A stretch of DNA of 64,000 nucleotides from Candidatus Babelota bacterium (lineage in GTDB: Bacteria > Babelota > Babeliae > Babelales > Babelaceae): contig JABDCP010000001.1 in the NCBI GenBank assembly GCA_013288045.1, positions 75,736 through 139,735 on the forward strand. The letters are read 5' to 3'. The notes beneath the pieces are model-generated. The model ran no database searches. It was not told the DNA's origin and was given only the letters and a program-made list of their open reading frames with translations. The translations under genes and the position numbers were made by a program. Below are positions 1-64,000 of the stretch, one piece after another; within the stretch, counting starts at the first letter, position 1, and every line of letters begins with the position of its first letter.

Positions 1-229
1 AAAAAAGGTCTTCCATAAAACCTTCATCAAGTCTCGCCTCAAGGCCTGTCTCTTCCTTTAGTTCACGAATAGCAGCATCTTTTGAAGTCTCGCCTGGTTC
101 AAGCTTACCCTTCGCAAGGTCCCAATACCTCCTAGGATAGGCAAGGAGCAGATACACGCGTGTAGGAACATCGTTTATGAGCTCCATCGTATAAACTATA
201 ATACCTGCTGAAATCTCTTTTTTCATCAT
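1..229 (-). CDS. Nudix hydrolase, partial (C-terminus outside window)
   Basis: Reverse-strand translation MMKKEISAGIIVYTMELIN...GKLEPGETSKDAAIRELKEETGL matches the Nudix box GX5EX7REUXEEXGU; its start overlaps the MurJ stop codon. Confidence 0.85.
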   Translation of the reverse strand, partial: MMKKEISAGIIVYTMELINDVPTRVYLLLAYPRRYWDLAKGKLEPGETSKDAAIRELKEETGLEARLDEGFMEDLF

Positions 230-1806
230 CACTCCAAAAAGTAAAGGCTCACACCGCCTTTATTACGCATATAATAGAGAAAGCCTGCGGGAATCAAGCA
301 TATCGGTCCCACCCACATCCAAAGACCAATATGATGGAGCAAGAAATCTGCGAACCGCTCAGGAACGACGTAGATAATAGCCATAACCCCAAGATGGTAC
401 AGAAGAAAGAAAATGCCCATAAAGATAGCAAGCTGTATCCCATAGGCAAGCATATACCGTGTAAATTGTTTCATATATATTTTAAGACCGAGTCGTTGCT
501 GCAGAACAATAAGAAGGAGAAGAGTCTGAACTACCGCTGCAAAAACGGTCGCTAGAGCAATTCCCTGAGCCCCATAGAGAGGCATGAGAAAACGATTAAG
601 GATAACGTTTACCATAACGCCAATTACCGTAATAATTGCCGTATAACGTGTCTCGTGCAATGCATAAAATATATTCAGAAGCATTTTATTAATGGAAAAG
701 AAAAAGAGACCGGGTAAAAAAGCAACAAGCAATGAGGCCGCTTCTGTCACCATGGCTAAGGTAAACTCACCAGTAATTTGATAAAAGATCGTATAGAAAA
801 TGTCATAGGAAAAAAAGGTCATAAGCAGAGCAACGGGAATAGTTATCCAGAAGATAAACTTTGTTGACTCTAAGAGATAATAGCTCAAGCGCTTAGGTGC
901 GTAGGTGGATATACGAGAAAAGTGAGGTAACAAGATTGTTGAAAAGGCTACTGCAAAAGCCCCTAAAGCTATAGTCATGAATTTTGATGAAATCGACACC
1001 AACGTTGCAGAGCCGGTAGGTAGAGTTGATGCAAAATTATTATCGATAATAAGGTTAATCTCTACAATGCTTACGCTCAATAGGCAGGGGATGAACTTGG
1101 CAATAACCTCTTTAAAGTACTTATAGGTATTCTTATCAGGCCATTCAATGGTAAAATGCAGACCTACATACACATACGCATAAATAAGCGCCTGAGCGAG
1201 TCCTCCAAACAACAAAAAGTATGAAAACACTTCTACGGAAAAGCCCATCCATTGGCAGACTGCAAGTCCTGCAATATAAAAAACATTTAAAAGCGTTGGG
1301 CCCCAGGCAGGGACGGTAAAGTGCATCTTGGCTTGCAAGGCACTCTGTAATAAGGCACTCGTAAACATAAAGAATACAAAATAAATGAGAATGCGAATGA
1401 TGCTGGTAGCCACTTCCATCTCGACGGGCTTATTTATAAAACCTGATGCAATCAACCTAATAATTACGTGTGGAAAAAAGGAAATTAGCACACACAAGGC
1501 AAGCACCAGCGTTCCAAAAACCGCATACGTTAACGTCATGAGCTTGCTTGCCTGCTTCTGCGAATCTTCTGAGGTTACCTTAATGATTGTGGGAACAAAA
1601 GCTGCACTCAATGCCCCTTCTGCGAAAATTTTTCGCAAGAGATTTGGTATCTTAAGGGCTGTGTTAAAGGCATCTGAAAATGCCCCTACACCAAGATAAC
1701 TTACCTGGAAGATCTCCCGGACTACCCCAAGTAGTTTGCTAAAAAGTAAGGACGCTGAAACACTCGCCGTTTTTTTTAGAATCGATTTCTTATGAAGCTT
1801 ACCCAT
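229..1806 (-). CDS. murJ: MurJ/MviN-type lipid II flippase
   Basis: Polytopic protein with N-terminus SVSASLLFSKLLGVVREIFQ...GVGAFSDAFNTALKIPNLLRKIFAEGALSAAFVP, typical of MurJ. Likely start is MGKLHKK rather than the longer ORF start at 1872. Confidence 0.9.
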   Translation of the reverse strand: MGKLHKKSILKKTASVSASLLFSKLLGVVREIFQVSYLGVGAFSDAFNTALKIPNLLRKIFAEGALSAAFVPTIIKVTSEDSQKQASKLMTLTYAVFGTLVLALCVLISFFPHVIIRLIASGFINKPVEMEVATSIIRILIYFVFFMFTSALLQSALQAKMHFTVPAWGPTLLNVFYIAGLAVCQWMGFSVEVFSYFLLFGGLAQALIYAYVYVGLHFTIEWPDKNTYKYFKEVIAKFIPCLLSVSIVEINLIIDNNFASTLPTGSATLVSISSKFMTIALGAFAVAFSTILLPHFSRISTYAPKRLSYYLLESTKFIFWITIPVALLMTFFSYDIFYTIFYQITGEFTLAMVTEAASLLVAFLPGLFFFSINKMLLNIFYALHETRYTAIITVIGVMVNVILNRFLMPLYGAQGIALATVFAAVVQTLLLLIVLQQRLGLKIYMKQFTRYMLAYGIQLAIFMGIFFLLYHLGVMAIIYVVPERFADFLLHHIGLWMWVGPICLIPAGFLYYMRNKGGVSLYFLE

Positions 1807-2524
1807 AGGTTTTCTGCTCCATTGCTTGCTTTGGTAAAACACAGGGAACAGTGCAGAGATTCCCTGCTTCAAGTTTTAAGGTGATATCAAGCATACCTAG
1901 TACCATGGCATCATGGGTAGCAATAAGCAACCCCGCGTCTTTTTCATTCTGATACATACAGAGTACTGACATAATATCACGTGCAGTTGCATCATCCAAA
2001 TGGGCCGTAGGCTCATCAGCAATAATAAAAGATGGCTCTGCAAAAAGGGCCCGGGCAATGCATGCTCTCTGCTGTTCCCCGCCTGACAGTGAACGTGGGC
2101 GTTGATCTTCCTTACCAGCTAATCCAATCTGGTTAAGAAGATCCTGTGCTTTTTGATAGGCAATATCATACTCTTGGTATTCAATAAGACCTTTAATCAT
2201 AATATTTTCAATCAGAGAAAGTTCATCAATCAGGTGAGGAGACTGAAAAAGAACTCCAAGCTGCCTACACATACCTAATCTATCATCTGGTTGACCTGCA
2301 TAGAGGTCTCTACCCTGGAGAGACACCTGCCCTGAGGTAGGGGTTTCAAGGCCGGACAAAAGTGCAAGTAAGGTAGACTTGCCTGAACCAGACGCGCCCA
2401 TGAGACCATAAGAGGACCCTTTTTGAAATTGATAGGTTATATCTTTCAAAATCTCAACCTGCTTCAATCCCTGCAAAAAAGTAAGGGTAACGTTCTGAAC
2501 TTGAAGATACGATAGTATAGACAT
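1799..2524 (-). CDS. ABC transporter ATP-binding protein, LolD-like
   Basis: Walker A GASGSGKST, signature LSGGEQQR, Walker B FIIADEPTAHLD. Confidence 0.88.
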   Translation of the reverse strand: MSILSYLQVQNVTLTFLQGLKQVEILKDITYQFQKGSSYGLMGASGSGKSTLLALLSGLETPTSGQVSLQGRDLYAGQPDDRLGMCRQLGVLFQSPHLIDELSLIENIMIKGLIEYQEYDIAYQKAQDLLNQIGLAGKEDQRPRSLSGGEQQRACIARALFAEPSFIIADEPTAHLDDATARDIMSVLCMYQNEKDAGLLIATHDAMVLGMLDITLKLEAGNLCTVPCVLPKQAMEQKTYG

Positions 2525-2659
2525 CGCAAAATACCTTTTGTTATTCTTTTTCCGTGTCTCTTAGAATACCTCAAAAATAGATCTTGAGAAAGTATTGTAA
2601 TCGACAACCAACTTCCGCTAGACTCAAGATATGGTTAGATAGAAATTTAAGGGGAGTTA

Positions 2660-5026
2660 ATGAAGCAAAGCGAACAATTAGTGCATAATGCACTACCAGA
2701 GATGCTCCCTGTTGTTCCTACAATGGATATAGTGGTTTTTCCTAATCAAATTGTGCCACTACTTGTTCTTGATGAGCGAATTATCCAAGGAATTAATAAA
2801 GCTGTTGATGATGAGCATAAGCTCGTCCTTCTCCTTGCATCAAAAAAGCAATCCGATACATACCAGGGTATTATTGGTACGAAGGACTTATATGATGTAG
2901 GTACCGTTGCATCGATCATGCGCGTCATCAAAGTGCCCGAGGGGGGCATAAAAATATTAGTACAAGGTATTACACGGGCTTTTGTCCATGATGTAGTTGC
3001 AGATGAAGGCGTTCTACATGCAGATATCGAACAAATATTTTATGAGGAAGAGCTTTCAAACACTGAAACTCTAGCTCAGAAAAAAAACATTAAAGATCTT
3101 GCGGAGCACATTTCAACATCAGGACATGCACTCAGCCCTGATTTCCATATTATTTTATCAAAAATGAACGACCCTGAGAAAATGGCCGATTTCATTTTAT
3201 CTCATCTTAACTTACGGGTCGACCAAGCACAGCGCCTTTTGGAATGCCGCACACATACGGCCCTTCTGGAAGAACTTTTTGCACATTTATCAAAAGAATT
3301 TGAAGTCAGCGAAATGCAAGAAAATATTAAAAGTCGCGCTCGTGAATCGATGAATCAGTCACAAAAAGAGTTTTATCTGCGTGAGCAAATTAAAGCAATT
3401 AAAAAAGAGCTTGGCGAAGACGATGCAGATGAAATTGATCAGCTACGCACAAAGATCGGTAAGCTTGAACTCACCGAAGAAGTACGAACCGAAGTAAACC
3501 GCCAGTTAAATCGGCTTGAAAAAACATCTCCTGACTCTATGGAAGCAGCAGTCATACGTGGCTATCTCGACTGGATCGCAGGACTTCCCTGGGGGATCGA
3601 AACAGTCGATAATCTAGAGATAGAACACGCCAAACAGATTCTCGATGAAGATCATTATGGATTAAAGGAAATAAAAGAGAGAATTCTTGATTTTATATCA
3701 ATACGTCATCTAAAACAGGATGGGTATTCTCCTATTCTCTGTCTTGCAGGTCCTCCGGGAACTGGTAAAACTTCGCTTGGCAAATCTATTGCTCGCAGCC
3801 TGGGACGAAACTTCTTTAGAATATCCTTAGGTGGGGTTAATGATGAGGCTGAGATTAGAGGCCATAGACGTACCTACGTAGGTGCCATGCCGGGAAGATT
3901 TTTACAAGGCATTAGAAAAGCAGGCTCTATGAATCCTGTGATTATCATTGATGAGCTTGATAAGATCGGTTCAGATTTCAGAGGGGATCCATCAGCAGCT
4001 ATGCTTGAAGTGCTCGATCCTAACCAGAATGTATCTTTCTATGATAACTATTTAGGGCTTCCTTTTGACTTGTCGCGGGTCATTTTCATTGCGACAGCCA
4101 ATAATGTGGATTCTATATCAGAACCACTTCGTGATCGTATGGAAGTGATTCATCTTGCAGGGTACACTCTTGAAGAAAAAATTAATATCGCAGTCAATTA
4201 CCTGACAAAGAAAGCAATCAATGAATCAGGTTTAGATGCCCATCAAATAATTATCAGCAAGGAGATCATTTCCGAAATTATCCAAAGCTACACACGAGAA
4301 GCAGGAGTTAGGGAACTTGAACGACTTCTTAAAAAACTCTGCTCAAAAGCTGCACGTTCTCTCGTGGAAAAAAATGAACTTATAGTATTTAGTATCGACA
4401 ATCTAGAACTCTACCTCGGGCCACGGAAATTTATTCAAAGTGAAAGCTACTCAGAAAGCCAAGTAGGTATCTGCAACGGACTCGCTTGGACTGCCTATGG
4501 GGGTGAAATTATCAAAGTTGAGGCAGTTATCATGCCCGGAAAAGGGAAACTCATTCTTACCGGATCTCTTGGTAATGTCATGCAGGAATCTGCACGCGCT
4601 GCACTAAGTTATGCCCGTGCTCATGCAAAAGAATTTGATATCGACACTAAAATGTTTACGCAGTATGATCTCCATATCCACGTCCCAGGAGGAGGCATTC
4701 CAAAGGATGGCCCTTCTGCAGGAGTAACTCTGCTCTCATCAATTCTATCGGCAATGACCGGACGTGCTATTAATGCGGCTTATGCGATGACAGGAGAGCT
4801 GAACCTACGTGGAAATGTGATGCCTATAGGCGGAGTGAAAGAAAAAATTCTTGCTGCTAAGCGCAATATGGTTCCAAATGTCATATTGCCCGATCAAAAC
4901 AAAAATGATCTGATTGGAGCAGAAGAATTAACCGAAGGAATTGAAGTCATTTGGGTGAAACATGCTGACGAAGTACTTACCCACGTGCTTATGCCCGTTA
5001 TCAAAAAAACTTCTGGGCCCCACTAA
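2660..5026 (+). CDS. lon: ATP-dependent protease Lon
   Basis: GPPGTGKTSLGKSIA, FIDELDKIG-like Walker B, and Lon protease motif PKDGPSAG; 788 aa full length. Confidence 0.97.
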   Translation: MKQSEQLVHNALPEMLPVVPTMDIVVFPNQIVPLLVLDERIIQGINKAVDDEHKLVLLLASKKQSDTYQGIIGTKDLYDVGTVASIMRVIKVPEGGIKILVQGITRAFVHDVVADEGVLHADIEQIFYEEELSNTETLAQKKNIKDLAEHISTSGHALSPDFHIILSKMNDPEKMADFILSHLNLRVDQAQRLLECRTHTALLEELFAHLSKEFEVSEMQENIKSRARESMNQSQKEFYLREQIKAIKKELGEDDADEIDQLRTKIGKLELTEEVRTEVNRQLNRLEKTSPDSMEAAVIRGYLDWIAGLPWGIETVDNLEIEHAKQILDEDHYGLKEIKERILDFISIRHLKQDGYSPILCLAGPPGTGKTSLGKSIARSLGRNFFRISLGGVNDEAEIRGHRRTYVGAMPGRFLQGIRKAGSMNPVIIIDELDKIGSDFRGDPSAAMLEVLDPNQNVSFYDNYLGLPFDLSRVIFIATANNVDSISEPLRDRMEVIHLAGYTLEEKINIAVNYLTKKAINESGLDAHQIIISKEIISEIIQSYTREAGVRELERLLKKLCSKAARSLVEKNELIVFSIDNLELYLGPRKFIQSESYSESQVGICNGLAWTAYGGEIIKVEAVIMPGKGKLILTGSLGNVMQESARAALSYARAHAKEFDIDTKMFTQYDLHIHVPGGGIPKDGPSAGVTLLSSILSAMTGRAINAAYAMTGELNLRGNVMPIGGVKEKILAAKRNMVPNVILPDQNKNDLIGAEELTEGIEVIWVKHADEVLTHVLMPVIKKTSGPH

Positions 5027-5038
5027 TCGGGATGTCTC

Positions 5039-6133
5039 ATGAAAAAGGTCTGCACAATCGGCAGTGCAACTCAGGATATCTTCATGCTCTATGAAGGCGC
5101 TGATACACTTTTCATGCGCACCAAGCACTCCGAGTGCTCCTATATTCTTTTGCCTCAAGGCGCAAAGATAGATATACCTTTGGCACATTATGCCTTAGGA
5201 GGCGGAGCTACCAATGTTGGCGTAGGTCTTAAAAAGCTGGGATTTGAGGTAGAAGTATTCTTCAGGACCGGCAACGATGCCACGGGATGTTCTATTAAAG
5301 AAAAGCTCGCACATGATGGTATTAGCACTAAGTATTGTACAACAGATAACGAACATGGCACTGCAATATCAGTTATCATCCCCTCCCAAGAGCATGACCA
5401 TGTAGCGCTCTGCTATCGAGCTGCTAACAGAAATCAAAAAAAGGAAGATTTTCCGCTTGCACTGCTAGAAGAGATTGATCTTCTCTATCTTGGACCCTTA
5501 GGCGGTCAATCTCAGGAACTTCTTCCCTACCTTGCACCTCGAGCACATGCTGCAGGAGTTACGGTTGCTCTTAATCCTAGCATGATTCAACTCACCCACA
5601 ATACTCTTGAGCTTACTGAGTCTCTACGTTATTGCGATATACTCGTGGTAAATACTGCTGAGTCAGGATATCTTATGCAAGCTCTTTTGCAGCAAAAGAA
5701 ACAACCGGTGTTTTATTATAGGCAATCGGAAGAACCAGCACTCTTACAAGACCACCTTTCTTTTAATAACACTGATCAAAGTTTTTCATTGCGAGCTATC
5801 GCAAAACTTATTCTTAAGAGTGGCCCACAAACTATCGTTATTACCAATGGAGCCGAAGGGGTCTATGTCGTAACTGCAGAAACTATCTATTTTCATCCAA
5901 GTATACCGACGAGTCCTGTGTATAGCCTGGGAGCAGGTGATGCCTTTAATAGCGGTTTTTTAGGAGCTCTTTCTCTTGATATCCCACTCGATAAAGCTCT
6001 TATATATGGAATTCTCAACGCATCTTCAGTCATCCAGCATCCTGATGCTAAACAGGGGCTCTTAAGTCTTGAAATACTAGAACAAAAGGCAGAGAGCATA
6101 GGCACAAAGTTAGTAAAAACGTATGCCCTTTGA
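5039..6133 (+). CDS. PfkB-family carbohydrate kinase
   Basis: GGGATNVGVGLKKLG N-terminal motif and C-terminal LGAGDAFNSGFLGAL signature. Confidence 0.88.
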   Translation: MKKVCTIGSATQDIFMLYEGADTLFMRTKHSECSYILLPQGAKIDIPLAHYALGGGATNVGVGLKKLGFEVEVFFRTGNDATGCSIKEKLAHDGISTKYCTTDNEHGTAISVIIPSQEHDHVALCYRAANRNQKKEDFPLALLEEIDLLYLGPLGGQSQELLPYLAPRAHAAGVTVALNPSMIQLTHNTLELTESLRYCDILVVNTAESGYLMQALLQQKKQPVFYYRQSEEPALLQDHLSFNNTDQSFSLRAIAKLILKSGPQTIVITNGAEGVYVVTAETIYFHPSIPTSPVYSLGAGDAFNSGFLGALSLDIPLDKALIYGILNASSVIQHPDAKQGLLSLEILEQKAESIGTKLVKTYAL

Positions 6134-6425
6134 CCAATAAAAGAGCAAGATTCCAAACACCACATACGCCTACAGATTTAATAAAGCCATCGTATAGTCC
6201 ACCTTCACGAGCATCAAAGGGAATACATCAGGATTTTTTTTGAAAAAGTTCAATTATTTTAGGAAGTATACGATCGCAAAGCTCACATTGCATGGTAATA
6301 TGAGCTTTCAACTTAACATTTTCTTGGGAAAGTCTGAGTTTTCCCTGTCACTAATTGAAACTATAACATCAACCCACGTATTGATTGCTCACAAAAACAG
6401 TTGGGCTAATAGAGAAAACTCGACA

Positions 6426-6467
6426 TATGACCCAAAGATCCGATATTTTTAGACTTCCAGGTCATAT
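6426..6467. promoter_or_regulatory. Palindromic operator candidate 1 upstream of abiEi-like gene
   Basis: ATATGACC ... GGTCATAT arms flank an AT-rich core; shares a 27-bp unit (20/27 identical) with candidate 2. Confidence 0.55.
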
Positions 6468-6496
6468 ATCCTTGTCTCATGTGCAAGAATGTGGTA

Positions 6497-6540
6497 ATAT
6501 GATCTAAACATCCAATATTCTTAGATCTTTGGGTCACAAT
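6497..6540. promoter_or_regulatory. Palindromic operator candidate 2 upstream of abiEi-like gene
   Basis: ATATGATC ... GATCTTTGGGTCACAATAT. GATCTTTGGGTCA (6524-6536) is the exact reverse complement of TGACCCAAAGATC (6428-6440). Confidence 0.55.
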
Positions 6541-7137
6541 ATGAAGATTAGCATCTTAGACAAGCTTTTAAGGTCAAAGAAAACTGTCTTTTCTTTCAAG
6601 GAAATTCTTTTGCTATCAGGCGAAGCTGATCCAAAAAAAATTATAAAGCGCCTTAGTTATTATGGTAAGTCTGGAGATTTATATCACATTCGTCGCGGTC
6701 TTTACTCAAAAGATAAGAACTATAATCGACTTGAAGTGGCAACAAAAATTATAACTCCTGCCTATATCAGTTTTGAAACGGTATTAAGGAATAAGGGGAT
6801 TATCTTTCAATTTTATAGTCAAATTTTTGTAGCCTCTACCCATACTCGAAACATCACATGCGATGGTCAAGAATATGTTTTTAGAACTATTAAATATTCA
6901 ATTCTTTCAAATCCAATTGGGGTTGATATCGGAGATCTGTATAGTATCGCCTCTGCAGAGAGAGCGTATCTCGATATGCTGTATATATATAGTGACTATT
7001 ACCTCGATAATCCCAGTCCTCTTAACTGGGAAGTCGTATATGAGATACTTCCCATCTATGAAAACAAGCGAATGAAGAAAGTTGTTGATAGACATTATTC
7101 GCTGTATCAAGAAAGCTTAAAGGAGAATGCTAGATGA
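6541..7137 (+). CDS. AbiEi-type antitoxin / transcriptional regulator (type IV TA)
   Basis: ILDKLLRSKKTVFSFKEILLLSGEADPKKIIKRLSYYGKSGDLYHIRRGLYSKD winged-HTH AbiEi-like N-terminus; overlaps the downstream AbiEii ORF. ORF-track start at 6529 is TTG; ATG at 6541 preferred. Confidence 0.8.
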   Translation: MKISILDKLLRSKKTVFSFKEILLLSGEADPKKIIKRLSYYGKSGDLYHIRRGLYSKDKNYNRLEVATKIITPAYISFETVLRNKGIIFQFYSQIFVASTHTRNITCDGQEYVFRTIKYSILSNPIGVDIGDLYSIASAERAYLDMLYIYSDYYLDNPSPLNWEVVYEILPIYENKRMKKVVDRHYSLYQESLKENAR

Positions 7138-7847
7138 CCCTTAACGTTGCTCATCATGAAGAAATTCTCGTAAAGATTCTTAAAGCCATTGCAGATGATG
7201 TAAGCCTAGCTCCCCATCTCGCCTTTAAGGGGGGTACCGCAGCTATGCTTTTTTATCATTTGGATAGATTTTCGGTTGATTTAGATTTTGATCTTTTAGA
7301 TAAAAACCAAGAAGAGGCTGTCTTTCAAGGGATCCTTGATATCTTAAAAAAATACGGAACTATCAAAGAAAGCCAAAACAAAAAACATACTCTTATCTTC
7401 TTGCTCTCCTATGAAGGCAAAGCAGAAAATGCTCAAAACCTTAAGGTTGAAGTAAATAAGAGGCCTTTTGGATCACGCTATGAAATAAAAACATTCATGG
7501 GAATTGCGATAAGAGTGATGGTACAAGAAGATATGGCTGCTCATACACTTGTCGCTATGTATGAACGAATGGGCAGAACTAATAGAGACATATACGATGT
7601 TTGGTTTTTCCTGCACCACAATTGGCCTATTAACCAAGAAATTATTCTTTCAAGAACAAGCATGGAATACGGAGCATTCCTGAACCATTGTATCAATGCG
7701 CTTGAACAATTAGATAATCGATACATTCTGAAGGGTCTTGGTGAACTTCTCTCTGAAAAACAAAAAATTTGGGTAAAAGCAAAATTGAAAAGTGAGACCA
7801 TTTTTTTGCTCACCTTGAAAGCTCGTAGTGAAAGGACTTACACATAG
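7134..7847 (+). CDS. AbiEii/AbiGii-type nucleotidyltransferase toxin
   Basis: KGGTAAMLFYHLDRFSVDLDFDLL matches the KGGTAL...RFSxDLDFD motif; overlaps the upstream antitoxin gene. Confidence 0.87.
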   Translation: MTLNVAHHEEILVKILKAIADDVSLAPHLAFKGGTAAMLFYHLDRFSVDLDFDLLDKNQEEAVFQGILDILKKYGTIKESQNKKHTLIFLLSYEGKAENAQNLKVEVNKRPFGSRYEIKTFMGIAIRVMVQEDMAAHTLVAMYERMGRTNRDIYDVWFFLHHNWPINQEIILSRTSMEYGAFLNHCINALEQLDNRYILKGLGELLSEKQKIWVKAKLKSETIFLLTLKARSERTYT

Positions 7848-8053
7848 GCGTAGTCCTCTGCCACTCTATATACCCATCACTCAGCCAGGGGACACTTCTG
7901 GCAATTAACCTGTCTCATAGGATCCTACGTAATCCTAAGTCTTGCCCGTTTGTAATCTGGCCGGAAATGACTTCAATACCTAAAATAACTTGTCCTAATC
8001 GGAAAATTGACTATACTTTTTCTAACAGGGTACCTTAAGGTCATACTCGCTAA

Positions 8054-9523
<1,470 letters not shown>

Positions 9524-9525
9524 CT

Positions 9526-9768
9526 ATGGAACTCAAGATTGTACGGCCCATGAGCTCTCAGACCATGAATATCAATTGGCTTGAAGCTCAAACTGAGCAA
9601 GGCAATTTTGTGATTATGCCAGGGCACACACCCATGGTTATCTTGCTTGCCCCCAATAAAGAACTCTCCATTGAAATGTGGGATTGTACCCGAACTGAGA
9701 TGACTATCGCTGGCGGCATACTACAAATTACTCGAACCTCCATAACCCTGCTTATAACTCATGAATGA
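9526..9768 (+). CDS. atpC: F-type ATP synthase epsilon subunit, N-terminal beta-sandwich domain only
   Basis: Directly follows atpD; GNFVIMPGHTPMVILLAPNKEL ... IAGGILQIT is epsilon-like; only 80 aa. Confidence 0.8.
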   Translation: MELKIVRPMSSQTMNINWLEAQTEQGNFVIMPGHTPMVILLAPNKELSIEMWDCTRTEMTIAGGILQITRTSITLLITHE

Positions 9769-11362
9769 ACATTTAGGCCATATCGTTTCTGGTTCTCTTA
9801 TTGAAGGACTTACCATGCGAGTAAGTGCTCATACGGCACTTGAGCAACTTAAAACGGGGAAGTTCGTTTCAATTCATGGAGACAACCATCGCTTTTTTTG
9901 TTTAATTACCAATGTAAGTTTAGAAGTAACCCATCCCGATATCTTACTATTCCCTCCAACGGATGAAGAACCGCTCTTAAAAGATCTCTTGCGAACCAAA
10001 GATATCTATGCAACAGCAACGTTACGCCCTATGCTCACGCTCTCTGCTGATGGAATTCCTGCTCCCGTAAAAACAGTCCCTCCTCACTTTGCTCCGGTAA
10101 AAGAGGCAACAGCAAAAGATATTGCTCAGATTTTTGGTGATGAAAAAGATGTAAGTAAGCGCTATTTTAAAATCGGTAACCCTCTTGATATGGATGCTTC
10201 TGTATGCCTTGATCTTGAAAAGCTCACTGAGCGTAGTAACGGCATTTTTGGAAAAACAGGAACCGGTAAAACATTCTTAACTCGCTTAGTACTTGCGGGG
10301 CTTATTCATAATGACAAGGCGGTCAATGTTATCTTTGATATGCATAGTGAATATGGATTACAAGCACGCAAAGAGGGCAACCAAGAATCGTTCGTGAAAG
10401 GCCTTAAAACGCTGTTCCCCGAAAAAGTTGCTATCTTCTCTTTAGACCCTGCATCTACTCGACGTCGTGGCGGCATGCCCGACGTTGAACTTACTCTTTC
10501 ATATAGCTCTATCGCAGTTGAAGATATTGTTTCACTCGATACAGAACTTAATCTTAATCCAACTGCCTATGAAGCAGCTTATTTAATTGCTGCCAAATAT
10601 AAGCAAAACTGGCTTGAAGTCTTTTTAGCACAAGGCGATACGTTGAAGGAGTTTGCACAGGAGATTGGTGCTCATCCTGAATCCATCGCCGCACTGTATC
10701 GAAAGCTTAAAGCTATCGATCGACTTCCTTTTATCACACCATCGGTAGCATCTCAAAGAGATGTTATCACTCAGATGATGGAATACATAGATAAGGGAAT
10801 CTCAATAGTAATTGAGTTTGGTAACTTTACCTCTACCTTCTGCTATCTATTGATAGCAAACATTATTACTCGAAGGCTTCATGCACTCTATATTAAAAAA
10901 ACTGAACAGTTCCTCGGTTCACAAAGAACAGCCGATGAGCCGAAAAAGTTGATGATCACTATCGAAGAGGCTCATAAATTCCTTAATGTCCAAGCAGCAC
11001 GCCAAACTATATTTGGCATCATAGCACGTGAGATGCGAAAATATTACGTATCATTATTAGTCGTTGACCAGCGTCCTTCTGGTATAGATCCAGAAATACT
11101 TTCTCAGATTGGCACTAAGATTGTAGCTCAATTAAATGATGAAAAAGATATCCAAGCTACTCTAACGGGAGTTAATAACGCTGCACAGCTACGCACCGTT
11201 CTTGCCGGCCTTGAAACTAAAAAGCAGGTCATTCTTCTTGGCCATGCTATCGCTATGCCGGTGGTTATCCAAACACGTGAATACGATGAGAAGTTTTATC
11301 TTGCTATGATGCATACTATGGCAGCAAAACCGGTCAAACAGCTCATCGAAGATATCTTTTAA
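9761..11362 (+). CDS. HerA-like ATPase (FtsK/HerA superfamily)
   Basis: SNGIFGKTGTGKTFLTRLVLAGLI P-loop, VIFDMHSEYG, MITIEEAHKFL Walker B; HerA-like N-terminal barrel region. Confidence 0.85.
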   Translation: MNEHLGHIVSGSLIEGLTMRVSAHTALEQLKTGKFVSIHGDNHRFFCLITNVSLEVTHPDILLFPPTDEEPLLKDLLRTKDIYATATLRPMLTLSADGIPAPVKTVPPHFAPVKEATAKDIAQIFGDEKDVSKRYFKIGNPLDMDASVCLDLEKLTERSNGIFGKTGTGKTFLTRLVLAGLIHNDKAVNVIFDMHSEYGLQARKEGNQESFVKGLKTLFPEKVAIFSLDPASTRRRGGMPDVELTLSYSSIAVEDIVSLDTELNLNPTAYEAAYLIAAKYKQNWLEVFLAQGDTLKEFAQEIGAHPESIAALYRKLKAIDRLPFITPSVASQRDVITQMMEYIDKGISIVIEFGNFTSTFCYLLIANIITRRLHALYIKKTEQFLGSQRTADEPKKLMITIEEAHKFLNVQAARQTIFGIIAREMRKYYVSLLVVDQRPSGIDPEILSQIGTKIVAQLNDEKDIQATLTGVNNAAQLRTVLAGLETKKQVILLGHAIAMPVVIQTREYDEKFYLAMMHTMAAKPVKQLIEDIF

Positions 11363-12296
11363 TTGTACGATTCTTTTTATATCTGTTATTGCGTGACGAT
11401 CGGCGAGTAGCAACAAAGCGTTTTGCAGGACTTATTGAAAGATTCTTGCACACATTCTCGATGTAGCTAAATACATCATCTTCATAAGCTGGTTCAGTAG
11501 AGTATGGATAATACATAGGATTAGCATACTCTCTATCACTATCAAGATAGGGCCATCGACGAGGCAATTCAGGGCCAACGAAGCTCGCCCTAGAACTTAC
11601 CGAAAAAGTCTTACAGAGATACTCAATATACTGTACTACATCACTTGATTCATTCACAGGCGCATTCATATTATCAAAAAGATAGAGACCCCGACCTGTT
11701 GCATTCTGATATAATGAAACAAGAACAGCATGATCAACACCTTGGCTCTTTACGTAGCATATAAAATGAATGACCGTTACTGGGTTCTTTGTGAGGTACT
11801 TTTTTATAGACTCAATAGTACCCTTCTGCTTTTGCAAAACTGCTGCATCCATGCGGCGATTAATCTCTGCCTGAGAAGACCCTGCAGGATAGGAAATCCT
11901 TACGGACTCAGAAATCAAAAACTCAACTTGCTTTGTCTTTTTGCCCCTATACAGGTCGTACGTGGGCATGAGCTTAAGAATATTGCGAGCAAGATGCTGT
12001 ATATCGGTATTGGTACTAGCCTGTAGAGGATCTAATCTTTTATTTTGTACATAGGGAAGAACCTTATCTTCAAAGGTTTCATACTTATATGCCTTATTTT
12101 GAAAGCTACACTTCTGCTGAAAGTTCGCTGCATTAAAAAGGCAATTATAGCCGCAGCTGAAGGCATCAAGTTGCTTAGTTTTCATGTAATGGACCGCCTT
12201 TGAAGCTAGCTTACGGGGCAAGGGAAGCTCCTGGCCGCAGCAAGACAAGAAGCTCAGGGCCATGAGAAGAAACGCACAAATTCGTGATACAAACAT
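11343..12296 (-). CDS. Secreted papain-like cysteine peptidase candidate
   Basis: Signal sequence MFVSRICAFLLMALSFLSCCGQ; SCGYNCLFNA followed by DHAVLVSL and LYLFDNMN gives a Cys-His-Asp/Asn order. Start moved from 12392 to MFVSR. Confidence 0.5.
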   Translation of the reverse strand: MFVSRICAFLLMALSFLSCCGQELPLPRKLASKAVHYMKTKQLDAFSCGYNCLFNAANFQQKCSFQNKAYKYETFEDKVLPYVQNKRLDPLQASTNTDIQHLARNILKLMPTYDLYRGKKTKQVEFLISESVRISYPAGSSQAEINRRMDAAVLQKQKGTIESIKKYLTKNPVTVIHFICYVKSQGVDHAVLVSLYQNATGRGLYLFDNMNAPVNESSDVVQYIEYLCKTFSVSSRASFVGPELPRRWPYLDSDREYANPMYYPYSTEPAYEDDVFSYIENVCKNLSISPAKRFVATRRSSRNNRYKKNRTIKRYLR

Positions 12297-12399
12297 AGGA
12301 CCTCCGTTACATATGGGTTCATGAGAAAGTGTACTACAGATCTCCTTATTTGAAAAAACCCCCCTTGTGTACCCAACATATACGCGATACACTATTCAA

Positions 12400-13005
12400 A
12401 TGGAAACCGTACGTCCACTCATTACAAAAGCACTTGCTCTTATCCCAGCCACCGATGGTGCTGTTGCGATAGACTTTGGCATTGGAACTGGAGAAGAAAC
12501 AGGCGCCCTGCTTCATCATGGCTATTCAGTGATTGCTATTGATAATTTTAAGGAGTTTCTCGACGAAGTGCGCTTACGAAAAGACGTTCAGCCGCACCTT
12601 ACTCGATTATTTACCATACAGGCTAATTTCGAAGAACTCGACTGGAGACCCATTCCACCAGTTGACCTTTTTGTCGCCTCATTTTCGCTCTGTTTTATAC
12701 AACCAGAAAAGTTTCAGAGTATATGGCACCATATCGTCAAGCAGATCAAACCTGGTGGTTATTTCATAGGGGAACTCTACACCCATCTTCAAAGAAATAC
12801 TCAAATTGACGGTTTCTTTACCGAAGAAAGCTCTGAGTTAATTCCCTTGTTTACTGAAAAAGAGCTTCGAGAGCTTTTAAAAGATTTTGAGAGTATCTAC
12901 TTTGCCGAAGCCAAAGAGCTGTACGAAGTACAGGATACTGGACATTCTGAAGACGGAACTATCTATTCTGTTATTGCTCGAAGAAAAGAGCTCTTTTCTT
13001 CATGA
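12400..13005 (+). CDS. SAM-dependent class I methyltransferase
   Basis: AIDFGIGTGEETGALLHHGYSVIAIDNF (motif I/II), PPVDLFVASFSLCFIQPEKF, IKPGGYFIGELY. Confidence 0.82.
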   Translation: METVRPLITKALALIPATDGAVAIDFGIGTGEETGALLHHGYSVIAIDNFKEFLDEVRLRKDVQPHLTRLFTIQANFEELDWRPIPPVDLFVASFSLCFIQPEKFQSIWHHIVKQIKPGGYFIGELYTHLQRNTQIDGFFTEESSELIPLFTEKELRELLKDFESIYFAEAKELYEVQDTGHSEDGTIYSVIARRKELFSS

Positions 13006-13082
13006 TATTTGCAGCTCAGCTTACTCTGAGCTATACTGCTTTCAGCTTCATTCAGTACAACATCCACCTAAGGACGTAACCT

Positions 13083-13856
13083 ATGAAAAAAATACTCGGC
13101 ACACTTGCGTTACTCATTGCAGCAGCTGGCTTCTTATTTTGGTACCGGTCTACAAGTGACGTCAAGCCTCTAAGCCAAGTTCTCATCGTAGGAACGAGCG
13201 CTGATTTTCCACCTTTTTCTTTTAGAAGCCCCGAGGATGACCAAATTGTTGGTTTTGATATTGATGTGATTAAAGAGGTTGCTAAACGACTTTCACTTGA
13301 GATTGAGATTCAAGATAAACCATTTGGTACGTTAATACCTCAAATTGAGCTTGGCCAAATTCATGTAATTGCCGCAGGAATGACACCAACTCCTGAACGG
13401 GCAAAACGTGTTCACTTTACAAAATCATATCTCTCAGGTAACCCACTACTCATCGTCACCAAATCTTCATCAGATATCCAAGGGCTTGAAGATCTTAAAT
13501 TGAAAGAGGTCATTGTAAACACCGGATATACAGCAGAAACCTACATGACCTCACTCATGTCCTCAATGGCCATTATGGAGCTCCTGCGCTTACCCCGCGT
13601 TACCGATGCCTTAACAGCTCTTGAGTACGACAAAGCTGATGCTTTTGTAACGGCAGCATTTACTTTACAGCCTTACATAAAAGAAGGTGACACTCGCTTT
13701 AAGGTACATGTGATCCCTCAGACGGATGAAGAAAATGCCCTTGCGATATCTAAGCATCTTCCTGAAGAGTTTGTTCAAAAAGTACAGAAAGCACTTGATG
13801 ATATGGAAGCTGATGGTACCCTTGCAGCTCTCAAGAAGAAGTGGAACGTACTATGA
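13083..13856 (+). CDS. Amino-acid ABC transporter substrate-binding protein
   Basis: LIVGTSADFPPFSFRSPEDDQIVGFDIDVIKEVAKRL; N-terminal hydrophobic segment; followed by permease and ATPase genes. Confidence 0.92.
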   Translation: MKKILGTLALLIAAAGFLFWYRSTSDVKPLSQVLIVGTSADFPPFSFRSPEDDQIVGFDIDVIKEVAKRLSLEIEIQDKPFGTLIPQIELGQIHVIAAGMTPTPERAKRVHFTKSYLSGNPLLIVTKSSSDIQGLEDLKLKEVIVNTGYTAETYMTSLMSSMAIMELLRLPRVTDALTALEYDKADAFVTAAFTLQPYIKEGDTRFKVHVIPQTDEENALAISKHLPEEFVQKVQKALDDMEADGTLAALKKKWNVL

Positions 13857-14515
13857 TCGATCTCGCTCTTATTACCTCAGCAGCACCACAGCTTCTTAGG
13901 GGAGTCTTAGTTACCCTGCAAATAGCCTTCTGTGGCTCACTACTTGGATTTTTTGGAGGTACACTTCTTGGTATAGCTCAAACAGGCTCTTCAAAGCTTC
14001 TGCGTTTCTTGGTTACGATGTATGTAACTATCATCCGCGGTACACCTATGCTGCTCCAGATTATGTTCTTTTTTCTTATGTTACCAAACCTAGGCATCCA
14101 TATAGCGCCTTTACCAACCGCCATTATAGCTATTGGCTTAAATAGCAGTGCCTATATCAGCCAAATTGTTCGTTCAGGAATCACTTCAGTTTCACAAGGA
14201 CAGATCGAAGCTGCAACAACGCTTGGCTTATCACGCTATGATATCACACGCTATATCGTTCTTCCTCAAGCATTGAGAATAGTTCTACCTGCCTTAGGAA
14301 ATGAATTTATTACGCTCATTAAAGATTCAAGTTTAGCATCTACTATTGGAGTTCTTGAGCTGTATAAGCGCGGCGAAATCTTTGTTTCCCAGTCCTATAA
14401 TGCCTTGGGAGTATACACCCTGGTGGGACTTCTCTATCTTTTAATAACCTCAGTAGTATCATTACTCTTTTTAAAGCTCGAACATTCTTATCGTAAAAAA
14501 CATGCTAGAAATTAA
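13853..14515 (+). CDS. Amino-acid ABC transporter permease (HisM/GlnP type)
   Basis: LLRGVLVTLQIAFCGSLLG, IIRGTPMLLQIMFFF, QIEAATTLGLSRYDITRYIVLPQALRIVLPALGNEFITLIKDSSLAS. Confidence 0.93.
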   Translation: MIDLALITSAAPQLLRGVLVTLQIAFCGSLLGFFGGTLLGIAQTGSSKLLRFLVTMYVTIIRGTPMLLQIMFFFLMLPNLGIHIAPLPTAIIAIGLNSSAYISQIVRSGITSVSQGQIEAATTLGLSRYDITRYIVLPQALRIVLPALGNEFITLIKDSSLASTIGVLELYKRGEIFVSQSYNALGVYTLVGLLYLLITSVVSLLFLKLEHSYRKKHARN

Positions 14516-15206
14516 AAAGCTCACCAAGTGCTTTGGTTCCCAAAAAATACTTAATGAGATTACTCTTGCAGTTAAACCAGGAGAAATCGCCTTCCTATTA
14601 GGCCCCTCAGGAGTTGGGAAGTCTACCCTTTTGCGTGTCCTTAACAATCTTGAAACGATTGACGAAGGTACGCTTTTACTTGATGGAGCACCACTCAAGC
14701 CGCATGATGTAGGCATGGTGTTTCAGCAGTTCAATCTCTTTGATCATATGACCGTAGAAACTAATATTACATTTTCGCTGATTAAAGCAGCAGGTAAGAC
14801 TCCCCAAGAAGCTCAGCTCATCGCACATGATCTTCTTACCCGTTATGGCCTTTCAGATAAAGCATTACTCTATCCAAGCCATCTTTCTGGAGGACAAAAG
14901 CAGCGACTTGCTATCGCACGCTCACTCGCTATGAAGCCCCGAGTTATCTGTTTAGACGAACCAACTTCTGCCTTAGATCCGATGCTTACTAACTATGTCG
15001 CACAGACCATACAAGACCTTGCAAAAGATGGCTATGTGGTGCTCGTTGCATCGCATGATATTGGGTTGCTTAACAAGCTTGGCTGCACTATTTATCTTAT
15101 GAAAACAAAGGGAGAAATTGCCCAAATAGCTAAGAGTTCTGATTTTGAAAAAAATCCTGCTAACTACCCTCTCATTAAAAAGTTTATAGAAGGACATCAG
15201 GAGTAA
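14502..15206 (+). CDS. glnQ: Amino-acid ABC transporter ATP-binding protein (GlnQ type)
   Basis: GPSGVGKSTLLR, LSGGQKQRLAIARSLAMKPRVICLDEPTSALDP. Confidence 0.9.
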   Translation: MLEIKKLTKCFGSQKILNEITLAVKPGEIAFLLGPSGVGKSTLLRVLNNLETIDEGTLLLDGAPLKPHDVGMVFQQFNLFDHMTVETNITFSLIKAAGKTPQEAQLIAHDLLTRYGLSDKALLYPSHLSGGQKQRLAIARSLAMKPRVICLDEPTSALDPMLTNYVAQTIQDLAKDGYVVLVASHDIGLLNKLGCTIYLMKTKGEIAQIAKSSDFEKNPANYPLIKKFIEGHQE

Positions 15207-15304
15207 TATCTTGTATTTCACAAAAGTCTTTCTGAAATATTTGACCTTTTTGAAATTAACTGTTAGTCTTGCTTCTTAGTAAATAGAAATGACATTATTG
15301 TCCC

Positions 15305-15326
15305 CGAACAATATTCGTATTGTTCG
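15305..15326. repeat. Perfect inverted repeat CGAACAAT-N6-ATTGTTCG
   Basis: 8-bp perfect stem upstream of the glnQ terminator. Confidence 0.7.
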
Positions 15327-15334
15327 TGTCCCCC

Positions 15335-15661
15335 CTAACCCTTCAGCTTTACAAAGTTGAAGGGCTTTTTTTTTAGAGCACTTTTTTGATCAGCTAACAC
15401 AATATGATGGATCCCATTGCTATCTGTCAGCGTAATACCATGAGAGCTGATACTGACGACTTCATACTCTCGGTATCTCTCATGAACTCGTAAGAGCAAG
15501 AACACGCCATCAAGGTATACGCGTGCAAAATACTCCTGATTATTAAGACAGCCGATGCTTACGCAGGCAATCACCTGAAAGTCATCGCCATATAAAAAAG
15601 GGTTCCTGTGGACAGCCACCAGCGAGAATGCCCACAGTACACCAAGAGCAAGAACCTTCAT
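15335..15661 (-). CDS. Small secreted protein with PilP/GspC-like features
   Basis: Signal-like N-terminus; late segment VVSISSHGITLTDSNGIHHIVL resembles PilP/GspC HR-type sheets; overlaps the upstream PilO-like ORF. Confidence 0.4.
   Translation of the reverse strand: MKVLALGVLWAFSLVAVHRNPFLYGDDFQVIACVSIGCLNNQEYFARVYLDGVFLLLRVHERYREYEVVSISSHGITLTDSNGIHHIVLADQKSALKKKPFNFVKLKG
15339..15374 (+). terminator. Rho-independent terminator after the glnHPQ-like operon
   Basis: CCCTTCAGCTTTACAAAGTTGAAGGG hairpin followed by GC and T9; overlaps the 3' end of the convergent minus-strand gene. Confidence 0.85.
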
Positions 15662-16215
15662 CGTGACTCCTTAGGGGAAGATTCCTTACATGCACCAGCA
15701 TAAACACCAAATGTACCGCTCAAAAGCAATCCTTCTGACCGTTGAGTAATAGTACATTCACCACATCGGACACTTTCTGAAGATAGGAATGCATAGAGAT
15801 CCTCATATGACCCAAGAAGTTCGCAGACAACCATTTGTTCAACAACATACCGATACTCTCTAGGAGGTTCATTTTTGTACTGTATAAATTGTAGATTGTT
15901 CCTATGAATGGCTCTCATGCAGGAACCTAAGGCCTCCGCTATCGTGAAGGGCAAGTTTTGCCGAGTAAAAGACTGATGTAGGTCTGATAGTTTTTGCTTA
16001 ATGAGATGTGCGTGCTGCATTCTTTTCTGCAGTAGTGCAATACGTTTTTGAAGCTGCATTGTATGCTGCCTCTGAATACTCATTTCTTGGTGAAGAGGGC
16101 ATAAGCCCCATACATACCAAGAACCCACAATGCTTCCAAAAAAAAGAAGAGCACCAAGAGCAAGATACGTATCGGAAACTGCCGTAATATACGACCCCAA
16201 AAATTGGTACTTCAT
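15658..16215 (-). CDS. PilO-like inner-membrane pilus/secretion protein
   Basis: Short N-terminus, one TM helix, coiled coil, then a small alpha/beta domain; adjacent to the PilP-like ORF. Confidence 0.4.
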   Translation of the reverse strand: MKYQFLGSYITAVSDTYLALGALLFFGSIVGSWYVWGLCPLHQEMSIQRQHTMQLQKRIALLQKRMQHAHLIKQKLSDLHQSFTRQNLPFTIAEALGSCMRAIHRNNLQFIQYKNEPPREYRYVVEQMVVCELLGSYEDLYAFLSSESVRCGECTITQRSEGLLLSGTFGVYAGACKESSPKESR

Positions 16216-16251
16216 AGTAACCAGTTCGGGCGAGGAAGTTGTTCTAGCTTC

Positions 16252-17463
16252 TTAGAAAGTTGGCTTTGTCCACTCGAGAGGTTCTACAGGTACGGTATTA
16301 ACGCGCATTTCCCAATGTAGATGATACCCTGTTGCATAGCCGGTTTTACCAACCGTACCTACCGGTTTACCTTTTTTGATACGATCTCCAACCTTAATAT
16401 CAGCAAATTCATCGAGATGGAAAAAGAGTGACATAAGTCCATAGCCATGATCTATTGCTATCGTATTGCCACTATGGGCATACCTGTCCCTGATCACGAC
16501 AATCCCCTCTTGGGGAGCCCAGACGACACTTTTCGGTGTGGCTATCAAATCGAGAGCTTTATGCTGACACAAACCACGTTCTTGCGTTGCACGGATCACC
16601 CCAAAATCTGAGGTGATTTGCGTTGTATCCTTAAGCTCTAAAGGTACAATAAAGTGGCCATGCCAAAGCTTATGCTGAGGAGACTTTTTGGTGAGCTCAA
16701 CTATTGCATCTTCAAGCTCTTTTTCAGGACGACCGAGACTATTTTCTTCCTGAATCTTTTGCTTATCTACCCGTATTGTCTGCTTTTTAAAAGGGAAAGC
16801 AACTATAGTAAACTTACCTTCAAGAAGCATCGAATTGCCTGCCCAATCAGTTATTTCTATGGTGTAGGGATACTCTTGAGGAAGTTCTTCACATTCAAGC
16901 GGTACAAAGCATTCGTAGATCAGACCTCTGTTAGACTGTAAATAACAAGGATATGATGCTGAAAGCGTCTTAATCTGAGCTTCTCGTATCTCCTTATTCG
17001 TTTGGAACTCTACATGAAGGGTATGGCCCTGATACACACGTCCGTCAAATTCATTTTTGGTGAGAGTCGCTTGTAGTGGTAAGGTATCAACGTGAAAAGA
17101 AAGTTCGAGGATAGTTTTCGGTTGTTCCTGATTTGAACTGACCATTTCAGCAACCAGTGTATGAGCTCCTTCCCCAAGCTCTTTAACTACAAGGGTCAGA
17201 GGCTCCGTAAAGGCTCTTTTTCCCAAAGAAACAGGCTTCATAAGGGGCTCGCCATCAAGAGAAACCTGTAAGGATTCTATTTTAGATCCATCAGAGCCTT
17301 TAATCGTTATTTCTGTATCTTTCGAAATGCCACTTCCTGGTTCTATACCAAGAATCTCTAAAGATGGGGACACATTACGTGAAAGGCTTTCATAATAACG
17401 CCATCCAAAATACCCACCTACGAGAAGAATGCCCAGAAATAACGCTGCTTTTATATATGACAT
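16252..17463 (-). CDS. M23-family peptidase with N-terminal TM anchor
   Basis: HKALDLIATPKSVVWAPQEGIVVIRDRYAHSGNTIAIDHGYGLMSLFFHLDEFADIKVGDRIKKGKPVGTVGKTGYATGYHLHWEMR is M23/LytM. Confidence 0.93.
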   Translation of the reverse strand: MSYIKAALFLGILLVGGYFGWRYYESLSRNVSPSLEILGIEPGSGISKDTEITIKGSDGSKIESLQVSLDGEPLMKPVSLGKRAFTEPLTLVVKELGEGAHTLVAEMVSSNQEQPKTILELSFHVDTLPLQATLTKNEFDGRVYQGHTLHVEFQTNKEIREAQIKTLSASYPCYLQSNRGLIYECFVPLECEELPQEYPYTIEITDWAGNSMLLEGKFTIVAFPFKKQTIRVDKQKIQEENSLGRPEKELEDAIVELTKKSPQHKLWHGHFIVPLELKDTTQITSDFGVIRATQERGLCQHKALDLIATPKSVVWAPQEGIVVIRDRYAHSGNTIAIDHGYGLMSLFFHLDEFADIKVGDRIKKGKPVGTVGKTGYATGYHLHWEMRVNTVPVEPLEWTKPTF

Positions 17464-17617
17464 GCTTAGTTTCCTTATAATGTAACGTCAGAGAACAGTA
17501 TCAAGTATAGCTCATTCAAAAGAGCTCGTAAACAAAGAAGTATATATTCAAATGGCCATTTGTGTGCTATACTTTTACCATGAATTAAAAAGACTGTATA
17601 AAAAAACACTTACGATA

Positions 17618-18892
17618 ATGACTATGGCATCACCTGATTACGTACGCTCCTTACCTCGGTTGCCTGGAATATACGTATTCAAGGACCATTCGAGTACGAT
17701 CATCTACGTCGGAAAAGCCAAGCAGCTCAAAAATAGGGTTTCCTCATACTTCCGCAAACAGGATGATTGGAAAGTTCAAGAATTAATCAAAGAGCACGCA
17801 ACAATCGAATATATCCTTACGAAAAATGAGGTTGAAGCGCTACTTCTAGAAGCCCAGCTTATTAGGACCTATAAACCTAAGTACAATGTACTTTTAAAGC
17901 ATGCGAACCCCTTTGTATACCTCGTAATTACAACAGGAGAGCTCCCCCAGCTCGAATTAGTTCGGCAAAAAAGGGGTAAGGGGACCTTTTTCGGACCATT
18001 TCTTTACAAAAAGCGCGCTCGTTCCTCCTATGAGTATCTTATGCGTTCCTTGAAGCTTCGCCTCTGTGCTACCAAGATAGAGCAAGGTTGCCTTGATTAC
18101 CATATGGGGCTTTGTGCCGGCAATTGCCGAGCATCCTTTAGCAAAGAAGATTATCTGATAAGACTTATGGTTGCACAACGATTACTTGAAGGCAAATACG
18201 AAGCCTGCCAAACACTCCTTATTCAACAAATACAAGAACATAATGAGCGGCTTGAGTTTGAAAAGTCTAAGCGATTAAGCATCTATCTCACTGATCTTGC
18301 ATCACTCTTTGAAGCCCTTAAAACCGGTTTTACTGAGCGCAAATACGAAAAAGACATTACGGTCATGTCTACCCCGATATCGGCAAAAATTCAGCAACCG
18401 ATTGAGGCCCTCTTTGAACTGCAAAAGCTTCTTGGACTCAAAGAACGGCCAGAAACCATAGACTGTTTTGACATATCACATTTCCAAAGTAGTTATCTAG
18501 TGGGGTCATGCATCAGATTCAAGGAAGGTATCCCCGATAAAAACAGGTTCAGACGCTTCAGAATTAAGACACTCACGGAACAGAATGATTATGCAGCATT
18601 GCAAGAAATAGTTTCCCGTCGCTATAGAAACCCTGAAGACATGCCCCATATTGCACTGATTGATGGTGGCAAGGGTCAGCTTTCATCAGTACAGCAGCTT
18701 TTTCCTGATCTGTATTGCATAAGCCTTGCTAAAAAAGAAGAGCTTCTGCATACACCCTTACATCCTGAGGGAATTCCTCTTGATATCAAGACTCCTCTTG
18801 GGCGACTCTTGATGAGCCTGAGAGACTATGCCCATCACTTTGCGATATCCTACCACAGGGTATTGCGTTCGAAGAATTTCACCAAGCTTTAA
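17618..18892 (+). CDS. uvrC: UvrC-like excinuclease, short form
   Basis: GIY-YIG domain PGIYVFKD...IIYVGKAKQLKNRVSSYF and RNase H-like endonuclease ETIDCFDISHFQSSYLVGS...LIDGGKGQL; ends shortly after. Confidence 0.88.
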   Translation: MTMASPDYVRSLPRLPGIYVFKDHSSTIIYVGKAKQLKNRVSSYFRKQDDWKVQELIKEHATIEYILTKNEVEALLLEAQLIRTYKPKYNVLLKHANPFVYLVITTGELPQLELVRQKRGKGTFFGPFLYKKRARSSYEYLMRSLKLRLCATKIEQGCLDYHMGLCAGNCRASFSKEDYLIRLMVAQRLLEGKYEACQTLLIQQIQEHNERLEFEKSKRLSIYLTDLASLFEALKTGFTERKYEKDITVMSTPISAKIQQPIEALFELQKLLGLKERPETIDCFDISHFQSSYLVGSCIRFKEGIPDKNRFRRFRIKTLTEQNDYAALQEIVSRRYRNPEDMPHIALIDGGKGQLSSVQQLFPDLYCISLAKKEELLHTPLHPEGIPLDIKTPLGRLLMSLRDYAHHFAISYHRVLRSKNFTKL

Positions 18893-19030
18893 TCTCACCC
18901 CTGGTTGAATCAATGTGAGTATAAGAACAAGACTACATACGCAGCTGCTATGTATGCTACCAGCTCCTTCTCTTCTTTCTGTCTCATCTCTTCTTCTGAG
19001 AGCTTTATAGTATGCCTCTTTGGCCAATTG

Positions 19031-20617
19031 CTATCTTGCACAACATGGTGGACATTTAATAGAAGCTGTAAGGGAAGGCATTACATATACCGTACCACCA
19101 CCAGTGTTAATGACATGCGCTGGTCCTACACATACTCCCTTCTGACAGATTTGTGAACCGACACAACCACTACCGGATGCACAAGGTAGGCCTCCCCACC
19201 AGTTTTCGGTCGCATTGATGGTCGTATGTGTTTCATTCTGAATATCGGTAGCAAAGTCTATAATTGAGTTGCAATGGGCAGTAATAGTAGCATTACCAGC
19301 ATTTGTGTTGCCAGTGGTTTCTAGTGAGGAAATACCGACGTTGCCAGCAGCATTGCCGCCACTGAAACAATTGTCTTCCAGGTTTATGGTCAATAGCGTA
19401 TAAGGCGCTCCTGGATTAACGGAGATACCGGTTGACCCAATAAAGACGTTCCCTATAATATCGGTCATTTCTTCCATATTTGTAGACCCTTGGGAAGTCC
19501 CCGTTTGATAGAAAATTCCTCCGGTAACCGTGTTACCACAGAGTTTGTTTTTTACAGTGACATTCAAAGCTAGAACCGACAAGAAAAAGTGCGACAAACT
19601 CGTACTTACAGAATTTTCTAAAATTATTTCACTTGATGCATCTCTAGTTCTCTTCCCTACCTCTACCGCTACAGCACCGTTTAGGCTGGTTTCTTCAAAT
19701 AAGCATGAATCAATTTTGAGTTTTAAAGAGGAAGTAGAGCTGGGTTGGCCCACAATGTGGGAAGTTTCACCACCAATGTTATAAAACCTTGAATTTTCTA
19801 CGAGAACTATCTGGGTTGCTCCACCAGTACCACCGCAGCTAATTCCAATTTCAGCCAAATTAATAAAATCATGAAAATAACAATCTTTAATAACAACGAA
19901 CGATGAGTTCGTGCTATCACCTACAGGCCCAGTATTTATACCAATATCAGAAAGTTCAGAAAAATCGCACTTGCAGATGGTTAATTCACGATGTATTCCA
20001 ACCAAATTGGCGGTAGTGTCATTGACTCCTGCATATCCGCCATTGTCATTGCGAATAATAGTGCGCTCAATAAAAGTTTTTCCTGACTTGGTACAAGTCC
20101 CCTGTATTCCTGATATGCTGTCAGTTCCATGGTCAAAACCGGTGATGAGGACATCTTGTACCACAAGATCATTCGCTGAATCATAATTGATTGCTGAAGC
20201 ATACGTATTTTTAAAATAGATGTTTTTTATGGTCGAATCACCCAAAACCACAGCTCCATTGCCACCATTAGAGGCACTATGAGTGTTTGTAATGGTAGGC
20301 TGGGTTGGCAATAGGCCCCTCGTAGGATTACACTCACCAATGAGTTTCTGCCCTGGTTTAAGGGTAATACCATAATCGAGCGCTACAGTTGAGGGAAGGA
20401 CTATAAGAACATCCCAACAGCGGTCATTTTGTGCCTCTAGAAGTGAGGAAAAAGGATGTTTTCTGGTACCATTACCTGGTGCACTGACTCCTCCCTGGAC
20501 ATACTTTACGACTTCTTCTTTACAATTCTTGTCACAGTGTTTGTTCGATTTTGCTAATGCAGGCATAAGCACAGTAAGAGTTATCAGTAACCCAAGAATT
20601 TTTGATGTGAGTTTCAT
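19031..20617 (-). CDS. Secreted right-handed parallel beta-helix protein
   Basis: Signal peptide MKLTSKILGLLITLTVLMPALAKS; beta-helix character (VVIKDCYFHDF, VLVENSRFYNIGG, NATENWWGG). Confidence 0.75.
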   Translation of the reverse strand: MKLTSKILGLLITLTVLMPALAKSNKHCDKNCKEEVVKYVQGGVSAPGNGTRKHPFSSLLEAQNDRCWDVLIVLPSTVALDYGITLKPGQKLIGECNPTRGLLPTQPTITNTHSASNGGNGAVVLGDSTIKNIYFKNTYASAINYDSANDLVVQDVLITGFDHGTDSISGIQGTCTKSGKTFIERTIIRNDNGGYAGVNDTTANLVGIHRELTICKCDFSELSDIGINTGPVGDSTNSSFVVIKDCYFHDFINLAEIGISCGGTGGATQIVLVENSRFYNIGGETSHIVGQPSSTSSLKLKIDSCLFEETSLNGAVAVEVGKRTRDASSEIILENSVSTSLSHFFLSVLALNVTVKNKLCGNTVTGGIFYQTGTSQGSTNMEEMTDIIGNVFIGSTGISVNPGAPYTLLTINLEDNCFSGGNAAGNVGISSLETTGNTNAGNATITAHCNSIIDFATDIQNETHTTINATENWWGGLPCASGSGCVGSQICQKGVCVGPAHVINTGGGTVYVMPSLTASIKCPPCCAR

Positions 20618-20965
20618 AGGTGTTCTCCTTTAAAGGTTTGTATTCCGCGCATCCTACCCAGATGACTTTCAGCATAGCCTAGCCAAAACTATGAATGCAA
20701 TATTTGTAGGAATATACAGATACTTTTTTGATTATCTTCCCAAGAAATTTCTTAAAGCATTTCATGCCGAAAATAATCGCTCCGCGCTTTATGCAAATCC
20801 CTGCAAAAAACCGATTCAATATTTCGAATACTTTTGTCCAAGAAATATCACCTCCTATCAAAATATACGTACTCCATCAGCTTTGAGTTCATTGCATAAT
20901 TATTACATGGGGTCTATACTAACAATTCGTTAGCTACATCTCTTATATTTTGACGAGGTGCCTCA

Positions 20966-22360
20966 ATGAAAGCCGGACTTATTAAGTATTTTTATCCTGA
21001 CTTGAAACCTGAAGAAACAAAGAAATTCTCTCTGCTTGCGCTTACCTTTTTTATGACCATTGGCGCATACTGGTTACTGCGCTTATTAAAAGATACGCTC
21101 TTTTTCAAAGTATGCTTTCCTGCTGACCTCGGCTGGCTCCCCTGCCAAGGGAGATTGTTTCAACCAACAGCAAAGTTCTGGTCTCCGTTTGTAGTCTTTG
21201 CCGTCGTCATGATCTATTCCAAACTAGTTGATATATTTAAGAAACATCAGCTGTTTTATATTATTTGTACAATTTATTCTCTGCTTTTTGGTACCATTAC
21301 AGTGCTTCTAGCCTTGCGAAGTATCTATGGTGATATGTTTCTTGGAAAACAAGTTCTGGCCTACGTAGGCTGGACATCCTACTTTGCAATTGAAAGCTTT
21401 GGGTCACTTATTGCAGCACTCTTTTGGTCTTTTACCAACAGTATCTGCGATTCAGAATCAGCAAAAAGAGGGTATCCTTTTATAATCGCTGGGGCACAAA
21501 TAGGGGCTATTGTCGGATCATCACTCATGATATTTTCCGCATCCTTTGGTCTCTGGCAACTCTTTGGATTGGTTACCTGTGTCACAGCAAGTATTATGAT
21601 ACTTATCTGGTACTTCATGAAGACAATCCCTGCATCCCAGCAAATAGGTGATATTCATGCCGCACAAATTGCAACTAAAAGTGAAGGCATTTCAGGATTT
21701 ACTGAAGGTATACGGTTACTACTCACTCGTCCGTATCTGATTGGTATTTTTATCGTCTCTACGCTCTATGAAGTTATTAATCAGATCATTGAATATCAGA
21801 TGAAATCACAGGCGGATGTATTTCCCCGTTTTTCTACTGAGCTTGGCTTTGCCCAATTTCAGGGATTCTATGGGGTAGCCACGAATACTCTAGCCTTCTT
21901 GATGGCTCTTCTGGGGACGAGCTATCTTATAAAGAATTATGGCTTACGCTTTGGTCTCTTATTCTTCCCTGTCTGCTTAATCATCGCTTTCGTATCACTC
22001 TTTCTCTATTTTACGTATGGCGCCCCAACAGCTGGCTTACTTTTATTAGCAACGTTCGTAGTTATGATGATTGCCAAAGGCCTTGGTTATGCAGTCAATA
22101 ACCCGGTCAAAGAGATGATGTACATTCCGACAAGCAAAGATGTAAAATTCAAAACAAAAGGTTTTACGGATGTCTTTGGCGCACGAATGGCAAAAATGGG
22201 TGGTGCACAAATTACTGACGCCTATAAGCATAACTTAACCGATCTCTTAATATTTGGCACCTATTATAGTCTTGGGTTTAGTTTTATTTGGATACTTGCG
22301 GCTCTCTACGTTGGACGTAAAAATGCCCAGCTCGTTAAAGATGGCGAGGTCGTTAAGTAG
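20966..22360 (+). CDS. tlc: ATP/ADP (nucleotide) translocase, Tlc family
   Basis: FYPDLKPEETKKFSLLALTFFMTIGAYWLLRLLKDTLF and YAVNNPVKEMMYIPTSKDVKFKTKGFTDVFGARMAKMGGAQI are Tlc hallmarks. Confidence 0.93.
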   Translation: MKAGLIKYFYPDLKPEETKKFSLLALTFFMTIGAYWLLRLLKDTLFFKVCFPADLGWLPCQGRLFQPTAKFWSPFVVFAVVMIYSKLVDIFKKHQLFYIICTIYSLLFGTITVLLALRSIYGDMFLGKQVLAYVGWTSYFAIESFGSLIAALFWSFTNSICDSESAKRGYPFIIAGAQIGAIVGSSLMIFSASFGLWQLFGLVTCVTASIMILIWYFMKTIPASQQIGDIHAAQIATKSEGISGFTEGIRLLLTRPYLIGIFIVSTLYEVINQIIEYQMKSQADVFPRFSTELGFAQFQGFYGVATNTLAFLMALLGTSYLIKNYGLRFGLLFFPVCLIIAFVSLFLYFTYGAPTAGLLLLATFVVMMIAKGLGYAVNNPVKEMMYIPTSKDVKFKTKGFTDVFGARMAKMGGAQITDAYKHNLTDLLIFGTYYSLGFSFIWILAALYVGRKNAQLVKDGEVVK

Positions 22361-22402
22361 GGTTTCCCTATACTAATGATTTGAAGTAGTTCAAGGATAA
22401 CC

Positions 22403-24964
22403 ATGGATACAGAGCGATTTTCAACCTCAGTTCAAGAACTGATAAACAATGCTATCCTTCTTGCACAAGAGCGTAAGAATCCGGCACTTGTGCCTTTGCA
22501 TCTCTTAGCCGCTTCAGTAACCCAAGAGTTTTGTTTGTCCTTTTTTACCGTGCTTGCCGTAGATGTGCAAAAATTAAAGTTACTCATTGAGCAAGAGCTA
22601 GAAAAGCTTCCGCGCATTGAAGGTGCACAGCTCACCGGAGATCACTCTCTTGATATGTTCTTACAAGCGTGTGAAAAAGAAGCACAAGCGCTTGGTGATG
22701 CTTATGTCACTCTTGAGCATCTTATGGTACAATGGTGGGAAACGAGCTATCTTCCTGTGTCTCTTCGCTCGTTTTTTAAACAGACCGGGATAACACGACA
22801 GACACTCTTGCAGCATATGTCTAGTATTCGGAAAGGGAAAAAAGTGACCGACAAGAATGCTGAAAAGCAATACCAAATGCTTGAAAAATATTGCCTCAAT
22901 GTTACGCAACAAGCACGTCAAGGAAAATTAGATCCTGTTATCGGCCGCCATGACGAGATAAGGCGCGTAATACAAATCCTTTCTCGAAGAACAAAAAACA
23001 ATCCAGTACTCATTGGTGAACCGGGAGTAGGTAAAACTGCTATCGTAGAAGGGATTGCTCAACGTATTATTAATAACGACGTTCCCGAAAGCTTAAAAAA
23101 TAATGTCATCTATGCACTTGATCTAGGACTTCTTATCGCAGGCGCTAAATACCAAGGGGAATTTGAGGAACGGCTTAAGGGTACCCTTAAAGAGATTCAA
23201 GAAAGCTCAGATAAGATTATCCTCTTTATCGATGAGCTCCATATGCTCGTCGGTGCCGGTGCAACTGGGGGCGGTATGGATGCCTCTAATCTACTCAAAC
23301 CAGCACTTGCTCGAGGTGACCTTCATTGTATTGGGGCAACCACGATTAAAGAATACAAAAAGTATATCGAAAAAGATGCCGCATTAGAGCGGCGCTTTCA
23401 AAAAGTTCTTGTAGAAGAGCCCTCAATTGAGGATGCTATTTCAATACTTCGCGGCCTTAAGGAGAAGTATGAGCTGCATCATGGCATCAGAATAAAGGAC
23501 CAGGCTCTCGTTAACGCTGTACTCCTCTCAGCAAAAAATATTCCCGAACGGTTCCTGCCGGATAAGGCTATCGACCTTGTCGATGAAGCAGCTGCTATGA
23601 TCAAGATGGCGATCGATTCACAGCCAGTTGAGCTTGATCAGCTTGAACGGAAGATCCGTCAACTTGAGATTGAAAAAGTTGCACTCAGCAAAGAAAAAGG
23701 TGATGGAGTAAGTCAAAAGAGACTTGCTGAGCTTGAAAAAGAGCTCGCTACTCTTAAGGAAGATTTCCAAACGCTCTTAAACCAATGGAAAGCAGAAAAA
23801 GCGCCTCTTGAATCTATCGGTAAATTAAAAGAGCAGATCGATGAAGCACAACACAAGTTTATCAATGCTGAGCGTCAAGGTGATTTTGCTAAGGCATCCG
23901 AAATCAAGTATGGGACGTTAGTAAAACTTGAGCAACAATTACAGAAAGAGCAAGAGAAGCTCCAAAGTATTAATAAGCACCTTATTAAAGAAGAAGTTGA
24001 TGAGCAGGATATCGCTGCAGTTCTTGCGCGCTGGACAGGAATTCCCGTTGAAAAGCTCCAGACCTCTGAATCTGAAAAGCTTCTTCATATGACCGACATT
24101 TTGAAAAAACGAGTTGTCGGACAAAAAGAAGCACTTGAAGTTATTAGCAATGCTATTCAAATGCATCGCACAGGGCTTACCGATCCTAATAAACCTATAG
24201 GATCCTTTTTATTCCTAGGACCTACCGGCGTGGGTAAAACTGAAGTTGCAAAAACTCTGGCCGACTTTCTTTTTGATGATCCTAAAAAGCTCATCCGTAT
24301 CGATATGTCTGAGTACATGGAAAAGCATGCAGTAGCTCGACTCATCGGAGCCCCTCCAGGCTATGTGGGCTACGAGGAAGGTGGCCAGCTTACTGAAGCA
24401 GTACGACGAAATCCCTATTGTGTACTCCTCATCGATGAGATTGAAAAAGCTCATCCAGATGTCTTTAATCTCTTTCTACAAATTCTTGATGAAGGACATC
24501 TTACTGATGGGCAAGGGCGTACCGTATCTTTTAAAAACTCTATTATCATAATGACCTCCAATATCGGCTCTTCACTGATCCTTGAAGCCCAAAAACTTGA
24601 TGAGTCGGTAAAGCGTTCGATTGATAAGCTTCTCCATCAGCACTTTAGGCCAGAGTTTCTTAATAGAATTGATGCAATTGTGTACTTTACCATGCTTACT
24701 CATGAGGATGTCGTGCAGATTGCTCGCATACAAATTGAACAGCTTAAAAAGCGCCTTGCTGAAAAATATATTGAGCTTGCCATTGACGAGGAGGTCTATG
24801 AAAAGATTGCCTCACTTGGCTACGAGCAAGAGTTTGGCGCTCGCCCTTTAAAACGGGCCCTGCAACAGTATCTGAGTGTCCCCCTTTCTCACTACCTGCT
24901 TGCACACCCCGATCAGAAAAAGCTATCAATATCGCTTAAAAAAGATACGATCGTGATACAGTAA
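22403..24964 (+). CDS. clpB: ATP-dependent chaperone ClpB
   Basis: Clp N domain, two AAA modules ([37 protein letters not shown]) and middle coiled coil. Confidence 0.96.
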
Positions 24965-25677
24965 TGAAGAAGCTTCTGATTGCTAACTGGAAAATGCAAT
25001 TAAGCCATGAGGAAGCCTGTACCTGGCTTGAGAAAGAGCTTCCATCAGTACACGAAACTCTTTCGTTTACCGAGCATGAGCTTGTTATCTGTCCATCCTT
25101 TACAGAACTTCCCTATGCCACCTCACTGTTTGAGCATCTTGTATGGGGTGCACAGGATTGTGGAGCCGAAGAAAAAGGGGCTTACACGGGTGATGTATCA
25201 GTCCTTTCTTTAAAAGACTTGGAGGTACGTTACACACTGATAGGCCATAGCGAGCGGCGTCGGTATCATGGAGAAACAAACGAGTTAGTGAGAAAGAAGG
25301 CTACTCTGCTTCTTAAGCATCATATACATCCCGTGCTCTGTATAGGTGAAGCAGCTGACCAGATACCCATTCGCAGATCTATCTTACAAGAACAACTAGA
25401 ATCGGTACTCCCGGCATTTACCTCCGATGATTTGTGCATCATCGCCTACGAGCCGGTATGGTCGATAGGATCAGGCAAAGTTCCTTCACAAGAGGATCTA
25501 CGTATCATCCTTGAGCTCATACGAGAGCTCCTTGGTGATCACAAGCATCTTATTCTCTATGGGGGCAGCGTACAGGAAGCTCAAGCAAAGCTCTTTAGCC
25601 CCTTTGTAGACGGCTTTTTACTCGGAACATCTAGCCTCAAGAGCGAAGAACTTAAAAAAATAATTCTTTCATGCTAG
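24964..25677 (+). CDS. tpiA: Triosephosphate isomerase
   Basis: LIANWKMQ, YTLIGHSERR, AYEPVWSIGSGKVPS, LYGGSVQ. Confidence 0.96.
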   Translation: MKKLLIANWKMQLSHEEACTWLEKELPSVHETLSFTEHELVICPSFTELPYATSLFEHLVWGAQDCGAEEKGAYTGDVSVLSLKDLEVRYTLIGHSERRRYHGETNELVRKKATLLLKHHIHPVLCIGEAADQIPIRRSILQEQLESVLPAFTSDDLCIIAYEPVWSIGSGKVPSQEDLRIILELIRELLGDHKHLILYGGSVQEAQAKLFSPFVDGFLLGTSSLKSEELKKIILSC

Positions 25678-25727
25678 ACTAGGACTCAGCATATGATTCT
25701 TGAAAAAAATTTGATAAGGAGCTGACC

Positions 25728-26099
25728 ATGTTTTTGTATAACCTACTCATCTTTGCCTTTGTTCTGTTGTGTGCTTTCATGATTCTTCTCATCCTTATGC
25801 AAAAAGGTAAAAGTAGCCTTGGTTTTGGCAGCATGGGTGGCGGCACTCAATTACTCTTTGGCGGCTCTGGAGGCCAGGACCTTTTTCAAAAAGTTACCTG
25901 GGCTTTAGGAGCTCTCTTTATTGGCGGCTCTCTCCTACTGGCTGTTATAAAGCGTCCTACTTCTTCAAAAGTTATAGGAAGTATTGCACGCCAGCAGGCC
26001 CAAACACCTCCTTCACCTATGGCAGAATCTATACCTGCGGCACCTGCAACAGCTGAAGTCCCTGCGGAGACACAATCTGCAGAACCGGCACAGGCATAA
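25728..26099 (+). CDS. secG: Preprotein translocase subunit SecG
   Basis: Two TM helices with LQKGKSSLGFGSMGGGTQLLFGGSGGQDLFQKVTW. Confidence 0.85.
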   Translation: MFLYNLLIFAFVLLCAFMILLILMQKGKSSLGFGSMGGGTQLLFGGSGGQDLFQKVTWALGALFIGGSLLLAVIKRPTSSKVIGSIARQQAQTPPSPMAESIPAAPATAEVPAETQSAEPAQA

Positions 26100-26123
26100 G
26101 TGTAGCTCAAACCTCTAAAGCTC

Positions 26124-26903
26124 GTGTATATCATCGATAGTATCGGATCTACGTTTATCCATTTCTTTACAGAAATAGGTGCTTGGTCGTTCTTCTTTAT
26201 GAGAACGGTAAAATCTGTATTTACCAAGGGCCTGCGTGTAAAAGAGCTTGCCCTTCAAATGAAGCGCATTGGGGTAGACTCATCATCGGTTATAGTACTG
26301 AGCACCCTCTCATCTGGATTTGCGTTAGCGCTCCAATCCTATGCAGGACTGAGCCGTATTGGCGGCCAAGAGATGCTCGGCGTCATTGTAGCCTGGGGTA
26401 TGACCAGAGAGCTTGGACCAGTACTCACCGCAATCATGGTTTGCGGAAGATCGGGATCGGCAATAGCTGCAGAGCTGGGAACCATGCAAATCACTGAACA
26501 GGTTGACGCTCTACGAACCCTTTGCATAAGCCCCTTTCATTATTTAATTGTTCCTCGCATACTGGCAGGAACTCTTATCATGCCGTTCCTTACCCTCTTT
26601 GGTATGTTTTTTGGTATCCTTGGCGGCTATCTCTTTGCACTTATTACGCTCACCAGCAGTCCAGAAATCTATCTGGTGAATATTAGAAACTTTTTGACCC
26701 TTGGAGATATCGTAGGGGGGCTCATAAAATCATGCGCTTTTGGATATATTATTGCGTTTGTTGGCTGTTATAAAGGATTTCAAACAACTGGTGGAGCCCG
26801 TGGAGTCGGCCTTTCGACCACACAAGCTGTGGTTGTTGGCTGCATTGCCATCTTAATTGCAAACTATTTCCTCAGCGTCTATCTCTGGAAAGCTGGCCTA
26901 TGA
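26124..26903 (+). CDS. mlaE: MlaE-type ABC transporter permease
   Basis: GMTRELGPVLTAIMVCGRSGSAIAAELGTMQITEQVDAL is the MlaE signature; GTG start. Confidence 0.92.
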   Translation: MYIIDSIGSTFIHFFTEIGAWSFFFMRTVKSVFTKGLRVKELALQMKRIGVDSSSVIVLSTLSSGFALALQSYAGLSRIGGQEMLGVIVAWGMTRELGPVLTAIMVCGRSGSAIAAELGTMQITEQVDALRTLCISPFHYLIVPRILAGTLIMPFLTLFGMFFGILGGYLFALITLTSSPEIYLVNIRNFLTLGDIVGGLIKSCAFGYIIAFVGCYKGFQTTGGARGVGLSTTQAVVVGCIAILIANYFLSVYLWKAGL

Positions 26904-27643
26904 TTACTATCAAACATCTCACCAAAGAGTTCAATGGGCGTAAGGTTCTTGATAATTTGAATCTTGAGCTGCCTGATGGTAAAATGACCGTCATCATAGG
27001 AAGATCTGGTGAAGGAAAATCGGTTCTTCTCAAATCGATTATCGGACTTTTATATCCCACTTCAGGCTCTATCAGTATCGACAACAAGGAGGTAACTCGA
27101 CTGAGTGAACGAGAGCGAGAAACCTTTTATAAGACCTGTGGCTATGTATTTCAATTTGCTGCTCTTCTTGATTCACTTACCGTCTTTGAAAATGTCGGCC
27201 TTTCCCTGCTTGAGCATGGTCTCAAAGAAGAAGAGGTACGCCCTCTTGTCATAGAAAAACTCGCCCTTGTTGAATTACACAGCGATATCATGGACCGCTA
27301 TCCTTCGGATCTTTCTGGAGGAATGCGTAAACGGGTCGGTATCGCTCGCACACTCATTAGCCACCCGTCGATCATTCTCTATGACGAACCAACCACAGGA
27401 CTTGATCCTATCACTTCACGCGTGGTACATGAACTTATGAGAGATATGCAAAAAAGGCTTAAGGTAACTTCTGTTATCATTAGCCATGATCTTGAAGTAT
27501 TTAAGTATGTTGATTATGTTGCTCTTCTCTATGAAGGGAATATTAAGTATTTCGGTGAAGCATCCACTATTTGGGAATCAGATAATCCCTATATCTATCA
27601 ATTTATCAGAGGGCTCACTACGGGGCCAATTCAGCAGAACTAA
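26900..27643 (+). CDS. mlaF: MlaF-type ABC transporter ATP-binding protein
   Basis: GRSGEGKSVLLKSIIGLL, LSGGMRKRVGIARTL, LYDEPTTGLDPITS. Confidence 0.92.
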   Translation: MITIKHLTKEFNGRKVLDNLNLELPDGKMTVIIGRSGEGKSVLLKSIIGLLYPTSGSISIDNKEVTRLSERERETFYKTCGYVFQFAALLDSLTVFENVGLSLLEHGLKEEEVRPLVIEKLALVELHSDIMDRYPSDLSGGMRKRVGIARTLISHPSIILYDEPTTGLDPITSRVVHELMRDMQKRLKVTSVIISHDLEVFKYVDYVALLYEGNIKYFGEASTIWESDNPYIYQFIRGLTTGPIQQN

Positions 27644-27668
27644 GATCCACGTGACCTAGAGCTTGCTA

Positions 27669-28100
27669 TTAAATTTGCTTAAGGATCTGCTTTTTAGGCA
27701 TTTTATATGAAGGAGCACTAGAGGCTATTTTCATTTCGCTAAATTCAAGGATCTGGCGGGCATAGCCTATCGCCTGATCTGCGACGATTGTGTGAAGCAT
27801 TGATAAGAAATGCTCGGGATATCTAGTTGTTGTTGATAATGGATTAAGTGCACCGGCACGTATCCTAATAGTTTCAAACTCTGAATCAAACAGTGAGCAA
27901 GCATCTACCAATTTAATAAGATCATGTGTCCTTGGTATTGGAACATTTTGCGCAAACAAGTAAGCTTTTAAAGCCTTTTCAGCAGATTGTTGTGCACAAT
28001 ATAACACTGAGGCAATACTTACATCACCCGAGACCAAGGGCACTTGAGCTGCCTTCAAGTCATTTTGTGCATAGGCTAACCAAAGGTTAAGCTTTTGCAT
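27669..28100 (-). CDS. HEPN domain protein of HEPN/MNT module
   Basis: YAQNDLKAAQ...CAQQSAEKALKAYLFAQNVPIPRTHDLIKLVDAC matches the HEPN (PF05168-like) motif. Confidence 0.85.
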   Translation of the reverse strand: MQKLNLWLAYAQNDLKAAQVPLVSGDVSIASVLYCAQQSAEKALKAYLFAQNVPIPRTHDLIKLVDACSLFDSEFETIRIRAGALNPLSTTTRYPEHFLSMLHTIVADQAIGYARQILEFSEMKIASSAPSYKMPKKQILKQI

Positions 28101-28407
28101 AAATCTTAATCCCTTTTTGCTTGATCTTATAACAGAAGTTCAATTTATCGCTTGAAAATTCCTCAAATTCTTCTTTGCTATATAGGAGCAAGTCTTTTGC
28201 AATATTTAACCGCGAAAGTGCCATATGACCATCCACGAGCATTTTGTAATGTGTGTCAGTAAGTGTATCGACTACAACGAGAAGATCGAGATCACTTTCA
28301 TCATCTGGCATACCCCATGCATACGATCCAAAAAGATAGATCTCACGAGGATTATACGTTGCTATGAGTCTATTCTTTACAACTTCAATCATTTCTTTAT
28401 TAATCAT
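28087..28407 (-). CDS. MNT-type minimal nucleotidyltransferase of HEPN/MNT module
   Basis: IYLFGSYAWGMPDDESDLDLLVV has the GSX10DXD catalytic motif; overlaps the HEPN ORF. Confidence 0.88.
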   Translation of the reverse strand: MINKEMIEVVKNRLIATYNPREIYLFGSYAWGMPDDESDLDLLVVVDTLTDTHYKMLVDGHMALSRLNIAKDLLLYSKEEFEEFSSDKLNFCYKIKQKGIKIYAKA

Positions 28408-28692
28408 GGCATCCTTCCATTAAGATAAACAAGTATAGGTCCCATGGCAGCTAATATACCATGAATACATTTCTTTTTCAAAACTTTGCTTCGAGTTAGC
28501 ATGAGTATTTTCTGATGCTCTCACAGTTCCTTCCCGAACAAGCTGGGAAAAAAAGAGCTTTAATTAAATCGTAGCATCCGAACTAAGGTTGTAAGCATTA
28601 AGCTCACCATGATATACTCTTGCCGATAAGCACCGGTATGTAGGAGACTTAAAACATTCCTTCATAGCGCGATAAGTACTAGCCTGAGGAAA

Positions 28693-29052
28693 TTGGGTGC
28701 AATGATGACAAATACAACAGAGCGCTTAATCGAAGTTGCAAAAACTAAGCTCATTGAGACATATAATCCCCTCGAGATTTATCTCTTTGGCTCATATGCA
28801 TGGGGAGCCCCTACCGAGGATAGTGATCTCGATATATTAGTCATTGTTAACGAACTTGTTAAGGATCGGAATCGACTACTTTTTGAAGGATACCTGGCAC
28901 TTTTTAATTTAGGAATCGCCAAAGATCTTTTGTTGTACACGAAAGAAGAGTTTGAAGAGCAAGCAACAAATATGTTTTCAGTCTGTTTTAAGGTAAAGCG
29001 TGACGGAAAGCAAACTTACACAAAAGCATACGTTATAGCTTCACCGCTTTAA
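28693..29052 (+). CDS. MNT-type nucleotidyltransferase, orphan paralogue
   Basis: IYLFGSYAWGAPTEDSDLDILVIV; closely similar to the 28087-28407 protein along its length; no HEPN ORF adjacent downstream. Confidence 0.87.
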   Translation: MGAMMTNTTERLIEVAKTKLIETYNPLEIYLFGSYAWGAPTEDSDLDILVIVNELVKDRNRLLFEGYLALFNLGIAKDLLLYTKEEFEEQATNMFSVCFKVKRDGKQTYTKAYVIASPL

Positions 29053-29223
29053 ACTTGATTTAGATTCTCAAATACTAACTTTAGACTTCTAATCCCTTGC
29101 CACTCGTTTGTGACTAACAAATCTTATTCTAAATATTGCTATTAACAAAAGTTATTATAATCTTGGAGGTGGCCAATGAAGGTCATAGTGAAATAAAATA
29201 ACTATATGTAATAGGAACCCCTC

Positions 29224-30588
29224 ATGAAAAAACAAATTTTAGCGATCAGCTTTCTCATATGCTTACACTATGGTCAAGGAGAAGCATGCCAAAGTACTTT
29301 GGTGGAAGATCAGCCAAATATGTGTTACGCAACGGTGCAAGGACTTCCAGTTAGCTTCTATGATACGGGCATATGGGGCTATATGCCTCTGCAGGCCGAG
29401 AAAACCTTTCGCGACACTATGCCAGTTCTGTTGGATTATCTAGATCAAATCACTAGCTTTGCAAACATAAGTCGAAGCATCCGAGAATCCATCGAGACAT
29501 CTGAGGGATCTCCAGAAGACCGCTATCTTACAGCACTCATGCTTTCTCATGTGGATTTTCATCAGCTCATTACTCAGTTCATGGGTCAATTAAGCAACCT
29601 TGGTATGAGCTTAGAAGCAAATAAGAATCGGTTAGCGCTCACAAAAAATTCTCCTGACGCTGTGGAGCGCGCACTCGCAGAGCTTTCATTAGAGCCCTTT
29701 GAAAAAATACTTCTACAAGCACAACAAAGTTTTGCAACAAACCCTGCAGCATATTTTATAGGGCATCCAAAAAGTATACCTACTCGTTTAGGATCCTGCG
29801 ATGAATGGATTCAGCAACTCAATGGCCTCGCAAAAATGTTCGATCTTTGCAATGCATGCGAGAGTAAACTGAGAGCAATATTTGCGGAGTATATAGCTAA
29901 AAAAACTCGTCTAGATGTTTTGAATAATGTACTCTACCATACAGAAGTAATGTTGCATCGTGCACCGTTGGGGCGAGCTGAAAACCGTAAGAAGGATTAC
30001 GATACTATCGTTAATTCCGCGGAGGCCGAGCATGGTGACAACCTTTATTTCATAATGGCTCATCAGTTTTCTTTCAATGCCCAGACACCCCAAGCACAAG
30101 CATTGTTGCCTAGGATTTATGAGGCCTCCGCAAACTCTTCAGTAAATACCCTTTCCAGATATGCAGGGAATGCTATAGCCACCACCATTAAATCACTACG
30201 TGATGAGCAGAATGTCTGCGAAGAGAGCCTCGATAAATACAGGTTAATGATGCAATCTGAAGTTCCAGTGATTATGCACAAACTGGAACAAATAAGATTA
30301 GCAGCTAGTAGCATTCAACGGAAAATTCCTGATCTCGCCCATACTATTATTGCGTTTCAGGAAAGCATGCATTATTTCTCGCAAGCATCTCCTTTAGAAG
30401 CGTTTAGGGCTATTGTGGAGGCAGCAAAGGAAATTATTACTGGCGCAAGATTTGTGTTGAAGCCAGGTAGCATTGAGGAGTGCACAACCTATAAGGCTGA
30501 TTATGAACACTTTGCACTTATTGCAGAACGTACACAATTACTTATTAAAGGCTTGCAGGCCCAGTGGCAGGCTGCCGTTACAAAATAG
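29224..30588 (+). CDS. Secreted protein of unknown function, helix-rich
   Basis: Signal peptide MKKQILAISFLICLHYGQGEAC; long coding ORF with RBS-like context; no recognised domain. Confidence 0.6.
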   Translation: MKKQILAISFLICLHYGQGEACQSTLVEDQPNMCYATVQGLPVSFYDTGIWGYMPLQAEKTFRDTMPVLLDYLDQITSFANISRSIRESIETSEGSPEDRYLTALMLSHVDFHQLITQFMGQLSNLGMSLEANKNRLALTKNSPDAVERALAELSLEPFEKILLQAQQSFATNPAAYFIGHPKSIPTRLGSCDEWIQQLNGLAKMFDLCNACESKLRAIFAEYIAKKTRLDVLNNVLYHTEVMLHRAPLGRAENRKKDYDTIVNSAEAEHGDNLYFIMAHQFSFNAQTPQAQALLPRIYEASANSSVNTLSRYAGNAIATTIKSLRDEQNVCEESLDKYRLMMQSEVPVIMHKLEQIRLAASSIQRKIPDLAHTIIAFQESMHYFSQASPLEAFRAIVEAAKEIITGARFVLKPGSIEECTTYKADYEHFALIAERTQLLIKGLQAQWQAAVTK

Positions 30589-30693
30589 TCCTTCACTATA
30601 CGCAAAACTTTCTGAGTATCGGAAGCTTTTGGTTTTTTAAAGGCTTTAGAACATAGTATTCTATTATATGATTTCTCAAAATGATTCTTAATC

Positions 30694-30731
30694 TCACAAT
30701 CCCGCAAGGTAAATTACTTGCGGGATTGTGA
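30694..30731. repeat. Perfect 15-bp stem / 8-nt loop inverted repeat
   Basis: TCACAATCCCGCAAG-GTAAATTA-CTTGCGGGATTGTGA, intergenic between the unknown secreted ORF and moxR. Confidence 0.9.
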
Positions 30732-30983
30732 CATCTAAATGTGACGAAATAGTTAAGATAGGTAAGGTGCGATAAGAATACCCTAACTACTCAAGCCAAC
30801 TACGGCCGGAGACACTTTAATATGTTTAGTCTCTATCCAAGGTTAGCAAAACAAAAAAGTTTACTTTCAAAACAATCGCTCACATTCCCACCTCTTGTAA
30901 TTATTCATAGGTAGAACAGCTTTAGAATCTATGGTATACTGCCACCATAGACTATATACCCAGGCTATCATGAGAGACAAACT

Positions 30984-31949
30984 ATGACAGATACTACCAT
31001 TACTGAGCAAAGTGCTGCGTTTCAGAAACTTACCGATGAAGTTGGAAAAGTTATCATCGGACAACATGACACCATTCATTACATGCTTCTTGGTATCTTG
31101 TGTGATGGACACATCTTGCTCGAAGGGGTACCAGGAGTCGCAAAAACAACGATGATTAAAGCACTTACTAAAGCCATGGGACTTTCTTTTAAGCGTATTC
31201 AATTTACCCCTGACTTACTTCCTTCTGATCTTATTGGAACACCAATCTACAATCAAAAGATTGCAGATTTTGAAATCAAACAGGGACCTATTTTTGCTAA
31301 CTTAATTCTTGCCGATGAAATAAATAGAGCCCCTGCAAAAGTACAAGCTGCGCTTCTTGAAGCGATGCAAGAACACCAGGTCACCATTGGCTCAACGACG
31401 TTTATGCTTGACCGTCCCTTTTTAGTGTTTGCTACACAGAACCCACTTGAGCAAGAAGGAACCTACCGATTGCCAGAAGCACAGGTAGATAGGTTTATGT
31501 TCAAGCTACTTATACACTATCCAAGTCCTCAAGATGAAAAAGAGATACTAAGAAGAGACCGTGATGTTGATGAAATCAAACCGGTGCTTGATAAAGAAAC
31601 ACTCCTCGCCGCTCAAAAAACGGTTGACCAAATCTATTGCGATGAAAAAATTCTTGACTACATTGTGTCTCTTGCCTTTGCTACAAGAGCTCCACAAAAT
31701 TATGGTCTAGAAGAGCTGAGAAAATATATACTGTATGGGGTATCCCCCCGAGCAACCCTGGCTCTACATAAAGCAAGTCGCGCGCACGCGTTCCTAAAAA
31801 AGAGAACGTTTGTAACCCCTGATGATGTTAAAGCAGTTGCACTGCCCATTTTAAGACATCGGATAGTACTTACGGTAGATGCCGAGGCTGAAAATATCAC
31901 ACCTGATATTCTTATTAAGAAAATCTTGCTTACCGTTCCGACACCATAA
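30984..31949 (+). CDS. MoxR-family AAA+ ATPase
   Basis: GHILLEGVPGVAKTTMIKAL, FANLILADEINRAPAKVQAALLEAMQEHQVTIG, FATQNPLEQEGTYRLPEAQVDRFMFK. Confidence 0.95.
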   Translation: MTDTTITEQSAAFQKLTDEVGKVIIGQHDTIHYMLLGILCDGHILLEGVPGVAKTTMIKALTKAMGLSFKRIQFTPDLLPSDLIGTPIYNQKIADFEIKQGPIFANLILADEINRAPAKVQAALLEAMQEHQVTIGSTTFMLDRPFLVFATQNPLEQEGTYRLPEAQVDRFMFKLLIHYPSPQDEKEILRRDRDVDEIKPVLDKETLLAAQKTVDQIYCDEKILDYIVSLAFATRAPQNYGLEELRKYILYGVSPRATLALHKASRAHAFLKKRTFVTPDDVKAVALPILRHRIVLTVDAEAENITPDILIKKILLTVPTP

Positions 31950-32113
31950 TTTTTTACGCCAAGGTCCATAAAAGTATCTCTTGATGCTTTTAAAGAAAAT
32001 CTGAAAACGCTTACAAAACCTGTGGGTAAAGTTTACAAAAATATAACTTACAGTAAACTATGCTAGAAAGAATGATCGAATTCGGATAAGCAGGTTAGCA
32101 AGGACACCATTGT

Positions 32114-33331
32114 ATGAAAAGCCCTCTGTGGATTATCACAAGTTTATTCGCGATAATCCTTGTGGCACTTTTTGCATTCATCCTCTATTCCATGAAATCA
32201 CTTTTTGTAGCTCCAAAGGCCGCTAGTATCAAAGTTACCGCGATACCTGAAGTTGGCAAGAAAGAAGAAGCAGCACCAAGAGATGTCAGTGTTATTTACG
32301 AAGAACACGATCTTTTTGGCACCTATCGTCCCGCTATTGTACCGATCAAATCCTTAGAAACACTTCCTGCTATTCCTACCCCACCAGCACGCATTCCGGT
32401 AAGGAGCAAACCTAAACAGGCTGTTCAGTTTTTGAAGCCATTGCCCCTCAAAATTTCCGGTATTATCGGATCAAACAACGAAATGAAATCTCAGGTATCT
32501 TTTGTTAACACCAATACAGGAAAGACTGAGTCGTTCAAAGTGGGTGACAAAGTACTCGATGCCTACATCTTACGAATCTTACCGAAAAAAGTTCTTGTAG
32601 TGCGATCAAACGGACAGCAAGAAACGATATATGTTTACTCAAATGAGGCCAAAGAAGATACTGCCATCCTGCAAGATACAAGTTGGTCAGAAGTACTACA
32701 ACAACAAAGTGAGCATAGTTTCCTGATAAATCCTACAGAGTTTAAGTCTCGCGTTAATTCCCTAGCAGACCTTATTGAAATGCTCGACCTCACTACCGTA
32801 TCCCGTGCTGGGAAGCCTGCTGGGGTACGAATAGGCAAGATGAAGAAAACCTCGATCGGCTTTGCAGGTGGCTTTGAGCCTGGAGATATTATTACCAAGA
32901 TCCTTTCAACAGCTCCCGTTTCATCAGCTGAGCGCATGGCTCTCTTTAATGAGATAGCATCACTTGAACTCGGTGCCCAGATACCTGTTCAATATATGCG
33001 CCATAATACCCTCAATGTAAACACGTATACACTTTTTAATATTGCAGATCCAACAGCAAGGCTCGATACAGAAGATGACGTTACGCAACGCAGAGCTCCG
33101 AGCACTTCGCAACCAGTCGCAGCTAAGAAACAGGTAGCTCAGAAAGACATACCAAAAAATGGGGGGCCTTCGGTTGCTCAAGTAGCTCCCGTACTACCAC
33201 AAGCTCCAACTATGCCCGCTCGCAACGATATAAAAGATATTAAAAAGCGTGATCTTGATGCAATGAAACGGTATGGGGGAAGACCTGAAAATATGCCTTC
33301 ACCTTCCTTGTCAGCAGGAGGCAACTCATGA
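32114..33331 (+). CDS. GspC-like type II secretion protein with PDZ-like region
   Basis: N-terminal TM; LKPLPLKISGIIGSNNEMKSQVSFVNTNTGKTESFKVGDKVLDAYILRILPKKVLVV is the HR domain; GFEPGDIITKI is PDZ-like. Confidence 0.75.
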   Translation: MKSPLWIITSLFAIILVALFAFILYSMKSLFVAPKAASIKVTAIPEVGKKEEAAPRDVSVIYEEHDLFGTYRPAIVPIKSLETLPAIPTPPARIPVRSKPKQAVQFLKPLPLKISGIIGSNNEMKSQVSFVNTNTGKTESFKVGDKVLDAYILRILPKKVLVVRSNGQQETIYVYSNEAKEDTAILQDTSWSEVLQQQSEHSFLINPTEFKSRVNSLADLIEMLDLTTVSRAGKPAGVRIGKMKKTSIGFAGGFEPGDIITKILSTAPVSSAERMALFNEIASLELGAQIPVQYMRHNTLNVNTYTLFNIADPTARLDTEDDVTQRRAPSTSQPVAAKKQVAQKDIPKNGGPSVAQVAPVLPQAPTMPARNDIKDIKKRDLDAMKRYGGRPENMPSPSLSAGGNS

Positions 33332-36142
33332 AGTATACGCTCAGCCGCTTAACCTTCATGCTCGTTCTTCTTGTTGGTGGATTAGCTCACTTAGACGCTG
33401 AGACAGCCGTCGAAAGTCCAAGCAGCCAAGATAACCTAGGTAAGCTCAGTGACATGCTATCTTCTGCATCTGCTGCTCCCGCCGCGCAAGAAACTTCTCC
33501 TGAAAAGCCAAAGGGGGGGGGAACCCGCTAAGCCTCAAAAAGAATCTGTTGCGGGTGGAAATGTTGAAATTACGAATATTCCTTTTGGTTCGATACCTGC
33601 GCTTGGCGACCAAAAAGATCAGCCTAAAGAAACCAAACCACAACCAGTACAGGATATACTCGATATCATTGATATTCCCCAAGTGCAACACAAACCGGTA
33701 CCTCCTGGCAAATCTAAAAAAGGTAGCAAATTAGGCAAAGTAGCTCCCTCTAAGCGTGAACATGAGCTGGTGCCAACGGTCACTATGGCCGATGTTACCT
33801 TACCAGGAGAGCTTCCTTCGCTTACTGAGCAAGAGCAAAAACAGGAGAATGAGCAAGCACTTAAAAAACTTACCTCATCGGGAGCCATTTATTTAGGACA
33901 GTACCTGGAGCCTTGGAAAGGAGCTGATCCTGATGAACGTGTTGAAATGAATTTTGATAATGAAGAAATTTCTGAGCTGCTTAAATTCCTTTCTGATGTT
34001 CTTAATATTACGTTCATTCTAGATGATTATGTCGAGCCTAATCGTGCAGAGGGGCTCCAACCGTTAGCGGGTACTAAAATAACTTTTAAGTCTATTGTCC
34101 CCCTTTCGCTGAAGGAGGCATGGGATATTGGACTTACCTTCCTTGAAATGGCAGGGTTCTCAATTATTCCTGCAACACAGCCTCGAACATATCGAGTCAC
34201 GGTAAGTGCCTCACGAGATAAACCATCTGCTAACCGTGAACCTATGCCTACCTTTATCGGTATCGATCCTGAGTTACTTCCAAACACCGATGCAAAAATT
34301 CGATACGTGTACTTTGCAGAGAATGCTGATCTTTCTACGGTTGTTCAGATAATTGAACAACTTAAAAGCGGTTCTTCTGGTCCTATTATCGAAGTGCCAG
34401 CACTACGTGCAGCTATCATAACCGATAAGGCAGCAAATATTAAATCTGTCATGGGCATTCTCAGAGAGATCGACCAAGTAACGTTACCCGAAACTCTCTC
34501 CATCATCCGATTAAAACATACAGATGCACGTGAAGTTCGAGAGCTCTATTATCGATTAATTGGAAAAGATCCGAAGAGCGCCACATTCAATCCCTATATG
34601 CGCCAGAGAAAACCGAGTACCACACAATACTTTACTGAAGCTACTCGAGTCTTTGAGGAGCCTTATACCAACTCGCTCATCGTGCTAGGTACACACGAAA
34701 ATATTAAGCGCTTTGAAGACTTTGTGAAAACTTATGTCGACAAGACACTTGAATTACCGTTTTCTCCATTACATATCATTCAACTTAAATACATCGACGC
34801 AACTTCGCTTGCAAAAATATTAAACGAAGTCATACAGAAGTTTAACTCCTATCCTGCTAACACCGCACCAGCCCTCGTTGGGGGTGTCCGCGATGGCAAT
34901 AAGTTCTTTAAACCTACCGTAAGAATTACCGATGAACCATCGGCTAACAGGCTCATTATCAATGCGGATTATGAAGAGTTCCTCAAACTGAGAGAGGTCA
35001 TTCAAAAACTTGATGTCGAGCAGCCCCAAGTTATCATCAAGATTCTTATTCTTAACGTTGATCTTACCAATACCAATGAGTTAGGAACTCAATTAAGAAA
35101 TAGTGTAGCCTGCTGCGACGGAACTGGAGGCCTTGATAGTATCCTTGGCAAAAACAATATTAACTTCCAAACTTCAATGCTTGGACCTATCATTACCAAT
35201 CCTCCTTCAGGAACGACTCCTACTCAAGTTCCTAACGGAGCAGTGCGCCTACTTGGTAATCTGATTAATCTTGCAAACAGTGTCAATGGAGTTTCACCAT
35301 TTCAGGTAGGAAGTACCTTGGTGACCCTCGGACAAGACATGTTTGGCTTCTTCGGCCTGTTGCAAGCACTTGAATCATATACGCGAACCAGCGTCGTTGC
35401 TAACCCGTTCCTTATCGCAACTCATAAATACAAGGCTGAATTTAAAGTGGGGGAAACACGACGTACTACTACCTCGATCGTAACAGGTCAAACCCAGACT
35501 CAGGCTCAAGGTGACCTCTCTGCAGATCTTAGAATCGTCATCACCCCGCAGATAAGTTATGATGATATGGTTGATCTCAATGTATACGTTGAACTCGGCC
35601 AATTTACCGATGCTACTACACAGAACCGTATTATTCGAAAAATAAGTACCGAAGCACTCCTTGCCAACCGCGAGGTTCTTGCTCTTGGTGGCTTTATCCA
35701 AGATACGATCTCTGAGACCATTCAAAAAGTACCTGTTCTAGGTGATATACCGCTTCTTGGATGGCTCTTTAAGAGGAAAACAAAAACTGTTGAACGTACG
35801 AGTCTTCTCATTCTCATTTGCCCTGAAATTATCAAACCTGAGGTCGTTGAAACCTATACCTTTGGACAGATCAATGAGATTAAAGACTCGCTTTATTCTA
35901 TGCGCTCACGCTCTGAAAAACGTGACCCTATACATCGATGGTTCTTCAGTGATCATAAAGAAAAACAGGCCAGCGCTCTTGATAAGTTTGTGGCTACACA
36001 ACAACGGTACATAGATGCCTCACAACGTAAACAAGCTAGCTTGGACGATTCTCCGCTAGAAACCAAACCCGCACGTTCGTCTTCACCAGAAAAGCGCCAA
36101 GGGCTTCTAGACCTTGTTGACCAAGAAGGAGTCCTTGCATGA
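33328..36142 (+). CDS. Secretin 1 (GspD/PilQ family), coding sequence split by a G9 tract at 33513-33521
   Basis: 33328-33531 encodes the signal peptide and ends in a frameshift. 33449-36142 encodes N domains and secretin core (EVLALGGFIQDTISETIQKVPVLGDIPLLGWLFKRKT). Removing one G fuses the frames as ...SPEKPKGGEPAKPQKES.... Confidence 0.85.
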
Positions 36143-37698
36143 TAGTCTCATTATTTTTGCCAAAGCGCCTAGGCTCTTATTACCCCTTAGCTCACAGAAT
36201 TGTAAGTATCGAGATTACAAAACAGAGTGTTCATGCAACAGTGATTGTACTGAAAGGAAGATCTCGCACTATAGAGAACGTACTTACTGAACGATTCCAG
36301 GGTGCAGAGCGCTTTGATGAGCAGGTGGTCGTAGCGCTCAAGAATCTCAAAATGAAACTTGGATCCTATCATGAAATCTATGGGATAATTCCAAGTTCGT
36401 ATGCGATTTTTAAGGAGCTGACATTACCGTTTATTGGAGCTAAAAAAGTTAAGATTGTGATCCCTTTTGAAGTAGAACCACAACTCCCCTTCAATCTTGC
36501 TGACGGGGTAGTAGATGGTATCATCATCGGAACAAATGAAGAAGCGCAAAAGACCAATGTGCTTGTAACTGCGATGAAGCGAGATAGCATAGCCCGTTAT
36601 GAAAAATATTTTGAGGATGCTGAGCTTCCTCTTAATAAGCTTTCTATAGGGATTCTAGAACTCTATAGTCTTTATGAAACAATTCCTGGACAAGCCAATG
36701 CAACCATAGCCTTGGTCGAGATGGGAACTTTTGAGACTACGATAGGTCTCATAACTAATGGGCAACTTAAATATGTGAGAACACTTCAAAAAGGTATTCA
36801 TATTCCCAAAGTAAACCACCAAGAAAATGTTTTTGATAAGCAGATGCAAGAACAGGTAAGCTCACTTTTTGATGAGATAAAACTTACCACTGATATCGCT
36901 CTTCAAAAAGTTGCTCCAGGATCGTCACTTTCAAAAATAGTTCTTACAGGAGCGGTTACCGATATACAAGATCAGGGAGTCAAAGAGCATGCAACCCGCA
37001 GTTTAGCATGCCCCACAGAGCTGCTTGACCCCAAAAAGCTAATTCAGGAACAGGTAGTTTCAAGTAAAATTCCTGCTATATCAGGAATCTATATGCCAAG
37101 CATAGCTGCTGGTTGCGCTTCTGAAAAAACTGAGTCATTTAACCTGCTTCAAGAAAAAGAGCAGGAGAAAGAGAACAAGCAGGTTACCTATCAACTATAC
37201 ACTATTGGAGCCCTTGCTATAACCCTGTTAGCAACTTTTACCGGCTATAGCTTTTTAAGAACTCGCGCCTTAAAGAAGAGTTATAAAGCATCAGAACTGG
37301 AAGCTATCGATGAACTTAAAAGACAGTTCAAATTGCGAGCAACTCAAACACAGCGACTCGATATTGCAAACAAAGCGGCACAAGCAGAACTTCGCAAGCA
37401 AGAATCGGCGTGGAAACGTATCTCTGCAGAAAATAGATATGCATACGTAACCTATCTTGCCGAACTCACCAAATGCATTAATATGCAAGAGTCTCAACTT
37501 CAACTCGATACGCTTATTATAAAAGACGATACTATTAAAATATATGGAAGTGTTCCTGGATATCAACAACTTACGCGCTTACAGGACCAGCTTGAATGCC
37601 CTATCTTTAAAAAGGTCCAGAAATTGCAGGCTTTCAACTTTAAATCTGAGCCTATAACACTCGTCATTAATCCGGAGGCTATCAATGAACATGCTTGA
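36139..37698 (+). CDS. PilM/GspL-like ATPase-fold protein with C-terminal TM region
   Basis: VSIEITKQSVHATVIVLKGRSRTIENV; GIIPSSYAIFKELTLPFIGAKKVKIVIPFEVEPQLPF; overlaps the secretin 1 stop. Confidence 0.7.
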   Translation: MIVSLFLPKRLGSYYPLAHRIVSIEITKQSVHATVIVLKGRSRTIENVLTERFQGAERFDEQVVVALKNLKMKLGSYHEIYGIIPSSYAIFKELTLPFIGAKKVKIVIPFEVEPQLPFNLADGVVDGIIIGTNEEAQKTNVLVTAMKRDSIARYEKYFEDAELPLNKLSIGILELYSLYETIPGQANATIALVEMGTFETTIGLITNGQLKYVRTLQKGIHIPKVNHQENVFDKQMQEQVSSLFDEIKLTTDIALQKVAPGSSLSKIVLTGAVTDIQDQGVKEHATRSLACPTELLDPKKLIQEQVVSSKIPAISGIYMPSIAAGCASEKTESFNLLQEKEQEKENKQVTYQLYTIGALAITLLATFTGYSFLRTRALKKSYKASELEAIDELKRQFKLRATQTQRLDIANKAAQAELRKQESAWKRISAENRYAYVTYLAELTKCINMQESQLQLDTLIIKDDTIKIYGSVPGYQQLTRLQDQLECPIFKKVQKLQAFNFKSEPITLVINPEAINEHA

Positions 37699-38230
37699 TT
37701 CGCTACGGGATGTCGTTAAATATTCTGAACCGAAAGAGCTGGCTAAATATCTTGGCATTTTTGCAGGAGTATTTTGCCTGGTCTTCGGTCTTCTTATCTT
37801 TATGCATTATAGACGAGTAAATTGGTATACAGGTCAACTGAAGCAGCTTGAAGCTATGCGCAAACAGACATCTCAAATTCTTCGAGATGCGAAACTGGTA
37901 AAAGCACAACAACAGCAAGTTGAAGAAATTCTTTCAAAAGATAAGGACTTCAGAATTGGTGAAGCGTACCAATCTGTTGTGCGCAATGTTGGAATGGCTC
38001 CAAAGATCGTTGACACCTCAGCTCCCACAACAGGTGAATCGATTAGCGGGAAAACAGAAGTACAGATAACCTCACATTTAAAAGGACTCAGCATGAAGGA
38101 AGTAACCGATTTTCTTGTGGGTATAGCAGAGATCCCTCAGCTCTATACAAAAGAGGTTACTATTAAAAGAACACCCGGTCGTCAGACTGTAGATATAGAT
38201 ATAACCGTGGCAACATTGGAGCTTGAATAA
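37685..38230 (+). CDS. PilN/PilO/GspM-like inner membrane protein
   Basis: Single N-terminal TM, coiled coil, small C-terminal domain; in operon with the PilM-like and secretin genes. Confidence 0.6.
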   Translation: MNMLDSLRDVVKYSEPKELAKYLGIFAGVFCLVFGLLIFMHYRRVNWYTGQLKQLEAMRKQTSQILRDAKLVKAQQQQVEEILSKDKDFRIGEAYQSVVRNVGMAPKIVDTSAPTTGESISGKTEVQITSHLKGLSMKEVTDFLVGIAEIPQLYTKEVTIKRTPGRQTVDIDITVATLELE

Positions 38231-38246
38231 CGATGTTAGGATCATT

Positions 38247-40694
38247 ATGATCGACCTGCAATTCTTTTCTCGTCGTGTTCTTTCTATGCTTCTTGTAGGG
38301 GTTTCTTTATCTTTTGCTACCTATGCAAAAGATGATACGCCCACCCCAAATTCTCTACTTAAAGATGTACCGCTCAAAGATGAACCCTTCGATTTTGTTC
38401 AAAAGAAAGAACCCCAAAAAGGGTTCATCAATTTTTCATTTGAAAAGAAAAGTTTAGTCGATATTATTGGCGAATTGGCTCTTAAAAAAGAGGCCAATAT
38501 TATTCTGCCCCAAAATGCCGCTGACCTTGAAATGCTGAAGGCGCAAACGATCACCTACCGACCACAAGGGCGTACGGAGATCCCGATTGAAGAGGCCTGG
38601 CAGCTCCTCAGTACTTTTCTCGAGCTCTCTGGCTTTGCAATAAGTCCAAAAAAGCCCTTCTTATATTCCATCGAGCGCGTTGGCAAACCTCTAGAGCCGG
38701 GTATCAGCCGTTCAGTTTTACCTATCTTTGCAAATGTGAAACCGGATATGCTTCCCGATAGCCAAGAATATATACGGTACATCTATTATTTAAGAAATCT
38801 GCGCGTACCTGATGAAAAGGACAAGGATACCAATGCTATTGCGCGCATCCTTAAAGATATGCTTACTCCCGGTGCTCCCGTTGTGTTTGAACAAAAAACA
38901 AATGCTATAATCATTACGGATAAAGCAAATACTATAGCCGCAGTCATGCGTATCATCGATGAACTTGACCATAGCGGGTTCCATGAAACTATTCAGGTCA
39001 TTCATCTGAATAACACACCGGCCCAAGATGTCGTAAAAATATTTGAGTCTCTTCGTGCAGCCGCTGGGGGCGATGGATCTGGACCTTCTATACGGCATGA
39101 TTCCCGCACAGAGTCCTTATCAAGCTTTGCAGAACATACGGTTCTTGTGGCAGACCCACGACAAAACAATATTATCCTCATGGGCCGCCAATCATCGGTG
39201 GAGCGAATTGCTGATTTTGTATCAACCTATATGGATACAGCACCTGATAGTGGTAAGTCGGTCCTCCACTCCTATGACCTTCAGTACCTCGATGCCACAC
39301 AATTTGCAACAGTGTTAAATCAGGTTGTTTCTCCACTCGCACCTACAGGAACTCAAGCAACAGCAGGACAACCGACAGGCCCTGAACGGTATTTCCAAGG
39401 CGTCGTCATCGCAGCAGAAGAAGTAAAAGAGGTTGATATAAAAACGACCACAGAGGAAATTACACTTGAAGCAACCGGAGGCTTCCTCCCTACAGGTCTT
39501 GGCTCTCAAAAAATCTTTACGGGAGGTAACAGGCTTATTGTTGCAGCATTACAAGATGATTGGGTGAGGCTTAAGGATCTCATAGAAGCAGTTGATAAGC
39601 CCCAGCCCTATGTTATTCTTGAGGTAGTTATTGCAGATGTCACCGGCACTCGGCAAAAACTTATTGCAGGAACCATTCGTAATAAGACCGCAACGAATCT
39701 TCCATCTAATGGATTTCAACTTCTTTCCTCAAATATAACTGCCGTCAATAATGTACTTGGGGCAAATCCGCCACAGCTTGATGTAGATTTACTGGGAATA
39801 ATTACTGGTGCGAATGCCAGCAATCCTTCCCTCACTTCATTGCTTGCTCCAGGATCAACGATTGTTTCAATTAATGATCCTTCAACTCCAGGTATATTTG
39901 GTCTCTTACAAATCTTAGATACGGCACTATATAGCAAAATTCTTTCACACCCGTACCTGATCACGACAAATAATCAGAAAGCAACGCTCACAAACCAGGA
40001 GCTCCGCCGCGTTGTAGGTAACGCAATTCCAGGAGCTGCAGGGGTAATCACCGTTGAAATTGTCGATCTTCCCGCAACACTCCAGGTGCAGATGATACCA
40101 CGTTTAAGCTCCCTTCAGCGGCTTAGTCTCCAAGTCGCTGTTGATATCAATACCTTTGTTGATGCTAACTCTAATACGCGTCTTACACGACGGGTAAATA
40201 CCAATACCAATTTAGAAAGTGGACAGGTCCTGGTAATTGGAGGGCTTGCAAGCACGACACAAAATGACATCGTTACAGGTACCCCTATTTTGTCGCAAAT
40301 TCCTATAATAGGTTCGTTCTTTAGTAGTAAAAGCCGTATGCCAACAACGACTAATATCGCCATTTTTATCTGCCCTACGATCGTCCATCCAAAACTGCGT
40401 GGTGGCCTTGATGTATATACGGCAGATAAAATTCGCAAAGGTCAGCGTGACATTGATGACTTCGCAATTTTTGGTGACACAAAAGATCCGATTACTCGGC
40501 TCTTCTTTAAAGGTACAAATCCAGCAGAACAAGTTCTACCAAAATACTTGAGCCAGGTGAGCAACCCACCAGATGCAGAATATATTAAAGGTTCAAGACA
40601 GCGTCGCAGGGAAGCACGTAGACCAACAAAGCGTCCGGAGCCCCCTGTAACAAAAAAGGCTACTCCCGGCGAAGTTGCTGAGTTAGTTGCTTAA
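38247..40694 (+). CDS. Secretin 2 (GspD/PilQ family)
   Basis: Signal peptide MIDLQFFSRRVLSMLLVGVSLSFATYAK; N-domain repeats; LESGQVLVIGGLASTTQNDIVTGTPILSQIPIIGSFF secretin signature. Confidence 0.88.
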   Translation: MIDLQFFSRRVLSMLLVGVSLSFATYAKDDTPTPNSLLKDVPLKDEPFDFVQKKEPQKGFINFSFEKKSLVDIIGELALKKEANIILPQNAADLEMLKAQTITYRPQGRTEIPIEEAWQLLSTFLELSGFAISPKKPFLYSIERVGKPLEPGISRSVLPIFANVKPDMLPDSQEYIRYIYYLRNLRVPDEKDKDTNAIARILKDMLTPGAPVVFEQKTNAIIITDKANTIAAVMRIIDELDHSGFHETIQVIHLNNTPAQDVVKIFESLRAAAGGDGSGPSIRHDSRTESLSSFAEHTVLVADPRQNNIILMGRQSSVERIADFVSTYMDTAPDSGKSVLHSYDLQYLDATQFATVLNQVVSPLAPTGTQATAGQPTGPERYFQGVVIAAEEVKEVDIKTTTEEITLEATGGFLPTGLGSQKIFTGGNRLIVAALQDDWVRLKDLIEAVDKPQPYVILEVVIADVTGTRQKLIAGTIRNKTATNLPSNGFQLLSSNITAVNNVLGANPPQLDVDLLGIITGANASNPSLTSLLAPGSTIVSINDPSTPGIFGLLQILDTALYSKILSHPYLITTNNQKATLTNQELRRVVGNAIPGAAGVITVEIVDLPATLQVQMIPRLSSLQRLSLQVAVDINTFVDANSNTRLTRRVNTNTNLESGQVLVIGGLASTTQNDIVTGTPILSQIPIIGSFFSSKSRMPTTTNIAIFICPTIVHPKLRGGLDVYTADKIRKGQRDIDDFAIFGDTKDPITRLFFKGTNPAEQVLPKYLSQVSNPPDAEYIKGSRQRRREARRPTKRPEPPVTKKATPGEVAELVA

Positions 40695-40705
40695 GGACGA
40701 TAGCC

Positions 40706-43072
40706 ATGAATTTACGATGGAATCATGTTTGGGTCATGGGGGCCATGCTCAGTGTAGGCATGACGCTCCATGCAGAGTCGTCTAATGAGCATTCTCATGA
40801 GCCGGATAGGAAAGCGCCCTTTTCTTTTAAAAAGAAATCGCTGATAGACCTTCTTGAAAAAATGGCCCCGTCAGGATCTAATCTTCTGTTCCCGCAAAGA
40901 GCTGCTGATCTTGAGATGCTCAAACAACAACAGATCACCTATCTACCACAAGAAAAAGAGACTTCGCAAGATGCTGCATGGAACCTTTTAAAGACGTTCT
41001 TAGAATTATCAGGCTTTAGCCTATTTAAGCAAGAGCAAAACTTTACTATTGTGCGTAATGCAAGTGTCGACGGTGGAGCTATTAACCGGGAACCCTTACC
41101 TGTCTATGCAGGAGTTCTTCCTGAAGAGTTGCCACATGATGATGGGCGCATTATCTACATTCATTATCTTAAAAATTTAAAGGTTCCCGAGGTTGCAGAA
41201 AAAGATTCTCATCCTTTGTCTATGATGTTGAAACAGCTCCTCACCTACAATGCCTCACTCATGTTTGATCCAAGAAGTAATGCCATAATTATCATCGACA
41301 AAGCTTCGCATGCCGCATCTGTCGGACAGCTTCTCAAAGAGTTCGACAATCAAGGAATGAAAGAACATGTAGCCTACGTGCCTCTCAAGTATCTTCCTGC
41401 ACAAGAGGTCGTGAACGTCTTTGAATCTCTTAAGATGGCAGCAGGAACTGATACGATACGAACTTTTATACGAAAAGGTCCCAAGGCTGATGGCCTTAAT
41501 TTTATCACCGAAGATACCAAAATGGTCGCAGATCCCGCACGAAATGGCGTCATACTTATGGGCCGTAAAGCAAATATAGATAGGATCATCGATTTTATAC
41601 AAAATAGCCTCGATCTCCAAGAAGATGTTGGAGAATCTATTCTCCATTATTATGACCTTAACTATCTTGATAGTGTCAAAACGGCTCCCATACTTAACCG
41701 CATCGTTGCCGCAGCACTCCCTACAGGAGAGCAAGCTACTGCTGAAAGTGAAAAACCGCCCCTATTTCAGGGGGTGGCGATCGCTGCTCTCGAGTCAACT
41801 CTTGTCAAACCGGCCCTCCAAACAGAAGATATTGCCATTGAGCAAAAAGGATTTGTGGAGGTACAAAAGCTAGACTTTATAGCTACTAACGCAGGCAACC
41901 GACTCCTCATTGCAGCACGCCAGAAAGATTGGCTCATCATTAAAAAGCTTATAGAGCAGCTCGACACTCCTCAACCGCAGGTGCTCTTAGAAGTCCTTGT
42001 AGTCGAGTTTGCCTATGACCAAACAACCAATGTTTCAGGCACCATCAGAAGTAAAACAGATTCTTCAATACTTCCTCATGGGGTGCAATACTTAGCATCC
42101 CATATTACTCCCGTAGTCTCGGTACTGGGAATACCACCTACCCAGCTTGCTAGCGACCTTCTACAAGTTATTGGGCCTGGCAATGTTCCAAGCCAAATTG
42201 CCTCAGGATCTATGTTGATATCTCTTAACGATCCTAAGACGCCAGGTATATTTGGACTCCTTGAAATTCTTAATACGGTAGTATCTGCAAGAATAAATTC
42301 GTATCCCTATGTGACCGTCACAAATCACATGGAGGGATTGCTTGATTCAAGCACTATGATTCGTACAACCGGTGATCTTGTTATCACCACCAATGGTACT
42401 GCTACAATTCCTATAATCGACTTACCGGCAACATTCTCCGTCAATGTGGTTCCTCACGTTATTTCAGATACCCGTCTTAGAATAGTTGTAGGATTTAAAG
42501 ATGATAGGTACACCAACACGACTAATTTAACTCGGCGTACACAGGAACTGAGAACCACAGCCACACTCAACTCGGGAGAGATTCTTGTAATGGGTGGCCT
42601 TCTCCGTGTTGATAATCTTGATTTTGGTAGCTACACTCCCATCTTGGGACATATACCGATTTTTGGTGCATTTTTTAGAGGTACCCAAGCAGAAACGATC
42701 ACCACAAATCTTACCGTTTTTGTTATGCCAACCATCCTGGAGCCAAGATCACGTTGGACAGATAAAACGAACGAGTACCTGTGCGACCATAAAAACTTTG
42801 TTACAAGAGATCAAACACCCTTGGTACCACGCGATCCGATTTATAGGCTCTTTCTCAAGGATGAAAGCGAGCAGAAAACAATTGATCGATTTCTAGCCGC
42901 AGGAACGAATACCGACACTTCCTTCTGCGGCCTTAAGATCTTACAAGGACAGAAAAAAGAACATCCTATTCCTCTTTATGATCCCCATAAACTGAAGCGA
43001 GTTCTTGTATCTAAGCAAGCACCGATCGGAACAAAACCGATCATGCAAAGGTCAGCTGTGCAAAGTGTATAA
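40706..43072 (+). CDS. Secretin 3 (GspD/PilQ family), paralogue of secretin 2
   Basis: Signal peptide; LNSGEILVMGGLLRVDNLDFGSYTPILGHIPIFGAFF; N-terminal region closely similar to secretin 2. Confidence 0.88.
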   Translation: MNLRWNHVWVMGAMLSVGMTLHAESSNEHSHEPDRKAPFSFKKKSLIDLLEKMAPSGSNLLFPQRAADLEMLKQQQITYLPQEKETSQDAAWNLLKTFLELSGFSLFKQEQNFTIVRNASVDGGAINREPLPVYAGVLPEELPHDDGRIIYIHYLKNLKVPEVAEKDSHPLSMMLKQLLTYNASLMFDPRSNAIIIIDKASHAASVGQLLKEFDNQGMKEHVAYVPLKYLPAQEVVNVFESLKMAAGTDTIRTFIRKGPKADGLNFITEDTKMVADPARNGVILMGRKANIDRIIDFIQNSLDLQEDVGESILHYYDLNYLDSVKTAPILNRIVAAALPTGEQATAESEKPPLFQGVAIAALESTLVKPALQTEDIAIEQKGFVEVQKLDFIATNAGNRLLIAARQKDWLIIKKLIEQLDTPQPQVLLEVLVVEFAYDQTTNVSGTIRSKTDSSILPHGVQYLASHITPVVSVLGIPPTQLASDLLQVIGPGNVPSQIASGSMLISLNDPKTPGIFGLLEILNTVVSARINSYPYVTVTNHMEGLLDSSTMIRTTGDLVITTNGTATIPIIDLPATFSVNVVPHVISDTRLRIVVGFKDDRYTNTTNLTRRTQELRTTATLNSGEILVMGGLLRVDNLDFGSYTPILGHIPIFGAFFRGTQAETITTNLTVFVMPTILEPRSRWTDKTNEYLCDHKNFVTRDQTPLVPRDPIYRLFLKDESEQKTIDRFLAAGTNTDTSFCGLKILQGQKKEHPIPLYDPHKLKRVLVSKQAPIGTKPIMQRSAVQSV

Positions 43073-43081
43073 GACAGATGC

Positions 43082-44329
43082 TCACTCTACCAAAAAGGTA
43101 AGGGTATCTTCGATCACTAACAATCTATTATATTTAGCCATGCGCTCAGACCTACAGGGCGCACCAGCTTTGAATTGACCAGCACTCGTACCGACGACAA
43201 GATCGGCAATAAATGTATCCTCCGTCTCTGAAGAGCGGTGAGAGACTATGGTATTTATTTGATGGTCTCTACAAAACATAATTGCTTGCAGCGCCTCGGT
43301 AACTGTCCCTATTTGGTTAGGCTTAATGATGGCTGCATTTGCAGTCTTCTCCTGAATTCCTCGGACAATACGTTGCACGTTTGTTGCAAAAATATCGTCC
43401 CCCACCAGCTGTACCCGATTTGCAAGTTCTTTAGAAAGCTTCTGCCAGCCGCTCCAATCATCTTGTCCTAACGGATCTTCAATCGAGTACAATGGGTAGC
43501 GATTGACCAAGTCTTTATAAAGCGCAATCATCTCATCAGTGGTGTACACGTTCTGATGCCAAAGATAGAGCCCCTCTTCTACTGTCCATTGAGAAGCAGC
43601 CATATCAAGTGCTATCATGCAACTTGAAGTATATTGAGCATTGATACGCTCAACAACCTCACTGAGAATATCAAGAGCCTCATACTCGTTGGCAAATGAA
43701 GAAGCATATCCTCCTTCAAGACCTACCGCTGTTGATTTACCTAGGCCCCTAAGTACTTTACCAAGCTCATGGTAGACCGTAATGCCAAGCTCTAATCCTG
43801 CTCTAAATGTCGGAGCACCAACAGGTACTATGAGAAACTCTTGTATTGTTAAGTTATTTGATGCATGAGCCCCACCATTAATAACATTCAGCATCGGGAT
43901 TGGCATCGTAACAGTATCTACATTATAGAGTGCTGCGAACAATTCAAAGAGTTCAATATCATGCCATAACGCTTCCGCTCGGTAGAGAGCCTGACTGACT
44001 GCAAGCATCGTATTAGCCCCAAGACGAGACTTATCGGAGGTACCATCAAGTTCTATCATTTTGAGGTCAAGCTCCAGCGCACGTGGCTCTTCACCAATAA
44101 GAAGAGGTGCTATTACACTTTCGATAATCTCTACGGCTTTATGCATGCCCTTACCGTCCATGCGCGATTCTTGGTCACGCATCTCTTTGGCTTCATAAAG
44201 GCCAACCGAAGTTCCCCTAGGAACCATGGCTGTTACAAACTCGCCCGTGTCTAAGATAATCTCACACTGCACCGTGGGCCATCCTTGTGAATCGTACAGC
44301 TCCCGAGCAGTCACCTGTGCAATCTTCAT
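43082..44329 (-). CDS. eno: Enolase
   Basis: MLNVINGGAHASNNLTIQEFLIVPVGA, YSIEDPLGQDDWSGW, KPNQIGTVTEALQA, VSHRSSETEDTFIADL. Confidence 0.97.
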   Translation of the reverse strand: MKIAQVTARELYDSQGWPTVQCEIILDTGEFVTAMVPRGTSVGLYEAKEMRDQESRMDGKGMHKAVEIIESVIAPLLIGEEPRALELDLKMIELDGTSDKSRLGANTMLAVSQALYRAEALWHDIELFELFAALYNVDTVTMPIPMLNVINGGAHASNNLTIQEFLIVPVGAPTFRAGLELGITVYHELGKVLRGLGKSTAVGLEGGYASSFANEYEALDILSEVVERINAQYTSSCMIALDMAASQWTVEEGLYLWHQNVYTTDEMIALYKDLVNRYPLYSIEDPLGQDDWSGWQKLSKELANRVQLVGDDIFATNVQRIVRGIQEKTANAAIIKPNQIGTVTEALQAIMFCRDHQINTIVSHRSSETEDTFIADLVVGTSAGQFKAGAPCRSERMAKYNRLLVIEDTLTFLVE

Positions 44330-44409
44330 GACAAACTCTTGACGTTAAGAAGTTTTCTTTATCACACTAACCTTAGAACAAGTTACCATAGAAAAGGAAG
44401 GGTTTTGTT

Positions 44410-44613
44410 ATGATGCTTGATAATTCAACATACAATAAAATTAAGATGCTGAGCACGCTAAGTAAGCTCTGCTGGTTTATCGATAAGCATGCACTCAAGG
44501 ATGCTCAAGAGGCTGGTGATAAAGAATGTGTGAAAGCTTTAACAGCAATCCGCGTGGATTTAGAAAAACATATAGAGTCATTACAAAAATCGATGTGCAT
44601 TATTACACAATAA
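44410..44613 (+). CDS. Small hypothetical protein
   Basis: 67-aa ORF preceded by a GGAAGG-like RBS in a gap not occupied by another gene; no domain recognised. Confidence 0.45.
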   Translation: MMLDNSTYNKIKMLSTLSKLCWFIDKHALKDAQEAGDKECVKALTAIRVDLEKHIESLQKSMCIITQ

Positions 44614-44651
44614 CTTGATAGTTTCGAGTATCTGTATTAATAATGTGTAGA

Positions 44652-45884
44652 TTAATATGTGGTCTCTAAGATGCTCCGCAGCTTAAAAATCCTCAAGCGA
44701 TACACAGAACGCCATAACCCACCGGAGCTATTAAGACGGTACATAAACTGACGTGCATGATGAGCATGAATTAATTGTTCGAAGTTTTTCATACCGTGAA
44801 ACGCCTGGCGTACAGATAGCTCATGCACCCGCCCATAGCCAGAATCGTATCCTATTGCTTCAATCAGGAGATTTTTTTCGACGTTACTCACAATCATAAC
44901 ATGCCCTGAATACCATACAAGATCACCCTCTTCCAATTTCTCCCCCAGCTTTAGCGGCCTAAGATACTTAATCAGCGTTAAGGTATTTTTAAAATAATAG
45001 GGCATAAAGGACATCTGTGCTGCACGCAGAATCATATTGGAGCAGTCAAATCCAGAATGGGGCACAATACTACTCACTGCCGGTCGATCCCAATAGCTTG
45101 CTTTTGCATGACACTTCGTTCCAGATATTTTACTATAACTTACATCATGAAGCAGTTCCCTAAAACTACAACCACCGTAGACATAAGGAATAAAACCACC
45201 CTTCTGGTGAGCCCAACTCCGAATGAGAGATAAAAACGTTTGCAATGATGCATCAAAAGATTTAGCTGCATATACAAGAGCTTTTTCCTTAGGAACCAAT
45301 GCTGAGATTGCAGCTTTCTTTTCAAAACTTACTAAGGACACTCCGTACTCAGTCTCGGTATCTTTTTCTAGCTGGCGCAGAAATCTCGTACCCACAGAAT
45401 AGATTTGGTTCGTTTTTTCATCAAACCAGGGAGCGGACAAGACCAGGACATTCTTCGAGAATTCTTCGATCGGTTTTTCGTAATCTACTGGTGGTGGGAT
45501 ATATTTTCGTAACCTCTGAGGTACGCTGTTAACGAGCACAAGATCTTTCTTCAGCATCCAAAAATCATGCCGCTTTCTATGAAGTCCATCAAGAAAAAAG
45601 AATCCTGAAAATTCTACCCCAACTTCACCTCCAGGATATTCCTTAGTAATAGTAACTAGTTCATTAAACAATAATTGGTGAATCCTGAGACACCCATATG
45701 ATCCCGAATCAGGAGCATAGGGAAGAGTTGCATAATAATCAGTAATCTGCTTTGTACAACTACCCATCTCAAGACCGCATGCATCAGCAACGGGCACTTT
45801 TACCACTGCCTGCTTATGAGCAGGACATCTTGCAGAAAGGGTTATAAGAGTCAGTATCAGATAATATCTCTGTGCTATCTTCAT
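44652..45884 (-). CDS. Secreted NlpC/P60-family peptidase candidate
   Basis: Signal peptide; GFIPYVYGGCSF ... SGFDCSNMILRAAQ ... LEEGDLVWYSGHVMIVSNVEKNLLIEAIGYDSGYGRVHE. Confidence 0.8.
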   Translation of the reverse strand: MKIAQRYYLILTLITLSARCPAHKQAVVKVPVADACGLEMGSCTKQITDYYATLPYAPDSGSYGCLRIHQLLFNELVTITKEYPGGEVGVEFSGFFFLDGLHRKRHDFWMLKKDLVLVNSVPQRLRKYIPPPVDYEKPIEEFSKNVLVLSAPWFDEKTNQIYSVGTRFLRQLEKDTETEYGVSLVSFEKKAAISALVPKEKALVYAAKSFDASLQTFLSLIRSWAHQKGGFIPYVYGGCSFRELLHDVSYSKISGTKCHAKASYWDRPAVSSIVPHSGFDCSNMILRAAQMSFMPYYFKNTLTLIKYLRPLKLGEKLEEGDLVWYSGHVMIVSNVEKNLLIEAIGYDSGYGRVHELSVRQAFHGMKNFEQLIHAHHARQFMYRLNSSGGLWRSVYRLRIFKLRSILETTY

Positions 45885-46088
45885 GGAGTTAGTATAGCAT
45901 GTTCCTCAAGGGCAACAACAGAGTCGGAGCTAGCTGATGAAGTTCCTCGAGGAATCGGGGAGCATATAGTGATCTGCAGGGAAGAATGACCAACTACAAA
46001 CAAGAGCTGTCCCTCATTTCTTTTCATTTCATCCGATTAGTCTATACTCTGGACACCACGACAAACAACCGAACCAACACTTCACCCT

Positions 46089-47480
46089 ATGACTAAACGC
46101 TATTCTACTAGTCTTTTTATTTTCAGACGCGATCTGCGCATTGCAGATAATACTGGACTACACAACGCACTTGAATTATCAGAACACGTAATCCCCTGCT
46201 TTATATTCACCGATGAACAGATCGGTCCCGATAATACCTTTAGGAGTATGCACGCTATTCAATTCATGGTGGAATCATTAAAAGATCTTGCACATGAGTT
46301 TGAAAAAAAGAGAGCTCACCTATTTCTCTTTCATGGAACTCCCCATACAATAGTTGAGGGTCTGATACGTACTGAAAAGATTAATGCAGTCTTTGTAAAT
46401 CGCGATTATACGCCCTATAGCAAAGTTCGGGATGAGCTCATTGAGAAGATCTGCAACAAGAACAACGTTGCTTTTATAACGAGCCCAGATAGCCTTTTAA
46501 TCGAGCCGGAAAATGGTCTCAGCGCGCAAGGTACCCCCTATCAAAAGTTTACGCCATTCTTTAACAAGAACCGACTGTTACCTATAGCACAGCCTATGTA
46601 TAATCACCATGCTCACTACGTAACAAGACTTACTTCCCCTTTCGTCCCTCATGCATTTCTTGATAGTCTCGTTCCCTCCGGAACAGCCTTGTACACCCAT
46701 GGCGGTCGTACTGATGCACAACAGATCATCATGCATCTGAAAGATTTCAAAAATTATGAGATCACCCATGATGTTCTTTCCTTACACACAACTAAGCTTT
46801 CTGCGCACAATAAATTTGGCACCATCTCAATTCGTGAATTGTACCATGCAGTAGTTCGAGCCGTAGGCAGAAGTTCAGGGCTCTTGCGTCAACTCTATTG
46901 GCATGATTTTTTTACCCATGTTGCTTACTTTAATCCCAAGGTCTTTGGTCATGCCTTTCAGAAAAAATTCGAACAGGTACCCTGGAGCACCAACAAAAAG
47001 GATTTTGAAAGATGGTGCACAGGCTCGACAGGCTTTCCTGTCGTTGATGCAGGTATGCGACAATTAAATGCAACTGGCTATATGCATAACCGAGCTCGGC
47101 TTATTGTAGGTTCGTTTCTTACCAAAGATTTACACATCTCATGGCAATGGGGAGAAAAATATTTTGCGCAACAACTTGCAGATTATGACCCGTGCGTAAA
47201 CAATGGAAACTGGCAATGGGTAGCTTCTACCGGATGTGATGCACAGCCCTTTTTTAGAATTTTCAACCCTTGGTTGCAACAGAAAAAGTTCGACCCTGAA
47301 TGTACCTATATTAAAAGATGGATTCCTGAACTTATACATTGTGATCCGAAGATTATACACACGTGGTATAACCAGAAGAATACCATCAATGGGTATCCCT
47401 TGCCGATGGTCGATCATGCAACAGAAAGCACAAGAACAAAGGAGCTTTACAGGGAAGCAGCCGCCAAGTTCCGCGAATAA
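46089..47480 (+). CDS. phr: Deoxyribodipyrimidine photolyase
   Basis: FIFRRDLRIADNTGL; GSTGFPVVDAGMRQLNATGYMHNRARLIVGSFLTKDLHISWQWGEKYFAQQLADYDPCVNNGNWQW. Confidence 0.96.
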   Translation: MTKRYSTSLFIFRRDLRIADNTGLHNALELSEHVIPCFIFTDEQIGPDNTFRSMHAIQFMVESLKDLAHEFEKKRAHLFLFHGTPHTIVEGLIRTEKINAVFVNRDYTPYSKVRDELIEKICNKNNVAFITSPDSLLIEPENGLSAQGTPYQKFTPFFNKNRLLPIAQPMYNHHAHYVTRLTSPFVPHAFLDSLVPSGTALYTHGGRTDAQQIIMHLKDFKNYEITHDVLSLHTTKLSAHNKFGTISIRELYHAVVRAVGRSSGLLRQLYWHDFFTHVAYFNPKVFGHAFQKKFEQVPWSTNKKDFERWCTGSTGFPVVDAGMRQLNATGYMHNRARLIVGSFLTKDLHISWQWGEKYFAQQLADYDPCVNNGNWQWVASTGCDAQPFFRIFNPWLQQKKFDPECTYIKRWIPELIHCDPKIIHTWYNQKNTINGYPLPMVDHATESTRTKELYREAAAKFRE

Positions 47481-47593
47481 CAAGTTCTTTTAATAATAAC
47501 CAGGATTTTTATAAGCTTAATCTCTCGACAATTCCCCGTAAGGGATCTAAGCTTTGTTCGATCAGCCCTTGAACAATTTATCAATGAGTACCT

Positions 47594-48205
47594 ATGTTTG
47601 ATTTTACCACAGCTATCATATCGATCATCGTTTTCATAAGTGCATTGACCTTCCATGAGTTCTGCCATGCCTTAACGGCATACCTTCTTGGAGATAACAC
47701 GGCACAACGCATGGGACGTCTCACCTTAAACCCCCTTGCACATATTGATCCCTTAGGTCTATTATTTCTAATTTTGGTCCGATTTGGATGGGCCAAGCCA
47801 GTACCTTTTAATCCTAACAACTTTACTCACCCTCGGCTTTATTCTGTAATTGTTGGTCTCGCAGGACCTTTCTCCAATATTCTTCTTGCGACAATATCTC
47901 TGATAGCACTACATCATGTCTCATCTTTTTTACCGTTAGCGTGGACACTCGTGTGGAATGAATTTTTTCAACTAAGCGTGTGGATTAACGTCATGCTGGG
48001 GGTTTTCAATCTGCTACCCATACCTCCTCTAGATGGGAGTCATCTTCTTAAGGCACTGATGCCTCAGAAACTTTTGCCCTACTATTACCAATTTGAACGC
48101 GTCTCTTTTATTATACTCATCGTACTCATAATGCTTCCACCTTTTCGTAACGCTCTCCTACAAGCAATCACCTTCGTGATAGGCCTCCTGGCGCTTCTTG
48201 TTTAA
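47594..48205 (+). CDS. Site-2 protease-family (M50) membrane metalloprotease
   Basis: TFHEFCHALTAYLLGD (HEXXH) and LLPIPPLDGSHLLKALMP (NPDG-like motif). Confidence 0.88.
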   Translation: MFDFTTAIISIIVFISALTFHEFCHALTAYLLGDNTAQRMGRLTLNPLAHIDPLGLLFLILVRFGWAKPVPFNPNNFTHPRLYSVIVGLAGPFSNILLATISLIALHHVSSFLPLAWTLVWNEFFQLSVWINVMLGVFNLLPIPPLDGSHLLKALMPQKLLPYYYQFERVSFIILIVLIMLPPFRNALLQAITFVIGLLALLV

Positions 48206-48326
48206 AAAAAGAAAAATGATGCTGACCACTGCCGATGTGCTGCGGATCACTAAAAATCCTTACAAGTTGGCGTGTAACCCAGAAAGTAGATACACTAGAA
48301 TGAACATTACATATGAGGGGAAATCC

Positions 48327-49016
48327 ATGCAACGAAACTGTGTACTTTTAGTGGTAGTCAGTTGTTCATTAGCTCTTTTTGGTCACAAAGATTCTCAAGG
48401 GGAGCCGCGCAATAAACATGCTCATGAAGCTGCGGAAGTAGGAAAGATTGCTGTGGCATCCGTTGCTGCAGCGTGCTTGTATGGCATTATCAATGATCAG
48501 ATTACGGCTCGTATCTGCCCTGAATATTTTACTAAAGGGTTTCATAGAGCGATGGTGCAGAGAATGTCTGAAGGATGGCTCAAAAGTACACTCTCTACCA
48601 CAAAATCTCCCACAATTTTGGGTCTTGTGTGGGGAACAATAGCGACTTGGTGGATGGGAGCCGCTCTGAGTGTTCCCATAACTCTTGCTGCTCGAGTACC
48701 CTTTGGAAAAACACCAAAACTAACGATGAAAGACCTCATAAAACCAACAGCTTATGCATTTGGTTGCATGGGGATCACGGCATTAGCCGCAGGAATCATA
48801 GGGTATAACAAAGCATGTACTGATCCAAATTTTCGTAATCTGTTTAGGCATGCTGCTAACGGAGTTTCAGAAGAGGCTCTCCCTTCGTTTATTGCCGATG
48901 CCTGTGCCCATAGGTCTGGCTATGCAAGCGGGATTGTTGCAGGATTAGCCCTTTGCGGCTGGATTGTCCACGAACGATATGCAAGAAAAAAAGTGCAGGA
49001 CTTCGAGGATCAATAA
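48327..49016 (+). CDS. Membrane protein of unknown function with signal-like N-terminus
   Basis: Start MQRNCVLLVVVSCSLALFG preceded by GAGGGG RBS; several hydrophobic segments; no domain recognised. Confidence 0.55.
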   Translation: MQRNCVLLVVVSCSLALFGHKDSQGEPRNKHAHEAAEVGKIAVASVAAACLYGIINDQITARICPEYFTKGFHRAMVQRMSEGWLKSTLSTTKSPTILGLVWGTIATWWMGAALSVPITLAARVPFGKTPKLTMKDLIKPTAYAFGCMGITALAAGIIGYNKACTDPNFRNLFRHAANGVSEEALPSFIADACAHRSGYASGIVAGLALCGWIVHERYARKKVQDFEDQ

Positions 49017-49107
49017 GATCACCATGTCTTTCATATGTGCTCTATTTCTAATATCCCGATAGCATGAGTCAGCTTTGCTCCTCCCGAAAGCTTACATTTG
49101 CCTTTTT

Positions 49108-49320
49108 TTATTGAAAGGGCGAGATAACGCTTTTCGCGGCTGCGATTTGTTTTTGCCCTGATTCAGCCAGTTGGCGTTGCTGAGATTCGAAAATATCTTT
49201 AAGGGCAACAAGAATACTTGCGGATCTTCATCGGAAATTGTTTCATTAAGATAACGATAGAATTTCTGGATTACGCAAATCTTCTAATAATTTTCCTTCA
49301 TAGTTTCTGAATTCTCTTCT
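49108..49320 (-). pseudogene. Degenerate HigA/TIGR02684-like antitoxin remnant
   Basis: Reverse-strand frames join as NYEGKLLEDLRNPE / FYRYLNETISDEDP / ASILVALKDIFESQQRQLAESGQ only with two frameshifts; resembles addiction-module antidote proteins. Confidence 0.4.
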
Positions 49321-49334
49321 CATAATGGTCCTTA

Positions 49335-49661
49335 TCACTTTTCAGTTTTAAGCGCAGCAAGCTCTTTACCCAAGAAATAACTTAAAAAAGTCCGAATTAC
49401 CACAAGTATCGCAAGCATACCGATATCGTAGTAAGTAGGTTTCACCATTGATTCAATAATGTCTGCACCAATCATGAACTCAAGGCCAAGAATAATACCA
49501 TATCCAAGCTCAAGTCTCAGGCTATTAACATCTATCTTATCCGTAAATAAACCCTTGCAAAAAAGATATGCGGCTTTCAGTCCCGCAAAGAAAATAATAC
49601 CGCTCCCTATGAGCGATAAAAGTTCGTCAGCTATCAGCAAAGATTCTTTATAATACAACAT
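49335..49661 (-). CDS. DUF1622-family membrane protein
   Basis: LRLELGYGIILGLEFMIGADIIESMVKPTYYDIGMLAILVVIRTFLSYFLGKEL. Confidence 0.8.
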   Translation of the reverse strand: MLYYKESLLIADELLSLIGSGIIFFAGLKAAYLFCKGLFTDKIDVNSLRLELGYGIILGLEFMIGADIIESMVKPTYYDIGMLAILVVIRTFLSYFLGKELAALKTEK

Positions 49662-49677
49662 TTCATTCCTTTCTTGC

Positions 49678-50511
49678 TTAACTCGACAACGAGTAATGTC
49701 CTTTTTTATACCTAATAAAACCCTCAGTTTCAAGATCATTCAATATCTGTTTCACTTTCTCAGCTGGTCGTGCAATTGTCTCTACGAAATACTCTTCACT
49801 GAGGGTTGACCCAATCACAAGCATTTTCAAGATAGCTCCACGTACTTGCCGATCAGAGCCTTCAAATCGAGACTGTTTTGCATGATGCTTACTCTTCCTA
49901 CTAGGGTTCTTGAGTGTTTTTTTGAGCATCACTCCATAGTCCATCAAGGCATAATACCAGGTGCGCGGATTGTTCTTATCAAGAGTTTGCTCAATGAGCG
50001 GCATAAGATCCCGGTCATGCACTTCTGTCTCATCTTTAAAAAACTCGTGAATATATACGGACCGAATGTTGGTTTCGATAAAGATCGTAGGTTTATTAAA
50101 AGCAAAGGCACAGATCGAGGCTGCGGTGTTGGGTCCAATCCCTTTAAAGGCTACGAGAATCTCCGGATCCTGAGGAACAGCCCCTCCATGTTCTGCAACA
50201 ACCACTTCAGCAAACTGCTTAAGCGCTATGGCACGCCGATTATACCCAAGCCCCTGCCAAGTGGCTATAACTCTATCAAGCGAAGCTTGAGCTAACGATT
50301 GAATAGTGGGAAACACTCCAAGAAATTCCTCATATTTTTTTGCAACACGATCAGTTTGGGTTTGTTGCAACATAATCTCAGATACCACTATATGGTAAGC
50401 ATTGTCGACATTCCGCCAAGAAAATAATCGCTTGTTGCTTTCATAGTAACCATAGATCAGGTTCTTAAATAGGGTTACTTCCTTTTCAGATAATGTTTGT
50501 ACCCTTGGCAT
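49678..50511 (-). CDS. MutY-like A/G-specific adenine glycosylase lacking the Fe-S cysteines
   Basis: SEIMLQQTQTDRVAKKYEEFL, WQGLGYNRRA, FKGIGPNTAASICAFAF (HhH-GPD). Confidence 0.85.
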   Translation of the reverse strand: MPRVQTLSEKEVTLFKNLIYGYYESNKRLFSWRNVDNAYHIVVSEIMLQQTQTDRVAKKYEEFLGVFPTIQSLAQASLDRVIATWQGLGYNRRAIALKQFAEVVVAEHGGAVPQDPEILVAFKGIGPNTAASICAFAFNKPTIFIETNIRSVYIHEFFKDETEVHDRDLMPLIEQTLDKNNPRTWYYALMDYGVMLKKTLKNPSRKSKHHAKQSRFEGSDRQVRGAILKMLVIGSTLSEEYFVETIARPAEKVKQILNDLETEGFIRYKKGHYSLSS

Positions 50512-50621
50512 GGTGAGACTCCAATTCGTATCCAATATCCCTGATGTCTTTAGATTAAGTATTTTAAGCTATCAAAGACTAAACAGTTGCAACAAAACGA
50601 ACACCCCTTTACTGAATAGTC

Positions 50622-53249
50622 CTAGGAACCCATACGCCCTACACGAACTAAGACAAAACGCTCCCTTGTGAGATACCTTTTAACTACTTCTTGCATTTCC
50701 TGCTTACTTGTTTGCGCAAGATGAGCTGCTCGAGTATCAAAGTAATCATTTGGTAACCCAAATTTATCAAGAGCAAGAAGTGTTGCAGCCGTTGAAATGT
50801 TTGATTCAAAAGCACTTACCAAACTATTAATAATAGCTTGTTGCGCTTCAGTAAACTCGTCATCAGAAACTTCGTTGATGGCTGAATCAATAACATACTC
50901 TATGGCAACTTCCGCCTCTTTAAGGCGATCATTTGAGACAATCGTACGGATGACAATAAGGCCTTTATCTTTATCTACACGAGAAAGCAACGAGCCTCCA
51001 ATGGTATAGAAAAGTCCTGATTGCTCACGTAAATCAAATAGCCGAGATGCCATTGAACCAAGTACACCGCCTGTAAATATCTGATCAAACAATAGAAGCT
51101 TATCATAGTCTTTATCTAAGCGGGACACAGAAAGTGCTCCATAATAAAGCACTGTCTGATCTCGCATTATAGGATAATTTACTTCATGCCATTTCACCGG
51201 CTTAATTTCAGGAAAGACAAGTGGTTCTACGGCTGTCCCTTTCCATGAAGAAAGTACCTCTGAAAGCACCTGTTGGAGTGTATAATTTTTCATATCTCCC
51301 ACAATAGCCATTCGAGCTCCGCAAGGGCTAAAGTATTTCTTATAATGAGCAATAATATCATCTCTCGTAATTGCCTGTACCCCTTCAGCGGTGCCCATGG
51401 CATTTTTACTATAGGGATGATCTTTATAAATATCTTGGCGTACAAGCTGCCCAGCAAACTGCTCTGGGGCATCCCAATATTCTTTTAATCCAGCAAGCAT
51501 ACGGGCACGAACGCGCTCAATTGCATCATTGTTCATCGTAGCATGCACAAGCATTTGTTGAAGCAACTCCAGGGCCTTAGGGAGGTCTTCAGAAAGTACG
51601 CTCATCTTAATTTGACCAGGAGAACTTGAGATACTCATACCTAAAGACTCAGCAGTATCGGCAAACTCTTGAGCAGAATAATCTTTTGTCCCTTCTAATA
51701 GCATTGCAGCAACAAAGGCGCTAATTCCTTCTTTTCCTTTGGGATCATATAAATGATCTGCAACAAAATCGACAAGAAAATCTATTTTGGGAAGATGCGA
51801 AGATGCATGAGAGAGCACCTTAAGTCCATTGTCTAGCTCAAAAACTTTTGCTCGAGGAAAAGCAAATGGCTTTGGAGGAACTACCTTGATCTCTTTTACC
51901 TGGCAACCTTCCTCTACCGCCTCTTCTCTACTTCTACCTGAAAGTATTCGAGCATCTTCCTCATCAGAAAGCTCCTGTAAAAGGAGCCAATGCTGTTTCT
52001 CTTGCTCTGAAATAGGTTCGACCAAACCGCGTTGCATAAGTGCCGGTCGCAAGTAGTTTCTTACAAAGCTCTGCACATCCGCTGCAAGTTCATCTTTTGA
52101 TTGTTGGGTCCTTGTGTAAAGATAATTTTCATCTCCTGTTGCAAGATAAAACTTTCCTAGTTCATAGGCTTGCTTTGAAAGATTTTCAAGAAGTGATAGC
52201 TGGTCAACTTCGACCTGCTTAATCGCGCGCACAAGCTCATTATGGGTAACCCCATTGGTAACAATGTCAGCAAGTTCTTGATGTACTACTTGTATAATTT
52301 GATCAAAAGTGACGCCCTCACGAGGTTGAAAATAGAAAAAGAGTATCCCCGCATCAAACAGATCATAGGTAAATACATCAAGGTCGGTCACCAGCTCACG
52401 CTCATCGACCAATTTTTTATAGAGTCGAGACCCCTTACCATCGGCAAGAACCCAGAGAATGATATCTACAAGATAGTCAACCTTATGAACTGCACCGGGG
52501 ATTTCCCATGCAATAATGTAACTTGGTAGTTGCACATCACGGTAGATAGTTACCGATTTGCTTTGAAGATCACTGCCGTGATAAAAAACTTCTTTTTTAT
52601 ACTCAAAATTCGGCGTAAGATGGCCAAACTCTTTCTTAACAAGCTCAATCGTTTTATCAGGATCTATATCTCCGACGATTACCAGTGTTGCATTGTTCGG
52701 TATATAATGCTTCTTATAAAAATTCACCAGGGATTCGCGCTTTAGGCTCCATAAATCTTGCTTATACCCGATAATTGGATAATGGTAAGGGTGATCGGGA
52801 AACATCATCCCAACAAGATCTTCTACAACACTTGACGTATAGCTATCCTTATACATCTTGAGCTCTTGAATAACCGCTTTCAATTCAGAATTTAAATGCT
52901 CTTCTTTAAAAGTGGCATTGTGCATACAGTCTGCTAGGATGTTTAAGGCGGGTTCCCATTGTTGCGAGGGAAAATCAAATAAATAACCAGTATAATCATA
53001 GGAGGTAAAAGCGTTCGTATAGCCTGAAAGCTTATGTGTAATAAGATTGATGTCACATTCGGAAAGCTTTTTCGTGCCTTTAAATATCATATGCTCAATA
53101 AGGTGTGCTATTCCTTTTTCGCTCGTCTTTTCATCTTTAGAGCCAACATTATACCACAGCTGAACAGATACCTTTGGCACTACCGATGAGGGCTTAAGTA
53201 ATACGGTGAGCCCATTTGATAAAACTTTCTTAATGACATGTGGTTTCAT
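50622..53249 (-). CDS. M16-family zinc metalloprotease, two-domain fusion
   Basis: IAHLIEHMIFKGTKKL (HXXEH) in the N-terminal half; second, inactive-looking M16 half after ~residue 480. Confidence 0.92.
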   Translation of the reverse strand: MKPHVIKKVLSNGLTVLLKPSSVVPKVSVQLWYNVGSKDEKTSEKGIAHLIEHMIFKGTKKLSECDINLITHKLSGYTNAFTSYDYTGYLFDFPSQQWEPALNILADCMHNATFKEEHLNSELKAVIQELKMYKDSYTSSVVEDLVGMMFPDHPYHYPIIGYKQDLWSLKRESLVNFYKKHYIPNNATLVIVGDIDPDKTIELVKKEFGHLTPNFEYKKEVFYHGSDLQSKSVTIYRDVQLPSYIIAWEIPGAVHKVDYLVDIILWVLADGKGSRLYKKLVDERELVTDLDVFTYDLFDAGILFFYFQPREGVTFDQIIQVVHQELADIVTNGVTHNELVRAIKQVEVDQLSLLENLSKQAYELGKFYLATGDENYLYTRTQQSKDELAADVQSFVRNYLRPALMQRGLVEPISEQEKQHWLLLQELSDEEDARILSGRSREEAVEEGCQVKEIKVVPPKPFAFPRAKVFELDNGLKVLSHASSHLPKIDFLVDFVADHLYDPKGKEGISAFVAAMLLEGTKDYSAQEFADTAESLGMSISSSPGQIKMSVLSEDLPKALELLQQMLVHATMNNDAIERVRARMLAGLKEYWDAPEQFAGQLVRQDIYKDHPYSKNAMGTAEGVQAITRDDIIAHYKKYFSPCGARMAIVGDMKNYTLQQVLSEVLSSWKGTAVEPLVFPEIKPVKWHEVNYPIMRDQTVLYYGALSVSRLDKDYDKLLLFDQIFTGGVLGSMASRLFDLREQSGLFYTIGGSLLSRVDKDKGLIVIRTIVSNDRLKEAEVAIEYVIDSAINEVSDDEFTEAQQAIINSLVSAFESNISTAATLLALDKFGLPNDYFDTRAAHLAQTSKQEMQEVVKRYLTRERFVLVRVGRMGS

Positions 53250-53544
53250 ATGTATCCTATGCGCATACTGTGCGCTCACTAAATAATAATGATTGTCCAC
53301 CAAGAATAGCGCACTCTTACCATTAATTCAAACCTAAGCAAATGAGTTGAGCGTAAGCAATGAACGGAGGCAACAAATTGTATGAGCTTTTGAAACTCAT
53401 CATCTTTGTCACCTGCAGTCTCATAAGAAAGATATCTTAAAGTACATTGGCGCTCTCAATCAGTCGATGTACCTCGCCAAGGAGATAAAAGGGAACTGAA
53501 AGAAGTGTATTATGAATTATGCCAAACCCAAGGTCCAACCACAG

Positions 53545-54729
53545 TTACTGGGCAACTTTTTCTTGTCCACTATGCAATGGCTTTTGAAACAGCATTGTCA
53601 GGCTATGTGCAGCGCCTTGACTATTCACTACGTGACCGAAATGATCAGTCAATAATGTTTTTAGAACGACAAGATCTGTATTAGAGAATGCTTCATAAAG
53701 AGTGGCATGCGTATAAGAAATACTCTGAGCTTCATGCTTAATAATGGTTAATTTTCCCTTTTTGCCTATGTCACCTTCTTCATATACATCAGACACAAGA
53801 TCATTGATCCTCTCTTGTAAAGATGACTCTAGTGATGAAAATGCATTTTCATATTTTGGACCTTTTTTTGTAATGTTCACGAGTGGAACAACTTTATAAC
53901 GTAATGGATCAACATCTACAAGATTATCTTCAACCTCAATGTCTCTTGATAAAGATTCGCACCTGCCTGTCCCATCAGTCCGTAATAAGTATGTCGTTGT
54001 TTTAAATACATATGCACGTGAATTCTGCCCAATCAATTGCATCATGCGGCCTATTGCGTTTGCAGTAATAATAAGACAGCCCCCAGGCTTTAAAAGCCTA
54101 TACATGGTACCTATGAAATCCTCTCTCTTGTCACCATAAAGAAAATGTATAATATTACGGGCATAAATTACGTCAAAATGTCCGGTATATTGAGCGTCCT
54201 TAAATACTTCTAAGCAATCGCCTTGAACTAAGGTAAATATTTTTTGCGCGTCTGTAGGTAATAAACTTAGACGGGCACGGCATTTTTCAATTTCTGACTC
54301 CTCTATGTCATTGATATAGACCTTTTCAGCACCCGTAAGGCCCAGCAAAAAACCATTCTCGCCACTGGCTGCCGCTACTTCAAGTACGGTTTTACCCTGT
54401 GAAAGATCCATAATATCGCTAAGAACTTCAGGGTGTATAGGATAAGCAGCCCCGAATTTATTCTCTCTACCAGCACTCATTACAGGTCGCTTTGCAACCT
54501 CATAGGACTCCTGAAGAATTGTATTTGCAAACCTCATATATCTATTGCGATACTCTGAGTCTGGATTACCTTGTACCGTCTTCAGGACTTTCATAAAAAG
54601 ATCTTCTTTTTTGATTCGCACAGCACCCGTCTGATCAACCGAGGATGCAGATTTCATAACAGCTGAGGAACCTGAACAAGCATGAGGTATCGCCAGAAAC
54701 AACATACTTAAGATGCGGTAAATTTTCAT
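53545..54729 (-). CDS. Putatively secreted SAM-dependent methyltransferase
   Basis: Signal-like MKIYRILSMLFLAIPHACSGSSA; GKTVLEVAAASGENGFLLGLTGAEKVYINDIEES and LLKPGGCLIITANAIG. Confidence 0.75.
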   Translation of the reverse strand: MKIYRILSMLFLAIPHACSGSSAVMKSASSVDQTGAVRIKKEDLFMKVLKTVQGNPDSEYRNRYMRFANTILQESYEVAKRPVMSAGRENKFGAAYPIHPEVLSDIMDLSQGKTVLEVAAASGENGFLLGLTGAEKVYINDIEESEIEKCRARLSLLPTDAQKIFTLVQGDCLEVFKDAQYTGHFDVIYARNIIHFLYGDKREDFIGTMYRLLKPGGCLIITANAIGRMMQLIGQNSRAYVFKTTTYLLRTDGTGRCESLSRDIEVEDNLVDVDPLRYKVVPLVNITKKGPKYENAFSSLESSLQERINDLVSDVYEEGDIGKKGKLTIIKHEAQSISYTHATLYEAFSNTDLVVLKTLLTDHFGHVVNSQGAAHSLTMLFQKPLHSGQEKVAQ

Positions 54730-55086
54730 GAATATCTTCCCATTGTCTAGTTATTGCCATTCATATTTAACACCATATTACTTTAGAGCAAATACAGCAT
54801 TTTGTCAAATTGGCATTCATTCAACTTGTCTTATTGAATTTTCTGACTTATTGATGCTGGTATCAGCCCAATATCTTTAAAGCAGCCGTTCTATTTTTAA
54901 CAAAACTTATCAAAGCAGATGGTTGTTTTGATTTAAACTCATCAAAAAGGCTGAGAATACAGCATTTCATCTCTTTTCGTAGCGTCCATTTGAAAAGCGC
55001 TTCCTAAATCCTTGGATCTTCGTTGACGTTTTCTTCTCACGTAACTAGGCTAGTACCAATAACCCCCCCTCTCCCGCCCTGTCTTC

Positions 55087-56265
55087 ATGCACCAGTCAAG
55101 CATCTTGTATACGAGAGAATACTTCACTCAAAGATTCATAGTCGTTCCTATTATGCTCAGTTTCTTAAGCGCATGGGCATGCATTGGCGGCATCTGGTGT
55201 GCATCGACCCTTTCAACCAACCATACCATTCTTGTTAGTATCTTCATAACCATTATAAGTTTTCTGTGGCTCAAAAGAAGGTCTCATTGCCTTATACTCC
55301 TAGGCTTCTTTATCGCTGGAGCATATCGTTTTACCACCTACGATGCTTCATTTCAGGCAAGCGCTCAATTTTTCCAGGATCATGCTCATCAAGCGCTCTC
55401 AGGAACCGCTCTAGTCATCGACCAAGAAATTCAGCATGGTAAAAGATATCCTATCTGTTTGACCATCAGAATTCTCTCTTTTAACAAACTTAAGGGGACT
55501 CCTGCGCATACTGTTATCAAGCTGTACCTTCTTAAAAAACCCTCCCTATTGCCTGGCGATGAACTTCAATTCAAAGGCCTTATATGCAAAAGAACGACCG
55601 ATTCATCATATGAAAAGTATCTTTTTAAAGAGGGAATTGTAACAGCGATCTATTCAGATAGAATTGTATACAAACGAATTGCCCGCCCCTGGTTCAGCCC
55701 AAGAAGATGGTGCATACACAAGAGAGAAAGCATGATGAAACATCTTCTGCAGAAGATGTCACCAAAATCTGGCGCTCTTTTTTCAACCCTTTTTATGGGG
55801 GGTAAGGCACCAACGCATCACAAGGAACTCCGCAGTATTTTTTCTTACTGGGGCATTGTCCACTTCCTTGCTCGGTCTGGATTACATGTTATGGTCCTCA
55901 TAGGCGTCTGGAGAACCTTTTTAGTCTACCTTCGCATTCCTTGGGCAATAAGCCAGATCATTCTACTTCTTATACTAGGCTTTTATTACCTCCTTTCATG
56001 GTCAAGCATCTCATTTATACGAGCGTGCATAGCATGGTTTTGTTATCAATGTTTTATATACATAGGACGAACACCAAGAATCCTCCATATACTCGCCCTA
56101 ACAACCCTGATTGTGTTGCTTAACAATCCTTATCAGCTTTTCTTTCTCGATTTTCAATTGAGCTTTGGATTAACCTGTGCTCTTGCCTGGTGGCAGGAGG
56201 CATATTATCAGCATACGTGCTCTATCGCTATAGGTGCACTCAATAAGCCAATCACTCACGAATAA
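55087..56265 (+). CDS. ComEC/Rec2-like protein, N-terminal and partial competence domain only
   Basis: SYWGIVHFLARSGLHVMVLIGVW matches the ComEC competence-domain motif; 392 aa with no metallo-beta-lactamase domain. Confidence 0.75.
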   Translation: MHQSSILYTREYFTQRFIVVPIMLSFLSAWACIGGIWCASTLSTNHTILVSIFITIISFLWLKRRSHCLILLGFFIAGAYRFTTYDASFQASAQFFQDHAHQALSGTALVIDQEIQHGKRYPICLTIRILSFNKLKGTPAHTVIKLYLLKKPSLLPGDELQFKGLICKRTTDSSYEKYLFKEGIVTAIYSDRIVYKRIARPWFSPRRWCIHKRESMMKHLLQKMSPKSGALFSTLFMGGKAPTHHKELRSIFSYWGIVHFLARSGLHVMVLIGVWRTFLVYLRIPWAISQIILLLILGFYYLLSWSSISFIRACIAWFCYQCFIYIGRTPRILHILALTTLIVLLNNPYQLFFLDFQLSFGLTCALAWWQEAYYQHTCSIAIGALNKPITHE

Positions 56266-56567
56266 TCAATATTTCTCGGTTGAGCAAGCGACTGCTTGAT
56301 TCGCCATGATTTCACTATACATCTGCTTAGGGTTTCTATCATAGGTAATTCACCCAATACGACACATTGATAAAATTTTAATACTTCATTATTTCTATGA
56401 GCATCGTAGTAAAATTTATGGTTAAACTTTGAAAAAACTTCTCTAAATGGCCTGTTTCCTACCTTTCAGGCCCAGAATCCATTTCATTATTAATTTAAAA
56501 TAAAAAAAATAATTATCATTGATATTTCAAATATATATTTAATATACTGAAAGCAATAAGGGAGAAT

Positions 56568-57929
56568 ATGATGAAATCAAATAAACTCATTTGGACAATT
56601 CTTTGGATAACCGTATGCCTAGAAGGCACTCGAATATTTGCTCACGACGAATATCGCTTATACAGGAGACCTCCAGCGAAGTCGGTATTGGTAATTATCT
56701 ACATGGCAGCTCGCAATGATCTTTCATTGTATGCTGAAGCTCATATTCGCCAGCTGCTTAATTTAGGTGCATCTGATCGGGTAAAACTTTTTGTGCACTT
56801 AGACTTACAAAAGAGCGATGAGCCCCTTGTTACCAAGAATTTTTTCGTTGAAAAGGACAAACTTCTACCCGTAGGCAGTGATAGCCCCATGGATAGTGGA
56901 AAAAAAGAAACACTCATCAATGCCGCTTCTATGGCATATGAGCAGTTCCCTGCAGATGAAGTCGTACTTGTCTTATCAAATCATGGAACGGGCACATTAG
57001 AACCGATGGTTGCACCATCCATACGCCAATGGGAATTATGGCATGTCGATGAGCGATCAGGCAAAATCGATCTTGACCAGTCAATAGGATACATTGATCG
57101 TTTTTCTCCAGGTGAAGGCTCCTATAATGAACCTAAAGGAATATGTTTCGATGATTCTACAGGTCACTACCTTACCACCAAAGATTTAACTGATGCAATC
57201 GAGCATATCTCACAACAGGTAATACACAAAAAGTTCAGCATCATTGCTTGCGATGCTTGCTTAATGTCAGGAATCGAAATCTTTACTGGACTCCATCCCT
57301 TTGCAAACTTTTTTGTCGCTTCACAGGAAGTTGAACTCGGATTAGGGTATCAATATGACCATATTGTAGAGCCTCTTGTACGTAATAAGATTTGCTGTGG
57401 CGAGGAACTTGCTCGCCATTTTGTGCAGGCATACAGAGAGTACTATAGCCCTAAGATCGACTTTTATACTCATGCAGCTATCGATCTCTCCTATGCTCAA
57501 GCCCTCGAGACCAACATTGATAGCCTGGCGCTCTGTTTGAGCTACGGACTTACCCATCAAAAACAAAGATCAGTCAAAGAAGCAATACGATTAAGCAGAC
57601 ATAAAAAACACTGCATTCGCTTTAATGAACCAACTTACCTTGACCTAGGTAGCCTATATGCAAATCTTCTAATCAACGTTGATATATGTACCTTAAAAGG
57701 AGAGAATACAGACGTATTTAAGCAGGAACTTACTGCTATTCTTCACGAGGGGCTAACCATCATTAAAAAAGCGGTTAAAGCAAATGAGGTAGGCAATAAA
57801 CATGAACATGCCTCAGGTATATCGATCTATTTCCCTGAATTTTTGATTCATAAATCGTATAAAACAAATAGCTTTGCACAACGTACCCATTGGCTAGCCT
57901 TTCTTCAAGAATTTGTAACCTCCCAATAA
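56568..57929 (+). CDS. Secreted clostripain-family (C11) cysteine peptidase
   Basis: Signal peptide; EVVLVLSNHGTG (His) and FSIIACDACLMSGIEIF (Cys) catalytic motifs. Confidence 0.88.
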   Translation: MMKSNKLIWTILWITVCLEGTRIFAHDEYRLYRRPPAKSVLVIIYMAARNDLSLYAEAHIRQLLNLGASDRVKLFVHLDLQKSDEPLVTKNFFVEKDKLLPVGSDSPMDSGKKETLINAASMAYEQFPADEVVLVLSNHGTGTLEPMVAPSIRQWELWHVDERSGKIDLDQSIGYIDRFSPGEGSYNEPKGICFDDSTGHYLTTKDLTDAIEHISQQVIHKKFSIIACDACLMSGIEIFTGLHPFANFFVASQEVELGLGYQYDHIVEPLVRNKICCGEELARHFVQAYREYYSPKIDFYTHAAIDLSYAQALETNIDSLALCLSYGLTHQKQRSVKEAIRLSRHKKHCIRFNEPTYLDLGSLYANLLINVDICTLKGENTDVFKQELTAILHEGLTIIKKAVKANEVGNKHEHASGISIYFPEFLIHKSYKTNSFAQRTHWLAFLQEFVTSQ

Positions 57930-58013
57930 CCAAAAGGCCGCTAGCCCTCATGCGTGTTTTCTGCTATGATAAGAGGAAAAGGATACATTCCTCACACAAC
58001 ACGTAGACACACT

Positions 58014-58601
58014 ATGAACCCACGCGAATACAAAGAAGAGCTTTTAAAAGCACTCTATGCCCCCTATAAGAACTGCCAAGAATGCCACCTAGGCTTTACC
58101 GGAAGAAAAAATGTCGTCTTTGGTGAAGGAAATGCTGACGCTGAACTCCTATTCATAGGAGAAGGACCCGGAAGAGATGAAGATGAGCAAGGCCGCCCAT
58201 TTGTTGGCCGCTCAGGCCAGCTTCTCAATCGCGTTCTTGCTCAAGTTGGCATTGAGCGATCTGAGGTGTTTATCACCAATATCGTCAAATGCAGGCCCCC
58301 TAATAATAGAGCTCCGAGTCCCCAAGAGGCTGCTACCTGTATGGGTCTCTTCTTATATAACCAAATTAAGATCATTCGGCCTAAAATTATCTGCCCACTC
58401 GGTTCGATTGCGCTTAATAATCTTCTTGGTAAGCCTTGCTCGATCACTAAGCTTCGTGGGACCAACTTAGAGTGGGAAGGGTTCACCATTATACCTACCT
58501 ACCATCCCGCATATATATTGAGAAACCAAAGCCAAGCTCTCAGCTGGCTTGAAGATTTCAAGACACTAAAAAATGCCCTTTTAAGCGTGCAATCGAGATA
58601 G
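58014..58601 (+). CDS. Type 4/5 uracil-DNA glycosylase
   Basis: [62 protein letters not shown]. Confidence 0.93.
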
Positions 58602-58999
58602 TTTCTCTTTGGCTGGAAAAGAAAAACCTTAGAAGGTTCCTAAGGTGAATACCGTGTGAATGAAATGGGGATAGGTGGTGCATAAAAAAGTAAGCCCCCT
58701 AGTTGTCCACCACAGATTCACCTATTCCCCACCACATAACCACCATTCATAAACGGCGCGAATATGCAGATTCAATCGATATTATCTAGAAGAAAACCCA
58801 TAGCCTATCCACCAAGATTCTTCCCCCTACTATAACTATATTTATATATACTATTATTATACATATATTATAGTTAGTAAGACTCATAAGAAGAAATCTT
58901 GCCACCCAAAGGTAAAGATCTAAGTTCTGTTTTTAGAAAAATCTGTTATAATTAGACCAATGCTCAAGTATTCTTAGTTGTTTACAAGGAACATAATAC

Positions 59000-60097
59000 G
59001 TGAAACTTTCCCAAGTTATCGAAGAGCTCGTTGAAGAAAGAGGTCTTGACCGATCAGTGTTAAGCGCTATCATTTGCGAAGGTCTTCTTGTTGCTTACAA
59101 AAAAAGGTATCCAGACCTTCCTTTAAACGTTGCCTACAATAAGAACTCTGATGAGTTAGAGGTTACGGTTGATAAAAAGGTCGTTCAAAACGTTGAAGAC
59201 GATTTGGCAGAAATAAGTCTTCGAAAAGCGCGGGCTGTTAAGAAAGATATAGATCTTGATGACATGATGCCCCTGCCTTTTGAGGGGCCAATCGGTCGTA
59301 TAGAGATCTTAAAAGCAAAACAAATAATTGCTCAAAAGATTCGCTCAATTGAGTACGAAGCCATCTATAATGAGTTTAAGCCCAAAGAAGGCACTATTGT
59401 GCATGGTGTTGTGCATAAGGCTGACCGACATGGGGTTACCGTTAAAATTGAGGACGCTTTAGCCTTCTTACCAAGATCTCTTCAGATCCCGGAAGAAAAA
59501 TATGTGGTTGGCTACTCTATTCGTGCCTTACTGAAAGAGGTGCTTACGGAGCCTCGCAATGAAAATCAGCTTATTCTCGATCGTTCTTCAGCCGAGTTTC
59601 TTATGAAGCTCTTTGAGCTTGAAGTTCCCGAGATCTTTGAAGGACTTGTGGAAATTAAACGTATTGTTCGAGCTCCAGGCTACAAATCCAAGATTGTGGT
59701 TGCTTCAAATGATCCTAATATTGACCCTGTAGGGACCTGTGTAGGTGTAGGTGGAGCCCGTATTAAGCCTATCTTGCGTGAGCTTGGCGCTGAGAAGATT
59801 GATATCATTGAGGCTACGACTTCGAAGGAAGAGCTTATTAGAAAATCACTGAAGCCTGCCGAGGTTAATCGTGTTGAGATTCTTGATGACAAAACGGCAA
59901 ATGTGTGGGTTGATGAGGATCAGCGTTCCGTAGCTATTGGTAAGATGGGCAAAAACATTGCTCTTGCCTCCCAGCTTACCGGGATGCAGCTCAACCTGGT
60001 TAAAAATGAAGCTACCACGGCAGAAGAGCTTTTTGAAGATAGTGACGAGGACGTTCAGCATGAAGAGTCTTCTCAGGAAGAAGCTGAAACTGAATAG
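59000..60097 (+). CDS. nusA: Transcription termination/antitermination factor NusA
   Basis: N-terminal domain, S1 region, KH-type GTCVGVGGARIKPILRELGAEKIDII; directly upstream of infB. Confidence 0.94.
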   Translation: MKLSQVIEELVEERGLDRSVLSAIICEGLLVAYKKRYPDLPLNVAYNKNSDELEVTVDKKVVQNVEDDLAEISLRKARAVKKDIDLDDMMPLPFEGPIGRIEILKAKQIIAQKIRSIEYEAIYNEFKPKEGTIVHGVVHKADRHGVTVKIEDALAFLPRSLQIPEEKYVVGYSIRALLKEVLTEPRNENQLILDRSSAEFLMKLFELEVPEIFEGLVEIKRIVRAPGYKSKIVVASNDPNIDPVGTCVGVGGARIKPILRELGAEKIDIIEATTSKEELIRKSLKPAEVNRVEILDDKTANVWVDEDQRSVAIGKMGKNIALASQLTGMQLNLVKNEATTAEELFEDSDEDVQHEESSQEEAETE

Positions 60098-60129
60098 ATC
60101 TTTGGTTGCATGACTTAAGGAAAAAAAAT

Positions 60130-62286
60130 ATGGCGATACGCGTATATGAATTGTCGAAGAAGTTAGGCCTTACCAATAAAGAGCTTATAGATCTTTTGAA
60201 GGAGCATGGCTATTCTTTGGCAAGTATTGCCTTGGTACCGCCAGAAGCACAGGCTCTCGCAGAAAAGCTGATGGCAAAGGGAAGTCCTAAAGTCCAAAAG
60301 CCGCTGAGCAAAGAACCTGCTTCTCAAAAAGAACAACCCAAGATCGAATCTCCTAAGATGGAGTCTGTGGAGCAGCCAAAAGAACAGGCTAAAAAAGCTA
60401 TCGTTAAAAAAGTAGAAGCTTCTCAGGCACCAGCTCAAAAAGTTTCTCTAGAAAAAAAAGCTCCACAAAAACCTAGCCAACCAACTGTACAGGCTAAACC
60501 GACTGTCCAAAAAGCAGCAGCGCCTGTAATTCAAAAGAAAGTTATTGAGCAGCCTGAAACCAAGAAATCTGGATTGGAGCCGGGAACTGCATATGATGCG
60601 CCGATGACGGTAGGAGATTTTGCTGCAGCAGCAGGAGTTCCTGTAAGCGAAATTATTATTGCTCTTCTCAAGAAAGGTATTGCAGCACCGGTGACTCAGC
60701 TTTTGCCTGAAACAACAATTAGAGACCTTGCTACCTTGCATGGTCTTACTTTGGTAAAAAAAGAGACAGCACGGCAATCAAAAGAGATGCCCTTAGTTTC
60801 TCAAGAGGCTGCTGGAGAATGGAAAGAAAGATTGCCTATAGTAGTTGTGATAGGACATGTGGACCATGGTAAAACTACTCTGCTAGACTTTATTCGTAAG
60901 ACACGCGTAGCCTCACGTGAAAAAGGGGGCATAACGCAACATGTAGGGGCGTATGATGTTAAGACGAAACAGGGTGGAGTTATTTTTCTCGATACACCCG
61001 GCCATGAAGCTTTCTCATTAATACGTGTACGTGGAATTAAAGTGGCCGACATTGCAATTCTTATTGTAGCTGCAGATGACGGTATCATGCCTCAAACAGA
61101 AGAGGCGATTAATGCAGCTAAAGCAGCCGGCATTCCTATGGTTGTAGCGATTAACAAGATAGATAAAGCATCTCCTGCTCAAGTAGAAGCGGTTAAAAGT
61201 CAACTTGCGCGCCATAACTTGGTTCCTGAAGAATGGGGTGGGCAAACTATTGTCATGCCGATTTCAGCAAAAACGGGACAAGGTGTAGATGAGCTTCTTG
61301 ATGTGCTGGTGCTCCAGTCTCAAGTTATGGATCTTAAGGCGAATGTTACGGTTCCAGCGCGCGGCTATATCTTAGAATCAAAATTTGAAAAGGGCCGAGG
61401 CCCAGTAGCCACAGTTATTTGTCAGCATGGTGTTCTTAAGGTCGGCGATTATTTTATTGCTGGTGAAGCAACGGGGCGTGTAAGTTCTCTTGTTACCTCT
61501 GATGGTAAAAGGGTACAAAAAGTAGGACCTTCGGTGCCTGTGCAAGTTGCAGGATTTTCGGAGCTTCCTCATTCGGGGGATCTATTTGAGGTACATACGT
61601 CAAAAGTTATTAAAAAAGGTATTCCTGCTGCTCAGCAGCGGGCTGACCTATTGCTGCGCAAAGCTGGTGCTTCTCGAGAAGCAGATATCGATATTATCCT
61701 CAAAACTGATAATGTGTCATCGCGTGAGGCAGTTGCAGCATCTCTTTCCCGTCTAACTTCTAAACATGGTGCTATTTCAATTATTCAGTCTGGCGTAGGG
61801 GATATTACTGAAAGTGATGTTATGCTTGCAGCCGATACAGGAGCCTATATTTATGGGTTCGGAGTAAAAGTGCAACCTAATGCCATGGATCTTGTGCACA
61901 AAAAAGGTGTCGTCATTAAAACCTTCGATATCATCTATAAGCTGATAGAAGAAGTTGAGGCGCTCTTAGAATCAGGCAAACCTGTTGAAATGGTTACCAA
62001 GAAAATTGGTGAAGCAACAGTACTCAAGGTATTTGATATTAAGAATCTTGGTGTTATTGCGGGTTCTATTGTACGTGAAGGTCGCTTTACACGTAATGGC
62101 AAGGTAAAGGTGTACCGCGGTAAGGAAAAGATTGGTGAAGGCCCTATTAAGAGTCTCCAACGTGAAAAGAAAGCAGTGAAGGAAGTTCACTCGGGATTTG
62201 AATGTGGTTTCATGATTGAAGGGTTTAGTGATTTTGAGCCCGATGATCGTGTAGAATGCTACGAAGAAGTTCCCGTAACAAAATAG
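60130..62286 (+). CDS. infB: Translation initiation factor IF-2
   Basis: IF2_N domain, [32 protein letters not shown]. Confidence 0.97.
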
Positions 62287-62471
62287 TAGTGTGTCGTACA
62301 CAACAACTATTCCTCTTGTTTGAGTTCCAAACAGGTTTACGAATATGTCCTACAAGTGAGCACATTCGAAAGATAGTAAGGCTATTGTCGCGCAAAAGAT
62401 GTTTTTGTTGCGCAATGGTTGTTTTTACAGGAAAAAGACCAACTATTTAAAAAACAACGAAAACTAAGGCT

Positions 62472-62712
62472 TCTTTTTGTTGTTGCAGCGTGTGCTCTAA
62501 AACTAACTGTTGTTTTTTGTGCTCTATTACTAGAAACTTAGAATTGCTTTGATAGCGTGTAGCTTTAATAACTATCTTTCTCTCCCTTCAATAGTTATTA
62601 AACTTCCTCTAGAGAAGCTGCTTGTAAGAAAGTGTTAGTTAAAGACTCGTACGTTAAAATTATTCTACAATTCCTTCTTAGCTATTTAACGGGTCTTTAA
62701 CTACACGATCTT
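62472..62712 (+). ncRNA. Candidate structured RNA element, copy 1
   Basis: TAATAACTAT(62566-62575)/ATAGTTATTA(62591-62600); AGTTAAAGAC(62637-62646)/GTCTTTAACT(62693-62702); CGTTAAA(62652-62658)/TTTAACG(62685-62691). Homologous to copies 2 and 3. Boundaries approximate. Confidence 0.65.
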
Positions 62713-62930
62713 AAAGTATCAGACACCTCACTGTATTTTCCACCCATTTAGATATAGCTCTTCTTTATACCGGTGCCTCTACAACCGATAAAATTTTTTA
62801 TGTACATGTTGTGCATCTCTAGACCGTTTTACTATCGAAGTATTGCCCTTTTCGATCTATCATCATTCATACATGAAAGATCTGTGAATTCACCGCGTTT
62901 GAACATAAGTCCCGCTTCGCTTTTAAAAAA

Positions 62931-62972
62931 AGCTCCGTTCACTCAATTGATGTCAATTCATCCAAACGGGCT
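62931..62972. repeat. Intergenic hairpin AGC(T)CCGTT ... AACGGGCT with inner ATTGA/TCAAT stem
   Basis: 8-bp stem with one bulged T, enclosing ATTGA-TG-TCAAT. Confidence 0.5.
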
Positions 62973-63308
62973 TAAATGGCATTGATTAAAACCTTGTGGA
63001 CGACAAAAGGCCCCATTAAAATGGCATAGAATCTGCAATCATATAAAGCTCTTATAGAATGAAATTGTCAGATGATGTTCATTCTGAAGGCTCCCCCTTC
63101 AACTTTTCTGCATCTTGATTGTTTATGTACTATGCATTTCTTAATATCCTGGATATACGGCAATGCATCGTTGGGGAATTTTGGATCTGCATTACTTAAG
63201 TCTTAAGAGAATTGTGCAGATTTTTCTGCAGCAACATGGCGTTGTTAAGAGGTTGTTTTATGCAAAAAACACTCCGAAGGACAAAAATGCACGCAGTTAC
63301 CAACCTTT

Positions 63309-63545
63309 TTATGTTGTTGCTTGACGATGCGGGAACTAAACTGTTGTTTTTTAGGCAAAATTCGTAGAAACTTAGAATTGCTTCCTAGTTAGTGTAGCTT
63401 TAATAACTATCTTTCTCTCCCTTCAATAGTTATTAGACTTTCTATATAGTGAGGCACTGCTTGTAAGAAAGTGTTAGTTAAGGACTCGTAATGTATACTA
63501 CAATTCCTTCTTAGCTATTTGCGGGTCTTTAACTATCACGATCTT
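63309..63545 (+). ncRNA. Candidate structured RNA element, copy 2
   Basis: TAATAACTAT(63401-63410)/ATAGTTATTA(63426-63435); AGTTAAGGACTCGTAA(63476-63491)/TTGCGGGTCTTTAACT(63519-63534), 16 bp with three G.U pairs. Boundaries approximate. Confidence 0.65.
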
Positions 63546-63818
63546 TTAGTCCCATCTCTTTTTCACCCCATAATCTCATCCTATTTTCAAAGTTGCCTTA
63601 GAAAAAATGCTTTCATGTGAGAGATTTCTTTAGGCCAAGCATCTTCCTCTTTTGAGATATGGAAACAACCCTAAAGACTGTTGCTCCAAGTGATGTTAAA
63701 AAACAGCCAGATATACCCTGACCCTTTCAATTTGAAAATTTTAGCGACGCCCCAGCTGCTTATTGTTTCAGTGAAGAGAAAGCGCGCGAAGCGCATCTTG
63801 TTGCTTTGTGGTTGCCTT

Positions 63819-63841
63819 TAAAATAAAAATACGTTATTTTA
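63819..63841. repeat. Perfect 8-bp hairpin TAAAATAA-N7-TTATTTTA
   Basis: Located between element copies 2 and 3. Confidence 0.5.
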
Positions 63842-63859
63842 GAAATAGTCGCCTGGAAA

Positions 63860-64000
63860 TAGCAGTTTTTGTGTTGTTTTATAATGTTGCGCAAGGCAAA
63901 CTGTTGTTTTTTAGGCAAAATTCGTAGAAACTTAGAATTGCTTCCTAGTTAGTGTAGCTTTAATAACTATCTTTCTCTCCCTTCAATAGTTATTAGACTT
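63860..64000 (+). ncRNA. Candidate structured RNA element, copy 3 (truncated by window end)
   Basis: From 63898 onward nearly identical to copy 2 (AACTGTTGTTTTTTAGGCAAAATTCGTAGAAACTTAGAATTGCTTCCTAGTTAGTGTAGCTTTAATAACTAT...). Confidence 0.65.

What the first reader, a model, noticed from the sequence alone, without database searches (positions are those of the whole stretch)
62472..64000. Three-copy ~240-nt intergenic element with conserved hairpins: candidate new multicopy structured RNA family
Copies at ~62472, ~63309 and ~63860 share long blocks (TAGAAACTTAGAATTGCTT; TGTAGCTTTAATAACTATCTTTCTCTCCCTTCAATAGTTATTA; GCTTGTAAGAAAGTGTTAGTTAA; CTACAATTCCTTCTTAGCTATTT; GGGTCTTTAACTA). Sequence between copies looks unrelated and spacing differs (~835 and ~560 nt), so the element rather than a larger unit is conserved. 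Each complete copy has a 10-12 bp hairpin with a 15-nt CU-rich loop and a long closing helix around a conserved ~26-nt loop. I do not recognise it as tmRNA, RNase P, SRP, 6S, 5S or a known riboswitch.
Basis: seen in the sequence. Interest (0 to 1): 0.85.

Follow-up and report, generated by a model that had tools for sequence, protein, structure and literature searches.

The report
Paired antisense RNAs in Dependentiae bacteria
The repeated stretch is a real, previously undescribed small RNA gene of a phylum of intracellular parasites of protists (Dependentiae/TM6), and one loop of it is complementary, base for base, to the start of a second small RNA gene elsewhere in the genome, with the two loci changing together across dozens of species.

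Summary
Three tandem copies lie between infB and nfo; the third is cut by a 100-N scaffold gap that forms the window's end.

The element (here "RNA-A") is a real structured RNA. Homologues occur in about 50 of 113 genomes of the phylum, beside nfo wherever checked, usually one per genome. Only this genus has tandem copies. Helix covariation is overwhelming (15 of 16 pairs change on both sides). No Rfam family matches.

The new result is a partner. Loop 2 (CUACARUUCCUUCUUAGCU) is complementary over 18-23 nt to the 5' end of a second conserved gene ("RNA-B") between rluD-type and PLD genes. RNA-B has a conserved promoter, then GAGCUAAGAAGGAAUUGUAGUAAUGAAGC (Shine-Dalgarno plus start codon), but no conserved reading frame. 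The two unlinked loci covary: 646 Watson-Crick pairs, 32 wobbles, 6 mismatches in the 18-nt duplex. A loop change predicted from RNA-B in another family was then found.

Best reading: RNA-A is a trans-acting antisense RNA masking RNA-B's ribosome-binding site. Pairing is strongly supported; who regulates whom is inferred. RNA-B was not found in this 67%-complete genome but is present in both sister species.

The parts
60106..62286 (+). infB (translation initiation factor IF-2), upstream neighbour of the array; the conserved genomic anchor
   Evidence: ORF list; same neighbour in relatives by tblastn and ORF lists
62530..62715 (+). RNA-A copy 1 (covariance-model match at G000:C1:138265-138450, 168 bits)
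62564..62602 (+). copy 1 hairpin 1: TTTAATAACTAT / ATAGTTATTAAA around 15-nt loop CTTTCTCTCCCTTCA
62626..62712 (+). copy 1 hairpin 2: long helix around the conserved loop
62665..62683 (+). copy 1 loop 2, CTACAATTCCTTCTTAGCT: antisense to the 5' end of RNA-B
63364..63548 (+). RNA-A copy 2 (covariance-model match, 207 bits)
63498..63516 (+). copy 2 loop 2, CTACAATTCCTTCTTAGCT
63924..64000 (+). RNA-A copy 3, 5' part only; continues beyond a 100-N scaffold gap (G000:C1:139836-140051)
62478..62530 (+). T-rich upstream region with TTGTTGTTGC and TGTTGTTTTTT boxes that recur upstream of RNA-A in relatives; probable promoter region, not proven
   Evidence: upstream regions of 28 copies side by side

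Best explanation
RNA-A is a stand-alone, structured small RNA of about 160-190 nt. Hairpin 1 and the invariant stretch GUAUGGUUAGAAGCACUGCUU are followed by a long hairpin that displays a roughly 20-nt loop. The loop pairs in trans with the 5' end of RNA-B, a second small transcript made from a strong promoter elsewhere on the chromosome, and so covers RNA-B's Shine-Dalgarno sequence up to a base or two before its start codon. Shown by sequence: the structure, both conserved loci, and the co-evolution of the two paired segments. Inferred: that both are transcribed, that they pair in the cell, and that the main effect is to stop ribosomes loading on RNA-B (and perhaps to mark both RNAs for decay). 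Since RNA-B's reading frame is not conserved, what is regulated is probably RNA-B as a ribosome-binding or pairing RNA, not a peptide.
For: Structure: the hairpin 2 helix is 91.6% paired against 38-51% when slid, 15 of 16 pairs have changes on both sides, 0 of 500 shuffles as good; the whole structure gives 38 of 39 pairs with two-sided changes. Orthology: infB-(glycosyltransferase 4)-RNA-A-nfo order across families. Partner: the reverse complement of loop 2 occurs at one other, syntenic locus in most genomes; this RNA-B has a conserved promoter and 27 conserved nucleotides. Pairing: own RNA-A/RNA-B duplexes average -33.8 kcal/mol against -31.0 when swapped between genomes, and none of 20,000 permutations was as good. 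Departures from Watson-Crick in the 18-nt core are 32 wobble against 1 C-A and 5 others, with two-sided changes at five positions. The prediction from RNA-B of G018 and G022 that loop 2 must carry CGAUU was met at nfo-linked hairpins in G018 and G022, and also in G017. G007 shows matching shortening of both strands. Translation signal: in 41 RNA-B sequences the start codon is AUG in 37 and GUG in 4, with an AAGGA-type SD about 9 nt upstream.
Against: No expression data. RNA-B was not found in this genome (67% complete), only in its sister species. The permutation test ignores relatedness. RNA-B lacks any conserved reading frame, which is odd for a translational target. RNA-A in G027, G045 and G080 keeps GUAUGGUU..CUGCU but lacks the antisense loop, so RNA-A must have another function too.
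Confidence: 0.62

Rival explanations
1. The regulation runs the other way: RNA-B is a sponge (a mimic of a ribosome-binding site) that ties up RNA-A, whose main work is done by the invariant GUAUGGUUAGAAGCACUGCUU module or on other messages.
For: RNA-B has no conserved ORF and its conserved part is little more than the 5' pairing region. The GUAUGGUU..CUGCU module persists where the loop is lost.
Against: The start codon is kept as AUG or GUG although it lies outside the loop-2 duplex. No third locus with strong complementarity to loop 2 stood out above the control.
Confidence: 0.24
2. RNA-A and RNA-B form an RNA-only antitoxin/toxin-like pair: RNA-B harms the cell by capturing ribosomes or tRNA through efficient initiation on a meaningless mini-ORF, as CreT RNAs do, and RNA-A silences it.
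For: Strong promoter, SD, AUG/GUG then an unconserved short frame, like CreT, which acts without a meaningful peptide (PMC8501985). Two related phage contigs carry the RNA-A loop on their own hairpins.
Against: The loci are unlinked and vertically inherited. There are no repeated rare codons after AUG AAG, and no evidence of toxicity.
Confidence: 0.07
3. The shared motif is a DNA-level element (protein-binding or recombination site), not an RNA pairing region.
For: The same 18-20 bp occur at two loci per genome.
Against: Differences between the loci are almost all wobble-compatible, 32 to 1. One copy sits in the loop of a covarying helix, the other directly after a promoter.
Confidence: 0.03
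4. RNA-A is the missing 6S RNA (or another housekeeping RNA) in divergent form.
For: No 6S RNA was found in any of 113 genomes.
Against: Two separate hairpins instead of one long rod with a central bubble. No Rfam match even at relaxed threshold. Babela massiliensis, which matches one genome of the set by its exact length, is reported to have separate SRP, tmRNA and RNase P RNAs (PMC4378268). The 6S model finds only 5 of 14 controls, so its absence is weak evidence.
Confidence: 0.03
5. The copies are a decayed coding or mobile element.
For: Tandem repetition in this genus.
Against: Usually single-copy, syntenic and covarying across the phylum; no conserved ORF seen in the element.
Confidence: 0.01

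Closest known systems
Trans-encoded base-pairing small RNAs that cover ribosome-binding sites
   Same: A structured RNA shows an unpaired C/U-rich stretch complementary to the SD region of another transcript.
   Different: Near-perfect 18-23 bp match to one partner, co-evolving across a phylum, and a partner without a conserved protein.
Antisense RNAs of type I toxin-antitoxin and plasmid copy-control systems (from general knowledge)
   Same: Long stem-loop whose loop pairs with the leader of its target; high complementarity.
   Different: Those antisense RNAs are usually encoded opposite or next to the target; here the two genes are unlinked and no toxin peptide is conserved.
Small-RNA sponges (for example the Caulobacter sponge of PMC12559287, seen only as a search hit)
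   Same: Two small RNAs pair, one limiting the other.
   Different: Direction of control is unknown here; the partner carries an SD and a start codon.
CreT RNA toxins (PMC8501985)
   Same: Small RNA with SD, AUG or GUG start and a mini-ORF whose peptide does not matter.
   Different: No repeated rare codons and no CRISPR guide; the partner is an antisense RNA.

Membership tests
Any Rfam 15 family | Score above the family's gathering threshold | tested here: not met
   0 matches in the window at gathering; only chance-level matches at relaxed E-value in the array and in 12 relatives' loci
6S RNA | Match to RF00013 | tested here: not met
   0 of 113 genomes; control found in 5 of 14; element itself not matched
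6S RNA | Single rod with large central bubble | tested here: not met
   Two hairpins, the second supported by 15 of 16 covarying pairs
tmRNA / tRNA | ARAGORN call | tested here: not met
   No tRNA or tmRNA in the window
Trans-acting antisense sRNA | Conserved structure as RNA | tested here: met
Trans-acting antisense sRNA | Complementarity to an unlinked transcript, kept by compensatory change | tested here: met
Trans-acting antisense sRNA | Expression and effect on the target | not testable with these tools
   needs RNA-seq and reporter assays
Type I toxin-antitoxin | Small conserved toxic peptide encoded by the target | tested here: not met
   RNA-B reading frames run from 3 to 29 or more codons, are not conserved and are no longer than another frame
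CreT-like RNA toxin | Consecutive rare codons after the start codon | tested here: not met
   Only AUG AAG C is shared

The most novel reading that the evidence does not exclude
A phylum-wide two-RNA module in which a two-hairpin antisense RNA and an unlinked, translated-but-not-coding small RNA have co-evolved since early in the Dependentiae, with phages carrying their own copy of the antisense hairpin to interfere with it: an RNA-only control circuit, possibly a toxin-antitoxin or phage-defence switch, in bacteria with very few protein regulators.
Probability: 0.15. Interest if true: 0.93.

Novelty: new variant of a known kind. Interest (0 to 1): 0.8.

Why it matters
Dependentiae are obligate intracellular bacteria, and one member of the phylum has only 5 predicted transcription regulators (PMC4378268). 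The literature searches found no report of a small RNA in them. A deeply conserved antisense pair gives a concrete handle on gene control in a phylum that is hard to culture. Compensatory change between two unlinked genes is unusually clean evidence for RNA-RNA pairing inferred from genomes alone. Conservation of a translation start without a conserved protein is a puzzle that can be tested directly.

Tried and rejected
Rfam at gathering and relaxed thresholds gave only chance matches. A cis pseudoknot between the leader GAAUUG and loop CAAUUC looked good in two species but fails in G001; the same loop is better explained by RNA-B. Reading RNA-B as a peptide gene was rejected. RNA-B in phage and plasmid records gave chance-level hits only, and in viral contigs none. 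The TGGTTAGAAGCACTGCT stretch in one viral contig lacks the rest of the element. 6S RNA was sought in the whole order. The phylum-wide model search returned the same 113 genomes as the order, so nothing outside the phylum was searched with the model.

Full report
**1. Is it there?** The window carries three copies at 62530-62715, 63364-63548 and 63924-64000, all on the + strand, between infB (60106-62286) and, just past the window, a convergent endonuclease IV gene (nfo). Copies 1 and 2 are 82% identical. Copy 2 is 93% identical to the copy just past the window, while the spacers are no more alike than shuffled sequence. The third copy is cut by a 100-N scaffold gap. The 95 nt before the gap equal the 95 nt after it, so what looks like copies 3 and 4 in the assembly is most simply one copy with an unmerged contig overlap.

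One genome of the same family, G007, is a single contig of 1,118,422 bp, exactly the published length of the Babela massiliensis chromosome (PMC4378268). The phylum is therefore TM6/Dependentiae (Babelota), obligate intracellular bacteria of protists. The identification rests on that length match.

**3. It is a structured RNA family.** Eight copies from three species of the genus gave model R1. In 17 genomes of the family R1 found homologues in other genera, and in the order it found 32 of 113 genomes. A model of the 3' domain from 30 sequences (R2) found 44 of 113 genomes, including 29 of the 31 in family f20. Outside the window's genus there is one copy per genome. In relatives the RNA sits at the same place, infB-(glycosyltransferase family 4 gene)-RNA-nfo.

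The helix of hairpin 2 is 91.6% paired in 30 sequences against 38-51% for slid versions. Fifteen of its 16 pairs have changes on both sides, and no shuffle of 500 reaches any measure. The full two-hairpin structure on 33 sequences gives 38 of 39 pairs with two-sided changes; that alignment was fitted to the model and so leans towards it. Rfam has no match in the window or in relatives' loci. What is conserved across families is GUAUGGUUAGAAGCACUGCUU between the hairpins and CUACARUUCCUUCUUAGCU in loop 2.

**4. The partner.** Searching 15 genomes for the reverse complement of loop 2 returned, besides the RNA itself, one more strong match in most genomes. These second sites are one orthologous locus, downstream of an S4/pseudouridine-synthase gene (rluD type) and facing a PLD-family gene in nearly all. 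Aligned, they show a promoter (CTTGCTTTTTT, about 17 nt, TAGCAT), then within a few bases (C)GAGCUAAGAAGGAAUUGUAGUAAUGAAGC, then unrelated sequence. A 27-nt pattern with up to 3 mismatches finds it in 41 of 113 genomes. I call this gene RNA-B. Its conserved part contains a Shine-Dalgarno sequence (AAGGA) and a start codon about 9 nt further on. In 41 aligned sequences the first base of the start codon is A in 37 and G in 4, and the UG never changes. The frames that follow run from 3 to 29 or more codons, are unrelated even between sister species, and are no longer than in another frame.

**5. The pairing is real in evolution.** In 38 genomes with both RNAs, the 18-nt core duplex has 646 Watson-Crick pairs, 32 G-U wobbles, 1 C-A and 5 other mismatches. 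Two-sided changes (A-U to G-C, or U-A to C-G) occur at five positions, although the genes are unlinked. If the two loci merely shared a DNA motif, C-A differences should be about as common as G-U ones. Duplex energies of own pairs beat every one of 20,000 reassignments between genomes; relatedness inflates that test, so I lean on the individual changes. I made a prediction and tested it: RNA-B in G018 and G022 reads GAAUCGUGG, so their loop 2, which R1 and R2 had missed, should carry CGAUU. A pattern search found hairpins with UCACGAUUUUUUCUUAGC (G018), CGCGAUUCCUUCUUAGC (G022) and UACGAUUCUUUCUUAGC (G017), all next to nfo. In B. massiliensis both strands are shortened together.

**6. How it probably works.** RNA-A shows its loop on a long stem, as natural antisense RNAs do. 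The loop covers RNA-B's Shine-Dalgarno sequence up to the base or two before the start codon. The plainest reading is that RNA-A prevents ribosomes from loading on RNA-B. Because no peptide is conserved, RNA-B may act as an RNA: a sponge for RNA-A, or a transcript whose translation as such matters. The persistence of GUAUGGUU..CUGCU in G027, G045 and G080, which lack the antisense loop and in which RNA-B was not found, suggests that RNA-A also has a function that does not need RNA-B. Tandem copies in the window's genus would raise RNA-A dosage. All of this paragraph is inference.

**7. Phages.** Two viral contigs, one with a terminase and an Erf-like annealing protein and the other with a similar Erf-like reading frame (read by eye), share CTACAGTTCCTTCTTAGCTCAAATT in intergenic hairpins. 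By my estimate a few 18-mer matches are expected by chance in that collection, and one of the five hits is inside a coding region. The two that share 25 nt are unlikely to be chance. Their hosts are unknown. If they infect Dependentiae, they carry their own anti-RNA-B RNA.

**8. Limits.** There are no expression data. RNA-B is not in the 67%-complete window genome. Nothing outside the phylum was searched with the models. The transcript ends are not known: the leader AGAAACUUAGAAUUG may be promoter rather than RNA.

Noticed in passing
L235:6345-6362 (+) and L236:1173-1190 (-), IMG/VR contigs: Two apparently related phage contigs carry the loop-2 sequence (shared 25 nt CTACAGTTCCTTCTTAGCTCAAATT) in intergenic hairpins, apparently phage-encoded mimics of the antisense loop; hosts unknown.
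   Followed up: partly
window 62478-62530, 63300-63364; upstream of RNA-A in most relatives: Recurring TTTTTGTTGTTGC(TTTTTT) and TGTTGTTTTTT boxes upstream of RNA-A across families; possible promoter or activator sites, reminiscent of the RNA-B -35 box TTGCTTTTTT.
   Followed up: partly
G027, G045, G080 (L286, L284, L285): RNA-A orthologues keep GUAUGGUU..CUGCU and a long hairpin but have no antisense loop, and RNA-B was not detected there: coupled absence.
   Followed up: partly
G003-G005 (L132, L134) and G004 (L111/L136): In genus g2 the RNA at the nfo locus has a short loop 2 (UUAUCUUCUACAAA in G004) and a hairpin 1 loop with CUCCUUCU; its RNA-B partner, if any, was not identified.
   Followed up: no
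window 64000 (G000:C1:139736-139835): Scaffold gap of 100 N inside the array with a 95-nt identical overlap on both sides, an assembly artefact of the repeats.
   Followed up: yes
RNA-B loci such as L234, L255, L259, L268: In many genomes RNA-B can fold on itself: its 5' GAGCUAAGAA pairs with a downstream UUCUUAGCUC that imitates RNA-A's loop, hiding the SD; in G091 (L259) a U-run follows as in a terminator.
   Followed up: partly
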